A stretch of DNA of 64,000 bases from Gammaproteobacteria bacterium (GTDB taxonomy: Bacteria; Pseudomonadota; Gammaproteobacteria; Steroidobacterales; GCA-2729495): the NCBI GenBank assembly GCA_014337915.1, contig QUBU01000004.1, forward strand, positions 1 to 64,000, written 5' to 3'. The notes beneath the pieces were generated by a model. The model ran no database searches. It saw only the letters and a program-made list of their open reading frames with translations, and was not told the origin of the DNA. The position numbers and the translations under genes were made by a program. The stretch's first letter is position 1; each line of letters begins with the position of its first letter. Of the stretch, positions 1 through 64,000 are shown piece after piece.

Positions 1-107
1 CCTCCGGTGCCGGCGAGAGCCAGCCCATCGCCGACAACAAGACCGCCGATGGCCGCGCCCTCAACCGCCGCGTCGTGCTCAAGCGCACCGACTGCGACCA
101 GCCCTGA
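1..107 (+). CDS. OmpA-family protein, C-terminal end (partial)
   Basis: Only the last 34 codons are in the window; the gene starts upstream and stops with TGA at 105-107. The frame beginning at base 3 reads a Gly-Glu-Ser-Gln-Pro-Ile-Ala stretch, then Asn-Lys-Thr and Asp-Gly-Arg-Ala-Leu-Asn-Arg-Arg-Val. This is the usual end of an OmpA/MotB peptidoglycan-binding domain, in which the Asn and the Arg-Arg pair are highly conserved. Such proteins anchor the outer membrane to peptidoglycan. It lies 43 bases upstream of bufA1 on the same strand, so cotranscription is possible. The N-terminal domain cannot be seen, so the exact subtype is unknown. Confidence 0.75.
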
Positions 108-150
108 CGCGTACTCCCGGAATGACCACCCACGACAGGAGAGAGCCCTC

Positions 151-426
151 ATGACCAGCAAAGCGAACCTGATCTCCGCTGCCGTCACCGGCCTGATCGC
201 CATGGGCACGCTCGCCGTCAGCAGCGGCGCGGCTGCCGCCGACAGTGGCAGCAAGGAAAAGTGCTACGGCATCGCCAAGGCGGGCCAGAACGACTGCGCC
301 TCCAAGGCCCACGGCTGCCAGGGCCAGGCCAAGGTCGACAACGATCCGGGCGAATGGAAGTACGTGCCCAAGGGCGAGTGCACCAAGGCCGGCGGCAGCA
401 CGGAGCCTGGCAAGCAGGGCGCCTGA
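151..426 (+). CDS. bufA1: BufA1-type bufferin precursor (DUF2282)
   Basis: A 91-residue exported precursor. Residues 1-30 form a Sec-type signal peptide (basic start, hydrophobic core, Ala-rich end Gly-Ala-Ala-Ala-Ala-Asp). The mature part has four cysteines at 38, 49, 56 and 77 in [20 protein letters not shown] and KGEC contexts, the DUF2282/bufferin pattern. In described members the Cys residues are modified by the BufB/BufC enzyme pair, giving periplasmic copper-binding metallophores; this is family knowledge, not visible here. The ATG at 151 follows a GGAGAGAG ribosome site. An in-frame reading extends upstream to base 7, but it lacks coding character and would run through the OmpA gene in another frame. 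bufB follows after 12 bases. Confidence 0.85.
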
Positions 427-438
427 TCGGCGCAGGCC

Positions 439-1302
439 GTGCCAGCGGCAACCAGCAGTTCGCGGCCGATCCCGGCCAGTGCCGGGATCGGGCTGCGAGC
501 CGCGCACCACGCCGACTTCCTGGAAGCACGACCCGACATTCCCTGGGTCGAGGTTCATAGCGAGAATTTCTTCGCCGACGGCGGCCGGCAGCTGCAGCTG
601 CTGGACACCATCCGCCACGACTATGGCCTGAGCCTGCATGGCGTCGGCCTCTCGCTCGGCTCGACGGATCCGCTCGACGGCGAGCACCTGCGCCGCCTGG
701 CGCGCCTGGTCAGGCGCGTCGAGCCCGCCCTGGTCTCGGAGCACGTGGCCTGGGGCTCGGTGGCGGGCACGTTCCTCAACGACCTGCTGCCGATGCCCTG
801 CACCAGCGAAGCGCTGGCACAGCTGGTGTCGCGGGTCGGCCAGGTTCAGGACCTCCTCGGGCGCCAGATCCTCGTCGAGAACGTGTCGAGCTACCTGCAG
901 TTCGCCGGCAACGAGATGACGGAATGGGAGTTCCTCGTGGCGCTGGCGCGCCGCGCCGGCTGCCTGCTGCTCCTCGACGTCAACAATATCTTCGTCAACG
1001 CCAGCAACCACGGCTTCGACCCGCTGGCCTACCTGGACGCGATCCCGCCGGAGCTGGTGGCCGAGTACCACATCGCCGGCCATAGCGTGGTAGCGGCAGC
1101 GGGCGAGACCCTGCTGGTGGACACACACGACGCCCCGGTCGCGGCCGCCGTCTGGCAGCTGTTCGCGGCCGCGCTGCTGCGCATCGGCAGGCGCCCGGTA
1201 CTGCTCGAGCGAGATGCCAGGCTGCCACCGCTGGCGGCGCTGATCGCGGAGGCGCGGCTTGCCGACCGGCTCATGGAGGCTGGCCGTGCCCGCGTTGCGT
1301 GA
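439..1302 (+). CDS. bufB: BufB, DUF692 multinuclear iron oxidase (MNIO)
   Basis: A 287-residue DUF692 protein with the family's usual length and TIM-barrel layout. Visible family motifs are GIGLRAAHHADFL near the N-terminus, WVEVHSENFF (His/Glu metal ligands), SLHGVGLSLG, SEHVAWGS, LVENVSSY, LLLDVNNIFVNA and EYHIAGH, which supply the His, Asp and Glu residues of the di/tri-iron centre. MNIO enzymes modify Cys residues of the bufferin precursor, converting them to thiooxazole-type groups in described cases. The start is a GTG; no better in-frame ATG lies nearby. It sits directly after bufA1 and its end overlaps bufC, as expected for a bufferin operon. Confidence 0.9.
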   Translation: MPAATSSSRPIPASAGIGLRAAHHADFLEARPDIPWVEVHSENFFADGGRQLQLLDTIRHDYGLSLHGVGLSLGSTDPLDGEHLRRLARLVRRVEPALVSEHVAWGSVAGTFLNDLLPMPCTSEALAQLVSRVGQVQDLLGRQILVENVSSYLQFAGNEMTEWEFLVALARRAGCLLLLDVNNIFVNASNHGFDPLAYLDAIPPELVAEYHIAGHSVVAAAGETLLVDTHDAPVAAAVWQLFAAALLRIGRRPVLLERDARLPPLAALIAEARLADRLMEAGRARVA

Positions 1303-2110
1303 GCTGCAGCGTGACATCGTCGCGGTGATGCTGAACCGGGCGGAGCCGGCGACCCTGGTCTGCCACCTGCAGCCGGCGATCGACCTGGCGCGACGCATCG
1401 GCGTCTATCGCGTCAATACCCGGGAGAATTTCGCCACGGCACTCGAGGCCGCCTTTCCGGTGCTGGCCGGGCAGATGGGCGGCACGGAGTTCCGGCGCAT
1501 GGCATGGAGCTACCAGCGCCATCACCCCTCTCCCTCAGGAAATCTCTTCGAGACCGGTCGTGCCCTGCCTGGGTTCCTTGCCAAAGCGCTGGCCGGTTCC
1601 GTCGATGCCTGGCTGGCGGAACTGGCGCGGCTGGAATGGGCGGTACAGGAAGCCATGACCGCCGCCGACAGCGGCGAGCAATTCGATCCGGCGGTGATCG
1701 CCGGCATGGCAGCCGAGGCACGCAGCCAGCTGCGGCTGGTCCTGCACCCGTCGGTGCGCCTGCTGGCCCTGGATTACCCCTGCTTCGACAGCTGGCGCAG
1801 CCACCAGCAGGGCGGTCGTGCCGACGCACCCGCCAGGGCATGTGCCGAGCATCTGCTGGTAAGGCGCGCCAGCGACGGCGTCGAACTGCACCGGCTGGAC
1901 CCGGCCGGTTTCCTCTGCCTGTCCAGGCTGGCTGCGGGCGCCACGCTGGCCGAGGCGATGGCCGCACTCGAATACCAGGCAGGTGCTGCCGATGCCGCCG
2001 CTGGACTGGCCCGCTGGGCCGCGGACGACATCATCATTGGCACGCTATGCCCGCCGTCGACGGGCGAGCCTGCGACATTGCCGGGCGATGGCCCGGGCGG
2101 GAACCGCTAG
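1286..2110 (+). CDS. bufC: BufC, HvfC/BufC family MNIO partner (DUF2063)
   Basis: A 274-residue protein of the DUF2063 (HvfC/BufC N-terminal) family. The N-terminus has LRELQRDIVAVML, then IGVYRVNTRENFATALEAAFPVL and RRMAWSYQRHHPSPSGNLFETG, the hallmarks of the family domain that recognises the precursor leader and presents it to BufB. The C-terminal half, with LLVRRASDGVELHRLD, is a RRE-like accessory part by family knowledge. The GTG at 1286 is chosen because GGAGG lies 6 bases upstream; it overlaps bufB by 17 bases, which suggests translational coupling. A longer reading from TTG 1259 is less likely. The stop falls in a CTAG shared with the convergent gene at 2107. Confidence 0.85.
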   Translation: MPALRELQRDIVAVMLNRAEPATLVCHLQPAIDLARRIGVYRVNTRENFATALEAAFPVLAGQMGGTEFRRMAWSYQRHHPSPSGNLFETGRALPGFLAKALAGSVDAWLAELARLEWAVQEAMTAADSGEQFDPAVIAGMAAEARSQLRLVLHPSVRLLALDYPCFDSWRSHQQGGRADAPARACAEHLLVRRASDGVELHRLDPAGFLCLSRLAAGATLAEAMAALEYQAGAADAAAGLARWAADDIIIGTLCPPSTGEPATLPGDGPGGNR

Positions 2111-2388
2111 GCCTGGCGGCCGCGCGTCTCCGCGTAGACCACGGGGACGCCTTTGTGGCGTGCATAGGCTTCCGCCAGGTTCAGGGCTGCATCGTGGCTC
2201 TCCAGCAGGCCGCCGAACAGCCGGCGAAACCGCCAGCCACCCGTCTGCTCCGCACCGCAGGCCTGGCTCAGGACGCGCTCGATAACCGTGAAAACGCCGG
2301 TGGCCTCGTCACCCTGGCAGGAGACGCGCAGGAAGTCGTCACCGGCCTCGGTGGGGTCCTGGTCACGAATCACACGTACCTTGCTCAC
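2107..2388 (-). CDS. Small cytoplasmic protein of unknown function
   Basis: A 93-residue protein with no signal peptide or membrane segment. It reads as an alpha/beta domain: VRVIRD, then DDFLRVSCQGDEATGVFTVIERVLSQACG, a basic WRFRRLFGG and a helix ending in VPVVYAETRGRQA. I do not recognise the family. The GTG at 2388 (MSKVRV...) is preferred over an upstream reading to 2463 whose extra residues look like untranslated sequence. It converges on bufC and shares the CTAG stop. The two Cys residues and the buf neighbourhood are suggestive of nothing firm. Confidence 0.55.
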   Translation of the reverse strand: MSKVRVIRDQDPTEAGDDFLRVSCQGDEATGVFTVIERVLSQACGAEQTGGWRFRRLFGGLLESHDAALNLAEAYARHKGVPVVYAETRGRQA

Positions 2389-2541
2389 TGTCGTCCGCCT
2401 TCCGGATCCAAGTGCCACGACAGGAACCAAGCAGGAGGCGTACCACGCGACATAAGCCGGCAACGGTGGCGCAATGGGCCGGGATTAAGTCCGCAGGGGT
2501 GACGTGGCAGGTCACTTCCTGACGCGCTTGGCCTCGGCCCG

Positions 2542-3036
2542 TCAGCCGATGATGACCGGCGCGTCCGGCAGTTCGTTGCGATCACCCGCCCCTGGAGGGA
2601 AATGGCGCCCGATCAGGGCCGAGACCGCGGCCACGCCGGCCACCGCCCCCGCCTCGAAGCGTCCCTCGTGGAATTTGGCTTCCATGAGCCGGCAGACGGC
2701 CGCCCATTCGCCCGCCGAGACCCGGCCGGTGAACCCCCGGTCGGCAACGATGTGGATGGAGTGACCGGCAAGCAGAACATAGATGAGTACGCCGTTGTTG
2801 CCCGCCGTGTCCCAGATGCGCAGCTGCGAGAACAGTTCCAGGGCCCGGCGCCGGCCGGCATCCGGGTGCCGCAGGTCCGCGAGGTTCAGGCAGGTCTCGA
2901 TGGCGAACCGGATCTCGCCGCCATGCTGGCGTTCGGCGGCCTCGATGGCCGCCGTGATCGCCGCCAGGCTTGCCGGCGGAAACCGCCGGTGCAGCAACCA
3001 GCGGGGCGTGAGCAGGTGACCGAGTGCAGGGTGCAT
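2542..3036 (-). CDS. TPM-domain protein, short form
   Basis: A 164-residue TPM (TLP18.3/Psb32/MOLO-1) domain protein. It starts with MHPALGHLLTPRW and carries IEAAERQHGGEIRFAIET, LFSQLRIWDTAGNNGVLIYVLLA, HIVADRGF and WAAVCRLMEAKFHEGRFEAG, the standard TPM pattern. There is no signal peptide, so it is probably cytoplasmic or membrane-peripheral. The ATG at 3036 lies 4 bases after the stop of the larger TPM gene; a longer reading to 3138 would run through that gene in another frame. It is the last gene of the LemA-TPM-TPM operon, a common arrangement whose role is thought to be envelope protein quality control or membrane maintenance. Confidence 0.8.
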   Translation of the reverse strand: MHPALGHLLTPRWLLHRRFPPASLAAITAAIEAAERQHGGEIRFAIETCLNLADLRHPDAGRRRALELFSQLRIWDTAGNNGVLIYVLLAGHSIHIVADRGFTGRVSAGEWAAVCRLMEAKFHEGRFEAGAVAGVAAVSALIGRHFPPGAGDRNELPDAPVIIG

Positions 3037-3040
3037 GCGC

Positions 3041-3889
3041 CTACCAGCGTCCCGAGGAGCCGCCGCCGCCGAAGCTGCCGCCACCACCGCTGAAGCCGCC
3101 GCCCCCGCCGCTGCCGAAGCCGCCACCACCCCAGCCACGTCCTCCCGGGCTGACCCAGCCGCCGGTGCCAGCCCGCGAAACCAGCGTCAGCAGGAACGCG
3201 GCCAGTGCCGCGAGCAGTGCCAGCGCCAGGGCACCGGCCAGCAGCCAGGCCAGCCCGCCGGCCAGCAGTCCGGTCGCCAATGCACCGCCCAGTTGCCCCA
3301 GCATGCGCTTGAGTACCGCGCCAAAGGTGACCGTGAATATGAACAACACCGGAAGCAACGGCACCAGCGCCTCGATCTCCCCGGCCGGACGCGCGGCCTG
3401 CGGCTCCGGCAACGGCTCGCCGTCGATCACCGCCAGGAGCCGGTCGACTCCCGCATCGATGCCGCCGGCGAAATCGCCCGCACGAAAACGCGGCAGGATG
3501 ACCTCGTCGATGATGCGGTGGGCCGTGGCATCGGGCAGCACGCCCTCGAGCCCGTAGCCGACCTCGATGCGCAGCGCCCGGTCATCCTTCGCGACCAGCA
3601 GCAGCACACCGTCGTCGATGCCCTTGCGGCCGAGCTTCCAGGCCTCGGCGACGCGGATGCCGTACTGCTCGATGGTTTCCGGCCGGGTGCTGGGCACCAG
3701 CAGCACGGCCAGCTGGGCGCCCCTGCGCTGCTCGAACGCCGCGAGCTTCTGTTCCAGAGCGCTGGCCTGGGCCGCATCCAGCGTGCCGGTGAGGTCCGTG
3801 ACCCGGGCGCGTAACGGTGGCACCGCCACATCGGCCAGCGCCAGGCCGGCTACCAGCAACAGGACCAGCAGCGGCGAGAGGCGGCTCAC
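3041..3889 (-). CDS. YgcG-type TPM-domain membrane protein
   Basis: A 282-residue protein with an N-terminal signal peptide (residues 1-20), a TPM domain (about 25-150, with VTDLTGTLDAAQASALEQKLAAFE, LAVLLVPST, DDGVLLLVAKDDRALRIEVGYGLEG), two hydrophobic segments (about 170-240) and a Gly/Ser-rich tail ending GSFGGGGSSGRW. This is the classic YgcG organisation. It starts with GTG at 3889 inside the lemA stop region (GTGA overlap), showing coupling to lemA. TPM/LemA pairs are widespread; a phosphatase or scaffold role has been suggested, but the function in this organism is not shown by the sequence. Confidence 0.88.
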   Translation of the reverse strand: MSRLSPLLVLLLVAGLALADVAVPPLRARVTDLTGTLDAAQASALEQKLAAFEQRRGAQLAVLLVPSTRPETIEQYGIRVAEAWKLGRKGIDDGVLLLVAKDDRALRIEVGYGLEGVLPDATAHRIIDEVILPRFRAGDFAGGIDAGVDRLLAVIDGEPLPEPQAARPAGEIEALVPLLPVLFIFTVTFGAVLKRMLGQLGGALATGLLAGGLAWLLAGALALALLAALAAFLLTLVSRAGTGGWVSPGGRGWGGGGFGSGGGGGFSGGGGSFGGGGSSGRW

Positions 3890-4488
3890 TGGGTCTGGAA
3901 CTTGACCTCGGGCGGCCGGGAAATCTCCGCCTCGTTCTGCACGGTGAAGCCCGGCTTCACCGCGAAGCCGAACAGCATCGCCGTGAGGTTCGAGGGGAAC
4001 TGGCGCACGGTGGTGTTGTAGGCCTGGACGGCGGCGATGTAGCGGTTGCGCGCCACCGCGATGCGGTTCTCGGTGCCCTCGAGCTGGGCCTGCAGGTCAC
4101 GGAAATTCTGGTCGGACTTCAGGTTCGGATACTGCTCGGCCACCACCAGCAGCCGCGACAGCGCACCGCTGAGCTCACCCTGGGCCTGCTGGAACTTCTC
4201 GAAGGCGGCCGGATCGTCGATCAGCTCTGGCGTGACCTGCAGCGAGCCGACGCGGGAGCGCGCCTCGGTAACGCGCGTCAGCACCTCGCGTTCCTGCTGC
4301 GCAAAGCCTTCGACGGTGCGCACCAGGTTCGGGATCAGGTCGGCGCGACGCTGGTACTGGTTGAGGACATCGGCCCAGGCCGCCTTGACCTGCTCGTCGC
4401 CCGATTGCAGGGTGTTGTAGCCACAACCCGACAGCAGGCTGGCCATGGCGGCCAGCACCAGCATCCAGCCCGGAAACTTGCAAACCAT
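3886..4488 (-). CDS. lemA: LemA-family lipoprotein
   Basis: A 200-residue LemA protein with a lipobox (LLSG then Cys22), so it is probably anchored to a membrane by lipidation rather than by a plain signal anchor. The body is helical: VKAAWADVLNQYQRRADLIPNLVRTVEGFAQQE, LDDPAAFEKFQQAQGELSGALSRLLVVAEQYPNLKS, RNRYIAAVQAYNTTVRQFPSNL, all typical of LemA. The ATG at 4488 has GAGGC 6-10 bases upstream. It leads a three-gene operon with the two TPM genes. The family role is poorly known. Confidence 0.9.
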   Translation of the reverse strand: MVCKFPGWMLVLAAMASLLSGCGYNTLQSGDEQVKAAWADVLNQYQRRADLIPNLVRTVEGFAQQEREVLTRVTEARSRVGSLQVTPELIDDPAAFEKFQQAQGELSGALSRLLVVAEQYPNLKSDQNFRDLQAQLEGTENRIAVARNRYIAAVQAYNTTVRQFPSNLTAMLFGFAVKPGFTVQNEAEISRPPEVKFQTQ

Positions 4489-4546
4489 GCGCTGCCTCCG
4501 CTACGGTCACTGAATCAGGGACCAGTCCCGCATAAGCCGCCGCCCG

Positions 4547-4954
4547 TCAGGGCATGCGGATCTTGCCGCCACCGGGCATGCCACCCATTCCGCCCAGCTG
4601 GCCCGCCGCACCGGCATCGGGGACGATGATCGACGACGCAGCGTCGCGGCGCATTTCCTCGAGCCGCTCCATGGTCTGCTGGAGCGCCAGCTTGGCGCCA
4701 TCCCCGAACTTGCCGGCGGCTTCCTGCAGGCTCGCCGCCTCGATCTCGAAGGACAGCGGCAGGGCACCAGCCGCGGTCAGGATCTGTGTCTGGCCGATGT
4801 AAAGCACGGCCCTGGCGGGGTCGGGACGCCCCATGGCGTCCACCGGGGACAGCCGCTGGATGGTCCCCACGCGGCGGTCGGTGAAGACTTCCTCCAGGTA
4901 GAGGTCGTCACTGCTCATTTGCGGATCCACGCCGCGGTTCTGTCTGTCGATCAT
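4547..4954 (-). CDS. Cytoplasmic protein of unknown function, Gly/Met-rich tail
   Basis: A 135-residue protein with no signal or membrane segment. It has an acidic start (SSDDLYLEEVFTDRRVG), a beta-rich middle (GTIQRLSPVDAMG, VLYIGQTQILTAAGALPLSFEIEA), a helix with LQQTMERLEEMRRDAA, and a tail GQLGGMGGMPGGGKIRMP. The ATG at 4954 has GGAG 6 bases upstream; an alternative start at 4918 would give 123 residues. A much longer open reading continues upstream on this strand, but only because the opposite strand is GC-rich coding sequence. I do not recognise the family. It precedes the lemA operon on the same strand, 58 bases away, and may be cotranscribed. Confidence 0.6.
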   Translation of the reverse strand: MIDRQNRGVDPQMSSDDLYLEEVFTDRRVGTIQRLSPVDAMGRPDPARAVLYIGQTQILTAAGALPLSFEIEAASLQEAAGKFGDGAKLALQQTMERLEEMRRDAASSIIVPDAGAAGQLGGMGGMPGGGKIRMP

Positions 4955-5320
4955 GATGCTCCGGCCTCGGACGAGGACTGGTCGAGGGCGAAGGTTAGCA
5001 CGCCCGCCCCACCGGGGCTGCCCCTGGCGGCGGCGCAGCAGGCGCATGGCGGCCCGGGGCCGGCCACCCCCCTTCCCCGCCGCTGGGCGGAACCTTAGAA
5101 TGCGCCACCCAACGAGACCTGAATCCGGCAATAAGTGGTCATGCAGGACCGGTGCAGGCTGACCGGCGGCGAGTTGACCAGCGCATAAGGCGATCCCGAA
5201 CCCGCGAAAAATCCACAGGCCGTGTCCCCGGGGCACCGACGGCCTGACTGCGACCGCGCCACCTGGCCGGAACGCTGGCGACCCGTGCCCCATCGGCTCT
5301 GCAGAGAGGCGAATGGCTGT
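4955..5320. other. Divergent intergenic region without a gene
   Basis: 366 bases between the small unknown gene (minus strand) and the glucan synthase (plus strand). It must hold the promoters for both, but I see no convincing -35/-10 pair with good spacing. It contains GC-rich tracts (4980-5080) and a slightly AT-richer part (5110-5215). No RNA gene, repeat or intact short coding frame with a ribosome site was recognised. Confidence 0.5.
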
Positions 5321-7960
5321 ATGCCACGACGGACCGTCCCGATAGTTGCTTTCGTAGTCCTGATGAATCTCGGCGTCTGGGCCTGGGTCAACCGGCCGCA
5401 GGACGAGGCCGCCTGGAGCGGCGTGCTGCGCGGCGTGTCGTTCTCGCCCTACCAGGCCAAGGAAGACCCGCTCGCCAACCGCTTCCCGACCACCCAGGAG
5501 ATCGACCGCGACCTGCAGGTCGTCGCCAGCCGCGTCTCGCGCGTGCGCACCTACTCGTCGCTCGACGGCATGGAGCAGATCCCTGCGCTGGCGAAGAAGT
5601 ACGGGCTCAAGGTGACCGCCGGCGCCTGGCTCGACACCCGCACCGAGCGCAACGAGCGCGAGCTGCGCAACCTGGTGCGCAACGCGCGCAACCAGTCGAA
5701 CATCGAGCGAGTCATCGTCGGCAACGAGACCATCCTGCGCGGGGACTTCAAGCCGGCCGAACTCGCCCGGATCCTCCACAAGGTGCGCGGACAGGTCCGC
5801 CAGCCGGTGAGCACCGCCGAACCCTGGCACGTCTGGATCCGCTACCCGGAACTGGCGAAGGAAGTCGACTTCATCGCCGCGCACATCCTGCCGTACTGGG
5901 AGGGTGTACCGGCCGACCAGGCCCTGAAATTCACCGTTGAACGCTACGACCAGCTGCGCAAGGCGTTTCCCGACAAGCCCATCCTGATCGCCGAAGTCGG
6001 CTGGCCGAGCCACGGCAACCGCCGCGAGCAGGCGGTGGCCTCGCAGGTCAACCAGGCGCGCTTCCTGCGCCGCTTCCTCAATACCGCCGACACGCGCGGC
6101 ATGGACTACTTCATCATGGAGGCCTTCGACCAGCCGTGGAAGCGCGGCATCGAAGGCACGGTGGGCGCCTACTGGGGCCTGCTGGACGCCGACCGCAACC
6201 CGAAATTCGCCATGAGCGGGCCGGTCGTGGAGAACAGCTGGTGGCCGGCGCAGGCCGCCTTCGCCGTGCTGCTCGCGCTGCTGCCGATGATCTGGTTCGT
6301 GATGCGCTGGCAGCACCTGCGCAGCCAGGGCCGGCTGTTCTTTGCGTTCCTGATCCAGGCGGCAACCTCACTGGTCACCTGGGCGGCATTCGTGCCATTC
6401 ACCGAGTACATGAGCGCCGGCGCCACCTTCATGTGGAGCGTGCTGCTGCCCGCCCAGCTGCTGATCGTGCTGGTGATGCTGGTCAATGGCCTCGAACTCA
6501 CGGAGATGACCTGGACGCGCAGGATGCGCCGCCAGTTCCGCCCGCTCCCCGCCAGCGAGGCCAGCCACTTCCCGAAGGTCTCGATCCACGTCGCGATCTG
6601 CAACGAGCCGCCGCAGCTCGTCATCGAGACGCTCGACAGCCTCGCGCGGCTCGATTACCCGGACTTCGAGGTCCTGGTGATCGACAACAACAGCCGTGAC
6701 GACAGCAGCTGGAAGCCGGTGCAGGCCCACTGTGGCCAGCTCGGCCCGCGATTCCGCTTCTTCACGCTGGGCAAGTGGCCCGGCTTCAAGGCTGGGGCAC
6801 TGAATTTCGGCCTGACGCAGACGGCGGCCGATGCAGAGGTCGTCGCCGTGGTCGATGCCGACTATGTCGTCGAACGCGACTGGCTGGCCAGGCTCGCGCC
6901 CTACTTCGACGACCCGACGGTCGGCTTCGTGCAGGCACCGCAGGATCACCGCGACTGGCAGCACGACCGCTTCCAGGAACTCTGCAACTTCGAGTACAGC
7001 GGCTTCTTCCACATCGGTATGGTCCATCGCAACGAACGTGATGCCATCATCCAGCACGGCACCATGACCATGATCCGCAAGGCAGCCCTGACCGGCCTCG
7101 GCGGCTGGGCCGAGTGGTGTATCTGCGAGGATGCGGAGCTTGGCCTGCGGCTGATGTCCAACGGCTACCGCTCGGTATACGTGAACCACGTCTTCGGCCG
7201 CGGCCTCACCGCCCAGACCTTTGCCGGCTACAAGGGCCAGCGCTACCGCTGGGCCTACGGCGCGGTGCAGATCCTCAAGCGCTACTGGCGCAACCTGCTG
7301 CCCTGGGCGCGCGGGTCGCTGACCGCCGGACAGCGGTTCCATTTCCTCACCGGCTGGGCGCCCTGGTTCGCCGACGGGCTGCAGCTGCTGTTCACGGTGG
7401 CGGCGCTGTTCTGGACCGTGGGTCTGCTCGCCGCACCGCGTGCCTTCGAGTTCCCCATCGCCGCGTTCCTGGTGCCGAGCATCGGCATGTTCGCGTTCAA
7501 GATGGTCCACTCGCTGTGGCTGTACACGCTGCACGTGCCGAGCAGCTGGCGCCAGCGCCTTGGTGCCGCCGCGGCGGCCACGGCGCTGACCCACAGCATT
7601 GCCCGCGCCATGCTCAAGGGGATGTACACCTCCAATGCGCCGTTCTTCCGCACGCCGAAGGCCGAGGACAAGCCCGCCGTGGTGCGTGCCATCGTCGCGG
7701 CCCGGGAGGAATCGCTGATCCTGCTGGGCCTGTGGATTGCCGCGGTGGCGGTCGCCACCCGGTACGGCATCGGCTACATCGAGGTCCAGCTCTGGGTCGC
7801 CGTGCTGATGGTGCAGTCGGTGCCCTACATCGCGGCGCTGTACCTGTCGCTGATGAATGCCCGGCCGACGCCGCAGCGGCTGCCCGCTGCTGCCGCCGAA
7901 CCGAAGGCCGCGGCCATCGCGGCGGATGCCATCGAGGGCGTGGACCGCCAGCCTGCCTGA
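5321..7960 (+). CDS. ndvB: NdvB-like beta-glucan synthase: GH17 + GT2 fusion
   Basis: An 879-residue membrane protein. After an N-terminal membrane segment (about 6-23) comes a periplasmic GH17-type domain (about 35-300). Both GH17 catalytic glutamates are visible, in VGNE (about residue 135) and AEVGWPS (about 225). Two to three membrane segments (about 310-400) lead to a processive GT2 domain (about 425-700) with DNNSRDD, VDADY (DxD), CEDAELGLRL and the QGQRYRW motif. More membrane helices close the C-terminus. The arrangement matches NdvB proteins that make cyclic beta-1,3-glucans for osmotic adaptation and biofilm; the GH17 part may act as a transglycosylase that branches or cyclises the chain. 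The ATG at 5321 is chosen over a GTG at 5222 because it opens the membrane anchor directly. Confidence 0.85.
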   Translation: MPRRTVPIVAFVVLMNLGVWAWVNRPQDEAAWSGVLRGVSFSPYQAKEDPLANRFPTTQEIDRDLQVVASRVSRVRTYSSLDGMEQIPALAKKYGLKVTAGAWLDTRTERNERELRNLVRNARNQSNIERVIVGNETILRGDFKPAELARILHKVRGQVRQPVSTAEPWHVWIRYPELAKEVDFIAAHILPYWEGVPADQALKFTVERYDQLRKAFPDKPILIAEVGWPSHGNRREQAVASQVNQARFLRRFLNTADTRGMDYFIMEAFDQPWKRGIEGTVGAYWGLLDADRNPKFAMSGPVVENSWWPAQAAFAVLLALLPMIWFVMRWQHLRSQGRLFFAFLIQAATSLVTWAAFVPFTEYMSAGATFMWSVLLPAQLLIVLVMLVNGLELTEMTWTRRMRRQFRPLPASEASHFPKVSIHVAICNEPPQLVIETLDSLARLDYPDFEVLVIDNNSRDDSSWKPVQAHCGQLGPRFRFFTLGKWPGFKAGALNFGLTQTAADAEVVAVVDADYVVERDWLARLAPYFDDPTVGFVQAPQDHRDWQHDRFQELCNFEYSGFFHIGMVHRNERDAIIQHGTMTMIRKAALTGLGGWAEWCICEDAELGLRLMSNGYRSVYVNHVFGRGLTAQTFAGYKGQRYRWAYGAVQILKRYWRNLLPWARGSLTAGQRFHFLTGWAPWFADGLQLLFTVAALFWTVGLLAAPRAFEFPIAAFLVPSIGMFAFKMVHSLWLYTLHVPSSWRQRLGAAAAATALTHSIARAMLKGMYTSNAPFFRTPKAEDKPAVVRAIVAAREESLILLGLWIAAVAVATRYGIGYIEVQLWVAVLMVQSVPYIAALYLSLMNARPTPQRLPAAAAEPKAAAIAADAIEGVDRQPA

Positions 7961-7982
7961 ACCTGAGCGTGAGCCCGTGCCC

Positions 7983-8008
7983 GGCGCCTGGCGTAACCGT
8001 CAGGCGCC
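7983..8008. terminator. Hairpin between convergent genes
   Basis: GGCGCCTG (7983-7990) and CAGGCGCC (8001-8008) form a perfect 8-bp stem with a 10-base loop. It lies between the end of the glucan synthase gene and the end of the hemerythrin gene, overlapping the latter's stop codon. It has no T-tract on either strand, so it is only a possible bidirectional terminator. Confidence 0.35.
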
Positions 8009-8554
8009 AGGCGGCCTGCCGCCCTCCAGTGCACGCCGCCAGCATTCGATGGCGGCCAGGTGGCGCTGCCTGACCATGGCGCCGTCGCGCTCCAGGACCA
8101 CCCGGCCGAAGGCCTGGACGGCGTCGACGTCGTCGGCCGCGGTCATCAGGCGTTCGGCGACGTTGAAGACCAGCTCGTTCTCGATGCGGATGTGCCGCCG
8201 CAGCAGCTCGACCAGCTGCAACGTGCAGTTCGCAAAGGACCTCGCGTCGCCACGGCCGAGTGCCCGCGCCATTTCCGCCGCCAGTTCTCGATGGCTGCGG
8301 TGATCCGCCAGCATGTCTGCCAGCGGCGCGCTGTCCAGCGCCAGGCCACGGCTGGCGAGCAGCCGGAAGATCACGCCCTCTTCCTTGGCATGGTGCGCGT
8401 CATCGATGAACTCCTGGACGAATTCCACGGCCCAGCGCGCAAACCCGGTGTCGAACGGATCCCCGCGCCGGATGTCGTGCACCTGGTGTTCCAGGAGGTC
8501 CATGGCCTCCAGGATGACGTGGTGCTCATTCCTGAGTATCTCGATGGCAGTCAT
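8000..8554 (-). CDS. Hemerythrin HHE-domain protein
   Basis: A 184-residue four-helix protein with hemerythrin ligand pairs: NEHH (H11/H12), DDAHHAKEE (H54/H55/E58), ADHRSHRE (two His) and RHIRIENELVF (His and Glu). Such proteins bind a di-iron site and are associated with O2 or NO sensing, iron storage or Fe-S repair. Length is normal for the YtfE-like/HHE group, but the N-terminal ScdA domain of YtfE is absent. The ATG at 8554 starts MTAIEIL. It is monocistronic and divergent from the GGDEF gene. No NsrR-like repeat was seen upstream. Confidence 0.88.
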   Translation of the reverse strand: MTAIEILRNEHHVILEAMDLLEHQVHDIRRGDPFDTGFARWAVEFVQEFIDDAHHAKEEGVIFRLLASRGLALDSAPLADMLADHRSHRELAAEMARALGRGDARSFANCTLQLVELLRRHIRIENELVFNVAERLMTAADDVDAVQAFGRVVLERDGAMVRQRHLAAIECWRRALEGGRPPGA

Positions 8555-8776
8555 GGGGGGGCGTGCTGGCGCGGGACAGCAACAACAGCCGCTGACGATC
8601 CCGGACCGGCCCCCTGGCCGCTATCCGCAATAACCGAAGGCACTTCACACCGGCAGTCACTCCCGCCTGCCCGGTACCGCGCCGGGGAAGCGTGACCTGC
8701 ATCCCAGCGATGGCTGGACCCGGAACCTACAATCCGGCCCCTGGCGTCTCCATTTTTGCCATAAGGCTCCCAGGCT

Positions 8777-9820
8777 GTGCTCGAGCGCCCGTTCGCCAAC
8801 ACGGAAACCCTGCGACTGACGGACATCCACTCGCTGGCGATCTTCTATACGCCGCTGGATGCCCGCTTCGACCGCCTGACCCGCCTGGCCCAGAAGGCGC
8901 TCGGCGTGCCAGTGGCCGCCATCGCCCTGACCCACCAGGGCAAGCTCTGGTTCAAGTCGGTGCAGGGCTGGAACGTCCACGAGCTGGAAGTGACGGCGAG
9001 CTTCTGCGTACGCACCCTGGCCCAGGGTGACCTGACCGTCGTCGAGGACACACGCCTCGACGGCGAGTTCGCCGATCACCCGCTGGTCAGGGGCGCACCC
9101 CGCTTCCGTTTCTACGCCGGCTTCCCCATCCGCGACCGCAGCGGCATCGTCGTCGGTACACTCGCTGTGTACGACCTGGCGCCGCGCCAGGTCTCGCCCG
9201 CCGACATTCAGGCGCTGCGCGACCTCGGCGAGCTGGCGCAGCGGGAGTTCCTCACCGCGGAACTCTGCGATGCCCAGGCGCAGATCATCAGCAAGCTGGA
9301 CCTCGCGCGTCGCAGCGCCATGATCGATGCCCTGACCCGGGTCTGGAACCGCCGCGCAGCCGAGGACCTGCTGGCGGTGGCGGTGGAGCAGGCCGAACGC
9401 GAGGACACCGGGCTTGCGGTATGCATGCTCGACGTCGACCGCTTCAAGGAAATCAACGACGGCAGCGGCCACCAGGTCGGCGACCAGGTGCTGCGCCGGG
9501 TCGCAGCCACGCTGGTGAGCAGCGTGCGCGATGGCGACTCGGTCTGCCGCTACGGTGGCGACGAGTTCCTGGTGATACTGCAACGGATAACGCGCGAGGA
9601 AGTCGAGCGCATCACCGGGCGCATCCGGCAGCGCATGTCCGAGTTCCCCCTCAGGACCAAGTCCGGCCAGGTCACGGTGAGCATCAGCGCCGGGACCGCA
9701 TGGCGGGCACCTGGCCGGCAGATGACCGGCGAAGCCCTCATCGAACTTGCCGACCAGGCACTCTACCGCGCCAAGCAGGCGAGCCGCAGCGGCAGCCGCT
9801 CCAGCCTCGCCGCATCCTGA
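8777..9820 (+). CDS. GAF-GGDEF diguanylate cyclase
   Basis: A 347-residue soluble protein. A GAF domain (about 20-165) contains GVPVAAIALTHQGKLWFKSVQG and FYAGFPIRDRSGIVVGTLAVYD. A GGDEF domain follows (about 185-345) with ALTRVWNRRAAED, DVDRFKEINDG and an intact RYGGDEF signature near residue 258, so c-di-GMP synthesis is expected. An RxxD motif (RDGD) lies five residues before the signature, the position of the inhibitory I-site, which suggests product feedback. The start is a GTG at 8777. Divergent from the hemerythrin gene; the GAF ligand is unknown. Confidence 0.9.
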   Translation: MLERPFANTETLRLTDIHSLAIFYTPLDARFDRLTRLAQKALGVPVAAIALTHQGKLWFKSVQGWNVHELEVTASFCVRTLAQGDLTVVEDTRLDGEFADHPLVRGAPRFRFYAGFPIRDRSGIVVGTLAVYDLAPRQVSPADIQALRDLGELAQREFLTAELCDAQAQIISKLDLARRSAMIDALTRVWNRRAAEDLLAVAVEQAEREDTGLAVCMLDVDRFKEINDGSGHQVGDQVLRRVAATLVSSVRDGDSVCRYGGDEFLVILQRITREEVERITGRIRQRMSEFPLRTKSGQVTVSISAGTAWRAPGRQMTGEALIELADQALYRAKQASRSGSRSSLAAS

Positions 9821-9903
9821 CCGGCCCGCGGCTGGCTTTCGCCGACCTGGTCGGCTAACGTCGCGCCGGGAATCGCCGCAGGGGCCGGCCATGTCAGTCC
9901 AAC

Positions 9904-10623
9904 TTGCCCGTGGCTAGGCGCCGGAGCCTCGGCTGGCTCGCGCGCCGCAGCGTCGTCATCGTCATCCTCGGCACAGTGGCCCTGGTGCTGCCCCTGCGCT
10001 GGCTGCCACCGCTCACCACCAGCTTCATGATCATCACCTGGGTGACGAAACCGGCCGGGGCGGGTCCGCTGCGCTATGACTGGACGTCGCACCGGAGCAT
10101 CAGCCGGCGCCTGCCCGAAGCACTCATCGCCGCCGAGGACCAGAAGTTCTTCGAGCACCATGGCTTCGACTTCGAGTCCATCGGCAAGGCCCTGCGCCAC
10201 AACCAGCACAGCCGCCGCACTCGGGGCGGCTCGACGATCACCCAGCAGCTCGCCAAGAACCTCTACCTCTGGCCGGGCCGCAGCTGGCTGCGCAAGGGCC
10301 TCGAAGCCTGGTTCACGGTCTGGCTGGAACTGCTGCTGCCGAAGGAGCGCATCCTCGAGCTCTACGCCAACGTGGCCCAGTTCGGCCCCACCGTCTTTGG
10401 TGCCGGTGCCGCCAGCCGCAGCTATTTTGGCAAGCCAGCCTCGCGCCTGAACCGCGAGGAGGCAGCACTGCTCGCCGCCGTGCTGCCCAATCCGGTGCGC
10501 TTCAGCGTCGCCAGGCCGTCGGCCTACGTCCAGCGCCGCCAGCAATGGATCCGCTACCAGGCCGCGCGCCTCGACCATGCCAATGGTGCTGCAACCCGCC
10601 TGCGGGGTTCCTGGGGCGGTTGA
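9904..10623 (+). CDS. mtgA: Monofunctional peptidoglycan transglycosylase MtgA
   Basis: A GT51 enzyme of about 239 residues that polymerises lipid II into glycan strands at the inner membrane. One N-terminal membrane anchor (about 16-38) precedes the catalytic domain with [14 protein letters not shown] (catalytic Glu), [58 protein letters not shown] and [13 protein letters not shown]. All five GT51 motifs are present and the length matches the family. There is no transpeptidase domain. The start is uncertain: TTG 9904 or GTG 9910, neither with a clear ribosome site. The gene stands alone, followed by srkA. Confidence 0.92.
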
Positions 10624-10701
10624 GCGGCGGCGCATGCCATGCGGCGCCGTGCATCGCTGCCGACCGGGTACCAGAGGATTTCCGGTAGACTCCCGCTCCC
10701 C

Positions 10702-11715
10702 ATGGCGCACAACCCAGCCTCAGCCCGGGACTCCACCCTCGCCTACCAGGACCTCACGCCCGATGACATCATCGCCTCGGTGGAAAGCCTGGGCCTGTCC
10801 TGCGACGGCCGGCTGCTGGCGCTGAACAGCTACGAGAACCGGGTCTATCGCGTCGGCCTGGAAAATGCGCCGCCGGTTGTTGCCAAATTTTACCGGCCCG
10901 GCCGCTGGACCGATGCGGCCATCCTCGAGGAACACGGGTTTGCCAGGGAACTGGCCGATGCGGAGGTTCCGGTGGTGCCACCGCTGGCACATGCCGGCCA
11001 CACTCTGCATGTCCGCGGCGACTTCCGTTTCGCGGTCTATCCCTGCCACGGCGGCCGCGCTCCGGAACTCGATGACCTGGCGCTGCTCGAGCAGCTCGGC
11101 CGCCTGGTCGCCCGCATCCACCTGCAGGGCTCCCGGCGCGGCTTCCGGCATCGCATGCAGATCGGCCTCGACAGCTACGGCGTGGCCTCGCGCGATGTGC
11201 TGCTGGACGGCGGCTTCATCCCCGATGACCTGCGCGACGTCTACGCCGGCATCTGCGAGCACGCCTTCGAGTGGGTGGGCCACTGTTTCGCCCGCGCCGG
11301 CACGCCCCGCCAGCTGCGACTGCATGGTGATTTCCATCCGGGCAACGTGCTGGTGCTGGGGGAACAGGTGCACATCGTCGACCTCGACGACACCCTGAGC
11401 GGGCCCGCGGTGCAGGACCTGTGGATGTTCCTTTCCGGCAACCGCGATGAGCAGTCGCCGCAGCTCGCGCGGCTGCTCGCCGGTTACTGCGAGTTCCGGG
11501 ACTTCGACCCGCTGGAACTGCACCTGGTGGAAGCGCTGCGGACACTGCGCATCATGCACTACGCGGCCTGGCTGGCGCGACGCTGGGAAGACCCGGCCTT
11601 CAGGATCGCCTTCCCCTGGTTCAACACCCGGCGCTACTGGGACGAACACGTGCTGGCGCTGCGCGAGCAGGTGGCGCTGATGCAGGAGCCGCCGCTGGAA
11701 TGGAAGGGTTGCTGA
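10702..11715 (+). CDS. srkA: Stress response kinase A (SrkA/YihE)
   Basis: A 337-residue aminoglycoside-phosphotransferase-fold Ser/Thr kinase. Visible motifs: NSYENRVYRVGLE (glycine-poor nucleotide loop region), VVAKFYRPGRW (Lys), EEHGF, LHGDFHPGNVL (catalytic loop) and HIVDLDDTLSGP (metal-binding Asp). These match YihE/RdoA, which counteracts stress-induced cell death in Enterobacteria. The ATG at 10702 is chosen; an in-frame ATG at 10639 adds 21 residues without family similarity. The stop overlaps the start of the next gene by one base (TGATG), so the two are translationally coupled. Confidence 0.9.
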   Translation: MAHNPASARDSTLAYQDLTPDDIIASVESLGLSCDGRLLALNSYENRVYRVGLENAPPVVAKFYRPGRWTDAAILEEHGFARELADAEVPVVPPLAHAGHTLHVRGDFRFAVYPCHGGRAPELDDLALLEQLGRLVARIHLQGSRRGFRHRMQIGLDSYGVASRDVLLDGGFIPDDLRDVYAGICEHAFEWVGHCFARAGTPRQLRLHGDFHPGNVLVLGEQVHIVDLDDTLSGPAVQDLWMFLSGNRDEQSPQLARLLAGYCEFRDFDPLELHLVEALRTLRIMHYAAWLARRWEDPAFRIAFPWFNTRRYWDEHVLALREQVALMQEPPLEWKGC

Positions 11716-12689
11716 TGCAGACGGGCAGTACCACGGCCGGCCACATCATCGAAGGGGAAGGCGGCGCCAAGCTGCTGCGCGACATCACCATCGTCACCCA
11801 CTGCGTGGCGGACCTCAACATTGCCACGGCCCAGTGGAGCGCGGTGCTGGACTACGCGGTCGTCGAAAGCGGCCGGCTCGGCAGCGATGCCGGTGCCGCC
11901 TGGGACGCACCGGCCACTGCCGGTCAGCGCTACGCCCTGCTGCAACCCGCAAGCGGTGAGCGCTGCTACCTGCGCTTCGTGGAAACCGGCGAACGCGGCC
12001 ACGGCCCGCCGGCGAGCTGGGGCTGGACGGCCACCGAGCTGCTGGTGCAGGACCCCGATGCGCTCGCGCTGCGTTTCATCGGCACCGGGTTCCGCCGCCT
12101 CAGCGGCCCCGGCGACCTCTATCCACGAGCCAACGCACCGCGGGCCATGCAGGTGATCGGCCCATCCGGCGAGCTGCTGTATTTCACGCGGCTCCTGCCG
12201 GGCGGCAGCCGCTACGGGCTGCGCCAGGCCCGCTCCTGGGTGGACCGGCCGTTCATCTGTACCCTGGGCGGCCCGGCATCCGCGGGCATGCATGACTTCT
12301 ATGCCGGCGTCCTCGGCCACCGCATCATGGAGCGTACGCCATTCGTCAATGGCACGCTCGCCATGCTCTGCGAGGCTCCTCCCGGAACCGTGTTCCCGAC
12401 CGCGGTGGCGCGCATCCCCGGACGGCGCTTCCTGCTGGAAATGGACGAGTTCCCGGAGCATATCGGCCCGCGCCGGCGCACAGCGGGCCAGCTGCCCGCC
12501 GGCATGTCGATGGTCAGCTTCGTGGTGCGCAGCCTGGCGGCGGTGGAAGCCCTGCGGCCCGCCGGAGTGACGCTGCGGGCACCGCCGCGACCACTGCCGG
12601 GTGTGGCCTATGGTGGGCGGCGGGTGGCGGTGATCGAGGGTGCGGTCGGCGAATGGCTCGAGCTGATCGAGGATCCGTCGGCGCCCTGA
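11715..12689 (+). CDS. VOC-superfamily (glyoxalase/dioxygenase-like) protein
   Basis: A 324-residue soluble protein with two VOC-type halves: residues about 15-160 (DITIVTHCVADLNIATAQWSAVLDY ... GPSGELLYFTRLL) and about 180-320 (RPFICTLGGPASAGMHDFYAGVLGHRIME ... VAVIEGAVGEWLELIE). The beta-alpha-beta-beta-beta pattern and the repeated Tyr/Glu positions suggest a metal-dependent or degenerate VOC enzyme. The substrate is unknown. GGAAGGG lies about 7 bases before the ATG at 11715, which overlaps the srkA stop; a start at 11700 is possible. Confidence 0.7.
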   Translation: MQTGSTTAGHIIEGEGGAKLLRDITIVTHCVADLNIATAQWSAVLDYAVVESGRLGSDAGAAWDAPATAGQRYALLQPASGERCYLRFVETGERGHGPPASWGWTATELLVQDPDALALRFIGTGFRRLSGPGDLYPRANAPRAMQVIGPSGELLYFTRLLPGGSRYGLRQARSWVDRPFICTLGGPASAGMHDFYAGVLGHRIMERTPFVNGTLAMLCEAPPGTVFPTAVARIPGRRFLLEMDEFPEHIGPRRRTAGQLPAGMSMVSFVVRSLAAVEALRPAGVTLRAPPRPLPGVAYGGRRVAVIEGAVGEWLELIEDPSAP

Positions 12690-12777
12690 ACGCCACGTGG
12701 CGGCCGGCCCGGAAAGACCGGCCGGCAGCAGCCCGCCCCTGCGGCGGTATCATGGCCGTCACACCGGGGAGTCATGT

Positions 12778-13890
12778 ATGCGCTGGATCGCCTTCATCAC
12801 CGCAGTCCTCATCGGTCCGGCCGCGATGGCACTGGACGGGCCCGCCGCATCGCCGGAGGCCACGCGGCTGATAGCGGCACTGGAGCTGCGCGAGGGCAGC
12901 ACGGCGGTGCGCGAGGATCCGCGCTGGCAGCGGCCGCGGACTATCGTGGTGCGCAGCGACTACCCGGGAATGGTGCCGGCGCTGCAGCCGATGGCGCCCC
13001 GCGTCAGGCTGCTGTGGGCGAAGTCCGATGCCGAGGCGGTGGCGGCCGCTGCCGATGCCGATGCGATCATGGGCCTGTGCAGCCCGGAGCTCGTGGCCGC
13101 GGCAGGCCAGGCGCTGTGGATCCAGCTGTTCTCGGCTGGCAGCGAGCGCTGCGTGGCCATTCCCGAAGTGCGGGAACGCCAGCTGCTGCTGACCAACATG
13201 CAGCGCATCTCCGGCCCGGAGATCGCCGAGCACGCCATCGGCCTGTTGCTGGCCTTCACCCGCGGCCTGAACGTCTACCTGCCCGACCAGAAGAGCGGCC
13301 GCTGGCGCCCGGACCTGGTGCCGCGCTCCCAGACCTGGGAACTGGAAGGACGCACGCTGCTGGTGGCCGGCCTCGGCGGCATCGGCAGCCAGGTGGCGCG
13401 GCGCGCCCATGCGCTCGGCATGCGGGTGGTGGCCACCCGCGCCAGCGGGCAGCAGCGGCCGGACTACGTGGACGAAGTCGGTGGCCCTGAGGCGCTGCTG
13501 CGCCTGGCCGCGGCCGCCGACGTGGTGGTCAATGCCCTGCCGCTGACACCCGCCACCACCGGCCTGTTCGATGCGCGGTTCTTCGCCGCCATGAAGCCCG
13601 GCGCGTATTTCATCAATGTCGGGCGCGGCCGCAGCGTCGTCACCGCCGACCTGCTGGCCGCCCTGCAGGAGCGGCGCCTCGCTGGCGCCGGACTCGACGT
13701 CACCGACCCCGAACCACTGCCGGCCGACCATCCGCTGTGGCAGCTGCCCAATGTCATCATCACGCCACATGTCGCGGCCAGCTCCGACAAGGTGTCGGGA
13801 CGGCTGCTGACGGTGGCCCAGGAGAACCTGCGCCGCTACGTGGCTGGCGAACGCCTGCTGTCAGTCGTCGATGCCGGCCGGGGCTACTGA
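12778..13890 (+). CDS. D-2-hydroxyacid dehydrogenase with signal peptide
   Basis: A 370-residue protein. Residues 1-17 (MRWIAFITAVLIGPAAMA) look like a cleavable Sec signal peptide. The body is a D-isomer-specific 2-hydroxyacid dehydrogenase: GLGGIGSQVARRAHALGM (NAD-binding Rossmann loop), NALPLTPATTGLFD, INVGRGRSVV (catalytic Arg region), DVTDPEPLPADHPLW (Glu) and ITPHVAA (catalytic His). All catalytic elements are present. Export of an NAD-dependent enzyme is unusual because the periplasm lacks a free NAD pool; the signal may act as a membrane anchor. The ATG at 12778 is used; an in-frame upstream reading from 12697 shows no family similarity. Its TGA abuts the next gene's stop (TGATCA). 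Confidence 0.82.
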   Translation: MRWIAFITAVLIGPAAMALDGPAASPEATRLIAALELREGSTAVREDPRWQRPRTIVVRSDYPGMVPALQPMAPRVRLLWAKSDAEAVAAAADADAIMGLCSPELVAAAGQALWIQLFSAGSERCVAIPEVRERQLLLTNMQRISGPEIAEHAIGLLLAFTRGLNVYLPDQKSGRWRPDLVPRSQTWELEGRTLLVAGLGGIGSQVARRAHALGMRVVATRASGQQRPDYVDEVGGPEALLRLAAAADVVVNALPLTPATTGLFDARFFAAMKPGAYFINVGRGRSVVTADLLAALQERRLAGAGLDVTDPEPLPADHPLWQLPNVIITPHVAASSDKVSGRLLTVAQENLRRYVAGERLLSVVDAGRGY

Positions 13891-14448
13891 TCAGCCGGCG
13901 ACGAAGCGCTCCACCCAGGCCACGTAGGCGTCGACGAAGCGCTGCAGGAAGGCGCGCGTCGAATCGTTGGCGACCGTGCCGTCCGCTGCGATGACCTCAT
14001 CGCGGAAGTGCAGGTACACCTCCGGCTGGCCGAGCGTGGGCACGTCGAGGAAATGCAGCGAGCTGCGCAGGTGGTGCTGGGCGATCGCGGTGCCCGCAGC
14101 ACCGATCGAGGTGCCGATCACCGCCGCCGGCTTGCCGGCGAAGGAATTCGTGCCCCAGGGCCTGGAAGCAATGTCGATGGCGTTCTTCAGCACGCCCGGC
14201 ACTGAACGGTTGTACTCGGGCGTGACGAACAGCAGCGCCTGCGCGGACTCGATGTCCTGCTTCAGGCGCCGTGCGTTCGCCGGATAATCCGCATCGAAAT
14301 CCTGCGAGTACAGCGGGAGGTCATCGATGCGGACCTGCGCGAACTTCAGCTGCGGCGGCGCCAGGCGCTCGACCGCGAGCATGAGCCGCCGGTTGTAGGA
14401 ATCCCTGCGCAGGCTGCCCAGCAGCACCGCCACCTTGCAAGTTTTCAT
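13891..14448 (-). CDS. NAD(P)H-dependent FMN reductase
   Basis: A 185-residue flavodoxin-fold reductase. VAVLLGSLRRDSYNRRL forms the FMN phosphate-binding loop; FVTPEYNRSVPGVLKNAIDIASRPWG is the diagnostic segment of the NADPH-dependent FMN reductase/ChrR-YieF group; PAAVIGTSIGAAGTAIAQHHLRS follows. It probably reduces FMN, quinones or chromate in the cytoplasm. GGAGGTG lies 6-7 bases upstream of the ATG at 14448, so the start is well supported. Convergent with the hydroxyacid dehydrogenase with no gap. Confidence 0.9.
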   Translation of the reverse strand: MKTCKVAVLLGSLRRDSYNRRLMLAVERLAPPQLKFAQVRIDDLPLYSQDFDADYPANARRLKQDIESAQALLFVTPEYNRSVPGVLKNAIDIASRPWGTNSFAGKPAAVIGTSIGAAGTAIAQHHLRSSLHFLDVPTLGQPEVYLHFRDEVIAADGTVANDSTRAFLQRFVDAYVAWVERFVAG

Positions 14449-14651
14449 TCGAACACCTCCGGCCTGGGCAGCCGAGTCTACCAAGAGAGCGCGATGCACT
14501 CAGCCGCAGGCCGGCGGCGCCGGGCAGCTGACGGCCCGCTCCTTTTGCGCGCGGCGCCGGCCTCACCGTGATTTGTCACGCACTCGCTGCTACCATACCG
14601 GCGCCCCACGCCGGCATCACCCCAGCAGCACCTGGTCTGTTGCGGCGCAGC

Positions 14652-14657
14652 TATAAT
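14652..14657 (+). promoter_or_regulatory. Candidate -10 box of the cbb3 operon promoter
   Basis: A perfect TATAAT lies 25 bases before the ccoN start codon. No good -35 hexamer is found at 16-18 bases upstream, so an activator may be needed. I looked for an FNR/ANR box (TTGAT-N4-ATCAA) in 14449-14680 and found none with both halves intact. Confidence 0.4.
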
Positions 14658-14681
14658 CGCCATTCCTGATCGGGAGCCGCC

Positions 14682-16148
14682 ATGCCGAACACCGAGTATT
14701 ACAACGACCACGTCGTGCGCCTGTTCCTGCTGGCCTCGGCGGTGTGGGGCATCGTCGGCATGCTGATCGGCATGTACGCGGCGGCGGAACTGGCCTGGCC
14801 GGGACTGAACCTCGACATCCCCTGGATGACCTTCAGCCGCGTGCGCCCGGACCACACCTTCGGCGTCATCTTCGCCTTCGGCGGCTCGGCGCTGATGGGC
14901 ACCTGCTACTACGTCGTGCAGCGCACCGGCCATACCCGCCTGGCCTGGGGCAAGCTCGCGGAACTCACCTTCTGGGGCTGGCAGCTCGCCTGCATCCTGT
15001 CGATGGCGACGCTGCCCTTCGGCATCACCCAGAACAAGGAATACGCCGAGCCGGAGTGGTTCATCGACATCCTGATCGCCGTGGTCTGGGTGAGCTTCGG
15101 CGCCGTGTTCTTCGCCACGCTGGCGCGCCGGCGCATCCGCCACATCTACGTGGCCAACTGGTACTACGGCGCCTTCATCATCGCCGTCGGCCTGCTGCAC
15201 ATCGTCAACAACATCGCGGTGCCAGTCAGCCTGACCAAGTCATATCCGGTCTACTCCGGGGTCGTCGATGCGATGGTGCAGTGGTGGTACGGGCACAATG
15301 CCGTGGCGTTTTTTCTCACCGCCGGCTTCCTCGGCATGATGTACTACTTCGTGCCACGGCAGGCACAGCAGCCGCTGTGGAGCTATCGCTTCTCGATCGT
15401 CAACTTCTGGGCCCTGATCTCGATGTACATGTGGGCGGGCTCGCACCACCTCATGTACACCGCCCTGCCCGACTGGGTGCAGTCGGTGGGCATGGCGTTC
15501 TCGCTGGTGCTGCTGATGCCCAGCTGGGGCTCCGCGGCCAACGGCCTGTTCACCTTCAACGGCTCCTGGCACCGGCTGCGGGACGACCCGGCCGCGAAGT
15601 TCATGGTCATTGCCCTGGTGTTCTACGCCGCATCGACCTTCGAGGGCTCGATGATGGCCATCAAGACCGTCAACTCGCTGTCGCATTACACCGACTGGAC
15701 CGTGGCCCATGTGCATTCCGGTTCCCTGGGCTGGGTGGCGATGATCACCATCGGCTCGCTGTATGCCATGGCACCGCGCGCACTCGGCCGCCCGGCCATG
15801 CATTCGCGCAGGGGGATGGAGCTGCACTTCTGGCTGCATGTCTCCGGCACGCTGTTCTACGTCGTTGCGATGTGGGTGGCCGGCGTTACTGAAGGCATTA
15901 TGTGGCGCGCGACCGGGCCGGACGGTGCGCTCAGCTATCCTTTCATCGACAGCCTGCTGGCGATCCGGCCGCTGTACATCGCGCGCTGGTTCGGCGGCTT
16001 CCTGATCTGGCTCGGCATGTGGGTGATGGCCTGGAACCTCTGGTACACGGCCGCCGACGCCCGCAAGAAGATCATCCTGCCGATCCCGGTGCCGATCCCG
16101 GAGCCGGATTCGCACCAGACGCCGGCGCCGCTGCCGGCCGCAACCTGA
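14682..16148 (+). CDS. ccoN: cbb3 cytochrome oxidase subunit I (CcoN)
   Basis: A 488-residue, 12-helix catalytic subunit of the high-affinity cbb3 oxygen reductase in the inner membrane. Haem and copper ligands are visible: RPDHTFGVIFAFGG (low-spin haem His), WWYGHNAVAFFLTAGFLGMMYYFVP (CuB His), WAGSHHLMYTALPDW (two CuB His) and TDWTVAHVHSGSLGWV (haem b3 and haem b His). The ATG at 14682 follows CGGGAGCC. First gene of ccoNOQP; the next gene begins 10 bases after the stop. The segment SIVNFWAL has Asn at a site where I recall His in many CcoN proteins; this is from memory and not a metal ligand to my knowledge. Expression is expected under low oxygen. Confidence 0.96.
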   Translation: MPNTEYYNDHVVRLFLLASAVWGIVGMLIGMYAAAELAWPGLNLDIPWMTFSRVRPDHTFGVIFAFGGSALMGTCYYVVQRTGHTRLAWGKLAELTFWGWQLACILSMATLPFGITQNKEYAEPEWFIDILIAVVWVSFGAVFFATLARRRIRHIYVANWYYGAFIIAVGLLHIVNNIAVPVSLTKSYPVYSGVVDAMVQWWYGHNAVAFFLTAGFLGMMYYFVPRQAQQPLWSYRFSIVNFWALISMYMWAGSHHLMYTALPDWVQSVGMAFSLVLLMPSWGSAANGLFTFNGSWHRLRDDPAAKFMVIALVFYAASTFEGSMMAIKTVNSLSHYTDWTVAHVHSGSLGWVAMITIGSLYAMAPRALGRPAMHSRRGMELHFWLHVSGTLFYVVAMWVAGVTEGIMWRATGPDGALSYPFIDSLLAIRPLYIARWFGGFLIWLGMWVMAWNLWYTAADARKKIILPIPVPIPEPDSHQTPAPLPAAT

Positions 16149-16158
16149 GGTCCGGGCC

Positions 16159-16794
16159 GTGGCATACCGTCATTTCGAGTTCATCGAGAAGCACGCCTGG
16201 CTGCTCGGCATCCTCACTGCTGTCATGGTGTCGATCGGCGGCCTCGCCGAGATCACGCCGCTGTTCATCATGGCGCAGGAGGTCAAGCCGCCGGAACACG
16301 TCCGGCCGTACGATCCGCTGCGCCTCGCCGGCCGCGACATCTACGTCCGCGAAGGCTGCTACCTCTGTCACTCGCAGATGATCCGTGCGCTGCGCTTCGA
16401 GACGCAGCGCTACGGCAGCTTCTCCACCGCCGATGAGTCGGTCTACGACCGGCCCTTCCAGTGGGGCTCCAAGCGCACCGGCCCCGACCTCGCACGCGCC
16501 GGCGGCAAGTACTCCGACGAGTGGCAGCACGCCCACCTGATGGATCCGCGTAGCGTGGTGCCGGAGTCGAACATGCCGGGCTATCCCTGGCTGGCCAGGG
16601 CGCCGATCGACGCTGATGACATCGCGGCCCGCATGCGCGTGCTGCGCCGCCTCGGTGATCCGTATACCGATGCCGACATCGCCTCCGCTGCCGCGGCGCT
16701 CGAGGGCAAGACGGAGATGGATGCGCTGATTGCCTACCTGCAGGGGCTCGGCATCGCCAATGAACCGCAGGCCACGGCCGGGGAAACGCCATGA
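16159..16794 (+). CDS. ccoO: cbb3 oxidase mono-haem subunit (CcoO)
   Basis: A 211-residue membrane-anchored cytochrome c subunit. One N-terminal helix (about 13-38) is followed by the haem c site CYLCH near residue 72 and the axial Met in ESNMPGYPW. It passes electrons from CcoP to CcoN. The start is GTG 16159. The last four bases overlap ccoQ (ATGA), which shows tight coupling in the operon. Confidence 0.96.
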   Translation: MAYRHFEFIEKHAWLLGILTAVMVSIGGLAEITPLFIMAQEVKPPEHVRPYDPLRLAGRDIYVREGCYLCHSQMIRALRFETQRYGSFSTADESVYDRPFQWGSKRTGPDLARAGGKYSDEWQHAHLMDPRSVVPESNMPGYPWLARAPIDADDIAARMRVLRRLGDPYTDADIASAAAALEGKTEMDALIAYLQGLGIANEPQATAGETP

Positions 16795-16985
16795 GCCCGG
16801 CCTGGGGACACGCCACCGGAGTGCTGATCCTGCTGATGATGGCGGCATTCATTGGCATCTGGGTCTGGGCCTGGCTGCCTTACCACAAGCGGAACTTCAG
16901 CTGGCTGGCGCGCCTGCCGATGGAGGACCAGGGCGCAGCGCCGGATGATTCGATTCCGGCCACCGACGAGGAGCAACGCCGATGA
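16791..16985 (+). CDS. ccoQ: cbb3 oxidase small subunit (CcoQ)
   Basis: A 64-residue protein with one transmembrane helix (about 9-27: TGVLILLMMAAFIGIWVWAW) followed by the typical YHKRNFSWLARLPMED. CcoQ stabilises the cbb3 complex, helping CcoP associate with CcoNO. The ATG at 16791 overlaps ccoO, and the end overlaps ccoP by four bases. Confidence 0.92.
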   Translation: MSPAWGHATGVLILLMMAAFIGIWVWAWLPYHKRNFSWLARLPMEDQGAAPDDSIPATDEEQRR

Positions 16986-17893
16986 GCAGCGGCTGGGCAT
17001 GGTGGGTGATCGGCCTGATCGTATTCAACATGGGCCTGACGTTCTGCCTGTTCATCTGGGCGCCAATCGCCAGGGTGCCGACCTTGCCGGACGGCACCAC
17101 CGGCCATGTCTGGGCGCATGGCGCCCTGCGCGAAGGCATGCATCGCCTGCCGGGGTGGTGGATCGCGCTGTCGCTGGGAATGTTCGTCACCGCCTTCGCC
17201 TACTTCCTGCTGTACCCGGGCTTCGGCAATTTCAGGGGCATGCTCGGCTGGACCTCGCAGGGCGAGCTCGCGACCGCCGTGGCCGCCAATGACGCCGTGC
17301 TCGAACCCACATTGCAGCGCCTGGCCGCGATGAGTGTCGAGCAGGCCGCCGCCGACCCGCAGGCGCAGCAGCTCGGCGCGCGCCTGTTCGTCGACAACTG
17401 CGCGGCCTGCCACGGCCGCGATGGCCGCGGCAATCCGCTGCTCGGCGCGCCGGACCTGACCGATGGCGACTGGGTCTATGGCGGTACCGCCGCAGACATT
17501 ACCAACTCGATCCGCAACGGCCGTACCGGCGTCATGCCGCAGTGGAAGGCGCTCGGCGACGCGACGGTGAAGAACCTGACGCAGTATGTGCTTGGCCTGT
17601 CGGGCCAGACGCACGACGCGCAGATGGCTGCGGCCGGCGAGACCGTGTTCCAGACCACCTGCGTCGCCTGCCATGGGCCGGAAGGCAAGGGCAATCCGCT
17701 CATCGGCGCCCCGAACCTCACGGATCGCGCCTCGGTGTACGGCAGCAGCGCGGCCGCCATCGAGGCGAGCATCGGCAACGGCCGCCAGGGCCATATGCCG
17801 GCATGGAGCCCACGCCTGTCGGACAGCGATACCCACCTGCTGGCCGCCTATGTCCATCACCTCGCGAACCGCAGCGACGCCGCTGGCCGCTGA
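16982..17893 (+). CDS. ccoP: cbb3 oxidase di-haem subunit (CcoP)
   Basis: A 303-residue subunit with two N-terminal membrane helices (about 5-27 and 57-80) and two cytochrome c domains whose haem sites are CAACH (about residue 140) and CVACH (about 223). Axial Met residues are in TGVMPQW and GHMPAW. It accepts electrons from periplasmic cytochromes or the bc1 complex. The four subunit genes overlap by 4 bases from ccoO to ccoP. The usual maturation genes ccoGHIS do not follow. Confidence 0.96.
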   Translation: MSSGWAWWVIGLIVFNMGLTFCLFIWAPIARVPTLPDGTTGHVWAHGALREGMHRLPGWWIALSLGMFVTAFAYFLLYPGFGNFRGMLGWTSQGELATAVAANDAVLEPTLQRLAAMSVEQAAADPQAQQLGARLFVDNCAACHGRDGRGNPLLGAPDLTDGDWVYGGTAADITNSIRNGRTGVMPQWKALGDATVKNLTQYVLGLSGQTHDAQMAAAGETVFQTTCVACHGPEGKGNPLIGAPNLTDRASVYGSSAAAIEASIGNGRQGHMPAWSPRLSDSDTHLLAAYVHHLANRSDAAGR

Positions 17894-18074
17894 GCCGCAG
17901 CGGCGTGGGAGCTGGTACACGCAGCCGGTGGTCTGGCTCGGCATCGGCCTGTTCGCGGCAACGATCGCCGGCTGCCTGTGGCTGATCGTGGTCAGCGCCC
18001 GCTACGACGACCAGCCATTGCCGATCGACGGCCGGGTATTCGGCGTGCCCACACAACCAGGGCCTGCTCGCTGA
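17850..18074 (+). CDS. Small single-helix protein after ccoP (FixH-like fragment)
   Basis: A 74-residue protein starting at ATG 17850 inside the end of ccoP (44-base overlap). It has GSWYTQPVVWLGIGLF, one transmembrane helix (about 25-47), then SARYDDQPLPIDGRVFGVP. The start and helix resemble the N-terminal segment of CcoH/FixH-type cbb3 assembly proteins, but the periplasmic FixH domain is missing. The overlap with ccoP and the hydrophobic helix support a real gene; the function is inferred only from position. Confidence 0.6.
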   Translation: MSITSRTAATPLAAEPQRRGSWYTQPVVWLGIGLFAATIAGCLWLIVVSARYDDQPLPIDGRVFGVPTQPGPAR

Positions 18075-18187
18075 CCAACCGGCTGGTGCCTGCCAGCGGC
18101 GGCCTGCGCGGATCGCGTCCGACTGCAGCATGACTCGTCGCTTCCACCGGACGTACGATGTCCGGTGATGCAGCGCACGAGGCCATC

Positions 18188-19375
18188 ATGAAGCACAGCG
18201 TCAGCCACCTGATCATCGGCGCCGGCGTCGCCGGTGAATCTGCAGCGCAGGCCATCCGCAGCGTCGATGCCGATGCCAGCATCGCCATGCTGGGCGATGA
18301 AGCACATCCACCCTACGACCGCCCGCCACTCAGCAAGGCGCTGTGGAAGGACGGCAGGGAAGATGACATCTGGCGCCCCATCGGCAAGGCGCATATCGAC
18401 CTGCAGCTCGGGCGGCGTGCGCTGCGGATCGATCGCGCCGCGCGCCTGGTGCAGGACAATGCGGGTGATTCCTGGGAATACGAGCAGCTGCTGCTGGCCA
18501 CCGGCGGCAGGCCGCGCCAGCTGTCGTTCGGCGACGACTTCATCTATTACCGCCGCTATGCGGACTACCAGCACCTGCGACAGCGGGTGAGGCCCGGTGC
18601 GCGCATCGCGGTGATCGGTGGCGGTTTCATCGGCAGCGAGGTGGCCGCGGCGATGGCGCTCAACGGTTGCCGGACCAGCCTGCTGTTCCCGGGACCGGCG
18701 ATCTGCTCCCGGGTGTTTCCCGCGGCGCTGGCCGCGGCCGTCACCGCTGCCTATCGCGAGCGGGATGTCGATGTCCGCAGCGGCATCACCGTGACCGGTG
18801 CCCGCAGCGATGCCGGCGGCAGCGAGCTGCTGCTGTCCGACGGCAGCCGACTGCGGGTCGATGCGGTGGTCGCCGGGCTCGGCATCGAGCCCAACGTACA
18901 GCTGGCCCAGGAAGCCGGATTGCAACTCGACCTGGGCGGCATCGTCGTCGACGACCAGCTGCGGACGAACGATGCCGCCATCCACGCCGCCGGGGATGTT
19001 GCCACGTTTCCGGCGCCGGCGCTCAGCCGCAGGCTGCGCGTGGAGCACGAAGATGCGGCCCTGCAGATGGGCCGCCACGCCGGCCTGTGCATGGCCGGCC
19101 AGGATGCCCCGTACCGGCAGCTGCCGTTCTTCTACGCCGACCTGTTCGACCTCGGCTACGAAGCGGTCGGGATCGTCGACTCGCGCCTGCAGGCTATCGA
19201 GCAATGGGTCACGCCCTACCGCGAGGGTGTGGTCTATTACCTCGACTCCGGTCGCGTCCGCGGCGTCCTGCTCTGGAACACCTGGGGCCAGGTCGATGCC
19301 GCCCGGGCACTGATCGCCGAGCCCGGGCCATTCGACGCGGGCAGTGTCCGCGGCCGACTGCCGGTGAAGGCCTGA
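18188..19375 (+). CDS. AIF/ferredoxin-reductase-like FAD-NAD(P) oxidoreductase
   Basis: A 395-residue two-dinucleotide-binding flavoprotein. HLIIGAGVAGESAAQAIR binds FAD, PPYDRPPLSKALW is typical of apoptosis-inducing-factor-like and rubredoxin/ferredoxin reductases, IAVIGGGFIGSEVAAAMA binds NAD(P)H, and IHAAGDVATFP is the second FAD motif. The C-terminus (about 300-395) is the AIF-type alpha/beta domain. No signal peptide is evident. The ATG at 18188 has ACGAGG upstream; an alternative ATG is at 18158. Its place between ccoNOQP and the NO-type cluster suggests a redox or detoxifying role, but the electron acceptor is unknown. Confidence 0.88.
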   Translation: MKHSVSHLIIGAGVAGESAAQAIRSVDADASIAMLGDEAHPPYDRPPLSKALWKDGREDDIWRPIGKAHIDLQLGRRALRIDRAARLVQDNAGDSWEYEQLLLATGGRPRQLSFGDDFIYYRRYADYQHLRQRVRPGARIAVIGGGFIGSEVAAAMALNGCRTSLLFPGPAICSRVFPAALAAAVTAAYRERDVDVRSGITVTGARSDAGGSELLLSDGSRLRVDAVVAGLGIEPNVQLAQEAGLQLDLGGIVVDDQLRTNDAAIHAAGDVATFPAPALSRRLRVEHEDAALQMGRHAGLCMAGQDAPYRQLPFFYADLFDLGYEAVGIVDSRLQAIEQWVTPYREGVVYYLDSGRVRGVLLWNTWGQVDAARALIAEPGPFDAGSVRGRLPVKA

Positions 19376-19435
19376 ACCAACGCTGCCATCACCAGCGTCC
19401 GAGCAGGAATGCCTTCAGGCCCGCGTGTTTCGGTA

Positions 19436-19458
19436 AAGATGTATTGACAATCGATCTT
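19436..19458 (+). promoter_or_regulatory. NsrR-type 23-nt inverted repeat (NO-responsive operator)
   Basis: The left arm AAGATGTATTG and right arm CAATCGATCTT are separated by one A, making a 23-base imperfect palindrome with 9 of 11 paired positions. This has the length and bases of the NsrR consensus (AAGATGYATTT-N-AAATRCATCTT); by my count 18 of 22 positions agree. It overlaps a perfect TTGACA hexamer at 19444-19449, a fitting place for a repressor. It lies 45 bases before the DUF2249 gene. NsrR is an Fe-S repressor released by nitric oxide. Confidence 0.72.
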
Positions 19459-19502
19459 TAAGGGAGGAAGCTGCGGTTGCTGGAACAACGAGGAAGACAG
19501 CC

Positions 19503-19754
19503 ATGCCCGACAGCCAACCCGCAGCCATCCCCGAAGTCGACATCCGCAGCCTCATCCCCATGCAGCGCCACGCCCGTATCTTCGAACTGGTCGGCAACCT
19601 GCAGCCGGGCGGTGCGTTTGTCTTCGTCAACGACCACGATCCGAAGCCGCTGTACTACCAGCTCGAGGCCGAGCACCCGAAGCAGTTCTCCTGGACTTAC
19701 CTGGAGTCCGGCCCGGTTGCCTGGCGGGTGAAGATCGGCCGCCTGCCGCAATAG
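19503..19754 (+). CDS. DUF2249 domain protein
   Basis: An 83-residue single-domain DUF2249 protein (TusA-like fold by family knowledge). Motifs: VDIRSLIPMQRHARIFELVGNLQPGGAFVFVNDHDPKPLYYQLEAEHP and FSWTYLESGPVAWRVKIGR. DUF2249 proteins are repeatedly found with hemerythrins, NnrS and NO-responsive regulators. It is the first gene after the NsrR-type operator. GAGGAAG lies about 8 bases before the ATG. Confidence 0.9.
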   Translation: MPDSQPAAIPEVDIRSLIPMQRHARIFELVGNLQPGGAFVFVNDHDPKPLYYQLEAEHPKQFSWTYLESGPVAWRVKIGRLPQ

Positions 19755-19818
19755 GCAGTCCTGCAGCCACCGGCGGCATTCCCGACCGCAGAGCCGCCGG
19801 TGGCCGGCGGAGCCCGGC

Positions 19819-21180
19819 ATGCTTGCCATCCCAGGTGCCACACTTTCACGCTGGACCCTCGCCTACTTCGCCGCAGCCGTTGCGTTCCTGCTGCTGGGCG
19901 AGGCGCTCATGGTCCTCGGCTTCGGCTATCCGATTGCCGGACTGCGTGCACCCCAGACCCTGATCCTCGTCCACTGCATCACCATCGGCTGGCTGAGCCT
20001 GCTGATGTGCGGTGCGCTGTTCCAGTTCGTACCGGTGCTCGTGGCCGGACCGATCTACAGCAACTCGCTGCCGCTGCCCGCGCTGCTGCTGATCCTCGGC
20101 GGACTGGCGCTGCTCATCGCCAGCTTCCTGCAGCTGGCAGGCGTCCTGCCGCCGCTGCCGGCGGTATTCCTCGGCGCCAGCCTGCTGCTCGGTGCTGGCT
20201 TCCTGCTCGTGCTCTGGACGCTCGGGCGCACCCTGGCGGCGGCCTGGCCGCTGAACCTGCCCGCGCAGTTCGTCAGCATCGGGCTGGCGAGCGTTGCCGC
20301 CACCGTCAGCTACGGCATCATCTTCACCCTTGGCTTCGGCGGCTACAGCCGTTCGCCGCTGCTGCTCGGCATCCAGGCACAGGGCCTGCCGCTGCATGTC
20401 AGCGCGGGGCTCGGCGGCTGGCTGACGTTCACCGCCATCGGCGTCAGCCACCGCCTGCTTTCCATGTTCATGCTGTCGCCGGAGCTCGATGGCCCGACGA
20501 CCCGCTGGACCTTCCGCCTCGGCACGCTCGCCCTCGCGATCCTGGTTGGTGCCGGAACGATCGTCGTGGCCGCCGGCGGCGGCCCCGGGACAGTGCTGGT
20601 CGTCGCCGGCATCACAGGCCTCGCCTGCCTTGCGCTCTACGGACGTGACGTCCTGCGGCTCTATCGCCAGCGCGTCCGCCCGGCGATCGAGCTCAACAGC
20701 CGCATGGCGGCGGTCGCGCTCGCACACCTGGCTTTTGCCACGCTGCTGCTCTCTGCCTGTGCCGCGGCCGGCGTTGTCCGGCAGTACATCGGTCCGCTGC
20801 TGTTCCTCATCGCCTTCGGCTGGCTGTCGGGGCTCGGGCTCGCCAAGCTCTACAAGATCGTGGCCTTCGTGACCTGGCTCGAGTGCTACGGCCCGGTCCT
20901 CGGCAAGGCACCCACGCCGCGCGTGCAGGATCTCGTGGTGGAACCGCGTGCCGCACGGTGGTTCTGGCTGTACTTCGCCGCGGTCGATGTCGCCAGCCTC
21001 TGCCTGCTGCTGGAGGCAGTGCCGGTGTTCCGCGTCGCGGCGGCCGCCATGTTGCTGGCCAGCGCCGGCATTGCCCTGGAACTCGTCCGAACCCGGCGCC
21101 TCGCCAATGTCGGCGAGGAGCTGCGCCTGCCTGCGGGGGCGCAGCAGCCCCGCCTGCTGTTCACCTTCGTCGGCAACTGA
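19819..21180 (+). CDS. CcoN-like polytopic membrane protein of unknown function
   Basis: A 453-residue protein with about 12 predicted membrane helices. The segments ILVHCITIGWLSLLMCGALFQFVPVL and PLHVSAGLGGWLTFTAIGVSHRLLSMF place His residues next to Gly-Trp helices, reminiscent of haem-copper oxidase subunit I and its distant relatives, but the HH CuB pair is not visible. It may be a haem-binding membrane protein or reductase linked to NO. It lies between two DUF2249 genes behind an NsrR-type operator. GGCGGAG lies 7 bases before ATG 19819. The oxidase relation is an inference from motif shape. Confidence 0.65.
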   Translation: MLAIPGATLSRWTLAYFAAAVAFLLLGEALMVLGFGYPIAGLRAPQTLILVHCITIGWLSLLMCGALFQFVPVLVAGPIYSNSLPLPALLLILGGLALLIASFLQLAGVLPPLPAVFLGASLLLGAGFLLVLWTLGRTLAAAWPLNLPAQFVSIGLASVAATVSYGIIFTLGFGGYSRSPLLLGIQAQGLPLHVSAGLGGWLTFTAIGVSHRLLSMFMLSPELDGPTTRWTFRLGTLALAILVGAGTIVVAAGGGPGTVLVVAGITGLACLALYGRDVLRLYRQRVRPAIELNSRMAAVALAHLAFATLLLSACAAAGVVRQYIGPLLFLIAFGWLSGLGLAKLYKIVAFVTWLECYGPVLGKAPTPRVQDLVVEPRAARWFWLYFAAVDVASLCLLLEAVPVFRVAAAAMLLASAGIALELVRTRRLANVGEELRLPAGAQQPRLLFTFVGN

Positions 21181-21192
21181 AAGGAGACCGCC

Positions 21193-21723
21193 ATGACCGG
21201 TTTCGTCGAACTCGATGTCCGTCCCATCCTGCGCGCCGGTGGCGAGCCATTCGGCAAGATCATGGAAACCGTGAAGAACCTGCCGCAGGGCCAGGGCCTG
21301 CGGCTCATCGCCAGCTTCAAGCCGACGCCGCTGCTGCAGGTCCTCGGCTCGCAGGGCTTCACCCACCAGGCCCGGGAGATCGGTGGCGGCGACTGGCAGG
21401 TCGACTTCACGCCCGGCAGTGCTGCCGGCAAGGCGCCGCAGGCGGCTCCAGCCCGCCCGGCCACGGAGGGCAACTGGCCCGCGCCGATACAGGAGCTGGA
21501 CAATCGCCTGCTTGATCCACCCGAGCCGATGGTGCGGGTACTCGCAGCCACGGAATCCATGGCCCCCGGCGAGGTGCTGGCGGCACTGCTGTGCCGCGAG
21601 CCGGTATTCCTCTTCAAGGAACTCGCCAAGCGCGGCCACGCCTGGCGCGGGGCCTTCGAGCCGGATGGCAAGACCTACCGGCTGCTGGTCCGCATCGGCG
21701 GTACGCCCGGAGAGGCCGCATGA
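21193..21723 (+). CDS. Tandem DUF2249 protein
   Basis: A 176-residue protein with two DUF2249 domains: residues about 5-75 (FVELDVRPILRAGGEPFGKIMETVKNLPQGQGLRLIASFKPTPLLQVLGSQGF) and about 98-170 (ELDNRLLDPPEPMVRVLAATESM ... PVFLFKELAKRGHAWRG ... YRLLVRIGG). They are joined by an Ala/Pro-rich linker. Function unknown; the family is linked to NO response and Fe-S metabolism by gene context. An AAGGAGA ribosome site precedes the start, and the end overlaps the DUF59 gene by four bases. Confidence 0.88.
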   Translation: MTGFVELDVRPILRAGGEPFGKIMETVKNLPQGQGLRLIASFKPTPLLQVLGSQGFTHQAREIGGGDWQVDFTPGSAAGKAPQAAPARPATEGNWPAPIQELDNRLLDPPEPMVRVLAATESMAPGEVLAALLCREPVFLFKELAKRGHAWRGAFEPDGKTYRLLVRIGGTPGEAA

Positions 21724-22046
21724 ACACGGCAGCCGCTGGACTTCCGGCCGAGCGCATCCGGGAGGCCCTGCGCCTGGTGATCGACCCGGAGCTCGGCTAC
21801 AACATCGTCGACCTCGGCCTGGTCTATGACGTCGCGGTGCAGGGAACGGGTGACGCCGTCATCACCATGACGACCACGACCCGCGGTTGCCCGGCGACCG
21901 ATTACCTGCGCATGGGTGCCCGTGACGCCGCATTCTCCGTCGATGGCATCGACTCCGCGGAGATCATCCTCACCTACGACCCGCCGTGGAAACCGAAGAT
22001 GATGTCACCCGAGGCCAAGGCGCATTTCCGCATCCGCGATGAGTGA
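21720..22046 (+). CDS. DUF59/MIP18-type Fe-S assembly factor
   Basis: A 108-residue MIP18/PaaD-like protein: IREALRLVIDPELGYNIVDLGLVYDVAV, TMTTTTRGCPATDYL (conserved Cys57) and EIILTYDPPWKPKMMSPEAK. These are SufT/PaaD-family signatures; members assist Fe-S cluster assembly or transfer. The gene is coupled to the DUF2249 gene by an ATGA overlap. In this cluster it may help repair NO-damaged Fe-S proteins, which is an inference from context. Confidence 0.9.
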   Translation: MNTAAAGLPAERIREALRLVIDPELGYNIVDLGLVYDVAVQGTGDAVITMTTTTRGCPATDYLRMGARDAAFSVDGIDSAEIILTYDPPWKPKMMSPEAKAHFRIRDE

Positions 22047-22260
22047 GCCCGGAAGCATGCCGCCGGCACTGCCAGGCGCGAGCCGCACCACGCTCGACGA
22101 CCTGCTGCTGGCGAGCCTCAGCGCTCTGGCTGCCGCTGGAGAGGTCGAGCAGGCCTGCCGCCTCGCCGGGCAGGCCTGTGCGCTCCACCGGAGCAGCGAT
22201 GCCCGTGCCTGGAACCGCTTCAACAGCCTGCTGCACCGGCTCAGTCGCCAGACGGAGTAG
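22039..22260 (+). CDS. Small helical protein of the DUF2249/DUF59 cluster
   Basis: A 73-residue protein that starts 8 bases inside the DUF59 gene. It has no signal or membrane segment and is mostly helical (TTLDDLLLASLSALAAAGEVEQACRLAGQACALH, then ARAWNRFNSLLHRLS), resembling a single TPR-like helix pair. I do not recognise a named family. The overlap and codon use match its neighbours, so it is probably a true last gene of this run. Confidence 0.65.
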   Translation: MSEPGSMPPALPGASRTTLDDLLLASLSALAAAGEVEQACRLAGQACALHRSSDARAWNRFNSLLHRLSRQTE

Positions 22261-22302
22261 CATCGGTGATCCTGGCCGCGACGCCCTCGCAGGAGCCCTG
22301 CC

Positions 22303-22770
22303 ATGCAACAGCGCATCGATTACAAGTTCGCCTCACCCGAGGCATTCAAGGCCATGCTCCACACCGAGCACCAGGTCCACAGGAGCGGCCTGGAGGAGTC
22401 GCTGCTGGAGCTGGTGAAGTCCCGCGCCTCGCAGCTCAATGGCTGTGCCTGGTGCCTGGACATGCATACCAAGGATGCGCGAGCGCGCGGTGAAACCGAG
22501 CAGCGCCTGTACCTGCTGCCGGTCTGGCGCGATGCCGCCTGCTACAGCGATCGCGAGCGTGCGGCCCTGGCCTGGACGGAGGCGGTCACGCTCATCGCCA
22601 CCGAGGAAGTGACCGATGCCGTCTACGCGGAGGCACGGCGCCACTTCGACGAGAAGGCGCTGGTCGACCTGACATTGGCGATCATCGCGATCAATGGCTG
22701 GAACCGCATGAACGTGGCCTTCCGCACCCCGGTCGGCGATTACGTGAGCCCGCACGCGGCGGCGCGTTGA
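22303..22770 (+). CDS. AhpD-like carboxymuconolactone decarboxylase family protein
   Basis: A 155-residue protein with the AhpD fold: LLELVKSRASQLNGCAWCLDMHTKDARARGE carries the redox CxxC (CAWC) and the distal His. WTEAVTLIATEEVTDAVY and LTLAIIAINGWNRMNVAFRTP are typical of this subgroup. It probably acts as a peroxidase-type or thiol-dependent antioxidant enzyme. It starts at ATG 22303 with AGGAG upstream, 42 bases after the cluster's small gene, so it may belong to the NO-linked transcription unit. Confidence 0.88.
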   Translation: MQQRIDYKFASPEAFKAMLHTEHQVHRSGLEESLLELVKSRASQLNGCAWCLDMHTKDARARGETEQRLYLLPVWRDAACYSDRERAALAWTEAVTLIATEEVTDAVYAEARRHFDEKALVDLTLAIIAINGWNRMNVAFRTPVGDYVSPHAAAR

Positions 22771-22797
22771 CGGGCTCGAGGGCCCTGCGGCCCCGGC

Positions 22798-24015
22798 TCA
22801 GTTGACCAGCCGGTCGCGGCGTCGCAGGTCGGGAAACCAGTGCGCCCAGAGCGCGGCCACCAGCAGGGTGCCGGCGCCACCGACCACCACCGCCGGCACG
22901 GTGCCGATGAGCGCCGCCACCGCCCCGGATTCGAACTCGCCGAGCTCGTTGGAAGCGCCGATGAATACCGCGTTGACGGCGGAGACGCGACCGCGCATGC
23001 CATCGGGTGTTTCTCCCTGGACCAGCGTCTGGCGGATCACCACACTCACCATGTCGGCCGCGCCGAGCACCACCAGGCAGGCCAGCGACAGCAGGAAATC
23101 CCGCGACAGGCCGAAGGCGATCGTCGCCAGGCCGAACAGTGCGACCGCCTGGAACATGCGCGCTCCGGCGCGCTGCCTGATCGGCCGCCAGACGAGGTAG
23201 AGCGCCATGCCGAGAGCACCGGCCGCCGGCGCACTGCGCAGCAGGCCGAGGCCGGTGGGTCCGACCTGCAGGATGTCGCGCGCGTAGATCGGCAGCAGTG
23301 CGGTGGCACCACCCAGCAGCACCGCGAACAGGTCCAGCGAGATGGCGCCGAAGATCGCCGGCCGCGAGCGGATGAAGCGGATGCCCGCCAGCAGCGTCGC
23401 CCAGTCCGCCTTGCCGCTGGCCGTGCTGCCGCTGCGGTGGCGGATCCGGGCAAACAACAGCGTGGTCAGCGCAAAACATGCGGCTGCAGCGGCGAACACC
23501 GCCGTCTCGCCGAGGACGTAGAGGACGCCACCGACGGCGGGACCAATGATGGTTGCCGTCTGCCAGACCGAGGAGCCCCAGGCGATGGCACCCCCGAGTT
23601 CACCGGGTGGCACCAGGCCCGGCAGCAGCGCCTGCCCCGCCGGATTGGCGAAGGCGCGGCCGAGACCGAAGACCAGCACCAGCAGGTAGATCACCCACAC
23701 TGGCGCGCGCAGCCAGGCACAGGCCAGCAGGCCCAGTGCCGTCAGCGTCGTCAGTACGTAACAGGCGACGATGATGCTGCGACGGTCCGCGCGATCGGCG
23801 ACATGGCCCGTCACCAGGGCCAGCGCTATGGCCGGCAGGAAGCTTGCGAGTCCCACCAGGCCCAGCGCCAGCGGGTCGCGGGTGAGGTCGTACACCAGCC
23901 AGCCCACGGCGACATTCTGCATCTGCACGGCCATGGCAGAGATGAAGCGCCCGCCGAGGAACAGCGCGAGGTCACGGTGGCGGAGCAGGCCGCGGGAAGG
24001 CAGCACGCTGTTCAT
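22798..24015 (-). CDS. MFS transporter (EntS/DUF894-like exporter)
   Basis: A 405-residue, 12-helix major facilitator. LFLGGRFISAMAVQMQNVAVGWLVYDLT at the start, DRADRRSIIVACYVLT (the motif-A-like loop) and FGLGRAFANPAGQALLPGLVPP are typical of the EntS/MFS_3 group that exports siderophores or drugs. The substrate is unknown. It starts with ATG 24015, 54 bases after the response-regulator stop on the same strand, and may be a distal operon member. Convergent with the AhpD-like gene. Confidence 0.88.
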   Translation of the reverse strand: MNSVLPSRGLLRHRDLALFLGGRFISAMAVQMQNVAVGWLVYDLTRDPLALGLVGLASFLPAIALALVTGHVADRADRRSIIVACYVLTTLTALGLLACAWLRAPVWVIYLLVLVFGLGRAFANPAGQALLPGLVPPGELGGAIAWGSSVWQTATIIGPAVGGVLYVLGETAVFAAAAACFALTTLLFARIRHRSGSTASGKADWATLLAGIRFIRSRPAIFGAISLDLFAVLLGGATALLPIYARDILQVGPTGLGLLRSAPAAGALGMALYLVWRPIRQRAGARMFQAVALFGLATIAFGLSRDFLLSLACLVVLGAADMVSVVIRQTLVQGETPDGMRGRVSAVNAVFIGASNELGEFESGAVAALIGTVPAVVVGGAGTLLVAALWAHWFPDLRRRDRLVN

Positions 24016-24069
24016 CGCGGGTTGCGGCCGCAGGCCACGACGGAATGCCAGGTCATGAATGGCGCGCCA

Positions 24070-24795
24070 TCAGTCCCGCGGCAACGGTCCGGTGTTCACG
24101 TTGGTGTCCAGGGCCGTATGCAGGCCCGTATTCAGACGATAACCAACCGCCGGGATCGTCTCGATGCGATCGACGGCATCACCGCCCTCGCCGAGCTTCA
24201 GCCGCAGCCGGTGCACCAGCTGCTTCAGCACCTGCCGGTCGCCGCCGCCCTTGTGGCCCCAGACATGGGCCAGCAGCCGGTCGGTGGGCACCGGCTGCCC
24301 GGCGTGGGCCAGCAACAGCTGCAGCAGGCGGAATTCCAGGCGCGTCAGCCGCACCATCCGCTCGGCGCCGATGCCCAGGGTCAGCGCTTCGGCATCGAGT
24401 GCCAGCTCGCCTGCCGTCGTGCGCCCGCCGGATTCCAAACCGGCGCGGCGTAGCAGCGCCCGCACCCGAGCGATCAGTGTGCGCGGGCTGAATGGCTTGG
24501 TGAGGTAGTCGTCGGCACCCAGTTCCAGGGCCCGCACCAGGTCCTCTTCCTCGCCGCGCACCGTGAGCATCATGATCGGCACGCGGGAGGTCCTGCGGAT
24601 GGCGCGGCAGGCATCGAAGCCCGTGCCGCCCGGCAGGTTGATGTCGAGCAGCACCAGGTCCGGTCGCTCGCGCTCGAAGGCCTCCACGGCACCGGGCACC
24701 GTGCTGGCACCGATGACCAGGAAGCCTGCCTGTTGCAGCGCGAAGCCGGTGACCGCCCGCAGGTCGGCATCATCATCGACCAGCAGCAGTTTCAT
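24070..24795 (-). CDS. OmpR-family response regulator
   Basis: A 241-residue DNA-binding regulator. The receiver domain (1-120) has the acidic pocket DDD (7-9), phospho-acceptor Asp51 in LLLDINLPGG, Thr in MLTVRG and Lys in DDYLTKPF. The C-terminal winged helix (about 130-225) has LTRLEFRLLQLLLAHAGQPVPTDRLLAHVWG and VDRIETIPAVGYRL. It overlaps the kinase gene by four bases and is the last regulator of the cysA-T-W-kinase-regulator run. Targets are not shown; the tandem repeat at 30483-30503 is a candidate site. Confidence 0.93.
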   Translation of the reverse strand: MKLLLVDDDADLRAVTGFALQQAGFLVIGASTVPGAVEAFERERPDLVLLDINLPGGTGFDACRAIRRTSRVPIMMLTVRGEEEDLVRALELGADDYLTKPFSPRTLIARVRALLRRAGLESGGRTTAGELALDAEALTLGIGAERMVRLTRLEFRLLQLLLAHAGQPVPTDRLLAHVWGHKGGGDRQVLKQLVHRLRLKLGEGGDAVDRIETIPAVGYRLNTGLHTALDTNVNTGPLPRD

Positions 24796-26861
24796 GCCTG
24801 ATCCCCGACCGGCAATATGAAGAAGAACCGCGTACGACCGGCCGTGGTCCGCTCCATGCCCGCCTCGCCGCCATGGCGTTCGACGATGGAACGCACGATC
24901 CAAAGACCTAGGCCGAGGCCTGGTGCATCGGGCTCGACGTCACCGGCGCGCCGGAAGCGCTGGAAGACCGTGTCCGGGTCGCTGTCGGTCAGGCCGGGAC
25001 CTTCATCCTCCACCCAGGCAGCGATGCGCCGGCCGCGCAGCTCGCCGCCGATGCGGATGGTGGTGCCCTCCGGCGCATACTTGCTCGCGTTGGCGAGCAG
25101 GTTGACGAACACCTGCACCAGGCGCTGGCCATCGCCGATCAGGTCCGGCAACCCGGGCGGCCAGGCGATGTCAAGCGCCTGGTGGCGCTGCGCCAGCAGG
25201 GGCCGGACCAGCGCTGCAGCCTCTTCCGCCACCTCGGCCAGCGCCAGGGTCTGGGCGCGGATCGCCAGCTGGCCGGCCTCGATGCGCACGCTCTCCAGCA
25301 GGTTGTCGATCAGCCGCATCAGCCGCAGCACGCCGCGCTCGAGGTTCTGGAACAGCTCGCGCTGCTCGGCGACGGGCAGGCGCTCCAGCCCGTCCTGCAA
25401 CAGCTCGATGGACGCCAGCTGCGCAGCGAGTGGTGTGCGGAACTCGTGGGAGATATTGGCGAGTACACTGTCGCGGGCGCGACGCACCGACTCCAGCTCG
25501 GTCTCGTCGCGCAACACCTGCACCTGCTGGCCCTCGGTGGGTGCTGCGCTGACGACGACCACCGAACGCGAGCCGCCACCGGGCAGGCACAGGCGCTCGG
25601 CCGCCCTGCCCTGGCCGGCGGTACGCGCCGCGAGGATCGGGCAGTCGCGCTCGCAGGGCCGCACCCCGTCGGTCTTCTCGGGGTTGAGGACATCTCCGCA
25701 GAAGCGGCCGACGATTTCCTCCTGGGGCCGCCCCAGCATGCGCACCACCTGGTCGTTGGCGTAGCGGATGATGCGGTCGGCATCCACCGCATACACACCC
25801 TCGACCACGCCGCCCAGGACGGCGCGCGCCTCCGCCTCGCGGCGCCTCAGCACGGCAGTCAGGTCCACGAGGTTGCTGCGCATCTCGTCCATGGTGAGCG
25901 CCAGCGAGCCGATCTCGCTGATGCCGGAGGTCGGCACGGCGACGGAGAAGTCCCCGCGGCCGATGCGATCGGCAGCATTGCGCAGCGCTTCCAGCGGCCG
26001 TGCCAGCCAGCGGCCGTAAAGCATGCCGCCCAGCGCCGCCAGCGCCAGCACCAGCAGGGAGATGACGGCCAGGCGCATCCCGAGGGCACGGGCCGCGGCA
26101 TCGAACTCGGCGGCGCCGATCTGCACGTCCACCAGCCCGATCAGCTCACCGGTGGATGCCGACCAGGGCACGACGGCCACATAGCTGTCCGAGTCGCTGA
26201 GGCGTCGGGTGGTCACCTTGCCGCTGGTGATGGTCTGGCTGTGCAGCTCCGTGAACGGGTTGTCCGGCGGCGCGGTATAGGTGGCGTAATTGATAACGGT
26301 CACCGTCGCATCCACCTGTTCCTGAAGGTCGGCGACCAGCCGGTCATCGACGGCGCGCAGGGCGATCACGCGGTAGGGCGCGAGGCGCGGCACCGGGGCG
26401 CTGGCCCCGCTGAGGATCAGGCCCGCATGGCGCGAAGCGAGCGCGAAGCGCTCGCCCTGTTCAGTGACGGCCGGCTCCAGCTCCGCCCATGGCAGTTCGC
26501 CACCGGCAGCGACCACCACGCCCGCATCGTTTACCAGCAGGCAGCCGTAGAGCCCCTTCGACTGTGCATAGCGGGCAAGGAACGGTTCCAGGGCGCGCAG
26601 GTCGCCCTGCAGCAGCAGCCTGATCAGCGTCGGCCGACTGGCGAGCTCGCGGGCGTCGCCGAGGACCTCCTCGTTGATCCGCCTCAGGTAGTCACGGGCC
26701 GAGGCACCGGCCAGCTCTACGCGGGTCATGGCCTGCTGCCGGGCCAGGCGCTCGAGCAGGCCCACCGAAGACGCGGCAACCGCCAGCACCGCCAGCAGGA
26801 CGATCACACCGCTGCCGATGCCAAGCCAGGCGGCAAGGCCGAGGGGTCGCGACTGCTTCAT
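24792..26861 (-). CDS. Membrane sensor histidine kinase with PAS domain
   Basis: A 689-residue kinase: membrane helix (about 10-32), large periplasmic sensor region (about 35-260, Cache-like: ASARDYLRRINEEVLGDARELASRPTLIRLLLQG and GVVVAAGGELPWAELEPAV), second helix (about 262-285), HAMP, a PAS domain with Cys residues (CGDVLNPEKTDGVRPCERDCP), HisKA with His472 in ISHEFRTPLA, and HATPase with NLLANASKYAPEG, EDEGPGL and GLGLGLWIV. The Cys pattern in PAS is a known variant that may be structural or redox-related. It starts 24 bases after cysW and is probably cotranscribed, suggesting it senses the transported anion or its depletion. Confidence 0.93.
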   Translation of the reverse strand: MKQSRPLGLAAWLGIGSGVIVLLAVLAVAASSVGLLERLARQQAMTRVELAGASARDYLRRINEEVLGDARELASRPTLIRLLLQGDLRALEPFLARYAQSKGLYGCLLVNDAGVVVAAGGELPWAELEPAVTEQGERFALASRHAGLILSGASAPVPRLAPYRVIALRAVDDRLVADLQEQVDATVTVINYATYTAPPDNPFTELHSQTITSGKVTTRRLSDSDSYVAVVPWSASTGELIGLVDVQIGAAEFDAAARALGMRLAVISLLVLALAALGGMLYGRWLARPLEALRNAADRIGRGDFSVAVPTSGISEIGSLALTMDEMRSNLVDLTAVLRRREAEARAVLGGVVEGVYAVDADRIIRYANDQVVRMLGRPQEEIVGRFCGDVLNPEKTDGVRPCERDCPILAARTAGQGRAAERLCLPGGGSRSVVVVSAAPTEGQQVQVLRDETELESVRRARDSVLANISHEFRTPLAAQLASIELLQDGLERLPVAEQRELFQNLERGVLRLMRLIDNLLESVRIEAGQLAIRAQTLALAEVAEEAAALVRPLLAQRHQALDIAWPPGLPDLIGDGQRLVQVFVNLLANASKYAPEGTTIRIGGELRGRRIAAWVEDEGPGLTDSDPDTVFQRFRRAGDVEPDAPGLGLGLWIVRSIVERHGGEAGMERTTAGRTRFFFILPVGDQA

Positions 26862-26885
26862 CCCGCCACCAGCAACGGACCGCGC

Positions 26886-27746
26886 TCAGTGCCCACCGCG
26901 ATGCCCGGTGCGCCACTCGATGGCGGTCTTGATGGCCAGCGTCACCAGCGCCAGCAGGCTCAGCACCGAGGCCACGGCGAAGGCCGCCACCTGGTTGAAC
27001 TCGTTGTACAGGATCTCGACGTGCAGCGGCATGGTGGTGGTCAGGCCGCGGATATGGCCGGAGACGACCGCCACCGCGCCAAACTCGCCCATGGCACGGG
27101 CATTGCAGAGGATCACGCCGTAGATCACGCCCCATTGTATCTTGGGCAGGGTCACCTTGAAGAAGGTCGTCCAGCCGCCCGCCCCGAGGGATATGGCGGC
27201 CTCCTCCTCGTCCGTGCCCAGCATCTGCATCAGCGGCAGCAGTTCCCGGGCCACGTAGGGGAAGGTCACGAACAGCGTGACCAGGACGATGCCAGGCAAC
27301 GCGAAGATCACCTCGATGTCGCGCTCCTCCAGCCACGGCCCAAACCAGCCGCTGGCGCCGAAGACCAGCACGTAGGCCAGACCCGAGATCACCGGCGACA
27401 CCGCGAACGGCAGGTCGATGAGCGTCGTGAGCACGCTCTTGCCGCGAAAGCTGAAGCGCGCGATGGCGTAGGCGGCGGCGATGCCGAACAGGGTGTTGAG
27501 CGGTACCACCAGGGCGGTGACCAGCAGTGTCAGGCGCATCGCCGCCAGCGCGTCCGGATCGACCAGCGCCTCGCGGTAGAAGCCGATGCCCCTGTCGAAC
27601 GCTTCCACGAAAACGGTGACCAGCGGCAGCAGCAGGATGACGCCGAGGAACAGCGCGGCGATGCCGATCAGCAGCCCGCGCACCATCCGGCTGCGCCAGC
27701 GGCTGGCATGGCCGCGCTCTTCCAGCCAGGCGGCGGGCGTGGCCAT
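26886..27746 (-). CDS. cysW: Sulfate/thiosulfate ABC transporter permease CysW
   Basis: A 286-residue inner-membrane permease with about six helices. LLPLVTVFVEAFDRGIGFYREALVDPDALAAMRLT and FSFRGKSVLTTLIDLPFAVSPVISGLAYVLVFG are CysW-type, and EEEAAISLGAGGWTTFFKVTLPKIQWGVIYG is the EAA coupling loop to the ATPase. The ATG at 27746 lies one base after the cysT stop; GTG 27755 is an alternative start. Works with CysT, CysA and the periplasmic sulfate binder. Confidence 0.92.
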   Translation of the reverse strand: MATPAAWLEERGHASRWRSRMVRGLLIGIAALFLGVILLLPLVTVFVEAFDRGIGFYREALVDPDALAAMRLTLLVTALVVPLNTLFGIAAAYAIARFSFRGKSVLTTLIDLPFAVSPVISGLAYVLVFGASGWFGPWLEERDIEVIFALPGIVLVTLFVTFPYVARELLPLMQMLGTDEEEAAISLGAGGWTTFFKVTLPKIQWGVIYGVILCNARAMGEFGAVAVVSGHIRGLTTTMPLHVEILYNEFNQVAAFAVASVLSLLALVTLAIKTAIEWRTGHRGGH

Positions 27747-27747
27747 C

Positions 27748-28608
27748 TCAGGCACCCAGCCCCAGGCGCCGCCGCTGCCAGGCCTGTAGCAGGTTGATGA
27801 CCAGCAGCATCACGAAGGACAGCGCCAGCATCAGGAAGCCGAGGATCGCAGCGCCCGTGTAGTCGAACTGCTCCAGCTTGATGATGATCAGCAGCGGCAT
27901 GATCTCGGTGTGCAGCGGCACGTTGCCGGCGATGAAGATCACCGAGCCGTATTCGCCCACGCCGCGCGCGAAGGCCAGCGTGAACCCGGTGAGCAGCGCC
28001 GGCAGGATCGCCGGGAGGATGACCCGCAGGAAGGTGTGCCAGCGGCTGGCGCCGAGCGAGATCGCCGCCTCCTCCACCGCGGGATCGAGGGCCATGATCG
28101 CCGGCTGCAGGGTGCGCACCACGAAGGGAATGCCGATCAGGGTCAGCGCCACGGTGACACCGACCCAGGTATAGGCCACCTTCAGGCCCAGGGCAGCCAG
28201 CCACTGGCCGACCATGCCGTCGTCGGCGAACACCGTGACCAGGGCGATGCCCGAGACCGCGGTGGGCAGCGCGAACGGCAGGTCGATCAGCGCATCGAGC
28301 AGACGCCGGCCAGCGAAGTCATAGCGCGTCAGCACCCAGGCGACGACCAGGCCAAACACCGCATTGATGCTCGCCGCCAGCAGCGCGGCACCGAAGGACA
28401 GGCGCAGCGCCGCCAGTACCCTGGGTTCGGCCAGTGTGTGCAGCACCGCGTCCAGCGGCGCGGTGGTTGCCTTGACGACCAGCGCCGCGATCGGCAGCAG
28501 CACGATCAGCGACAGGTACAGCACCGTGTAGCCGAGCGTCAGCCCGAAACCGGGCAGGACCGAGGCTTCGCGCCAGCGCCAGCCCTGCAGGCCGGATTCG
28601 CGGGCCAT
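27748..28608 (-). CDS. cysT: Sulfate/thiosulfate ABC transporter permease CysT
   Basis: A 286-residue permease with about six helices. LPGFGLTLGYTVLYLSLIVLLPIAALV, FAGRRLLDALIDLPFALPTAVSGIALVTVFADDG and EEAAISLGASRWHTFLRVILPAILPALLTGFTLAFARGVGEYGSVIFIAGN are CysT/CysU signatures including the EAA loop. The ATG at 28608 lies 2 bases after the cysA stop. It forms the channel with CysW. Confidence 0.93.
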   Translation of the reverse strand: MARESGLQGWRWREASVLPGFGLTLGYTVLYLSLIVLLPIAALVVKATTAPLDAVLHTLAEPRVLAALRLSFGAALLAASINAVFGLVVAWVLTRYDFAGRRLLDALIDLPFALPTAVSGIALVTVFADDGMVGQWLAALGLKVAYTWVGVTVALTLIGIPFVVRTLQPAIMALDPAVEEAAISLGASRWHTFLRVILPAILPALLTGFTLAFARGVGEYGSVIFIAGNVPLHTEIMPLLIIIKLEQFDYTGAAILGFLMLALSFVMLLVINLLQAWQRRRLGLGA

Positions 28609-28610
28609 GC

Positions 28611-30425
28611 CTACAGCACCGCTGCCAGCGCTGCCGGCCGCGGACCCGAATACGACAGCAGCAGCGGCCAGCGAGCGTCGGCATCGAACAGCCAGCCCAG
28701 GTCACGCACCAGCGCCGCCTCGATCTCGGCGCGGTCGCCATCGATGCCCATGACCAGCAGGGCCGGGTCCGGGCCGGAGGCAAGCGCGAGCAGCTGCTCG
28801 CTGACCGCGCCCTCCAGCAGCTCGGTGCGCAGGTCGAGGCCGTGGCTGGCGCGCACCTCCGCCCGCGTGTCGAGCAGGCGGCGCAGGACCCGGGTGCGTT
28901 CGGCAGCGACTGCGTCCCTGCGCATCACGCTGACGAAGGTCGCCTCCGCGTTGATGTGCCGCACCAGGCTGGCCACCAGGCCCATCGCCTCGCCCTGCGG
29001 GGCATCGTCCGGGCAATGGATGATCACCCGGCGTGGCAACGCTGCCCCGCGCGGCACGCACAGCAGGCGGCGCGCGCCATGGGCCACCAGGCTGGCGATC
29101 TCCGCCGGCGTGCGGCCGGTGTTGTCCACCACTACCAGCCCCGCGCTGCGCAGCGTAGCGGTACCAGGTTGTTCCTCGGCGACGATGGTTTCGCTGAGGT
29201 TGGCCCGCGTGCTCTGCACCAGCTGCGCCACCAGCGGCGACTGGCGCAGCTCCAGCACCGCCTCGCGGGTCGGGGCCCGGAACAGGAAGCTCGAGACCGG
29301 CGTGGGCAGCACATGCAGGCGACGCACGCCAAGCGCGATGCTGTCACCGGCCGCCAGCGGCATGGCCATGGCTTCGGCCGCGGTGCGCGTCACCTCCAGC
29401 AGGCAGGCGCCCGGCGCCAGGCCCGGGTGGACCTGGGCGTCCACGCGCGCGGCTGCGCGCAGGTTCGCGCCGGCGCCGACCTGCACCAGCAGGCGACCGA
29501 CGCCACCACCGAAGCTGGTCTCCAGCACCTGGCCCTCGCCAAGGCAGGGGTTCGCCAGCACCTGCCGATGCCGCGCGAGTTCGATGTCCTCCGGGCGCAC
29601 CACAGTGACCACCTCGGTGCTCGATACCGCATCGGGCCGCGCCTGGCTGGCGTGGTTGATCATCGCCTGGCCGACCCGCACCCGGTAGGGCGTGGCCACC
29701 TCGCCCAGCAGCAGATTGGCCGCGCCGAGGAAGGTGGCGACGAAGCGCGTTGCCGGCTGGCGGTAGAGCTGCTGCGGCTGCCCGGTCTCGAGCAGCCGCC
29801 CCATGTGCATGACGCCGATGCGGTCGGCCAGCGAGAAGGCCTCCTCCTGGTCGTGGGTGACGAGGATGGTGGTGGTGCCGAGACGCCGCTGCACCTCGCG
29901 CACCGTGCGCCGCAGCTCGGTGCGGATCTTCGCGTCCAGCGCGCCGAAGGGCTCGTCGAGCAGCAGCACCCCGGGCTCGTGGGCCAGCGCCCGCGCCACG
30001 GCCACGCGCTGCTGCTGGCCGCCGGAGAGCTGCGACGGCAGGCGCTCGTCCATGCCTTCCAGCGCCACCAGCCGCAGCAGCTCGCGGCGCCGCTCGCGCC
30101 GGCGCGCCGCCGGCACGCCGCGGATGCGCAGCGCGAACTCGATGTTGTCGGCGATGCTCATGTTGCGGAACAGGGCGTAGTGCTGGAACACGAAGCCCAC
30201 GCCGCGGTCGCGCGGGTTGACGAAAGTGACGTCGCGGCCATGCAGCGCGATGCGCCCGTGGTCGATGTCGGTGAGGCCGGCAATACCGCGCAGGAGCGTG
30301 CTCTTGCCGCTGCCGCTGGCGCCGAGCAGCACGAAGAACTCGCCCTTCGCGACCTCGAGCGTGACGTCGTTGACCACGGGCACGCCGCGGTAGCGCTTGG
30401 TGACCTGTTCGAAGCGGATGGACAT
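28611..30425 (-). CDS. cysA: CysA-type ATPase with extra C-terminal USP-like region
   Basis: A 604-residue protein, far longer than the usual 350-365 of CysA. Residues 1-235 are a complete ABC ATPase ([38 protein letters not shown]). Residues about 245-370 are the TOBE-type domain (VVRPEDIEL). Residues about 375-604 are an extension with [33 protein letters not shown] and LLVMGIDGD, which reads like a universal-stress-protein Rossmann fold. The ATG at 30425 is chosen; upstream residues in the same frame lack similarity. First gene of the cys operon; the extension may sense nucleotide or stress state (inference). Confidence 0.9.
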
Positions 30426-30482
30426 CGATGCCTCTTGCTGCGCATGGTAGGCGCGCCCAGTCACGAAATCAGTCTCGGGCCA

Positions 30483-30503
30483 GTGACATTGCGGTGACAT
30501 TGC
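30483..30503. promoter_or_regulatory. 11-bp-period direct repeat, Pho-box-like, upstream of cysA/sbp
   Basis: GTGACATTGC occurs exactly twice, at 30483-30492 and 30494-30503, with one G between, so the period is 11 bp. On the minus strand the core is TGTCA-N6-TGTCA, the spacing of PhoB boxes and of other OmpR-family regulator sites. It lies 58-78 bases upstream of cysA and 140 bases upstream of sbp. The operon's own OmpR-type regulator is the likeliest user; PhoB is an alternative. Confidence 0.5.
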
Positions 30504-30643
30504 ACGGTGAGCGCGGCACCGGAACGCCGTGGCGTCACCAGGGCATCACCCGCGTTGACAGCCGCCGACCAGCGGCCGCATCGTGGCCGCCAGACCCCGC
30601 TGGCCAACGCCTGTACGCAACCCATGGGAACGAGCCCGCAGCC

Positions 30644-31651
30644 ATGAAGCCCGGCTGGATCGTCGCTGCCCTCATCGCCCTCGCCGCTGTGACCACGCCG
30701 GCCCGGGGCGGGGAGACCCTGCGCCTGCTCAATGTGTCGTATGACGCGACCCGCGAGTTCTACCTGGCCTACGACCGGCTGTTCGCCGGGCACTGGCGCA
30801 GCGTCGAGGGGCAGGACGTGCGCATCCAGCGTTCCCACGGCGGATCGGGGCGCCAGGCCCGCTCCGTGATCGATGGCCTGCCGGCCGACGTCGTCACGCT
30901 GGCGCTGGCCTACGACATCGACGCCATCGCGCAGCGCTCCGGGCGCCTGCCACCCGACTGGCAGGCGCAGCTGCCGAACCACAGCTCGCCGTACACCTCG
31001 GTCATCGTGCTGCTGGTGCGCAAGGGCAATCCGAAGAACATCCGTGACTGGGACGACCTGCTGCGGCCGGGGCTGCAGGTCATCACACCCAATCCCAAGA
31101 CCTCTGGCGGCGCGCGCTGGAACTACCTCGCCGCCTGGGGCTATGCGCTGGAGAAGCACCAGGGCGACGAAGTCGCGGCGCTGGCGTTCCTGCGGGCGCT
31201 GTTCGCCAACGTCCCCGTGCTCGACACCGGTGCGCGCGCCTCCACCATGACCTTCGTGCAGCGAGGCATCGGCGATGTGCTGCTGGCCTGGGAGAGCGAG
31301 GCCCTGCTTGCCCGCGACGAGTTGGGCACGAACCGCTTCGATATCGTCATGCCGTCGGTGAGCGTGCTGGCGGAACCACCGGTCGCCGTCGTCGAACGCA
31401 ATGCGCGGCGGCACGGCACCACCGCACTGGCACGGGCCTACCTCGAATACCTGTATTCGCCCGAGGCGCAGGAAGTCATCGCGAAGCACCACTTTCGCCC
31501 GAGCCTGCCCGCAGTGGCCGCAAAATACGCCGGTAAGTTCCCGGATGTGCGCCTGCTCAGCATCCGCGATTTCGGCGGCTGGCAGGCGGCCCAGGCAAAG
31601 CATTTCGACGATGGCGGCCTGTTCGACCGGATACTCGAACGCCGGCAGTGA
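30644..31651 (+). CDS. sbp: Periplasmic sulfate-binding protein
   Basis: A 335-residue exported binding protein. Residues 1-22 form a signal peptide ending ARGGE. The family signatures are [61 protein letters not shown] and [24 protein letters not shown], containing the main-chain and Ser contacts to sulfate. It feeds CysTWA. It is divergent from cysA, with a shared 218-base regulatory region. The ATG at 30644 begins the signal peptide; longer readings upstream lack similarity. Confidence 0.93.
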
Positions 31652-31669
31652 GCCGCCGGGCATCCGCCG

Positions 31670-33109
31670 TCAGGCATCGGTGACGATTTCACCACCCCGC
31701 AATTCGGCCGGGCCCTCGTCACGCAGCTGCCAGAACACGACGGCCGATCCCATGGTCATCAGGCCGATGGCGATGACGGTGGCGCGAAACACCGGCAATG
31801 CGTCGCTGCCATCGTGGCTGCCCAGCCAGCCGCCGAAGGCAGCCAGCAGCGCGGCCGCGCAGGTCACGCCCAGGCTCATGCCGAGCATCTGTACCATCGA
31901 GAACAGGCTGTTGCCGCTACCGGCCTGCGCTGGCGCGAGGTCCTTGAGCGTCACGGCATTCATGGCAGTGAACTGGAAGGAATTCACGGCGCCGAAGACG
32001 CCGAGCTGCAGGATCCGCAACCACAGCGGCTGGCCCGGAGCCATCAGCGCAAAGCCGGCGATCGTCACGCCCAGCAGCAGCGTATTGCCGATCAGCACCT
32101 TGCGATAGCCATGGCGGGTGATCACGGCCGTGGTCACGCGCTTGGCGCCCATGCTGGCCAGTGCCACCGGCAGCATGAGCATGCCGGCTTCCGCCGGGGA
32201 GTAGCCCAGGGTCAGCTGCAGCAGCAGCGGCAGCAGGTAAGGCATGGCGCCGGAGCCGATGCGCGAGAACAGATTGCCCAGCAGGCCGACGCGATAACTC
32301 TGCACGCTGAACAGTGCCGGGGTGAAGATCGGCGCCGGGCTGCGCAGTGCATGCAGCCAGTACGCGGCGAGCGCGGCCATCCCGAGGATCATCAGCAGCA
32401 CCGGCAGGCTGTGCGCCCAGCCCATGCCGCCCAGCCCATCGAGGGCCAGCGAAACACCGACCATGGCGGACACCAGCAGCAGGTAGCCGCCCAGGTCGAA
32501 GCGGCCGCTGGCCGCGGTGAAGTTCGGGACGTAGCGTCGGGTGGCCAGCAGGCCGGCTAGACCCACCGGGAGGTTGATGAGGAAGATCCAGTGCCAGGAA
32601 GCCACCTCCACCAGCCAGCCACCCAGCGTCGGGCCGATCAGCGGGCCGACCAGCGCCGGAATGGCGACGAAGCTGATTGCCGCGAGAAACAGCTCCCCCG
32701 GGAACGCACGCAGCACCACCAGCCGACCCACCGGCATCAGCATGGCGCCGCCCACACCCTGCAACACGCGCGCAGCGACGAGCTGGTCGAGGCTGCCGGA
32801 GGCCGCGCAGGCGACCGAGCCGAGCATGAACAGCCCGATGGCCAGCATGTAGACGCGCCGGGTGCCGAAGCGGTCGGCCAGCCAGCCGGTGGCGGGGATG
32901 ACCGCCGCCATGGTGAGCGCGTAGGACACCACCACCGCGTGCATGCGCAGCGGGCTCTCCCCCAGGCTGTGTGCCATCGCCGGCAGCGCGGTGTTGACGA
33001 TGGTCGAGTCCAGCAACTGCATGAACATGCCGATCGCCACGATCCAGAGGACCAGGCGCGGACTGGCAGGACCAGTGGCGGGAACAGGCGGAGCTGGATC
33101 AGGATGCAT
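31670..33109 (-). CDS. DHA2-family MFS multidrug exporter (MdtD-like)
   Basis: A 479-residue transporter with about 14 helices. LLDSTIVNTALPAMAHSLGES is the DHA2 motif D1, GWLADRFGTRRVYMLAI is motif A, RVLQGVGGAMLMPVGRL is motif B, and GPLIGPTLGGWLVEVASWHWIFLINLPVG is motif C and the EmrB/MdtD-type loop. It probably exports drugs or small amphipathic compounds by proton antiport. Convergent with sbp, followed upstream on the same strand by another MFS gene. Confidence 0.9.
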   Translation of the reverse strand: MHPDPAPPVPATGPASPRLVLWIVAIGMFMQLLDSTIVNTALPAMAHSLGESPLRMHAVVVSYALTMAAVIPATGWLADRFGTRRVYMLAIGLFMLGSVACAASGSLDQLVAARVLQGVGGAMLMPVGRLVVLRAFPGELFLAAISFVAIPALVGPLIGPTLGGWLVEVASWHWIFLINLPVGLAGLLATRRYVPNFTAASGRFDLGGYLLLVSAMVGVSLALDGLGGMGWAHSLPVLLMILGMAALAAYWLHALRSPAPIFTPALFSVQSYRVGLLGNLFSRIGSGAMPYLLPLLLQLTLGYSPAEAGMLMLPVALASMGAKRVTTAVITRHGYRKVLIGNTLLLGVTIAGFALMAPGQPLWLRILQLGVFGAVNSFQFTAMNAVTLKDLAPAQAGSGNSLFSMVQMLGMSLGVTCAAALLAAFGGWLGSHDGSDALPVFRATVIAIGLMTMGSAVVFWQLRDEGPAELRGGEIVTDA

Positions 33110-33197
33110 GTGGAAACCGGACGCCGTCAGCGGCAGGCCCGCAGCGCGCTGCCCGATACTGGGCAGCCGGCCCCAGGCGCTGCGGTGCCGGTCCGGC

Positions 33198-34460
33198 CTA
33201 CTCCTGCGCCTGCGGGAATGCCCTGGGAAATGGCTTCAGGCTCAGCAGCAGCAGCGCCGCGAACACCAGCAGTCCTCCAAGGATGTACAGGATCTCGGTG
33301 TAGCCGCCGTAATGTTCCACCGCCCGGGCGGTGACCAGCGGCCCGAAACCCGCGCCGATCGAGTAGGCGCTGAAGTACCAGGCATAGATGCGGCTGAAGT
33401 AGCGCAGGCCGAAGTAGCGGCCGGCCAGGTAGGCCGAGGCGTTCACCTCGGCGCCCGAGGCGAGGCCGGCAAGGACACCGGCGATCGCACCGCCGCTGAA
33501 GGCGCTTGCGCCATCCGCGCCAGCCGCCAGCAGCATGCTGGCGACGACGGGGCCGATGAGGAAGGCGCTGGCCACCCGCGAGGCGAAGAAGCGGTCCATG
33601 AGCACGCCGCCGGCCAGCCGGCCGACGATGAGGGCAGCGGAGAACAGCGACAGCGCCAGCGCGGCGCGCATCGGGTCCACGCCGCGCAGCTTGAGCAGCG
33701 GCACCAGGTGCATCTGCAGGCTCACGGTACCGAAGCCGACCAGGAAGAAGGCGAGGATCATCATCCAGAAGCCCGTCTGGCGCAGGGTCTGTGCCAGCGT
33801 GAAACCGCCGGGCTGGCCGGTCTTTGCAGCGGCACCGGCCACATTGGCTGCGGGCATGCCATCGGGCTGGAGCCCCATGGCGGCCGGTGTGTCCCTGACG
33901 ATGATGGCGATGGCGAGGAAGCCGAGCGTGGTGACCACCGCGGTGACGATCAGGTAGGCGGTGCGCCAGCCATAGGCATCGATGGCCCACTGCGAGAGCA
34001 GCGGCCAGATCATGCCGCCCACGCCAAGGCCCGCGAGCGCAATGCCAAGCGCGAGCCCGCGCTGGCGGTCGAACCACAGCGAGATCACCCGGGCGAAGGA
34101 AACGTGGGTGGTGCCCAGGCCCAGCAGCGTCATCAGGATGAAGCGTGCATAGTACGTGCCGAGCGATGCATCCTGCGCGGCGAATGAAGCAAGCACGATG
34201 CCCTCGAGGATGAAGCCGGCGAGGATCATGCGCCTGGCGCCGAAGCGGTCGATCAGCACGCCGATGACAGGCGAGGCGACGGTCACCGTCACGGTGGCGA
34301 GCATCAGCGCCACGAAGAGTTCCGATGGTTGCCAGCCGAACTCGGCGACCAGCGGCCCGAGGAAGATGGAGAAGGTCCCGGTCATCACGCTGGTCAGGCC
34401 GCAGGCCAGGCCCAGGCAACAGGCGATGGTGACGTACCAGCCGTAGAAGATCCTGCGCAT
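33198..34460 (-). CDS. MFS transporter (OFA/monocarboxylate-type)
   Basis: A 420-residue, 12-helix transporter. MRRIFYGWYVTIACCLGLACGLTS at the N-terminus is typical of the oxalate/formate-antiporter and monocarboxylate-transporter group, along with LIDRFGARRMILAGF (motif A) and LALGIALAGLGVGGMIWPLLSQWAIDAYGWRTAY. The likely substrate is a small carboxylate. The ATG at 34460 follows GGGGAACGGGA; a GTG six codons upstream is an alternative. Lies 88 bases upstream of the MdtD-like gene. Confidence 0.85.
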   Translation of the reverse strand: MRRIFYGWYVTIACCLGLACGLTSVMTGTFSIFLGPLVAEFGWQPSELFVALMLATVTVTVASPVIGVLIDRFGARRMILAGFILEGIVLASFAAQDASLGTYYARFILMTLLGLGTTHVSFARVISLWFDRQRGLALGIALAGLGVGGMIWPLLSQWAIDAYGWRTAYLIVTAVVTTLGFLAIAIIVRDTPAAMGLQPDGMPAANVAGAAAKTGQPGGFTLAQTLRQTGFWMMILAFFLVGFGTVSLQMHLVPLLKLRGVDPMRAALALSLFSAALIVGRLAGGVLMDRFFASRVASAFLIGPVVASMLLAAGADGASAFSGGAIAGVLAGLASGAEVNASAYLAGRYFGLRYFSRIYAWYFSAYSIGAGFGPLVTARAVEHYGGYTEILYILGGLLVFAALLLLSLKPFPRAFPQAQE

Positions 34461-34584
34461 CGATGTCCCGTTCCCCACGGCAGCGGCCGCTTGCCCCGCG
34501 CGGAGTATACGTCAGGATGCAAATGGTGCGGCCAGCCGCCAATCGAGCGGGCGTGCTGTCCGCAGCCGGCATGAGGGCAACAAC

Positions 34585-34614
34585 AAAAAAAAAGCCCCGG
34601 CTGTGCCGGGGCTT
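34585..34614 (-). terminator. Intrinsic terminator of the cold-shock gene
   Basis: On the minus strand AAGCCCCGGC and GCCGGGGCTT form a perfect 10-bp stem with a three-base loop (arms 34592-34601 and 34605-34614 on the plus strand), followed by a run of nine T (34585-34593). It lies 44 bases after the stop of the cold-shock gene, a strong rho-independent terminator. Confidence 0.92.
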
Positions 34615-34657
34615 GGAGTCTCGATTGGCGTGCGTGCCGCACGCCGTGGTCGAAACC

Positions 34658-34861
34658 TCAGGCAGCCTTCAGGTTGCCTGCCGCGGGCTTGCCGCGCTCC
34701 GTCAGGACGTCGAAGCTGATCTTCTGGCCCTCGTTGAGCGTCGCCATGCCAGCAGCCTGCACGGCGCTGATATGCACGAACACGTCCTTCGAGCCGTCCG
34801 ACGGCTGGATGAAACCGAAGCCCTTCTGGGCGTTGAACCACTTCACAGTACCGGTAGCCAC
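34658..34861 (-). CDS. CspA-family cold shock protein
   Basis: A 67-residue OB-fold protein with both RNA-binding motifs, KGFGFIQP (RNP1) and DVFVHIS (RNP2), after the usual [10 protein letters not shown] start. It binds single-stranded RNA/DNA and melts RNA structures. The start is GTG 34861 with GGAGTG about 8 bases upstream. It has its own candidate promoter and a strong terminator, so it is monocistronic. Confidence 0.96.
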
Positions 34862-34931
34862 TTAATAAGCACTCCAAATGAATTGATAGTCAGGCGCGCT
34901 GCGGCGGGAAGCCACCAACGCGCCGGGCGTC

Positions 34932-34960
34932 ACGGTATGCTTTTGCGACGCTACGGTCAA
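34932..34960 (-). promoter_or_regulatory. Candidate promoter of the cold-shock gene
   Basis: On the minus strand TTGACC (34955-34960) and TACCGT (34932-34937) are separated by exactly 17 bases. The predicted transcript start is near 34926, giving a 5' leader of about 65 bases. The -10 match is weak, so this is tentative. Confidence 0.38.
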
Positions 34961-35088
34961 ATGGCGACCGGGCCCCTGCTGGGTCCCAGTTGGACCCCAG
35001 CTCGGCCATGCCCCACTGGCTGATTGGCGGCCGGATGGCCAGGCAGCATAGACTGGACCCAACCACCGAGGAGCAAGTCCGCGACCGC

Positions 35089-36024
35089 ATGAAGATCCTC
35101 GCAGCCATCCTGGCCCTGGCGGTCGCCGCCCTGGCCACCGCCCTGTGGGCCTATCGCGACATCCCGGCGACCACCCTGGAAGCACGCTACACCGGCCCGG
35201 CATCGAAGTTCATCTACATCGATGGCGCGCGCATCCATTACCGCGACCAGGGCAGCGGCCCCGTCGTGGTGCTGATCCACGGCAATTTCTCCAACCTGAT
35301 CGACTGGGATCCCTGGGTGGACGCACTCGAGGACCGCTACCGCGTGGTGCGTTTCGACCTGACGAGCCACGGCCTGACCGGCCCGGATCCGACGGGTGAC
35401 TACAGCCAGGAACGCACCCTGGCGCTGACGGCGCGCCTCATCGACGCACTGGGCCTGCGCCGTATCAGCATCGGCGGCACCTCGCTGGGCGGCACGATCG
35501 CGGTCCACTACGCTGCAGCGCACCCGGAACGGGTGGCGCGGCTCATCCTGCTGAATCCCGGCATGCTGGAAGGCAAGGAGATGGCCCGCCGCGGTGGCGT
35601 CCCGAAGGCCGCCTACCTGCTGAAATACATCCTGCCCAGGGCGCTGCCGGCCGCCATGCTGAGAAGCGGCTTCGGTGATCCGTCGAAGGTCAGCGATGCG
35701 CTGATCGACCGCTGGTACGACCTATGGATGCGGGAAGGCCAGCGGCAGGCCCAGCTGGACCGCCTTTCGCAGTACCGTGCCGGCGATGTCGAGGCGATCA
35801 TCCGCAGCATCCGCGTGCCGGTCCTGCTGCTCTGGGGCGAGGCCGATTCGACGGCGCCGATCCAGCAGGCACAGGAGTTCCTGAAACTGCTGGGGAACGC
35901 AGCTTCGGTGAAATTCATCAAATACCCTGGCGTCGGCCACATGGCGGTCGAGGAAGCCGGTGCCGAGACCGGGCGTGACCTGCGTGCCTGGCTCGATGCC
36001 ACGGCGACCTCGCCCGGCGGCTGA
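35089..36024 (+). CDS. Alpha/beta hydrolase, membrane-anchored or exported
   Basis: A 311-residue hydrolase. Residues 1-22 (MKILAAILALAVAALATALWAY) form a signal peptide or anchor. The fold has VLIHGNFSNLIDW (oxyanion region), GGTSLGGT with nucleophile Ser132, LWGEADSTAP (Asp) and GVGHMAVE (His), a full catalytic triad. The substrate is unknown; an ester or haloalkane-type role is possible. The ATG at 35089 starts the signal; an ATG at 34990 would add 33 residues with no clear role. Divergent from the cold-shock gene. Confidence 0.86.
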   Translation: MKILAAILALAVAALATALWAYRDIPATTLEARYTGPASKFIYIDGARIHYRDQGSGPVVVLIHGNFSNLIDWDPWVDALEDRYRVVRFDLTSHGLTGPDPTGDYSQERTLALTARLIDALGLRRISIGGTSLGGTIAVHYAAAHPERVARLILLNPGMLEGKEMARRGGVPKAAYLLKYILPRALPAAMLRSGFGDPSKVSDALIDRWYDLWMREGQRQAQLDRLSQYRAGDVEAIIRSIRVPVLLLWGEADSTAPIQQAQEFLKLLGNAASVKFIKYPGVGHMAVEEAGAETGRDLRAWLDATATSPGG

Positions 36025-36136
36025 CGACGCCAGTGATCCGGCGGCCCTGTGCTCCCGCAGATGGACGCGCAGCGGCTGCCGGGGCTATAAGTAAGGCAAT
36101 GGAAGCAAAGCATACGGCAGCAAGAAGGAGGCCCCC

Positions 36137-36535
36137 ATGCAGACGGCCCTGCAAGTCAGGTTTCACGGCACCGATCCTTCCGCAGCGATGGAATTCACCA
36201 TCCGCGAGCACGTCCAGAAGCTCGAACAGTTCTACGATGGCCTGATCGGCTGCCAGGTCAGCCTGGAATCACGCCACCAGCATCACCGGCAGGGCAACCT
36301 GTTCACCGTCCACATCCGGCTCATCGTGCCCGGGGAGGAACTCGTGGTGACCCGCAACCCGGAGCGGGACCCGCGCCATGAGGATCCCTATGTCGCGGTG
36401 AGCGATGCGTTCCGCGCCGCGCGCCGCCAGCTCGAGGAGTACGCCGGGAAGCGTCGCGGCAAACGGCACCAGGCGAAGCCGCGCCAGCCAGACAGTGGCG
36501 CAGCCGCCCAGGAGGTCGAGCAGCAGAGCGACTGA
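36137..36535 (+). CDS. HPF/RaiA-type ribosome-associated factor
   Basis: A 132-residue protein with the S30AE/HPF fold: LQVRFHGTDPSAAMEFTIREHVQKLEQFYDGLIGCQVSLE, VHIRLIVPGEELVVTRNP and DPYVAVSDAFRAARRQLEEYA. A basic, Gln-rich tail (about 100-132) follows instead of the long-HPF dimerisation domain. Such proteins bind the 30S decoding centre and hibernate or protect ribosomes in stress. AAGGAGG precedes the ATG at 36137. TATAAG at 36086-36091 may be part of its promoter. Confidence 0.88.
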   Translation: MQTALQVRFHGTDPSAAMEFTIREHVQKLEQFYDGLIGCQVSLESRHQHHRQGNLFTVHIRLIVPGEELVVTRNPERDPRHEDPYVAVSDAFRAARRQLEEYAGKRRGKRHQAKPRQPDSGAAAQEVEQQSD

Positions 36536-36550
36536 CGCGGGGCAGCGAAC

Positions 36551-37579
36551 ATGCGCAGCAGGACATGGGCCGCCAGCATGCTGCTGGCGGCCGCGACCTG
36601 GACCGTGCTGCCCGCGCGCGGCCAGCCCGCACCGGAGCCGGCCGCGGCGCCCGTACCGGCGACCAACGACCCGGCCGAACTGAAGCGGCTCTGGGCGCAG
36701 CAGCAGGATGCCGACCGCTGGGAAAAGGGTCGCCTGCTGAAGCAGATCGACGACCTGCAGATCGAACTCGCTGCCAAGGGAGTCCTCGACTACCGCAAGC
36801 TCGACTATGCGAGCAGCGATGGGCTGCAGATTCCCGCCTATCTCTTCAGGCCACTCGCGCTGCCAGCCGGCAGGCACCCCGCCGTCATCTATGCGCATGG
36901 CGGCCAGCATGGCCAGTTCCGCTCCCGGCTGCTGCCGCGCCTCACTGAGTTCGTCCGCCGCGGCTATATTGTGCTCGCGCCCGACTACCGCAGCAGCGCT
37001 GGCTACAGCAGGGAGTTCCACGATGCGGCGGACTACGGCGGCCGTGAGATCGACGACATGCTGGCCGCGCGCGAGCTGCTCGCCGCGATGCCCGAGGTGG
37101 ATCCGCGGCGCATCGCCATCATCGGCGAGAGCCATGGCGGCTACAACACGCTGATGGCGCTGGCGCGGGCGCCGGGGAAGTTCGCCGCCGGCGTGGATTT
37201 TTTCGGGCCGACGGACCTGGTCTGGCGGCTCACGGCCCCGCCCGGCGACAACCCCAACGCCGAACCCGGGGACCGCGAGTACTTCGCGCGCATGGTCGGG
37301 AGGAGCATCGACGAGGCGCCGGAACTCTACCGGGCGCGATCGCCGCGCTACCTCGCGCAAGAGATCAGCGCTCCGCTGCTGATCCTGCATGGCGACAAGG
37401 ACGCGATCGTCAGCGTCCGCGAATCCGTCTGGATGGCGGAAGCCCTCGAAAAAGCAGGCAGGAAGAACTTCAGCCTGCACATCATCGAGGATGGCCAGCA
37501 CGGCTATCCGCGCCCGCAGATGGACGAGGCCTGGCGGCTGGCCTACGAATTCCTCGACCGGGTATTCGCCGGCCGCTAG
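36551..37579 (+). CDS. Secreted S9-type prolyl-oligopeptidase-like hydrolase
   Basis: A 342-residue alpha/beta hydrolase with a signal peptide (residues 1-24). PAVIYAHGGQHGQ is the oxyanion region, IGESHGGYNT carries the nucleophile Ser194, LHGDKDAIVSV gives the Asp and EDGQHGYPRP the His: the S9 catalytic triad. There is no beta-propeller, so it is the catalytic-domain-only form. It probably cleaves short peptides or esters in the periplasm. The gene follows the HPF-like gene by 15 bases and could be cotranscribed. Confidence 0.87.
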   Translation: MRSRTWAASMLLAAATWTVLPARGQPAPEPAAAPVPATNDPAELKRLWAQQQDADRWEKGRLLKQIDDLQIELAAKGVLDYRKLDYASSDGLQIPAYLFRPLALPAGRHPAVIYAHGGQHGQFRSRLLPRLTEFVRRGYIVLAPDYRSSAGYSREFHDAADYGGREIDDMLAARELLAAMPEVDPRRIAIIGESHGGYNTLMALARAPGKFAAGVDFFGPTDLVWRLTAPPGDNPNAEPGDREYFARMVGRSIDEAPELYRARSPRYLAQEISAPLLILHGDKDAIVSVRESVWMAEALEKAGRKNFSLHIIEDGQHGYPRPQMDEAWRLAYEFLDRVFAGR

Positions 37580-37620
37580 CCGCAGCGGGGCGGCCTGGCC
37601 CGGCGCCTGCCCCCGCGCCG

Positions 37621-38571
37621 CTAGTGGAACGGCACCGGGCTGTCCGCCCCGGGCGCCGGATGCATGAAGAAGTCATGCAGGTACTTCTCGCCCTCGTCGT
37701 CGAGGATCGTGACCACGGTCTTCAGCTCCGGGAAACGCTCGCGGATGCGGCGAGCGGCCAGCAGGTGCGCGCCGGAGCTCGGCCCGCAGAACAGGCCGCG
37801 CGTGCGGGCCAGCTTGCGCATCTCGGCCACCGCGTCGTTGCTCGACACGCCCAGCGTGTCGTTGATGAGGTCGCGGTGGTGGGCAAAGATCCCTGGCACG
37901 AAACCGTCGGAGATACCCTCGATCTGGTGCAGCGCCACTTCGCCGCAGAGGATGGTGCGCGATTCCGCCGGCTCCATCGCGAACAGGCGCACCGCCGGGT
38001 TGACCCTGCGGAAGGCCTGGCCGACGCCGACCAGGGTGCCGCCGGTGCCGACGCCGTGCACGAAGGCATCCGGCACCCGCCCCTCCGGCAGCTGCGCGAG
38101 GATCTCCGGCCCGAGGATTTCGCGGTTCTCGTCGACGTTCCATTCCGACTCGAACTGGCCGGGAAAAAAGAACCCCGGTTGGCGGCCGAGCTCGCGGGCG
38201 CGCTCCAGCGCGTCGTTGACGTGGAAGGTGCCGCAGAACAGGACCTCGGCGCCGTAGGCGCGCGAGATGGCGACCCTCTCGCTGGACAGCCCTTCCGGCA
38301 TCACCACGATCATGCGGTAGCCCTTGACCGCAGCTACCATCGCGAAGGCATTGCCCGTGTTGCCACTGGTGGCCTCGACGATGGTGTCGCCGGGCCGGAT
38401 CGCCCCGGTCTCCTCCGCCCGCTCGATGATGTACTTGGCGATGCGCGCCTTGATGGAGCCGGAGGGATTGAGGAACTCGCATTTGGCGAACACACCATCG
38501 ATCTCCAGCAGCGGCGTGTCGCCGACGGCGTCGAGGATGCTGGCCGACAGGCCGGTGTAGCGGGTGGGCAT
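37621..38571 (-). CDS. Cysteine-synthase-family PLP enzyme
   Basis: A 316-residue fold-type II PLP enzyme. NPSGSIKARIAKYIIERA carries the PLP lysine, EATSGNTGNAFAMVAAVKGYRMIVVMPEGLSSER is the substrate loop, VHGVGTGGTLVGVGQAF binds the PLP phosphate, and GLFCGPSSGAHLLAARRI gives the C-terminal Ser. It fits O-acetylserine sulfhydrylase or cystathionine beta-synthase-like enzymes; which one is not settled by motif. The ATG at 38571 is used; a longer GTG/ATG reading to 38607 is possible. It could use sulfide supplied by the sulfate uptake system, but the genes are not linked. Confidence 0.85.
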   Translation of the reverse strand: MPTRYTGLSASILDAVGDTPLLEIDGVFAKCEFLNPSGSIKARIAKYIIERAEETGAIRPGDTIVEATSGNTGNAFAMVAAVKGYRMIVVMPEGLSSERVAISRAYGAEVLFCGTFHVNDALERARELGRQPGFFFPGQFESEWNVDENREILGPEILAQLPEGRVPDAFVHGVGTGGTLVGVGQAFRRVNPAVRLFAMEPAESRTILCGEVALHQIEGISDGFVPGIFAHHRDLINDTLGVSSNDAVAEMRKLARTRGLFCGPSSGAHLLAARRIRERFPELKTVVTILDDEGEKYLHDFFMHPAPGADSPVPFH

Positions 38572-38631
38572 GACATGGGCTCCGGTTGCGGTGCGCGCAG
38601 TGTCCACGCTGGGCGCGCGGCAGTGGTTGAT

Positions 38632-39273
38632 TCAGGTCAGGTCGGTTGCAAGGAGCTGGCGGCTGGCGGCCGCGCTGGGACGCGCCGCAACGCGCTCGAA
38701 CCAGGGGCCGATCCTCGGCAGGCCGCGGTCGAACGGCTGATTCACCGCCAGGCCGAAATCCAGCCAGACATACAGCCAGATGTCGGCGGCACTGAAGCGC
38801 TCGCCGCAGAGCCAGGGCCCCGGGCCCAGCAGGCCATCGAGCCAGCGCAGCCGGTCCTGCGCCACCCGTTTCAGGCCCGCGGCGGCCTCCGGCACCACCG
38901 GGATGCGTGGCTGGAACCGCGCCAGCCCCTCGCCGTAGTGGTAGGCGTTGTGGATGAACTCGGTGATGTTGAGTTCCACACGCCGCCACCATTGCCGGGT
39001 CAGGCCGCGCTCGGCTGCCGTGCGCCCGATCAGGGCCGGCGTCGGCTGCAATTCCTCGAGGTACTCGGCGATGGCCACCGCCTCGGCCAGCGTGCTGCCA
39101 TCGTCCAGGCGCAGCGCCGGAGTCTGGCCGGCGGCGTTGACAGCCAGGAATGCCGCAGCGCGGTTCTCACCGGTCATCACGTCGACCGTCACCGCCGGCA
39201 GGCGCAGCCGCTTCTCCAGCAGGAACATGCGCAGGCAGCGGGGTGCGGGGCTCTGGGCGTCGTAGATCAGCAC
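38632..39273 (-). CDS. Glutathione S-transferase family protein
   Basis: A 213-residue two-domain GST. The thioredoxin-like N-domain (1-80) has MLIYDAQSPAPRCLRMFLLEKRL, with AGQTPALRLDDGSTLAEAVAIAEYLEE containing the cis-Pro and the Glu-Ala/Ser pair that binds glutathione. The all-helical C-domain has WLCGERFSAADIWLYVWLDF. The start is a GTG at 39273. The substrate is unknown. The gene is 60 bases upstream of the PLP enzyme on the same strand. Confidence 0.88.
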   Translation of the reverse strand: MLIYDAQSPAPRCLRMFLLEKRLRLPAVTVDVMTGENRAAAFLAVNAAGQTPALRLDDGSTLAEAVAIAEYLEELQPTPALIGRTAAERGLTRQWWRRVELNITEFIHNAYHYGEGLARFQPRIPVVPEAAAGLKRVAQDRLRWLDGLLGPGPWLCGERFSAADIWLYVWLDFGLAVNQPFDRGLPRIGPWFERVAARPSAAASRQLLATDLT

Positions 39274-39370
39274 GGCCGCACCTTACACCGTTGGCCCTGG
39301 CCAGGTCACTCCGGCGATATACTCCCGGCAACCGGAAAACCGCCAACTGCACCCGCGAGGAGTCCCGAGC

Positions 39371-40153
39371 ATGTCACGCACCCGCCTGCTGACGACCCTG
39401 ATGGCCATCACCGTCCTGCAGGGAACCATCGCCCTGGCCACGGAGATGCCGACCGTGCTGATCACCGGCACAAGCCGCGGCATCGGCGTGGAACTCGCGC
39501 GCCAGTACGCCGAGCGCGGCTGGAACGTCATCGCCACCGCGCGTAATCCCGGCAGCGCCGCAGCGCTGCAGGACATCGCCAGGGAGCACCGCAACGTAAG
39601 GCTCGAAGCCCTCGACGTGACCGACCACGCGGCAATCGATGCGCTCGCGGCGAAGTACAGGGGCCAGCCGATCGACGTACTGCTCAACAATGCCGGCATT
39701 TCCGGCGCCGACGAGATGGGCCAGTTCGGCCACCTGAACTACGCCGCCTATGACAAGGTGCATGCCACCAATGTCATCGGGCCGCTGAAGATGGCCGAGG
39801 CCTTCCTGCCGAACGTCGCGGCCAGCCAGCAGAAAAAGATCATCAACATCACCAGTACCGAGGGCTCGATCGGCTCGGTGAAGACCCGTGGTGGCGGCTA
39901 CTTCTACCGCTCCAGCAAGGCGGCGCTGAACATGGTGATGCGCTCGCTGTCGCTGGACCTCAAGCCGCAGGGCATCACCGTCGGGCTGGTGTCACCGGGC
40001 TTCGTGAAGGACGATTTCACCAAAGGGCTCGACCTGCCGATCATGATCACGCCCCAGCAGAGCGCCAGCGCGGTGATCAAGGTGATCGACGGCTACGATC
40101 TCTCGAAGACCGGCAGCTTCATCCGCCACACCGGCGAGGGCGCCCCCTGGTAA
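39371..40153 (+). CDS. Short-chain dehydrogenase with signal peptide
   Basis: A 260-residue SDR. Residues 1-24 (MSRTRLLTTLMAITVLQGTI...) read as a Sec signal peptide ending ALATE. The core is intact: TGTSRGIG (32-39) binds NAD(P), NNAG is the structural motif, Ser162 and Y179-x3-K183 are catalytic. Periplasmic SDRs are rare. The ATG at 39371 has GAGG upstream; the next in-frame Met at residue 26 would remove the signal and give a normal cytosolic SDR, so the start decides the location. Divergent from the GST gene. Confidence 0.85.
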   Translation: MSRTRLLTTLMAITVLQGTIALATEMPTVLITGTSRGIGVELARQYAERGWNVIATARNPGSAAALQDIAREHRNVRLEALDVTDHAAIDALAAKYRGQPIDVLLNNAGISGADEMGQFGHLNYAAYDKVHATNVIGPLKMAEAFLPNVAASQQKKIINITSTEGSIGSVKTRGGGYFYRSSKAALNMVMRSLSLDLKPQGITVGLVSPGFVKDDFTKGLDLPIMITPQQSASAVIKVIDGYDLSKTGSFIRHTGEGAPW

Positions 40154-40175
40154 GCACCGCCGCGCTGCTGGCGCG

Positions 40176-42935
40176 CTAACGGCGCGCCGGCCCGGCGCTG
40201 GCGGCCGTAGCGTCAGAGGCCGGCTTCGGCCGGGCGCGCCACTTGCGGTAGAACGCCTTCTGGTCGTCGTCCATTGACGGCTCGAGGCCGTCGATCCAGA
40301 CCTGTTCGATATTGGTCGCCGGCTCGAGGATGTCGCCGTCGGTGAGCACCAGGCTTGCGCTCTTGCCCGGTGCGATCGAGCCGAGATCCCTGTCCAGGCC
40401 GAGGATGCGCGCCGGGTACAGCGTGATCGAGCGGTAGGCGGCCTCGCGATCCAGGCCATGGGCGGCGGCGATGCCGGCGAACAGGCTGATGTTGCGGGCG
40501 TTCGCCGAGCCGCCGGTACGCGTGGTGCTGGCGATCGCGAAGGTGACGCCGGCGGCTTCGAGCTTCGCCGGCATGGAATAGAGCACGTCGTAGGGATCGT
40601 CGGGCCGCGGCGGCTCGCCGACCATGTTGGTCAGCACCACCGGTACCTTGTGCTGCGCCAGCAAGTCGGCCACCAGGTAGGCATCGCGACCGTCGGTGAT
40701 CACGAGGCGCAGGCCGCGCTTCGCCGCGAGGCCAACCGCCGCCTCGATGGCGTACTTCTCCCTCGCGGTGGCCCAGAGCGGGCGCTCACCGCGCAGCACC
40801 GGCTGCAGGGCCTCGAGCTGCGGGTCGTACTCGGGCGGGCGGCCGGATTTCGTGGCCCGCTGCTTTGCGCGTCCATAGGCCGCGGCGCCGTCGAGCAGCT
40901 TCTCGAGCGCGGCGATGCGCTCATCGGATTCCTTGCGCCGGTCGGCGAGGCTCTTCTGGCCGCCGAGGAAGATGGCGTACTGCGCCGGCACCGGGTCCGG
41001 CCAGCGCAGCACGAGGGCCTGCTGGCGCACCGCGGTCATCTCCTCCCAGGTCCAGCCATCGGTGCGCAGCACGCTGGTGGTACCGGCAACGATGCCGCCC
41101 GAGGGCACGACCACGGCATGGGTGATGCCGCCCGAGCGCGCCACCGGGAAATGGCGACTGGCGGCGTTGACCGCCGGCGAGACGTCGGCATCGGCATTGA
41201 TGTCGCCGGTCTCGCTCACGTCCACGGTGCCCGGCACCGAGTCGATCTCGCTGATGCCGAGCACGCTGTTGGTGTGGATCAGCCCGGGCCAGAGGTGCTT
41301 GCCAGTGGCATCCACCCGCCGGGCGCCGGCAGGAATCGCCGTCTCCGGCCCGCCCACCGCGGTGATGCGCCCGCCGGAGAACACCACCACGCCACCGGCA
41401 ATCGCCGGGCCTTCCAGCGTGTGCACCGTGGCGCCGGTGATCGCCACCGCAGCCGCAGGCGCGTCGGCGGCATAGCGGTAATGCTCGGCCGGCGCCGGCG
41501 GATTGGCCACCACGGCGGCCGCTGCCGCGGGAGCGGCCGGCTTCACGCCGAGTTCGGTGGCGAGCCGGGCATGCGCTGCGGTGACGACCGCGCGATGCGC
41601 CTGGTCCGCCTCGCGGCTGAAGCGCAGGCGCCCGTCGACGAAGGTCATATCGGCCAGCGTATAGACGCTGAGCGGGTCGCCGCTCCAGACCACGAGGTCG
41701 GCATCCTTCCCCACCGCGAGTGACCCGACCCGGTCGGCGATGCCGAGCTGCAGCGCCGGGTTCAATGTCACCATATCGAGCGCCCGCTGCCGCTCCACGC
41801 CGCCGTAGTGGATGGTCTTGGCCGCCTCCAGGTTGAGCCGGCGCGCGAGGTCGGCGTTGTCGGAGTTGAGGCTGACCAGCACGCCGCGCTCGGCCATCAG
41901 CGCGGCGTTGTAGGGAATCGCGTCATAGGCCTCGGCCTTGAAGCCCCACCAGTCGGAGAAGGTGGAGGCGCCGGCGCCATGGGCGACCAGCTCGTCGGCC
42001 ACGCGATAGCCTTCCAGCACGTGGTGGAAGGCACGCACGCGGATGCCCGCCTCCTCGGCCACGCGCATCAGCATGAGGATCTCGTCGGCGCGGTAGCTGT
42101 GGGAATGCACCTGGCGCCGGCCGTCGAGGATCTCGACGATGGCATCCATGCGCAGGTCGCGCCGCGGCGGCACGCTGCGCTCGCGCTCACGCTTCGACAG
42201 CGCGTTGTAGCGCTGCCATTCGTCGCGATACTGGGCGGCCTCGGCGAAGCTCGCGCGCAGCAGCGCCGCGACGCCCATGCGCGTGGCCGGGTAGCGCAGC
42301 TTCTGCCCCGGCATGCCGCTGCGGAACGCCGCATGCGTCGGGTTCTCACCCAGCGCGAACTTGATGGTAGGCGGCGCGCCGGCGAACAGCAGCTCGGCCG
42401 GGCTGGCTACGCCCCAGCGATACTTGATGAGCGCGTTCTGGCCGCCGATGGCGTTGGCCGACCCGTGCAGCACATGCGCCGTGGTGACGCCGCCGGCGAG
42501 CTGCAGGTAAATGTCGCGTGAATGTGGATTGAGCACGTCGCTCACCCGCACCTCGGCGCTGATGCTGTTGACGCCCTCGTTGAGGTCGAGCGTCTCGGTG
42601 GCGCTGTGGCTGTGTGCATCGATGATGCCCGGCGTGACATGCCGCCCGGTGGCGTCCACCACCACCGCGCCTGGGGCAGCCTTCAGACCACGGCCCAGCG
42701 CTTTGATGCGGCCGTTCTCGATGAGCACATCCGTACCCTCGAGGATGCCCTCCGTGGTCTGGGTCCAGACGGTGGCATTGCGCAGCAGCACCTGGGACGG
42801 TGTCGCTGGCGGCGCCGGATAGGGCTCGACCGCCAGGGCCTGGCCGAGGCTCATTTCCGCACGGGCCACCCCCATGAGCAGGCCGGATGCGAGGCTGGCG
42901 AGCGCCAGCATGCGCGCCGCAGTGGCGATCCTCAT
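40176..42935 (-). CDS. Large tandem amidohydrolase-like secreted protein
   Basis: A 919-residue protein with a signal peptide (1-26). The first amidohydrolase unit (about 45-450) has GIIDAHSHS (H108, H110), QVHSHSYRADEILML, RAFHHVLEG and VSLNSDNADLARR, a full metal site. A second unit (about 480-900) begins with AVAITGATVHTLEGP and reads WPGLIHTNSVLG where HxH would be expected, so its metal site looks lost; it ends with the usual RILGLDRDLGSIAPGKSASLVLTDGDIL. It overlaps the next gene by four bases. Probably a periplasmic peptidase/imidase-type enzyme; substrate unknown. Confidence 0.85.
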   Translation of the reverse strand: MRIATAARMLALASLASGLLMGVARAEMSLGQALAVEPYPAPPATPSQVLLRNATVWTQTTEGILEGTDVLIENGRIKALGRGLKAAPGAVVVDATGRHVTPGIIDAHSHSATETLDLNEGVNSISAEVRVSDVLNPHSRDIYLQLAGGVTTAHVLHGSANAIGGQNALIKYRWGVASPAELLFAGAPPTIKFALGENPTHAAFRSGMPGQKLRYPATRMGVAALLRASFAEAAQYRDEWQRYNALSKRERERSVPPRRDLRMDAIVEILDGRRQVHSHSYRADEILMLMRVAEEAGIRVRAFHHVLEGYRVADELVAHGAGASTFSDWWGFKAEAYDAIPYNAALMAERGVLVSLNSDNADLARRLNLEAAKTIHYGGVERQRALDMVTLNPALQLGIADRVGSLAVGKDADLVVWSGDPLSVYTLADMTFVDGRLRFSREADQAHRAVVTAAHARLATELGVKPAAPAAAAAVVANPPAPAEHYRYAADAPAAAVAITGATVHTLEGPAIAGGVVVFSGGRITAVGGPETAIPAGARRVDATGKHLWPGLIHTNSVLGISEIDSVPGTVDVSETGDINADADVSPAVNAASRHFPVARSGGITHAVVVPSGGIVAGTTSVLRTDGWTWEEMTAVRQQALVLRWPDPVPAQYAIFLGGQKSLADRRKESDERIAALEKLLDGAAAYGRAKQRATKSGRPPEYDPQLEALQPVLRGERPLWATAREKYAIEAAVGLAAKRGLRLVITDGRDAYLVADLLAQHKVPVVLTNMVGEPPRPDDPYDVLYSMPAKLEAAGVTFAIASTTRTGGSANARNISLFAGIAAAHGLDREAAYRSITLYPARILGLDRDLGSIAPGKSASLVLTDGDILEPATNIEQVWIDGLEPSMDDDQKAFYRKWRARPKPASDATAASAGPARR

Positions 42936-44623
42936 GGCTTGCCTCCCTGCGGGCCAGCCGCACGCCGGCCTTCGAGCTTCATGGTGACCGAGCCGCGCTG
43001 CGAGGTCATCGTGGACTCTCCCCTGAACTCGTCACCGGTAATGACCACGGTGACCTGCATGTCGCCACCCGGGCCCGGGCTGACCACGGTCAGCGCATTG
43101 CCCTTGAGGGTCACGCTGGTGAAATCGCGTTTGCCGCTGCGGGCGGACTCGCTGGAGCCGGTCCAGGCGTCGCGCTCGCCGCCGATGTTCCAGCTGGACT
43201 CGGAACTGCGGCCCATCACCTCGGTGGTCACAGTCCAGCGACCCCGCGGATCGACCACGGCACTGGGGTCGCCAGCCGCTGCCTCGGCCTTGAACTGCTC
43301 GTGGTAACCCTGCACGAAGAGATGACGCAGCTTCGCCTTGCCGTCGAACAGGTCGCCATCGACGATCATGACATTGGCCTGCTTGCCGGACTCGAGCGTG
43401 CCGAGAACGCCCGACAGCCCGAGCAGCCGCGCCGGGGTCGTGGTGACGGCGGCCAGCGCCTGGTCCGGTCCCAGCCCCGCCTTGACCAGGGCAGCGAGGT
43501 TCTCGGTGAAGCGCCGCGGGTTCTTCATGCCCGCGGTGACGAAAGCGACGCTGATGCCGGCCTGCTCCAGCGCCGCGGGAAGCCGTGGCGCATCGAGGTA
43601 AACCTGCATGTCCTCGAGGCTGGCCTCGAGCGCGTCATCGGCCGTGCCCAGCTCGGGCTTCGCCGGCATTTCCAGCGGCAGCAGCACCGGCATGCCCGCG
43701 GCGGCCAGATCGGCCGGCCGGTCACCCAGGCCGCGGGCGACCAGCATGCCGCCCTTGAGCCCGAACTCCGTCGCGATGCTGGCGCAGCGGCCCGGATCCA
43801 GGGCGGTGAGCGCCACCCAGGCGAGCGGGCGCTCGCCACTCAGCACGGCCAGCAGGCCAGCATCGGAGGCGCGGAATTCCGGCGGCACCATGCCGGCGGG
43901 ATGTGCTGTCCAGCGGGCATTCCACTCGCCGGCACGCCGGGCGTCGAGCAGGGCCTGGCGCACGGTGGCGACGGCACCGAACTTGGAAGACGGGTACTGG
44001 CCCGCCATGAAGCTCGCGCTCTCGAGCGCCACCACCTGGGCGAGATGCGGCCGCAGGATGAGCTCGGCCGGTGGCCCATCGCGCAGCATCAGCACGGCAG
44101 ACTCGCCACGGAAGATACCCTTGAGTGGCAATACCTGCGCGGCGGCAAAGCCCATCTCGCGATGCCGCGCAACGCTGCTGTGGCGGGCATCGATCTGTCC
44201 GACGACCGCTGCCTCGGGGTGCACGGCCGGCAGTTCGTGCGGGGAGCCCGCGCGTTGCGGCTCCTCGCCATTGCGGCCGCGCGACGCAGGCGCGGCCGGC
44301 GCCTCGGTGTCGAGCCCGACACTGGAGGCGGCGTCGATGAGGGCCGGGTAGACGGTCCAGCCCGCTTCCGCCTTGATGACTTCGGCATCGGCCGGCACGA
44401 CGACATTGGCGCCGACGGCCTCGACCAGGCCATCGCGCAGCAGCAGCGTGCCTCTGGCGATTACCGCGCCCGGCGCGGTGACGATGCGCGCATCGGTGAT
44501 GGCGTAGGTGCGTGGACGCTCCGCTGCGGCCCCCGCCGCCGCGAGCATCCCGGCGAGCGCCAGGCAGAACGTGAGCGCCCGCGCGGCGCGGGACCCTGGG
44601 TTTACACGGTCCCGCGCCGCCAT
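42932..44623 (-). CDS. Amidohydrolase-like protein with degenerate metal site
   Basis: A 563-residue protein with a signal peptide (about 1-33). The N-terminal composite domain YAITDARIVTAPGAVIARGTLLLRDGLVEAVG and the end TTTPARLLGLSGVLGTLESGKQANVMIVDGDLF are amidohydrolase-type, but the metal-binding strand reads YPALIDAASSVGL with no HxH. A beta-rich C-terminal region (about 440-563, SVTMKLEG) follows. It may be a non-catalytic partner of the downstream enzyme. It lies 4 bases after the PD40 gene and overlaps the tandem amidohydrolase gene by four bases. Confidence 0.82.
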   Translation of the reverse strand: MAARDRVNPGSRAARALTFCLALAGMLAAAGAAAERPRTYAITDARIVTAPGAVIARGTLLLRDGLVEAVGANVVVPADAEVIKAEAGWTVYPALIDAASSVGLDTEAPAAPASRGRNGEEPQRAGSPHELPAVHPEAAVVGQIDARHSSVARHREMGFAAAQVLPLKGIFRGESAVLMLRDGPPAELILRPHLAQVVALESASFMAGQYPSSKFGAVATVRQALLDARRAGEWNARWTAHPAGMVPPEFRASDAGLLAVLSGERPLAWVALTALDPGRCASIATEFGLKGGMLVARGLGDRPADLAAAGMPVLLPLEMPAKPELGTADDALEASLEDMQVYLDAPRLPAALEQAGISVAFVTAGMKNPRRFTENLAALVKAGLGPDQALAAVTTTPARLLGLSGVLGTLESGKQANVMIVDGDLFDGKAKLRHLFVQGYHEQFKAEAAAGDPSAVVDPRGRWTVTTEVMGRSSESSWNIGGERDAWTGSSESARSGKRDFTSVTLKGNALTVVSPGPGGDMQVTVVITGDEFRGESTMTSQRGSVTMKLEGRRAAGPQGGKP

Positions 44624-44627
44624 CGGC

Positions 44628-45701
44628 TTACTCCTTCGGCGGCGTAATGCCGGGCACGCCCTTGTAGTTCTCCGGACCGAGGTTCAGCGAGGACACGTCC
44701 ATGACATGGGTGTAGAGGTTCGACATGAAGCCGCCGCCCGTGCTGCGGGCGAACAGCATCTTCTTGCCGTCCGGGGACAGCGACGGGAAGCCGTCGAAGC
44801 CCGGGTTGAAGGTCAGGCGCTGCGGCTCGCCGCCGGCCAGGTCACCCAGGAAGACTTCCCAGTTGTTGCCCTCGACGATACGCACGAACACGTAGTGGCG
44901 GCCATCCGGCGCGGGATACGGCGCCCAGTTCATGTCGCGGTCGAAGGTGCGCACCGTGTGGTCGCTGCCGTCGTGCTTGATGGTGAACACCGTCATCGGC
45001 GTCGGCTTGATCTTGCCGTACTCGCTGCGCTTCCAGGCCCGGTAGAGGATGGTCTGGTTGTCGGGCAGGTAGAAGGGCGCACCCTCCTGCCAGTCATCGG
45101 TGAAGGTGATCTGCTGCTCGCCGCTGCCGTCCGGGCGCATGCGCCAGAGATCCATCTTGCCGTCGATCTGGCGGCCGAAGACGATCCACTCGCCGTTCGG
45201 CGACACCGACACCTCAGCCTCGTAGTACTTGTTGTTGGTCAGCCGCTTGATGTTCTTGCCATCGAGGTCGGAGATGTAGAGCTCCGCACCCTGCGGGTAG
45301 TCGTTGGAATCCGACCAGTTGCCGATCGGCATGTCGAGGTGGTCGCGGGTCGACGTCCAGATGAGGCGCTTGCCATCCGGGAAGAAATACGAGCAGGCAT
45401 CCTGGCCCTTGTCATTGATGCGCTTCACGTCGGTGCCGGTGTCGGTGAAGGTGTAGGTCAGGGCACCGGTCTCGCGGCCCTCGGCGTGCAGTGCCTTCGG
45501 GTCCTGCGTCTGGGCAATGACGTGCAGGCTGTCCGGCCCGTAGTAGGCTTCGGCATTCTTCGGCACGTTCGGGATCAGGCGCACAGGCAGTTCTTTGCCC
45601 GGCGCATCGGCGGCCAGCGCGGCGGTCGCGCCCAGGGCCAGCGAAGCGGCAAACAGCGTGAAGCCGCGGCGTGCGGCGCTGGAGGTCGGCTTGTCAGGCA
45701 T
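44628..45701 (-). CDS. PD40/TolB-like beta-propeller protein, Tat-type signal
   Basis: A 357-residue secreted protein. The N-terminus has SSAARRGFTLFAASLALG, a twin-arginine-like signal. The body has repeated WD40-like/PD40 units: SYFFPDGKRLIWTSTRDH, AEVSVSPNGEWIVFGRQIDG, GAPFYLPDNQTILYRAWK, APYPAPDGRHYVFVRI and FPSLSPDGKKMLFARSTGG, with DLWRMRPDGSGEQQIT. These form a six-blade propeller as in TolB or peptidase propeller domains. It heads the operon with the two amidohydrolases, and may bind the same substrate or peptidoglycan partner. Confidence 0.86.
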   Translation of the reverse strand: MPDKPTSSAARRGFTLFAASLALGATAALAADAPGKELPVRLIPNVPKNAEAYYGPDSLHVIAQTQDPKALHAEGRETGALTYTFTDTGTDVKRINDKGQDACSYFFPDGKRLIWTSTRDHLDMPIGNWSDSNDYPQGAELYISDLDGKNIKRLTNNKYYEAEVSVSPNGEWIVFGRQIDGKMDLWRMRPDGSGEQQITFTDDWQEGAPFYLPDNQTILYRAWKRSEYGKIKPTPMTVFTIKHDGSDHTVRTFDRDMNWAPYPAPDGRHYVFVRIVEGNNWEVFLGDLAGGEPQRLTFNPGFDGFPSLSPDGKKMLFARSTGGGFMSNLYTHVMDVSSLNLGPENYKGVPGITPPKE

Positions 45702-45821
45702 GTCGGACTCCGGTCAGTGACTTGGGGTTACGAATGCAGGGAACAAAGCGCTGCCCTGCCTCGCGGGCTGGCACGACGCCTGGAATCCCCCATCCGGGAA
45801 TCTTCCTTCTGAATTTGTGGC

Positions 45822-45852
45822 GGGGGCCCGGCCCTTGCGGCACCGAGCCCCC
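45822..45852. terminator. Weak hairpin in intergenic region
   Basis: GGGGGCCCGG (45822-45831) and CCGAGCCCCC (45843-45852) can pair over 10 positions with one G-U, with an 11-base loop. It lies in the 253-base gap between the PD40 gene and the repeat-protein gene. There is no T-tract, so a terminator role is only possible. Nothing else was recognised in the gap. Confidence 0.25.
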
Positions 45853-45954
45853 GACACAGGCCGGATCATGGCATGCCCACGGACCTGCGGCCAGATCCCG
45901 TGGCGCTATGCCGCAGCCGCTGTGCGCGGCTGCCGGCAGGTGGCATTGCGCCGC

Positions 45955-46527
45955 TCAGTTGTGCTTCTTGCCGTAGATGCGTGCGCTCTGCCGGCCCTGT
46001 GAGTGCTGCATGCCGTGCGCCTCCCGCGCACCGACGTGGCCATCGGCACCGGATCTGGCCTGGCGATGGTTGACCCTCGCCTGCCCATGTTCCAGCCGCG
46101 CGGCCTCCTGGCCGGACAGGCTGCCGGACTCCAGCCCCTGCTGGATGCGCGCCTCCTGGTTTGCGCTGCGCTGCACACTGGCCTGCATGCGCTCGGCGGA
46201 TGCCGAGTCGGGATTGCCGACCTGGGCATCGTGCTTCTGGTGCCTGATCGCCTGGCTGACATGGTCCTGCGCGGCATCGAGCTTCGCCGACTCACCCGCG
46301 GTCAGTTCGCCGTCCTTCAGGGCCTGCGCTTCCATGCGCCCGACGACGGACTCCTTGTGCTCGAGACTGGCGGCCTCGCGCGTGGTCAGCTGCCCGCTGT
46401 CGAGCCCGGCAGCGATGCGATTCTGCTGGTTGACGTCGCGCTGCGCGACGCCGGCGCCGTCCGCCGCAAACGCCCCGGCCGCCACGAATGCGCCCAGCAG
46501 CAGTCCTGTCCTGATCATCGCCTTCAT
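45955..46527 (-). CDS. Secreted helical repeat protein of unknown function
   Basis: A 190-residue protein with a signal peptide (1-22, ending AFAAD). The mature part contains two related units: QRDVNQQNRIAAGLDSGQLT plus REAASLEHKESVVGRMEAQA, and QRSANQEARIQQGLESGSLS plus GQEAARLEHGQARVNHRQAR. Each unit carries N-Q-x-R-I, G-L-x-S-G-x-L and E-A-A-x-L-E-H. The C-terminus is His/Gln/Arg-rich and basic. I recall similar proteins of unknown role in proteobacteria. It is monocistronic with a signal peptide, so periplasmic. Confidence 0.72.
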   Translation of the reverse strand: MKAMIRTGLLLGAFVAAGAFAADGAGVAQRDVNQQNRIAAGLDSGQLTTREAASLEHKESVVGRMEAQALKDGELTAGESAKLDAAQDHVSQAIRHQKHDAQVGNPDSASAERMQASVQRSANQEARIQQGLESGSLSGQEAARLEHGQARVNHRQARSGADGHVGAREAHGMQHSQGRQSARIYGKKHN

Positions 46528-46747
46528 TTTGTGAACTCCATTGTGTCAACTCGGTTGCGGAACCAGGGCGGGCCGGGGGCTGTGCGCACCGGTCCATCCC
46601 ACCTGGCAATGAGGAACGCGGCGGCCGGGACGGGGTTGACCGGCACTGCCACGGCCTTCGCCGGTGGCTGCCGGACTGGCTATACTGGCGGCCATGGAGG
46701 GGCGCCGGGGCGCCCCGGATGACGCAGGCGACCAGGGGACGATCAGC

Positions 46748-47683
46748 ATGAGCGCAGAACTGCAGCAGGACCGAGTGGCACCCGCAGCCGGGATCCTGTC
46801 CCGCTTCTACCAGCCACCCTATGTCGGGGCCTTCGCCTTCGTGGCCGTCCTCGGCATCGTCCCGATCATGCACAGCCTGCTGTCGCTGGTAACAGACAAT
46901 TTCCCGCCCGGGCACGAGACCGCGATCAGCATCGGCCTGGGTGCCATTGCCATCGCCATGGTGATCTACGCCTCGGCCCGCAACTCCGAGGCCCTGGGCA
47001 CCTGGTTCGGCTTCATCGCCGGCCACCTGGTCTGGACCGGCTGGATCGAGCTCTCGTTCCGCTTCAACCCCGAGTACATCGACATGGGCCCGCTGGTGGT
47101 CAACGGCGAGAAGGTACTGTCGCCGAGCCTGCTGTTCGTGCAGGCGACCGTCGGCCTGCTGATGGCCACCCTGCCCTTCTTCGTCTTCAACCGCGACACC
47201 CGCTGCAACGCCTTCCGCTGGATCCAGCGCGTCACCCGCTACGACGCCGGCAAGCCGGCCACCGCTGCTGACCGCAACTTCGCCCGCATCACCTTCCTGG
47301 AAGTGCTCTACGTCATCTGGTTCTGCTACGCCGTGTCGCTGTTCCTCGTCGACACCCGCTTCGTGGGCTCCCACCATCCCATTACCTATGTGGCCGGCTT
47401 CATCTTCATCGCCTGGACCTTCTACCTGCTGATGCGCCTGGCGAAGTTCACGCGCGTGCTGGCAGGCGTGCGCTACGCGATCCCGACGGCCGGCATCTTC
47501 TGGACCGCGGTGGAGTTCGCCCACGAATGGGGCCTCTACGACGAGTTCTGGTCCAAGCCGCAGGAATACGCGCTGGAGATGGGCATGGTGCTGGGCGCCT
47601 TCGTGCTGGCGCTGCTGCTGGCGGTGGTCATGCCGGCCCGGCGGGCCAGCGGCACAAAGGCCCAGGCGCAGTCCCAGGCCTGA
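46748..47683 (+). CDS. Multi-pass membrane protein of unknown function
   Basis: A 311-residue protein with about seven or eight hydrophobic segments (about 25-47, 57-77, 85-105, 125-147, 178-200, 212-232, 245-265, 280-300). His and Trp residues lie within or near helices: AGHLVWTGWIELSFRF, GSHHPITYVAGF and VEFAHEWGLYDEFW. I recognise no family. No signal peptide is cleavable. The ATG at 46748 has AGGGGACGATC upstream. Convergent with the DUF1501 gene across an 18-bp perfect inverted repeat. Confidence 0.65.
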   Translation: MSAELQQDRVAPAAGILSRFYQPPYVGAFAFVAVLGIVPIMHSLLSLVTDNFPPGHETAISIGLGAIAIAMVIYASARNSEALGTWFGFIAGHLVWTGWIELSFRFNPEYIDMGPLVVNGEKVLSPSLLFVQATVGLLMATLPFFVFNRDTRCNAFRWIQRVTRYDAGKPATAADRNFARITFLEVLYVIWFCYAVSLFLVDTRFVGSHHPITYVAGFIFIAWTFYLLMRLAKFTRVLAGVRYAIPTAGIFWTAVEFAHEWGLYDEFWSKPQEYALEMGMVLGAFVLALLLAVVMPARRASGTKAQAQSQA

Positions 47684-47704
47684 CGCTGCGGCAATCACAG
47701 CCGC

Positions 47705-47744
47705 GGACCTGATCCGCGCCTGGCATCAGGCGCGGATCAGGTCC
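47705..47744. repeat. 18-bp perfect inverted repeat with 4-base loop
   Basis: GGACCTGATCCGCGCCTG (47705-47722), loop GCAT, then the exact reverse complement at 47727-47744. The right arm encodes the last residues and stop of the DUF1501 gene; the left arm lies after the stop of the membrane-protein gene. It is likely a bidirectional terminator or mRNA-end stabiliser, though no T-tract follows on either strand. Confidence 0.85.
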
Positions 47745-48964
47745 CGGAGCGGCGCGGCGCCCGCGCTTCCGGGGAAGACCGACCGCTCGAGTTCCGCCCC
47801 CGGCAGCTGCAGCTGCTCCTGCAGCACCCCCTTGAAGACCGAACGCAGGTCCAGCGTCGGTGCCAGGTCGCGCTGCTGATAGAGCGCGCGGGCCGACAGG
47901 CCGGGCCAGTCCGCCACCACCCGCCCGCCGCGCACCGCCCCACCGAGCAGGAAGGCGACCGTCGCCGTGCCATGGTCAGTGCCACGCGTGCCATTGACCG
48001 CGGCGGTGCGCCCGAACTCCGTCGCCAGGATGACCGCGGTATCGCGCCAGGCGCTGCCGAGCTCGTCCTTCAGCAGCCGCAGGCCCGCGTCGAGGGCGCC
48101 GAGCCTCTGGCCCAGCTGCCCCTGGGCGGCGCCCTCGTTGGCATGCGTATCCCAGCCCTGGGTGTCGAACACCGCGACGCGCGGGCCCGCATCGCGCCGC
48201 AGGAAGCCCGCGGTGGCACGCACGACCTCCGCATAGCGCGCCGCGGGGCCCGCGCCCTGGCGTGCATCGCCGCCAGCCGCCGTGGCCATGGCATTCGTCG
48301 CCAGCGCATCCGCCAGCCGCTGTGCCAGCAATGGGTCCTGCGCGTAGAGATCCTGCACCCGCTGCAGGGTGTCCTCATCCAGCGCGGCGAGCCGCGATGG
48401 CGCCCAGGAGGCCACCGCCGCGGGTCCGCGCATCAGCAGCGGCAGGTTCCGGCCGAGCGCGACACCGAGCTGTTGCCGTCCCTGCCGTGCCGGTGCCGGC
48501 AACGCCGCGAGGGCGCGATTCAGCCACCCGGTCTGCAGCGCATGGGCCGCGGTCGCGCCGTTCTCGAGCACGTCCTGCCCGTCGAAATGCGAGCGCTGGC
48601 GGTAGGGACCGGCCACCGCATGAAACACCGTGAGTTCAGCGGCGGCGTAGCACTCGTGCAGGAAGGCCAGGCGGGGATGCAGTCCGAACAGGCCATCGAG
48701 CGGCAGTGCGCCCTGCGCCGCCCCGGGTGCGGCGATGGCGATCCCGGGGCGCAGGCGGCCGTAGTCGGGATCGCCCCAGGGCGGCACTGCAGCCAGCCCG
48801 TCGACTGCGCCGCGCAGGATGACGAACACCAGGCGGGCTTCGCCGCGCGGCCCATCGGGCCCGGCCGCCAGCGCCAGCCGCGAAACCAGCAGGCCGCCGG
48901 AGGCCCCGAGGCCCGCCGCCGCCACGCCGCCCAGCAGGATCTCGCGCCGATTGACCGGACTCAT
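47726..48964 (-). CDS. DUF1501 protein with Tat signal
   Basis: A 412-residue protein. The N-terminus SPVNRREILLGGVAAAGLGASGGLL is a twin-arginine signal (RREIL). The body has LVFVILRGAVDGLAAVPPWGDPDY, ELTVFHAVAGPYRQRSHFDGQDVLENG, VAVFDTQGWDTHANEG and VILATEFGRTAAVNGTRGTDHGTATVAFLLGGAVRGG, all DUF1501 hallmarks with sulfatase/phosphatase-fold-like Asp/His motifs. Function unknown. It follows the DUF1800 gene by 35 bases, the usual pair order. Confidence 0.9.
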   Translation of the reverse strand: MSPVNRREILLGGVAAAGLGASGGLLVSRLALAAGPDGPRGEARLVFVILRGAVDGLAAVPPWGDPDYGRLRPGIAIAAPGAAQGALPLDGLFGLHPRLAFLHECYAAAELTVFHAVAGPYRQRSHFDGQDVLENGATAAHALQTGWLNRALAALPAPARQGRQQLGVALGRNLPLLMRGPAAVASWAPSRLAALDEDTLQRVQDLYAQDPLLAQRLADALATNAMATAAGGDARQGAGPAARYAEVVRATAGFLRRDAGPRVAVFDTQGWDTHANEGAAQGQLGQRLGALDAGLRLLKDELGSAWRDTAVILATEFGRTAAVNGTRGTDHGTATVAFLLGGAVRGGRVVADWPGLSARALYQQRDLAPTLDLRSVFKGVLQEQLQLPGAELERSVFPGSAGAAPLRDLIRA

Positions 48965-48999
48965 GAGCGTTCACCTCGCAAGGCTGCCATCCGTCACCG

Positions 49000-50382
49000 T
49001 CAACGCCGCAGGAACTCGGGCGCCGCCAGCAGCAGGGTCAGGGCCTGGGCCGGGCTCGCTGCACGGGCGATGGCGCTACGCGTCCCTGCACCCAGCGTAG
49101 CGCCGAGCAGCTGCGGGGCGAGTTGGCGCGCATCGTGCAGCGTGCCAAAGCGCTGGCCCAGCGCATCGGCCCACTCCACCCGCTGCAGCAACGCGGAGGG
49201 GCCATTCCAGTCGGCGGCACGATCCGGCCAGCCGGCCGGTGAACCGGGCGACCAGCTGCGCTGGCCCAGCAGCTCGAAGGCGGCGAGCGCCGCACGCTGC
49301 TGCGCTTCGCTGCCGCTGGCGACCGGCAGCTGCAGGCCACGGAACACGGAGATCACCTGGTCGGCCGGCGTCTTGAACTTGCCGAGCGGCATCTCCCAGC
49401 CCTCCGGCGCATCGACCAGCGCCGCATACACCGCGGGCAGGTCGCCATCGGTGGCCAGGAAGGCGCGGCTAATGCGCTCCACCGCCGCGGGCGGCGGATC
49501 ATCGGCGATGAAGTGGCGGGCTAGCTTCGTCGCCAGGTGTCGCGCCGTCGCCGGATGCCCCGCCAGCGCCTGCAGCACCGCCTCGCCCTGCTCCACGCCC
49601 GGCTGTGCATAGGACTGGCCGAGCACCCGCTGCGGGCCGGGCTCGTGCAGTGCGGGGCGGAACAGGAACCGTCCCGGCTCGCCGCCCGCCAGCCGGCCCT
49701 TGCCGCCGCCGATGGACCAGCCGGTCAGCACCCTGGCGAATGCCGTCACGTCCGCCTGGCTGTAGCCGCCATCGACACCCAGCGTGTGCAGCTCGAGGAT
49801 CTCGCGGCCGAGGTTTTCATTGATGCCAACCGACGCGGCGCTGCGCCTGCGTGCCAGGCGCTGCGCCAGCGTCGAGCCGGGCCCGACGGAGCTGGTATTG
49901 TCGAGGTACAGCAGCATCGCCGGGTGCCGCTCGACGGCCAGCAGCAGGTCGGCGAAGCGGCCCAGCACATGGGGCCGGATGGCCTCGCGCTCGCAGGCAC
50001 CGGCAACCCCGAGCACCGCCAGCTTGTCGACCGAGACCGCGAAGTGGTTGCTCCAGAACCAGGTGAGCCGCTCGAGGAACGGCCGATCGGTGGTGGTGGC
50101 GAATGCCAGGCGGGCGCTGGCCTCCCGGAGATAGATCGGGCGGTACAGCCGCGGAATCTGCCGCTGCTGGTCCTGCGCACCTTTCTCCTGCCGGATGCGG
50201 CTGGCCTCGGCGAGGATGTCGGCCGAGCCGCGCAGCCCGGACTGCGCCAGCTGCGGCGGCGGCCCGGCCAGCTGCCCCCGCAGCCAGCCGCGCGGATCGC
50301 TCGCGATCGCCGCCAGGTCCCCGGGGCGCGCACCGAGGCCGTAGCGATTCGCGGCAATGGCGGCTGCGGGTGTTTCCTGCAT
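49000..50382 (-). CDS. DUF1800 protein
   Basis: A 460-residue DUF1800 protein: AAIAANRYGLGARPGDLAAI, RLTWFWSNHFAVS, HPAMLLYLDNTSSVGPGS, GINENLGREILELHTLGVDGGYSQADVTAFARVLTGWSIG and RHLATKLARHFIADDPPPAAVE are clear family motifs. DUF1800/DUF1501 pairs are common in proteobacteria and planctomycetes and their role is unknown. The ATG at 50382 is used; a longer reading to 50517 carries no signal. No clear signal peptide is seen on this start, so the partner's Tat signal might export both (inference). Confidence 0.88.
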   Translation of the reverse strand: MQETPAAAIAANRYGLGARPGDLAAIASDPRGWLRGQLAGPPPQLAQSGLRGSADILAEASRIRQEKGAQDQQRQIPRLYRPIYLREASARLAFATTTDRPFLERLTWFWSNHFAVSVDKLAVLGVAGACEREAIRPHVLGRFADLLLAVERHPAMLLYLDNTSSVGPGSTLAQRLARRRSAASVGINENLGREILELHTLGVDGGYSQADVTAFARVLTGWSIGGGKGRLAGGEPGRFLFRPALHEPGPQRVLGQSYAQPGVEQGEAVLQALAGHPATARHLATKLARHFIADDPPPAAVERISRAFLATDGDLPAVYAALVDAPEGWEMPLGKFKTPADQVISVFRGLQLPVASGSEAQQRAALAAFELLGQRSWSPGSPAGWPDRAADWNGPSALLQRVEWADALGQRFGTLHDARQLAPQLLGATLGAGTRSAIARAASPAQALTLLLAAPEFLRR

Positions 50383-50470
50383 GGGCTGACGTGTCACCGA
50401 CGATGGACCTGCTGCCACAACGCTCCGGCCAGGCTTCGGTTGACCGCAGCCACCGGTATAATCCCCGCCG

Positions 50471-51405
<935 letters not shown>

Positions 51406-51409
<4 letters not shown>

Positions 51410-52167
51410 ACCTGCAGGCCGTGCGCACCCTGTACCGCTTCGAGCTGTCGCGCTGGTTCCGCACCCTGGTGCAGAGCATCCTCTCGCCGGTGATCTCCAC
51501 CTCGCTGTACTTCGTGGTGTTCGGCGCCGCCATCGGCTCGCGCATGGCGGAGATCGACGGGGTAAGCTACGGCGCCTTCATCGTGCCGGGGCTGATCATG
51601 CTCTCGGTGCTGACCGAGAGCATCGGCAACGCCTCGTTCGGCATCTACATGCCGCGCTACAACGGCACCATCTACGAGGTGCTGTCGGCGCCGGTTTCCT
51701 ACGTGGAGATCGTCACCGGCTACGTGGGTGCGGCGGCCACCAAGTCGGTGATGCTCGGGCTCATCATCCTCGCCACCGCCTCGCTGTTTGTCGACTTCCG
51801 CATCGAGCACCCGCTGTGGATGATGGCCTTCCTGGTGCTGACCTCGGTGACCTTCTGCCTGTTCGGCTTCATCCTCGGCATCTGGGCGACCGGCTGGGAG
51901 AAGCTGCAGATCGTGCCGATCATGATCATCACGCCGCTGACCTTCCTCGGCGGCAGCTTCTATTCCATCAACATGCTGCCGCCGTTCTGGCAGCAGCTGT
52001 CGCTGTTCAACCCGGTCGTGTACCTGGTCAACGGCTTCCGCTGGAGCTTCTACGGCAAGGCGGACGTCAGCGTCGCGCTCAGCCTCGGCATGACGCTGCT
52101 GTTCATGGCGATCTGCCTCGCGGTGATCGCCTGGGTGTTCCGCACCGGCTACCGGCTCAAGGCCTGA
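51406..52167 (+). CDS. yadH: ABC-2 type permease (YadH-like)
   Basis: A 253-residue permease with six membrane segments. [80 protein letters not shown] and [39 protein letters not shown] are ABC-2/YadH signatures. Length matches YadH. The ATG at 51406 overlaps the yadG stop. Confidence 0.92.
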
Positions 52168-52175
52168 ACCCGCGC

Positions 52176-53774
52176 TCAGTGCGCCTTGCGCGCGGCGCGC
52201 ACCGCCTCGACCAGCGATTCCTGGAAAGCCATGCGTTTCGGGAACAGCGCCGGATGCAGTTCCGGCCGCTCGCCGAATTCCATGGTCGCCGGCTTCTCGC
52301 GGGTGAAGGCGGGCCACTCGGGGAGCCCCGGGGCGTTCGGGTCCCCCGCGCGCGCGAACTGCAGCCAGTAGCGGCGCAGCGGTTCGGAGACCGCGAGGTC
52401 GTGGTCGCTCAGCTTTGCGTCGGGGCGCAATGGTTGCTGGAATAGATGGCTGACTTCGGCACCGTGTGCCGCGCCCGGCACCCGGCCGCGGTCGGCGTCG
52501 TCCACGTAGCTGTAGTAATAAAGCCAGGCCGGCGCCCGGGCGGCCGCCATGTCCGCGGCGAGCATCCAGGCCGGTGCGATGAACAGCGCATCACCGAAAT
52601 AGGTTTCCTTCAGCGCCTCGTCGGGCAGGTCGCCGTAGACCTGGCGCGCCCGCTCGGGTGTCACGCCGAACAGGATTGCCGGCATCGGCAGCTTGAAGGG
52701 TCGGATCAGGCTGCCCTCCCAGCTGTTGGCGCCGGCCAGGTAGGGCACAGGCGCCTGCCGGCCTCCCTGGAAAATGCGCCAGATGTCGTCGGGGATCAGC
52801 CGGCCGTCGACGACCGGATTCATGGAGCTGTCCTTCTGCGGATAGGCGAGGATCTGCGCCACGCTGAGCGCCCGCAGCCGTGCCGGTGCCTGGTCATCGT
52901 CGGCGATGCCCAGGCTGGCCGCGAACTCCAGCCCGTCCTGCTCCAGCGCCTTGAAGCGGCCGGCCGGTTCCCGCAAGCGCTGGCCGGCATCCATGCTGAT
53001 GCCGCCGCTCTGGGCGATGGCGCGCTGGAACAGGCCGCGGGCGGACGGCGCCGCCATCAGGCCGTTGACCGAGACGCCGCCGGCCGAGAAGCCGAAGATG
53101 GTCACGCGCTGCGGGTCACCGCCGAAGGCCGCGATGTTGTCCCGCACCCAGTGCAGGGCCGCGATCTGGTCCATCAGCCCATAGTTGGCGAGCGGCTCAT
53201 CGGCCTGCGCGCGCGTCAGTGCCGGGTGGCCGAAGCGGCCCAGCCGGTCGAGGCGGTAGTTGAGCGTCACCAGCACCACGCCCTGGCGCGCGAAGGCGCT
53301 GCCGTCATAGGCCGGCAGTGAACCCGCACCCCAGCGGAAGCTGCCGCCGTGGATCCAGACCATGACCGGCAGCCCAGCCGCGGCCCGCTTTGCCGGCGCG
53401 TAGACGTTCAGCGTCAGGCAGTCCTCGCTCTGGGCTGCGCCCTTCGAGCCAGGCCGCTCGTCCTGCGGGCAGATCGGGCCAAACCGCGTGGCGTCGCGGA
53501 TCCCCTTCCAGGCCGCCGCCGGCTGCGGCGGCCGCCAGCGCAGCGCAGCGACCGGCGGCGCCGCATAGGGAATGCCGCGCCAGACGTCGATGCCATCGCT
53601 GCTGGTGCCACGCAGTTCGCCGAGCGTGGTGCGCACGAGCTGGGCAGAGACCGCGGGCATGGACATGACCAGCCCGGACAGGACAGCCAGCAGGGCGGTC
53701 CGCCACTGCCATCGCGGTCCGGAATGGCTTGCGACCTTCGACCCGAAATCGTTGCACGTCGTTGCGCTGATCAT
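52176..53774 (-). CDS. Secreted type-B carboxylesterase
   Basis: A 532-residue carboxylesterase/cholinesterase-family enzyme. A signal peptide (about 25-45) precedes TTLGELRGTSSDGIDVWRGIPYAAPP, SEDCLTLNVYAP, VMVWIHGGSFRWG (oxyanion hole), FGGDPQRVTIFGFSAGGVSV (nucleophile Ser), GANSWEGSL and GAAHGAEVSHLF (catalytic His). The acid residue is near LLPDD. It hydrolyses an ester outside the cytoplasm; substrate unknown. GAGGGAG lies 7 bases before ATG 53774. Confidence 0.9.
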   Translation of the reverse strand: MISATTCNDFGSKVASHSGPRWQWRTALLAVLSGLVMSMPAVSAQLVRTTLGELRGTSSDGIDVWRGIPYAAPPVAALRWRPPQPAAAWKGIRDATRFGPICPQDERPGSKGAAQSEDCLTLNVYAPAKRAAAGLPVMVWIHGGSFRWGAGSLPAYDGSAFARQGVVLVTLNYRLDRLGRFGHPALTRAQADEPLANYGLMDQIAALHWVRDNIAAFGGDPQRVTIFGFSAGGVSVNGLMAAPSARGLFQRAIAQSGGISMDAGQRLREPAGRFKALEQDGLEFAASLGIADDDQAPARLRALSVAQILAYPQKDSSMNPVVDGRLIPDDIWRIFQGGRQAPVPYLAGANSWEGSLIRPFKLPMPAILFGVTPERARQVYGDLPDEALKETYFGDALFIAPAWMLAADMAAARAPAWLYYYSYVDDADRGRVPGAAHGAEVSHLFQQPLRPDAKLSDHDLAVSEPLRRYWLQFARAGDPNAPGLPEWPAFTREKPATMEFGERPELHPALFPKRMAFQESLVEAVRAARKAH

Positions 53775-53819
53775 GACGGACTCCCTCTTGATACTGTCGC
53801 TGCTGGCGTACAGTCCCAT

Positions 53820-53896
53820 TGGCGCACCCGGAGAGATTCGAACTCCCGACCCCCTGGTTCGAAGCCAGGTGCTCTATCCAGCTGAGCTACGGGTGC
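53820..53896 (-). tRNA. tRNA-Arg (anticodon TCG)
   Basis: A 77-base cloverleaf on the minus strand: acceptor GCACCCG paired with CGGGTGC, D-stem GCTC...GAGC, anticodon stem CCTGG/CCAGG with loop CTTCGAA (anticodon TCG at 53860-53862), T-arm with TTCGAAT, discriminator G and encoded CCA. It reads CGA codons. The 3' end lies 46 bases from the esterase start. No integrase or att-like duplication is seen. Confidence 0.95.
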
Positions 53897-53909
53897 GCCG
53901 CGGGAAGGC

Positions 53910-54572
53910 TCAGCGCCTGGCGGCCATCTGCTTCATGAAGGCGTCGAAGGCTTCGGCATGCGCGGCCAGCACGCCCTGGCAGTCGGCGTTGCCCTCCACG
54001 GCCTTCCACCAGGCCTGCAGGCGCGGGCTGCGGGTGGGGTCTTCGACACCGAAATTGCCGGCGGCGAGGATTTTGCGGACCATGGCCGTGGTCGGCGCCA
54101 GCGCGCAGTCTCCGAGCGTGGGCACGCTGCCGATGCAGAACGGGCCGGGGCCCATCACCTGCTCCACGTAGCCGTAGGCCTTGGCGAGTTCCTTGCCGGC
54201 GGCCTCCACGGCGGCGGCATCGCGCTTGGCGGGATTCATGCTGCGGAAGAACGCCCCGATCTGCTGGGCGATGTAGAGGTCGGTGATGCGTGCCACGAGG
54301 TGGCTGCGGGCGCGGTCCAGCGGATCCTTCGGCAGGCCGGGTTTCCCGGCCTGCGTGTCCTCGAGGTAACCGCAGATGATGGTGGATTCGCCCAGGCCCT
54401 GGCCGTTGGCCTCGAGCGTCGGCATCTTGCCCATGGGATTGAGCTTGAGGAACTCGGGTGATTTGATGCTGCCGCCGGGGGCTTCGTGCAGCGGCAGGTC
54501 GATGCCCTTGATCTTCGCGAACATGGCGACGCGGGCGACATAGGGCGAGGCAAGCGAGCCGTAGAGCTTCAT
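53910..54572 (-). CDS. Glutathione S-transferase family protein
   Basis: A 220-residue GST. The N-domain has MKLYGSLASPYVARVAMFAKIKGIDLPLHE, KLNPMGKMPTLEANGQGLGESTIICGYLED (cis-Pro and Glu-Ser for glutathione). The C-domain has FCIGSVPTLGDCALAPTTAMVRKIL. It resembles the stringent-starvation/maleylacetoacetate-type GSTs; the substrate is unknown. The ATG at 54572 is used; longer readings run back into the dehydrogenase gene in another frame. It lies 13 bases from the tRNA and follows the aldehyde dehydrogenase. Confidence 0.87.
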   Translation of the reverse strand: MKLYGSLASPYVARVAMFAKIKGIDLPLHEAPGGSIKSPEFLKLNPMGKMPTLEANGQGLGESTIICGYLEDTQAGKPGLPKDPLDRARSHLVARITDLYIAQQIGAFFRSMNPAKRDAAAVEAAGKELAKAYGYVEQVMGPGPFCIGSVPTLGDCALAPTTAMVRKILAAGNFGVEDPTRSPRLQAWWKAVEGNADCQGVLAAHAEAFDAFMKQMAARR

Positions 54573-54660
54573 GGCTGGGGTCTCCGTTCCTGGTGTTCTT
54601 CGGTGCGGAAAGCGGCCATGTTCCCGCAGGCCCCGCGGACGGTCAACGTCCGCCGCGGCC

Positions 54661-56172
54661 TCAGTCGTAGCGCACCACGACGGTCTTGGTCTCCAGGTAG
54701 AGGTCGAGGTTCTCGGCGCCGAACTCGCGCCCCCAGCCGGACTGCCGGTAGCCGCCGAAGGGCGCGTGGATGTCGCCGCCGCCATGGTGGTTGATGCCCA
54801 CCACCCCGGCGCGCAACGCCTCGGCGAAGCGATGTGCGGTGCCGAGGTCGCGCGTCCACACGCTGGCCACCAGCCCGTACTCGCTGTCATTGGCCTGGGC
54901 GGCGAGGCCGTCGAGGTCGCGGTCGCCGAAGGTCTGGATGCCGGTGACGGGCCCGAAGATCTCCTCGCGCGCGATCGCCATGCCTGGCTGGATGTCGGCG
55001 AACACCGTGGGCGGCAGGAAATAACCCGGCCCGGGCCGCGGCCCACCGCCGGTCACCAGCCGCGCACCCTCCTTGCGGCCCAGCTCCACATAGCCTGCAA
55101 CACGCTCCAGCTGCCCGGCCGAGATCAGCGGGCCGATGCGCGTCCGCGGATCCCAGCCCGGCCCCAGCGGCAGCGCCTGGGCCGCGGCGGCGAGGCCGGC
55201 CGTGAACGGTGCGGCCACCGCCTCGTGCACGAACAGCCGCGAGGCGCACTGGCAGTTCTGGCCCTGCAGGAAGAACGCCGAGCGCGTCGCGGCCTCGATC
55301 GCGCGATCGAGGTCGGCATCGGCGAACACGATGAAGGGATTCTTGCCGCCGAGTTCCAGCGACACCCGCTTGAGGTTGCCGGTGGCGGCGGCGACGATCT
55401 TGCGCCCGACCTCGCCGGAACCGGTGAACGCCACCTTGTCTATTCCCGGGTGCGCGGCGATGGCGGCACCGGCGGTCTCGCCGAAGCCCGGCACGATGTT
55501 GACCACGCCGGGCGGCACGCCCGCCTCGACCAACAGGTCGATGAGGAACAGCGCCGACAGCGGCGTCTTCTCGTCCGGCTTCAGCACCACGGTGCAACCG
55601 GTGGCCAGCGCCGGCGCCAGCTTCATGGCGGCCATGGCCAGCGGATAATTCCAGGGAATGATCTGGCCGACCACGCCCACCGGCTCGCGCCGCGTGTATG
55701 TCAGCGCCGGGCTCGCCGCGCCGGGGCGGCGGTCGGCGGGCAGCGTCTGGCCACCCAGCTTCGAGGGCCAGCCGGAGAAGTAGCGCAGGATCTTCACCGC
55801 GGTCGGCACCGCCAGCATGCCGGCCGGATCCAGCGGCATGCCGTTGTCGAGGATCTCGAGTTCGGTGAGCGTCGGCGCATGCGCCTCGAGCAGGTCGGCC
55901 AGGCGCCACAGCAGCTGCCCGCGCGCCGATGGCCCCATGGCCGGCCAGGGGCCGTTGCTGAAGGCGGCCCGCGCGGCGGCCACGGCGGCATCGATGTCCG
56001 CGGCGCCGGCGGCGGACACCTGGGCGAGAGGCCCGCCGGTGGCCGGATTGAGCACCTCGATGCGCCCGCCGTCACGCGCGGCGACGCGCTCGCCGCCGAT
56101 GAACAGGCGCTGCTCGCGCCGCAGGAATGCCGCGGTCTCCGCGCTCATCGGTACCCTGCTGCCACTGCTCAT
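54661..56172 (-). CDS. NAD(P)-dependent aldehyde dehydrogenase
   Basis: A 503-residue ALDH: GQIIPWNYPLAMAAMKLAPALATGCTVVLKPDEKTPLSAL (cofactor binding), FTGSGEVGRKIV (Rossmann turn), LELGGKNPFIVFADADLDRAIEAA (catalytic Glu), FFLQGQNCQCASRLFVHE (catalytic Cys, first of the pair after Asn) and EEIFGPVTGIQTF. Full length for the family. GAGGAG lies 6 bases before ATG 56172. It probably oxidises an aldehyde from the neighbouring aromatic or amino-acid degradation steps (inference). Divergent from the monooxygenase gene. Confidence 0.92.
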   Translation of the reverse strand: MSSGSRVPMSAETAAFLRREQRLFIGGERVAARDGGRIEVLNPATGGPLAQVSAAGAADIDAAVAAARAAFSNGPWPAMGPSARGQLLWRLADLLEAHAPTLTELEILDNGMPLDPAGMLAVPTAVKILRYFSGWPSKLGGQTLPADRRPGAASPALTYTRREPVGVVGQIIPWNYPLAMAAMKLAPALATGCTVVLKPDEKTPLSALFLIDLLVEAGVPPGVVNIVPGFGETAGAAIAAHPGIDKVAFTGSGEVGRKIVAAATGNLKRVSLELGGKNPFIVFADADLDRAIEAATRSAFFLQGQNCQCASRLFVHEAVAAPFTAGLAAAAQALPLGPGWDPRTRIGPLISAGQLERVAGYVELGRKEGARLVTGGGPRPGPGYFLPPTVFADIQPGMAIAREEIFGPVTGIQTFGDRDLDGLAAQANDSEYGLVASVWTRDLGTAHRFAEALRAGVVGINHHGGGDIHAPFGGYRQSGWGREFGAENLDLYLETKTVVVRYD

Positions 56173-56279
56173 GATTGCTCCTCTGCACGGTGCCGGCGGC
56201 TGCGGCCGACTGCTGCTGTCCCGGCGGCAATGGTACCCTGCGATCCGGCAGATGCTCACAGGATCCGGGAGCCAGGGCC

Positions 56280-57449
56280 ATGAAGGAACTCGACGTCATC
56301 ATCGTCGGCGCCGGCATCGGCGGGCTGACGGCCACGCTGGCGCTGCAGCAGGCCGGCTTCCGCGTTCGGGTCTTCGAGCAGTCGGCGAGCCTCGGTGAAG
56401 TTGGCGCCGGCCTGACCATCACCCCGAACGGCTGCCATGCGCTCTACCATCTGCTCGGCGAGGACGCGGTCCACAGGGTGGCGCGCATGCCGGCCGCCGG
56501 CGCCATCAAGCATTTCCGGACCGGCGCGGTGCTGGTGGAAACCAACCGCGGCAACCGCATGCGCGAGCAGTACGGCGCGCCCTACCTGCAGGCGCATCGC
56601 GCCGACCTGCACGGCGCACTGGCCGCTGCGGTGCGCGCCAACGACGCCACCGCGATCCATACCGGCTGCCATTTCGGCGCACTGGCCGAGGACGCGGATG
56701 GCATCGAAGTGCGTTTCGACAACGGCGTCAGCGCCCGCGGTGACGTGCTGGTCGGCTGCGACGGCGTGCGCTCCGCCGTGCGCCGCGCGCTCTGGGGGCC
56801 GGAGGATGTGAGCTTCACCGGCTACATCGCCTGGCGCGGGCTGGTGCCCATGGAGCGGCTCGAGCCGGGGCTGGTCGAACCGGATTCGGTGGCCTTCGCC
56901 GGCACCGCGCGCACCTTCGCCCGCTACAAGGTGCGCGGCGGCCAGCTGGTGAACTTCGCCGCCTTCTCGAAGCTCGACCAGTGGACCGAGGAAGGCTGGT
57001 CGGTGCCGGCGGACATCGCCGACGTGCAGCGCGAGTTCGCCGACTTCTGTCCCGAGGTGCAGGCGATCCTCGCCGCGACACCGGCCGGCCAGTGTTTCAA
57101 GTGGGGCCTGTTCGACCGCCAGCCGCTGGCGCAATGGACCCGCGGGCGCGCCACGCTGCTCGGCGACGCCGCACACCCGATGACGCCGTTCCTCGCCCAG
57201 GGCGCCGTCATGGCCATCGAGGATGGCGTGGTGCTGGCGCGCGCCCTGGAAGCAGCGGCCGACTGGCAGGAAGCGCTGGCGCGCTATGAAGCGGCGCGCC
57301 GCGAGCGCTGCACACTGGTGATGCGCGAATCGCACATCAACGCCGGACGCATGTACAACCGCGACCCGGACCACTACACCGGGTCCTCGCATCGCAACGC
57401 CGAGAGCCTCGGCCTCTACGCCTACAACCCGCTCAGCGTTCCGGTGTAG
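56280..57449 (+). CDS. FAD-dependent aromatic monooxygenase
   Basis: A 389-residue class-A flavoprotein monooxygenase. VIIVGAGIGGLTATLALQQAGFRVRVFEQ binds FAD, GCDGVRSAVRRALWG is the DG motif for FAD and NADPH, and LLGDAAHPMTPFLAQGAVMAIEDGVVLAR is the GD motif. It resembles salicylate or 3-hydroxybenzoate 6-hydroxylase, so ring hydroxylation of a small aromatic acid is likely. The ATG at 56280 follows GGGAGCC. Convergent with the VOC gene. Confidence 0.9.
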   Translation: MKELDVIIVGAGIGGLTATLALQQAGFRVRVFEQSASLGEVGAGLTITPNGCHALYHLLGEDAVHRVARMPAAGAIKHFRTGAVLVETNRGNRMREQYGAPYLQAHRADLHGALAAAVRANDATAIHTGCHFGALAEDADGIEVRFDNGVSARGDVLVGCDGVRSAVRRALWGPEDVSFTGYIAWRGLVPMERLEPGLVEPDSVAFAGTARTFARYKVRGGQLVNFAAFSKLDQWTEEGWSVPADIADVQREFADFCPEVQAILAATPAGQCFKWGLFDRQPLAQWTRGRATLLGDAAHPMTPFLAQGAVMAIEDGVVLARALEAAADWQEALARYEAARRERCTLVMRESHINAGRMYNRDPDHYTGSSHRNAESLGLYAYNPLSVPV

Positions 57450-57461
57450 GCTCCGCGACGC

Positions 57462-57935
57462 TCAGGGCTCGCGGCCGAGCAGCTGGTTGAACTCGTAGAA
57501 GTAGCCGTCCGGGTCGAACACCGAGACGCTGACGTAGCGGTGGGTGCTGCCATCCGCAGCCCTGATGGTCCACTCATGCGGTTCGGCGTGGATATGCGAG
57601 CCGAGTTCGCGGGCGCGCCGCCCCGCCTCGCGGGCATCGTCGGAGGCGACCACGAAGGTCGGGTTGCCGTAGCTGACCGAGGTCGGAATCACGGCGGGCG
57701 CCGGCAGCGGCGGGTCGACCCACTGCAGCAGCCCGATCATGCCGATCTCCGGGTGCTCGCACTTCATGATGACCAGGTGCGTGCGGTCTCCCTGCCTGCC
57801 GGCAGCCATGCCATTGCCGGAGAGCACCACCTCGCCGTCGTAGAAGCGCGTCATGCCGACGACATACTCGTACCAGCGCGCCGAGCGCACGACGTCACGC
57901 ACGATCAGCGTGGTGCGCCGTACGATGTTCTTCAT
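57462..57935 (-). CDS. VOC-family (glyoxalase/ring-cleavage-like) protein
   Basis: A 157-residue single VOC domain: RRTTLIVRDVVRSARWYEYVVGMTRFY at the start, GMIGLLQWVDPPLPAP in the middle, SVSVFDPDGYFYEFNQLLG at the end. The last Glu may be a metal ligand, but the usual first His is replaced by Thr, so activity is uncertain. It lies 43 bases after the aminotransferase gene, probably cotranscribed. Confidence 0.8.
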   Translation of the reverse strand: MKNIVRRTTLIVRDVVRSARWYEYVVGMTRFYDGEVVLSGNGMAAGRQGDRTHLVIMKCEHPEIGMIGLLQWVDPPLPAPAVIPTSVSYGNPTFVVASDDAREAGRRARELGSHIHAEPHEWTIRAADGSTHRYVSVSVFDPDGYFYEFNQLLGREP

Positions 57936-57978
57936 GCGCGGGCGATCGCCGGCATCGGCATCCGCGGCCCGCCCGCGG

Positions 57979-59175
57979 TCAGTCCCTGCTCACCGCCGCG
58001 ATGGCGCGGGCCACCGCCGGGATCTCCTTGCCGGAGAGTCCCGCGACGTTGAGCCGGCTGTCCGGCGCGGTGTAGACATGGTGCTCGCTGCGCAGCCGCT
58101 CCACCGCAGCCTTCGACAGCCCGAGCATGGAGAACATGCCGGCCTGCTGTTCGATGAAGTCGAAGCGCCCGCTGCCGAGCTCGCTGCGCAGCGCGGTGGC
58201 CAGTGACTTGCGCAGGCCGTTGACACGGTCGCGCATGTCGTCGAGTTCCTTCTGCCAGTCGGCGTAGAGCGCCGGGTCGCTGGCGATCTCGGCGACGATG
58301 GCCTCGCCGTGGTCCGGCGGCATCGAGTAGTTGCGCCGTGCCAGCGACTGCAGGTGGCCCATGGTGATGGCGGCCGTGGCAGCGCTCTCCGTGACGCACA
58401 TGACCGCGCCAACGCGCTCGCGGTACAGGCCGAAGTTCTTCGAGCAGGACACCGCGACCAGCACCTCGGGCAGGCGCTCGCAGAGCAGGCGCAGGCCGGC
58501 CGCATCCGCGTCCAGGCCGCGGCCCAGGCCCTGGTAGGCCATGTCCACCAGCGGCACCAGCTGGCGCCGCGCCATGAGGTCGGCGAGTTCGGCCCAGTGG
58601 CCGGGATCCGGGTCGGCGCCGGTCGGGTTATGGCAGGAGCCGTGCAGCAGCACGACGCTGCCGGGCGCGCAGCCGGCGAGGTTCTCCAGCATCTGCGCCG
58701 CCAGCACGCGGCCGCCGGCGATGTCGTAATAAGGATAGGTGGCGGTCTCGAGGCCCGCGCCCTTCATGACCGGCACATGGTTGGCCCAGGTCGGGTCGCT
58801 GACCTTGATGGCAGCACCGGCGCCGGCGAGCCGGATCAACTCCGCGGCCAGGCGCAGCGCACCGGTGCCGCCCGTCGAGGGCAGCGTGGCAACGCGGCCG
58901 TCGCGCAATGCCGGGTGGCTGGCGCCGAGCGCGATCTTCTCCATCGCCGCGGCGAACTGGCGGTTGCCACCGGGGCCGACATAGGCCTTGGTGTTCTGGC
59001 GCGCCAGCATTTTCTGTTCCGCGGCGCGCACCGCGCGCGGAATCGGCGTGATGCCGGAGGCATCGCGATACACGCCGACCCCGAGGTCCACCTTGTCGCG
59101 GCTCGGGTCGGCACGAAAGGCCTCGGTCACCCCCAGCAGGGGATCGGGAGGCATGGGCTTGAGGCTGTTCAGCAT
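57979..59175 (-). CDS. Aromatic/aspartate aminotransferase (class I)
   Basis: A 398-residue PLP enzyme of the AspC/TyrB type. KVDLGVGVYRDASGITPIPRAVRAAE, NTKAYVGPGGNRQFAAAMEKI, HGSCHNPTGADPDPGHWAELADLM and SCSKNFGLYRERVGAVM (Schiff-base Lys) are diagnostic. It interconverts aspartate or aromatic amino acids with 2-oxoglutarate. The ATG at 59175 is used. Located downstream of the MoeB-type gene by 50 bases. Confidence 0.92.
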   Translation of the reverse strand: MLNSLKPMPPDPLLGVTEAFRADPSRDKVDLGVGVYRDASGITPIPRAVRAAEQKMLARQNTKAYVGPGGNRQFAAAMEKIALGASHPALRDGRVATLPSTGGTGALRLAAELIRLAGAGAAIKVSDPTWANHVPVMKGAGLETATYPYYDIAGGRVLAAQMLENLAGCAPGSVVLLHGSCHNPTGADPDPGHWAELADLMARRQLVPLVDMAYQGLGRGLDADAAGLRLLCERLPEVLVAVSCSKNFGLYRERVGAVMCVTESAATAAITMGHLQSLARRNYSMPPDHGEAIVAEIASDPALYADWQKELDDMRDRVNGLRKSLATALRSELGSGRFDFIEQQAGMFSMLGLSKAAVERLRSEHHVYTAPDSRLNVAGLSGKEIPAVARAIAAVSRD

Positions 59176-59225
59176 AGGGCGCGCATTCTCCCATGGGCCG
59201 CGGCACAAATCGAGGCAGTCCGCCC

Positions 59226-60365
59226 TCAGTAGCGCGGCAACCGCGGGTCGACCCGCTCGGCCCAGGCGTCCACCCCGCCCTCGAGCACCTGCAGGCGGCG
59301 AAACCCGGCCTTGTGCAGCAGGTAGTAGGCCTCGACGCTGCGCAGGCCCTGGTGGCAGGCGATGGCGTAGTCGCGGGCCGAGTCGAGTTCATGCAGCCGC
59401 GCCGGCAGCTCCGAGAGCGGCAGCGTGCGCGCGCCCGGGATGCGGACGATCGCCAGCTCGTGCGCCTCGCGCACATCGAGCACCTCGGGTGCCGTGCCGG
59501 CCTCGCGCTGCGCGAGCAGCGCCTCGACGCCGAGCACCGGCAGCTCGCCACGGGAGGCTTCGCCGCGCTGGCCGCAGAACGCTTCGTAGTCGATCGGTGT
59601 GGTCACCGTCGGCTCTGCGCCGCAGACGGCGCAGGCCGGATCCTTGCGCAGCGCCAGTTCGCGCAGCCGCAGGCCCAGCGCATCGAACAGCACAAGGCGG
59701 CCGACCAGCGGCTCGCCGGTCCCGAGGATGAGCTTCAGCACCTCGAGTGCCTGCAGCGAGCCGACGATGCCGGGCAGCACGCCGAGCACGCCGCCATCGG
59801 CGCAGGACGGCACCAGGCCCGGCGGCGGCGGCTCCGGGAACAGGCAGCGGTAGCAGGGGCCGCGTCGCGCATCGAACACGCTGAGCTGGCCCTCGAAGCG
59901 GAAGATGCTGGCGTAGACATCGGGCTTGCCGGCCAGCACGCAGGCATCGTTGACCAGGTAGCGGGTCGGGAAGTTGTCGCTGCCGTCGGCGACGATGTCG
60001 TAGCCGCGCACCAGCTCCATGACATTGTCGCTGGCGAGCCGCAGCGCATGCGGCACCACCCTGACCTGCGGATTGAGTGCGTGCAGGCGCTCGACGGCGG
60101 CCTCGAGCTTCGGCCGACCGACGTCGCCGGTAGCATAGAGCACCTGGCGCTGCAGGTTGCTGAGGTCCACGCGATCGAAATCCACCAGGCCGAGCGTGCC
60201 GACGCCGGCCGCGGCGAGATACAGCGCCAGCGGCGAGCCGAGCCCGCCGGCACCGACGCAGAGCACGCGCGCCGCCTTCAGCCGCTCCTGCCCCGCCAGC
60301 GTCACCTCGGGCATGACCAGGTGCCGGCTGTAGCGCAGGATCTCGTCGTTGGAGAACGTCGGCAT
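59226..60365 (-). CDS. moeB: MoeB/ThiF-type adenylyltransferase with rhodanese domain
   Basis: A 379-residue E1-like enzyme. Residues about 1-245 are a ThiF/MoeB domain: [36 protein letters not shown] (ATP), [31 protein letters not shown] and zinc Cys pairs CYRC and CAVC. Residues about 270-379 are a rhodanese domain with active Cys in IACHQGLRS. This is the MOCS3-like layout that adenylates and then thiolates the C-terminal Gly of a small ubiquitin-like carrier. The ATG at 60365 is chosen over longer GC-driven readings. Divergent by 103 bases from the BNR protein whose operon encodes a MoaD/ThiS-like carrier. Confidence 0.9.
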
Positions 60366-60468
60366 GGTGGCGTGGAAGCGCGGCGGCGAACGGGCCGGAA
60401 AATCCTGCCGGAGTATACTCCGGGCAGGCGGCGCCTCCGGCCGCCGGGACGGACGGGAAGGAGCAGCC

Positions 60469-61584
60469 ATGAGCCGGATCAGGGTACTGGTCGGGACACG
60501 CAAGGGTGCGTTCATCCTCACCGCGGACGGCAAGCGCCAGCGCTGGCGCGTGCAGGGTCCACATTTCGGCGGCTGGGAGGTGTACCACCTCAAGGGCTCG
60601 CCGGCGAACCCCGAGCGCCTCTACGCCTCGCAGTCGAGCAGCTGGTTCGGCCAGGTGATGCAGCGCTCCGACGACGGCGGCCGCAGCTGGGAAACCGTCG
60701 GCAACCAGTTCGGCTACGAGGGCGAGACCAGCCCGCACCTCTGGTACGACGGCACGCCGCACCCCTGGGAGTTCAAGCGCGTGTGGCACCTCGAACCCGA
60801 CAGCGCCGATCCGGATACCGCCTACGCCGGAGTCGAGGACGCCGCGCTCTTCCGCACCCGCGATGGCGGCAAGTCCTGGCAGGAACTCCCCGGCCTGCGC
60901 CGGCACGCGAGCAGCGCGCAGTGGATGCCGGGCGCCGGCGGCATGTGCCTGCACAGCATCCTGGTCGATCCCGCCGATCCGCGACGCCTGCACGTGGCCA
61001 TTTCCGCGGCCGGCAGCTTCCGCAGCGATGACGCGGGCCAGACCTGGCGTCCGGTCAACCAGGGGCTGCGCTCGCTGCACATCCCCGATCCCGTGGCCGA
61101 GGTCGGGCACTGCGTGCATCGCATCGCGCGCCACCCGTCGCGGCCGGACACGCTATTCATGCAGAAGCACTGGGACGTGATGCGCAGCGATGACGCGGGC
61201 GCCAGCTGGCACGAGGTCAGCGGCAACCTGCCGAGCGACTTCGGCTTCCCGATCGACGTGCACGCCCACGAGCCGGAGACCATCTACGTCGTGCCCATCA
61301 AGAGCGACGCCGAGCATTACCCGCCCGATGCGCGGCTGCGCGTCTATCGCAGCCGCTCGGGCGGCAATGACTGGGAACCGCTGACCAGCGGCCTGCCGCA
61401 GAAGGACTGCTACGTCAACGTGCTGCGCGAAGCCATGGCCGTCGACGGCCTGGACCCCTGCGGCGTGTACTTCGGCACCACCGGCGGGCAGCTCTATGCA
61501 TCGGCCAACGCCGGCGACAGCTGGAAAGCCGTCGTGCGCGACCTGCCGCCGGTGCTCTCCGTCGAGGTGCAGACGCTGCCATGA
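60469..61584 (+). CDS. BNR-repeat (sialidase/Vps10-like) beta-propeller protein
   Basis: A 371-residue propeller protein with Asp-box/BNR units: [48 protein letters not shown] and [12 protein letters not shown]. There is no signal peptide; the start [21 protein letters not shown] is typical of cytoplasmic BNR proteins often paired with a MoaD/ThiS gene. It is unlikely to be a true sialidase: the Arg triad is not evident. Function unknown. GGAAGGAGC lies 7 bases before ATG 60469. The stop overlaps the next gene by four bases. Confidence 0.85.
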
Positions 61585-61877
61585 TCCGCGTGCTGTTGCC
61601 GGCGCCGCTGGCGCAGCTCGCCGGCACCACCGCCGAGCTGCAGCTGGAAGTCACGGCGCCATTCACGCAGCGCCGGCTGCTCGATGCCCTCGAAGCGCGC
61701 CATCCCGCGCTGGCCGGCACCACCCGTGACCATGCCAGCGGAAAACGCCGCGCCTACCTGCGATTCTTTGCCGCTGGCCAGGACCTGTCGCAGGACGCGC
61801 CCGATGCAGCGCTGCCCGAAGCCGTGGTCCGCGGCATCGAACCGTTCATGATCGTCGGCGCGGTGTCCGGCGGCTAG
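61581..61877 (+). CDS. MoaD/ThiS-like ubiquitin-fold protein with terminal Gly-Gly
   Basis: A 98-residue beta-grasp protein: [48 protein letters not shown], ending in Gly-Gly, the part that E1-like enzymes adenylate. It is likely a sulfur carrier for cofactor or protein modification. The ATG at 61581 overlaps the BNR stop, and a MoeB-rhodanese gene lies on the opposite strand just beyond the BNR gene. Confidence 0.85.
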
Positions 61878-62035
61878 GTGTGAGGGAACAGGCCCGGCAG
61901 CCATCGGGACGCCAGCGCGGCGGGGAACGCCAGGCGTAGCGGCGCCCGCGATGACGGCGACAGGCCGGCGATGGATTCACTGCGATCCGCCGTCGCGTTC
62001 AAGTCGGCATCTTTGCGGGGAAAATAAATCCGGCA

Positions 62036-63361
62036 CTATTTCCCGCGCTCGCCCTGCTCCCTGCGCAGGCGCTCGTAGCGGCGCCCGAGCGCCACGGCCA
62101 CCCCACCCCAGAGGCCCGAGGACAGCAGGCCGAGGCCGACACTGCCGGCGAGCCCGAAACCCAGCACCGCCAGCAGCGCCTGCATCCAGGCGGCGGAGAC
62201 ATCACCCACGCGGTAGACCACCGTGTCGATGACGTTCTTGGTGCGGTAGCGGCTTTCCTGCGGCATGACGGTGAAGCAGATCTCGCGGCTCGGCCGCGCG
62301 ATGGCGTACTGCGCCACCCGCCGCAGCACCTGGATGCCCTGCAGCACCAGCACCGTCGGCGACAGTGCGACCGCAAGGAAGGAGCCGAGCATCAGCAGCG
62401 GATTGAGTACCAGTCCGGCGGTGACGCCGAAGCGCGTGATGATGCGGCCGGTGCCGAAGACCAGCACCAGCGCCGACCAGATGTTGACCACCAGGTCGAT
62501 GTCGGCGATCGCCTGGGTGCGCCGGCCGATGTCGGTGAAGGCCCGGCCGATGACGTCGGTCTGCAGGAAGTACGCCACCGTCGCCACCCAGGTCATGAGC
62601 ATGATGAACAGCGCCTGGTTCACCACGTAGCCGGAGCGGAACAGCGCGCCGAAGCCGTCGAAGGGATTGCCGGGCAGCTCGTGGTCCAGCGTGGAGGCCT
62701 GGGTCTCGACATGGCCGGCCTGCAGCCGCGCCTTCTCGCGCACCAGCAGCTGCACCAGCACGGTGACAACCACGAAGGATGCGGCGGCCGCGAGCAGCAG
62801 GCCTTCGACACCCGCAAAACCCGCCAGCAGGCGCGTAACCAGCGGGCCGACGATCGCACCCAGGCTGCCGCCGGCCGCGATCGCCGCGAACAGCCGCGTC
62901 GCCTGCAGCGGCGTGAACAGGTCCGCCATCAGGCTCCAGAACATCGAGACCATGAACAGGTTGCAGACGCTGAACCACCAGAAGTACACCGTCGCCACCC
63001 AGCGGCTGCCGGGCGCTGCGGCGAACAGCGCCGCGAAGGCCAGGATGTTCAGCACCCAGAACCAGAACAGGCCGGGGACCACGCGTGCGAGGCGCAAGCG
63101 CGTCGTCACCCAGCCGTACAGTGGCGCGCAGGCCAGCGTGAGCAGCAGCGTGCCGGTGTAGAGCACCGGCAGCTGGGTCACCCCCAGCACGGTGGCCATG
63201 GTGTCGCGCACCGGGCGCAGGATGTAGTAGCCACCCAGCAGCACGAAATTGCAGGCGAAGGCCAGCGCCAACGCGCGCAGCTCGTGCTGCCCGGCGCTGA
63301 CAAAGCGGCGGATGAAAGAGGCAAGGACGGATGGCAAGGTGGCCGCAGGGTAGCACGGCAA
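62036..63361 (-). CDS. ATP/ADP-translocase-like MFS carrier
   Basis: A 441-residue protein with about 12 helices. LGGYYILRPVRDTMATVLGVTQLPVLYTGTLLLTLACAPLYGWVT and RLFAAIAAGGSLGAIVGPLVTRLL match the NTP/NDP exchange (Tlc-like) group found in free-living bacteria as well as parasites; here the substrate is not certain. SREICFTVMPQESRYRTKNVIDTVVYRVGD is typical of the group. The start at TTG 63361 is a best guess; other in-frame starts lie within the first 40 codons. A hairpin-free 158-base gap separates it from the MoaD-like gene. Confidence 0.75.
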   Translation of the reverse strand: MPCYPAATLPSVLASFIRRFVSAGQHELRALALAFACNFVLLGGYYILRPVRDTMATVLGVTQLPVLYTGTLLLTLACAPLYGWVTTRLRLARVVPGLFWFWVLNILAFAALFAAAPGSRWVATVYFWWFSVCNLFMVSMFWSLMADLFTPLQATRLFAAIAAGGSLGAIVGPLVTRLLAGFAGVEGLLLAAAASFVVVTVLVQLLVREKARLQAGHVETQASTLDHELPGNPFDGFGALFRSGYVVNQALFIMLMTWVATVAYFLQTDVIGRAFTDIGRRTQAIADIDLVVNIWSALVLVFGTGRIITRFGVTAGLVLNPLLMLGSFLAVALSPTVLVLQGIQVLRRVAQYAIARPSREICFTVMPQESRYRTKNVIDTVVYRVGDVSAAWMQALLAVLGFGLAGSVGLGLLSSGLWGGVAVALGRRYERLRREQGERGK

Positions 63362-63465
63362 GCACCCCTGCTGGTGACGGCGTCCCTGTTACGCAGACAG
63401 GTGCCGCCGATCGGCGCCAGGGCCTGGGGCCTGCAATGGCTGCCGTCGACATGGGTTTTCCGCTG

Positions 63466-64000
63466 TCACGGCTTCACCATGACCTTGATGGATTCGCGTG
63501 CATCCATCGCACGGTAGCCGTCCGGCACACCATCGAGACTCACCGTGCGGTCGAACACCAGGCCGGGTTCGATGCGGCCTTCGAGCACGTCGGGCAGCAG
63601 TTCCTCGATGTAGGCGCGGACCGGCGCGGGACCGCCACCGACGATGATGTTGCGGAAGAACATCGGCTGCGCCTGCGGAATGACGTCGTAGTGCGGCACA
63701 CCGACGCGGCCGACGGCACCACCCGCACGCGCGATGGCCACGGACGTCGCCATGGCCTGGTCGGTGCCGACGCACTCCAGCACCGAGTGCACGCCGAACC
63801 CGCCGGTGAGTTCACGCACGCGCTCGGTGGCGTCCCTGCCGCGCTCGCTCACGACATCGGTTGCGCCGAAGCGCTGCGCCAGCTCGAGGCGATCCGGATG
63901 ACGCCCCATGATGATGATCTGTTCGGCACCGAGGCGCTGCGCGGCGATCACGCCGCACAGGCCCACCGCGCCGTCGCCGATCACCGCCACCTTCCGGCCT
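63466..64000 (-). CDS. Zinc-type alcohol dehydrogenase, C-terminal part (partial)
   Basis: The gene starts beyond the window; 178 residues of the C-terminal NAD-binding half are seen. KVAVIGDGAVGLCGVIAAQRLGAEQIIIMGRHPDRLELAQRFGATDVVSERG is the Rossmann domain, then VLECVGTDQAMATSVAIARAGGAVGRVGVPHY and the end GYRAMDARESIKVMVKP. The zinc-binding half is not visible. It belongs to the medium-chain dehydrogenase/reductase family; the substrate is unknown. It lies 104 bases upstream of the translocase-like gene on the same strand. Confidence 0.88.
   Translation of the reverse strand, partial: GRKVAVIGDGAVGLCGVIAAQRLGAEQIIIMGRHPDRLELAQRFGATDVVSERGRDATERVRELTGGFGVHSVLECVGTDQAMATSVAIARAGGAVGRVGVPHYDVIPQAQPMFFRNIIVGGGPAPVRAYIEELLPDVLEGRIEPGLVFDRTVSLDGVPDGYRAMDARESIKVMVKP

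Follow-up and report, generated by a model that had tools for sequence, protein, structure and literature searches.

A predicted NsrR-type operator in front of a proteobacterial DUF2249/oxidase-fold/DUF59 operon probably linked to nitric oxide

DUF2249 proteins, which we take to be identical to COG4309, form part of the operon described here. COG4309 was predicted to be under NsrR control in three betaproteobacteria, often together with norB, in the accessible parts of a study of the NsrR regulon (Rodionov et al. 2005, PMC1274295). The motif and repressor family described there are the same as those at our locus. Unlike in those parts of the paper, however, the DUF2249 protein here is accompanied by a 12-TM membrane protein, a double DUF2249 protein, a DUF59 protein, and a 73-aa gene, and the operator lies on the -35 box (PMC1274295). 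The DUF2249 domain is also found in DrpA of Thermus, which is linked there to nitrate respiration and has different partners (PMC6282519). NnrS (PF05940) is likewise a membrane protein and belongs to nitric oxide (NO)-response regulons, but the 453-aa 12-TM protein matches no Pfam family and does not resemble NnrS in profile comparison; identity with NnrS was rejected because PF05940 was not matched and hhalign gave 0.1%. Compared by description, the 453-aa protein also resembles the HCO-homology (HCOH) proteins reportedly described by Pei et al. in Protein Sci in 2014, which are said to have 12 helices, the oxidase fold, two conserved histidines for one heme, and a denitrification context. 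The 176-aa double DUF2249 protein shares domains with TusA but has other partners and lacks the CPxP cysteine, with Pro109 at that place in 80/80 sequences (aligned to TusA by eye). The 108-aa DUF59 protein has PF01883 and an invariant cysteine in common with SufT/PaaD-type proteins, but its scores did not reach the cut-off of any of the four NCBIfam equivalogs that it matched.

A literature search that mostly covered papers outside subscription returned no description of the whole operon, although one may be in print, and no expression data for the cluster in S. meliloti or Bradyrhizobium were seen. The operon seems to be uncharacterized. The initial annotation had called the system poorly described, which is fair for the operon, but its DUF2249 family (COG4309) had already been assigned to the NsrR regulon in 2005 (PMC1274295).

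The window, that is, the whole 64,000-nucleotide stretch analyzed, contains on its forward strand a 23-base inverted repeat, AAGATGTATTGACAATCGATCTT, at positions 19436-19458, whose two arms are complementary at 9 of 11 bases. Assuming that AAGATGYATTTNAAATRCATCTT is the long form of the NsrR consensus, the repeat agrees with it at 18 of the 22 defined positions. Agreement with the published core gATGyAT-N5-ATrCATc was 12/14 (counted by eye). As the initial annotation had reported, the repeat overlaps a TTGACA hexamer, located at 19444-19449. Palindromes of this quality alone are not rare, since the window has 57 23-mers with 9 or more of 11 positions paired, but the motif is. The long consensus in its strict form, with three mismatches allowed at most, had no match in the window or the genome, the site at 19436-19458 having four. 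With the relaxed pattern AAGATGNATN5ATNNATCTT, 19436-19458 was the only place without mismatches in the 2.72-Mb genome, and three mismatches added six further places (backward-pattern control, 0). When a consensus trained on related loci was scanned over the window, 19436-19458 was the sole match, with 0 expected from 100 shuffles.

Relatives of the membrane protein numbered 238 in one scan of species genomes, and the best 80 loci were analyzed. Sites were searched on the gene strand at a threshold of at least 16/22 (our own choice), the start of the first gene was placed 84 codons before its stop, and neighboring genes were assigned by phmmer with single queries. The operator was kept before all seven clusters of at least 54% identity (our own included), at 15/22 in one of them, and was absent at L018, a 40%-identical cluster. 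Among the best 80 of the 238 loci, it was found at 44 of the 78 counted, in alpha-, beta-, and gammaproteobacteria; the count is without L099, whose upstream DNA is absent, and L097, which has 206 bases of it and is included among the 45 sites described next. The loci are not independent, since L029 and L030 look near-identical, with equal scores and coordinates, and L024, L026, and L066 belong to the genus of the window. At the 45 sites of related loci, TTGACA was present in 41, the center base of the operator on the gene strand was A in 44, and the outer arms, symmetric and conserved beyond TTGACA, had AA and TT ends in 45/45. A weak -10 hexamer, GAAGCT (19467-19472), lies 17 bp behind TTGACA; it agrees with TATAAT at 2/6 positions, and a consensus scan found no sigma-70 promoter at the -10/-35 region of the window. 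In 45 aligned promoters (the window and 44 loci), the -10 hexamer has A at position 2 in 42/45 and T at position 6 in 38/45. The operator and the -35 box thus coincide, given the 17-bp distance from TTGACA to the hexamer with these two conserved bases. Conservation and promoter position thus support the prediction that the palindrome is an NsrR-type operator.

The TTG-N8-CAA box is used by NnrR/FNR activators. Among the best 80 of the 238 loci, this box was detected at 24 of the 34 operator-less loci versus 4 of the 44 operator loci (shuffles, 5.2%; Fisher 1.6e-8, with rows that are not independent). In the same set, nir, nor, nos, or nnrS genes were close to 20 of the 34 operator-less loci. 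An NsrR-type gene was near the cluster at 25/78 loci, and near six of the 34 without an operator. A match of at least 186 bits to an NsrR/RirA-type profile, a cut set after the scores had been seen (one operator-less genome reached 184.9), was obtained in all 22 operator genomes searched that had no nearby NsrR gene and in 15 of the 24 operator-less genomes; this search took in 47 loci in 46 genomes, leaving out L086, and the profile does not tell NsrR and RirA apart.

The initial annotation depended on an NsrR/Rrf2 homologue in the genome, and one is present. Two Rrf2 genes exceeded the Pfam cut-off, the SUF regulator and a gene on contig C24, whose product has an Rrf2 domain (PF02082, E 6.8e-37) with Asp8 and three cysteines (D8, C91, C99, and C105). 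Asp8 and three cysteines are reported as the Fe-S cluster residues of NsrR (PMC5411485). These residues were found in 27/27 Rrf2 proteins, our own and the 26 near the cluster. The C24 gene stands behind a quinol NO reductase gene, whose product scored 781 bits to a solved NorB and matched no NCBIfam family. This norB is preceded by a 17/22 operator-like site 44 bases before the ATG, the same spacing as in the window. The corresponding norB or nsrR promoters were weak (13-14/22) in G003, G004, G007, and G009, and that of G093 had no operator-type site; on contig pieces of G003 and G005, nsrR has no norB ahead, and in G002 the promoter is off the contig. The genome has two NnrS copies, with no NsrR-type site of at least 16/22 near either (best 15/22, on C14); no such sites were found near 15 NnrS loci, and no NirK over the cut-off was found in the genome. 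The cluster (in distant form in two), NsrR, and NnrS occurred together in 8/10 genomes of the genus and were missing from the same two, one of which is 73% complete. In G084, the operator is present and the NsrR-like protein is only 47% identical, on another branch of the tree.

The name NsrR-type was chosen from residues and context because the C24 protein scored below the cut-off of the NCBI NsrR model (130.1 bits versus 182), an equivalog cut-off that is a naming rule and no biochemical feature. The score on the RirA model was slightly higher (135.4 bits, cut-off 193). The near-cluster Rrf2 proteins scanned (4/4) scored best on the NCBI NsrR model, under its cut-off. In a tree of 46 Rrf2 rows (without L136, L128, and 11 of 25 near-cluster loci), whose long branches make deep forks unsure, the C24 protein was separated from SUF and IscR (97/94); its clade also contains RirA-like proteins, with E. 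coli NsrR at the base, so that in this tree NsrR and RirA are not told apart. The palindrome could therefore be the operator of another regulator (SUF, RirA-type, or an unrelated repressor) that responds to iron or Fe-S status and not to NO, as the model scores, the tree, the SUF-type Rrf2 in the genome, and an operator center, ATTGACAAT, unlike that of the norB/nsrR promoter sites would allow. We consider this unlikely, given that Rrf2 genes with Asp8 and three cysteines are near the cluster at 26/80 loci (best 80 of 238), that the cluster neighbors are NO and denitrification genes, and that G001 and G008 retain the SUF-type Rrf2 while both the cluster and NsrR are absent. Moreover, four RirA-like second copies of alphaproteobacterial genomes, presumably RirA, have Asn8 and form a separate branch.

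Behind the predicted operator, five genes span 19503-22260 on the forward strand. The second gene (19819-21180) encodes the 453-aa 12-TM protein, for which no Pfam family was found. An AF2 model built from 61 sequences reached a pLDDT of 92.7 (71 from 7 sequences) and has the 12-helix heme-copper oxidase fold; the top Foldseek matches, ranks 1-9, were CcoN of cbb3 and NorB (TM 0.55-0.66). At the sequence level, COX1 was matched at E<=1 by 5/61 family members (best 3.2e-4) and not by the window protein itself, and the profile comparison of the family with CcoN was weak (2%). Catalytic subunits of heme-copper oxidases and NO reductases have six conserved histidine ligands, whereas only H52 and H193 are invariant in this family (81/81 sequences). 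The 453-aa protein is therefore probably neither an oxidase nor an NO reductase. The earlier label CcoN-like is apt for the fold and misleading for the function.

The initial annotation further joined the operon and the adjacent cbb3 operon into one NO-response system. Upstream of ccoN, neither an NsrR-type site (best 13/22) nor a TTG-N8-CAA box was found, and NsrR or FNR-type control of cbb3 was rejected on this basis. At the same-genus loci L024, L026, and L066, no cbb3 was present within 6 kb upstream. The joint system is not borne out by these results. They also make it improbable that the cluster is an NO reductase or NO-tolerant oxidase working with the neighboring cbb3 genes; such a role would fit the structural similarity to CcoN and NorB, as well as the occurrence of cbb3 genes in the regions flanking 9/80 loci and of quinol norB near four (best 80 of 238), but the two invariant histidines and the separate qNOR in the genome speak against it as well. 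That the conserved sequence is a strong -35 region alone, with a palindrome by chance, is hardly credible: TTGACA, the 17-bp spacer, and the conserved -10 bases are all clear and 9/11 palindromes are common in the window, but the arms are conserved and symmetric well beyond TTGACA, perfect palindromes exist at L058 and L071, and most loci that lack the operator have an FNR-type box instead.

The first gene (19503-19754) encodes an 83-aa COG4309-type DUF2249 protein (PF10006, E 1.1e-28) with H23 and H45 invariant in 54/54 sequences. The double DUF2249/TusA-fold protein (21193-21723; PF10006 and PF01206) is followed by the FeS_assembly_P (DUF59) protein (21720-22046; PF01883, E 2.7e-17, 63.3 bits versus a cut-off of 23.5), in which Cys57 is invariant in 78/78 sequences. 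The 73-aa protein (22039-22260) has faint TPR similarity under the cut-off (PF13428, E 0.003) and homologues at 52/80 loci (best 80 of 238). A carboxymuconolactone decarboxylase/AhpD-type gene (22303-22770, forward strand; PF02627) begins 42 bp past the 73-aa gene, with no terminator-like site found between the two, and may be the sixth gene of the operon; it occurs in the flanks of 8/80 loci (best 80 of 238). The genome has four DUF2249 domains, all at two NsrR-linked places. A search for solved relatives of the DUF2249 proteins gave nothing significant, and a PHROGs search gave no match.

Taken together, we assign a probability of about 75% to the reading of the locus as an NsrR-type operator with an accessory NO-protection operon. 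Control of the operon by an NsrR-type protein and NO is very likely. The sequence itself displays the predicted operator, its promoter geometry and conservation, and a gene of the NsrR type that encodes Asp8 and the three cysteines and has a weaker site of its own. We infer that the C24 protein, as an Fe-S Rrf2 repressor, would occupy 19436-19458 and cover the -35 box, silencing the operon from 19503 to 22260 or perhaps as far as 22770. Upon nitrosylation of its Fe-S cluster by nitric oxide, the repressor would leave the DNA, and the operon would be turned on in step with norB-nsrR.

Regarding the products, we infer from fold, residues, and neighbors that the 453-aa protein is a single-heme membrane protein (H52 and H193) with Fe-S-type partners. 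Tentatively, the products would be accessory and not catalytic, with this protein, the two TusA-fold DUF2249 proteins, and the DUF59 Fe-S-type protein serving to protect, repair, or mature heme or Fe-S enzymes damaged by NO, such as NO reductase or oxidase. More speculatively worded, the operon might represent an unrecognized, widespread proteobacterial NO-tolerance module, in which a single-heme oxidase-fold protein with DUF2249/DUF59 partners senses or scavenges NO at the membrane and helps to repair or mature heme/Fe-S enzymes that NO has damaged, and whose promoter has switched between repression by NsrR and activation by NnrR/FNR. The predicted operator would link a widespread operon without an assigned function to nitric oxide in a directly testable manner. 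It would also give DUF2249, the two-histidine oxidase-fold protein, and the DUF59 variant, whose roles have been unclear so far, a shared physiological setting, and present one operon with an apparent swap of regulators, NsrR versus NnrR/FNR-type boxes.

The palindrome AAGATGTATTGACAATCGATCTT (19436–19458, + strand) is a predicted NsrR-type operator that matches the long NsrR consensus at 18 of 22 defined positions. It lies 44 bases from the first ATG of a run of five genes (19503–22260), all on the + strand and tightly packed. In Pfam searches, genes 1 to 5 gave, in order, DUF2249, no family (the 12-TM membrane protein), DUF2249 plus TusA, FeS_assembly_P (DUF59), and no match above the cut-off for the last protein, of 73 amino acids. 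Palindromes of this quality are common, with 57 found in the window. As for the relaxed NsrR pattern, 19436–19458 was the sole match with zero mismatches in the 2.72-Mb genome, and six further places were found with three. The rarity of the site is in its NsrR motif, not in its quality as a palindrome. A FAD-dependent reductase gene (18158–19375) running in the same direction ends 60 bases before the operator, so that read-through could make repression leaky. An AhpD/CMD-type gene (22303–22770) adjoins the cluster, starting after 42 bases.

We searched the genome for the NsrR/Rrf2 homologue whose presence the initial annotation had named as a check, and an NsrR-type candidate was present. Two Rrf2 genes scored above the Pfam cut-off, one on contig C34, encoding the SUF regulator, and one on contig C24, downstream of a quinol NO reductase gene (norB) on the same strand. 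The C24 protein contains Asp8 and Cys 91, 99, and 105; Asp8 and three cysteines are described as the NsrR cluster ligands in the abstract of PMC5411485. Its closest solved relative is Streptomyces NsrR, and in a tree it grouped with cluster-neighboring Rrf2 proteins and E. coli NsrR, apart from SUF and IscR, with RirA-like proteins within the same clade. It scored below the NCBI cut-offs of NsrR and RirA alike, slightly higher for RirA. Because of these scores and the RirA-like clade members, we name it on residues and context, by which it is probably NsrR-type. One of the six three-mismatch places (17/22) lies ahead of C24 norB, likewise 44 bases from the ATG. The site ahead of norB in G006, a related genome, is nearly identical, and three others (G005, G029, and G084) have a 17/22 site ahead of nsrR. 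The best norB/nsrR promoter matches were 13–14/22 in G003, G004, G007, and G009 and 12/22 in G093.

At the C24 locus (L144, G000:C24:16500-21500) and L001, a hemerythrin-like gene, quinol norB, and nsrR are co-directional, and another DUF2249 gene (CCSGGSCG tail) lies tail-to-tail downstream of nsrR. A second NnrS gene and two more COX1-family genes stand close together at G000:C14:4958-14153, where no NsrR-type site of 16/22 or better was found.

Among 99 genomes, own included, 11 contained a relative of the membrane protein. In all seven clusters of 54% identity or more, among them the window's own, the palindrome was found ahead of the DUF2249 gene, matching at 15 to 18 of 22 positions with the invariant core TATTGACAAT; it was absent ahead of the 40%-identical cluster L018. 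In ten same-genus genomes, the cluster (distant form in two), NsrR, and NnrS occurred together in the same eight and were missing from the same two, which retained a SUF-type Rrf2. In two same-genus loci (L020 and L021), a distant membrane-protein version lies between two DUF2249-like genes, the downstream one of which has an NsrR-like site (15–16/22) near its start.

A scan of species genomes yielded 238 membrane-protein relatives, the best 80 of which were used for locus counts. The double DUF2249 gene was found in 79/80 and the DUF59 gene in 77/80, and the first DUF2249 gene stood immediately ahead of the membrane-protein gene in 52/78. NsrR-type Rrf2 genes flanked 26 of these 80 loci, all encoding Asp8 and the three cysteines. 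The operator was present in 44 of the 78 loci with sufficient upstream DNA, as the perfect palindrome AAGATGTATTGACAATACATCTT in L058 and L071. The operator prediction of the initial annotation is sound and far better supported than could be known from the one stretch. AhpD/CMD-type genes flanked 8 of the best 80 loci, and in L023 and L027 such a gene lies directly upstream of the operator instead. Five loci (L036, L073, L089, L093, and L096) have NsrR-like palindromes (18/22) without the full TTGACA centre, 750–870 bases upstream of the membrane-protein gene and away from the cluster's first gene.

The operator-less loci show what looks like a regulator swap. TTG-N8-CAA was found upstream of 24 of the 34, versus 4 of the 44 operator loci and 5.2% of shuffles (Fisher 1.6e-8, on rows that are not independent). 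The NnrR box quoted in PMC1274295 has the same spacing. A core denitrification or NO gene flanked 20/34 operator-less versus 4/44 operator loci, and plasmid-borne copies of the cluster in Sinorhizobium, Mesorhizobium, and Aminobacter have nor, nir, nos, nap, or nnrS genes as neighbors. An NsrR/RirA-type match of at least 186 bits, a cut set after the scores were seen, was found in all 22 operator genomes searched that lacked a nearby NsrR gene, versus 15 of 24 operator-less genomes.

In 45 aligned promoters (the window and 44 loci), two conserved bases lay 17 bp behind TTGACA, A at −10 position 2 (42/45) and T at position 6 (38/45). Among 45 operator sites of related loci, the centre base on the gene strand was A in 44. 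Operator and −35 box therefore coincide, which would be a natural position for a repressor. GAAGCT, the −10 hexamer in the window itself, is poor, and a consensus promoter scan of the window found no promoter at the operator site.

The proposal of a joint system with the adjacent cbb3 operon was unsupported. Neither an NsrR-type nor an FNR-type site was found upstream of the window's ccoNOP (14682–17893), which lies upstream of the cluster; cbb3 was absent next to the cluster in three same-genus loci. Nevertheless, cbb3 genes flanked 9 of the best 80 of 238 loci.

A membrane-protein model built from 61 sequences (pLDDT 92.7) best matched cbb3 CcoN and NorB. Only H52 and H193 are invariant histidines in 81 sequences; by an alignment read by eye, each starts a stretch with a weakly supported similarity to the CcoN helix-10 motif. 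The protein probably binds one heme and lacks the copper site, and would then not reduce oxygen or NO by the usual chemistry. This reading fits the HCOH proteins reportedly described by Pei et al. (2014). Two histidines and NDHDPKPL are conserved in the first DUF2249 protein and a cysteine in the DUF59 protein, whereas the second DUF2249 protein lacks the cysteine of TusA. Our best guess, a tentative one, is an accessory, protective, or maturation role for the products.

COG4309, the DUF2249 family, was predicted in 2005 to belong to the NsrR regulon (PMC1274295), and this kind of regulation is already known. We strongly predict that the five-gene cluster is an NO-response operon.
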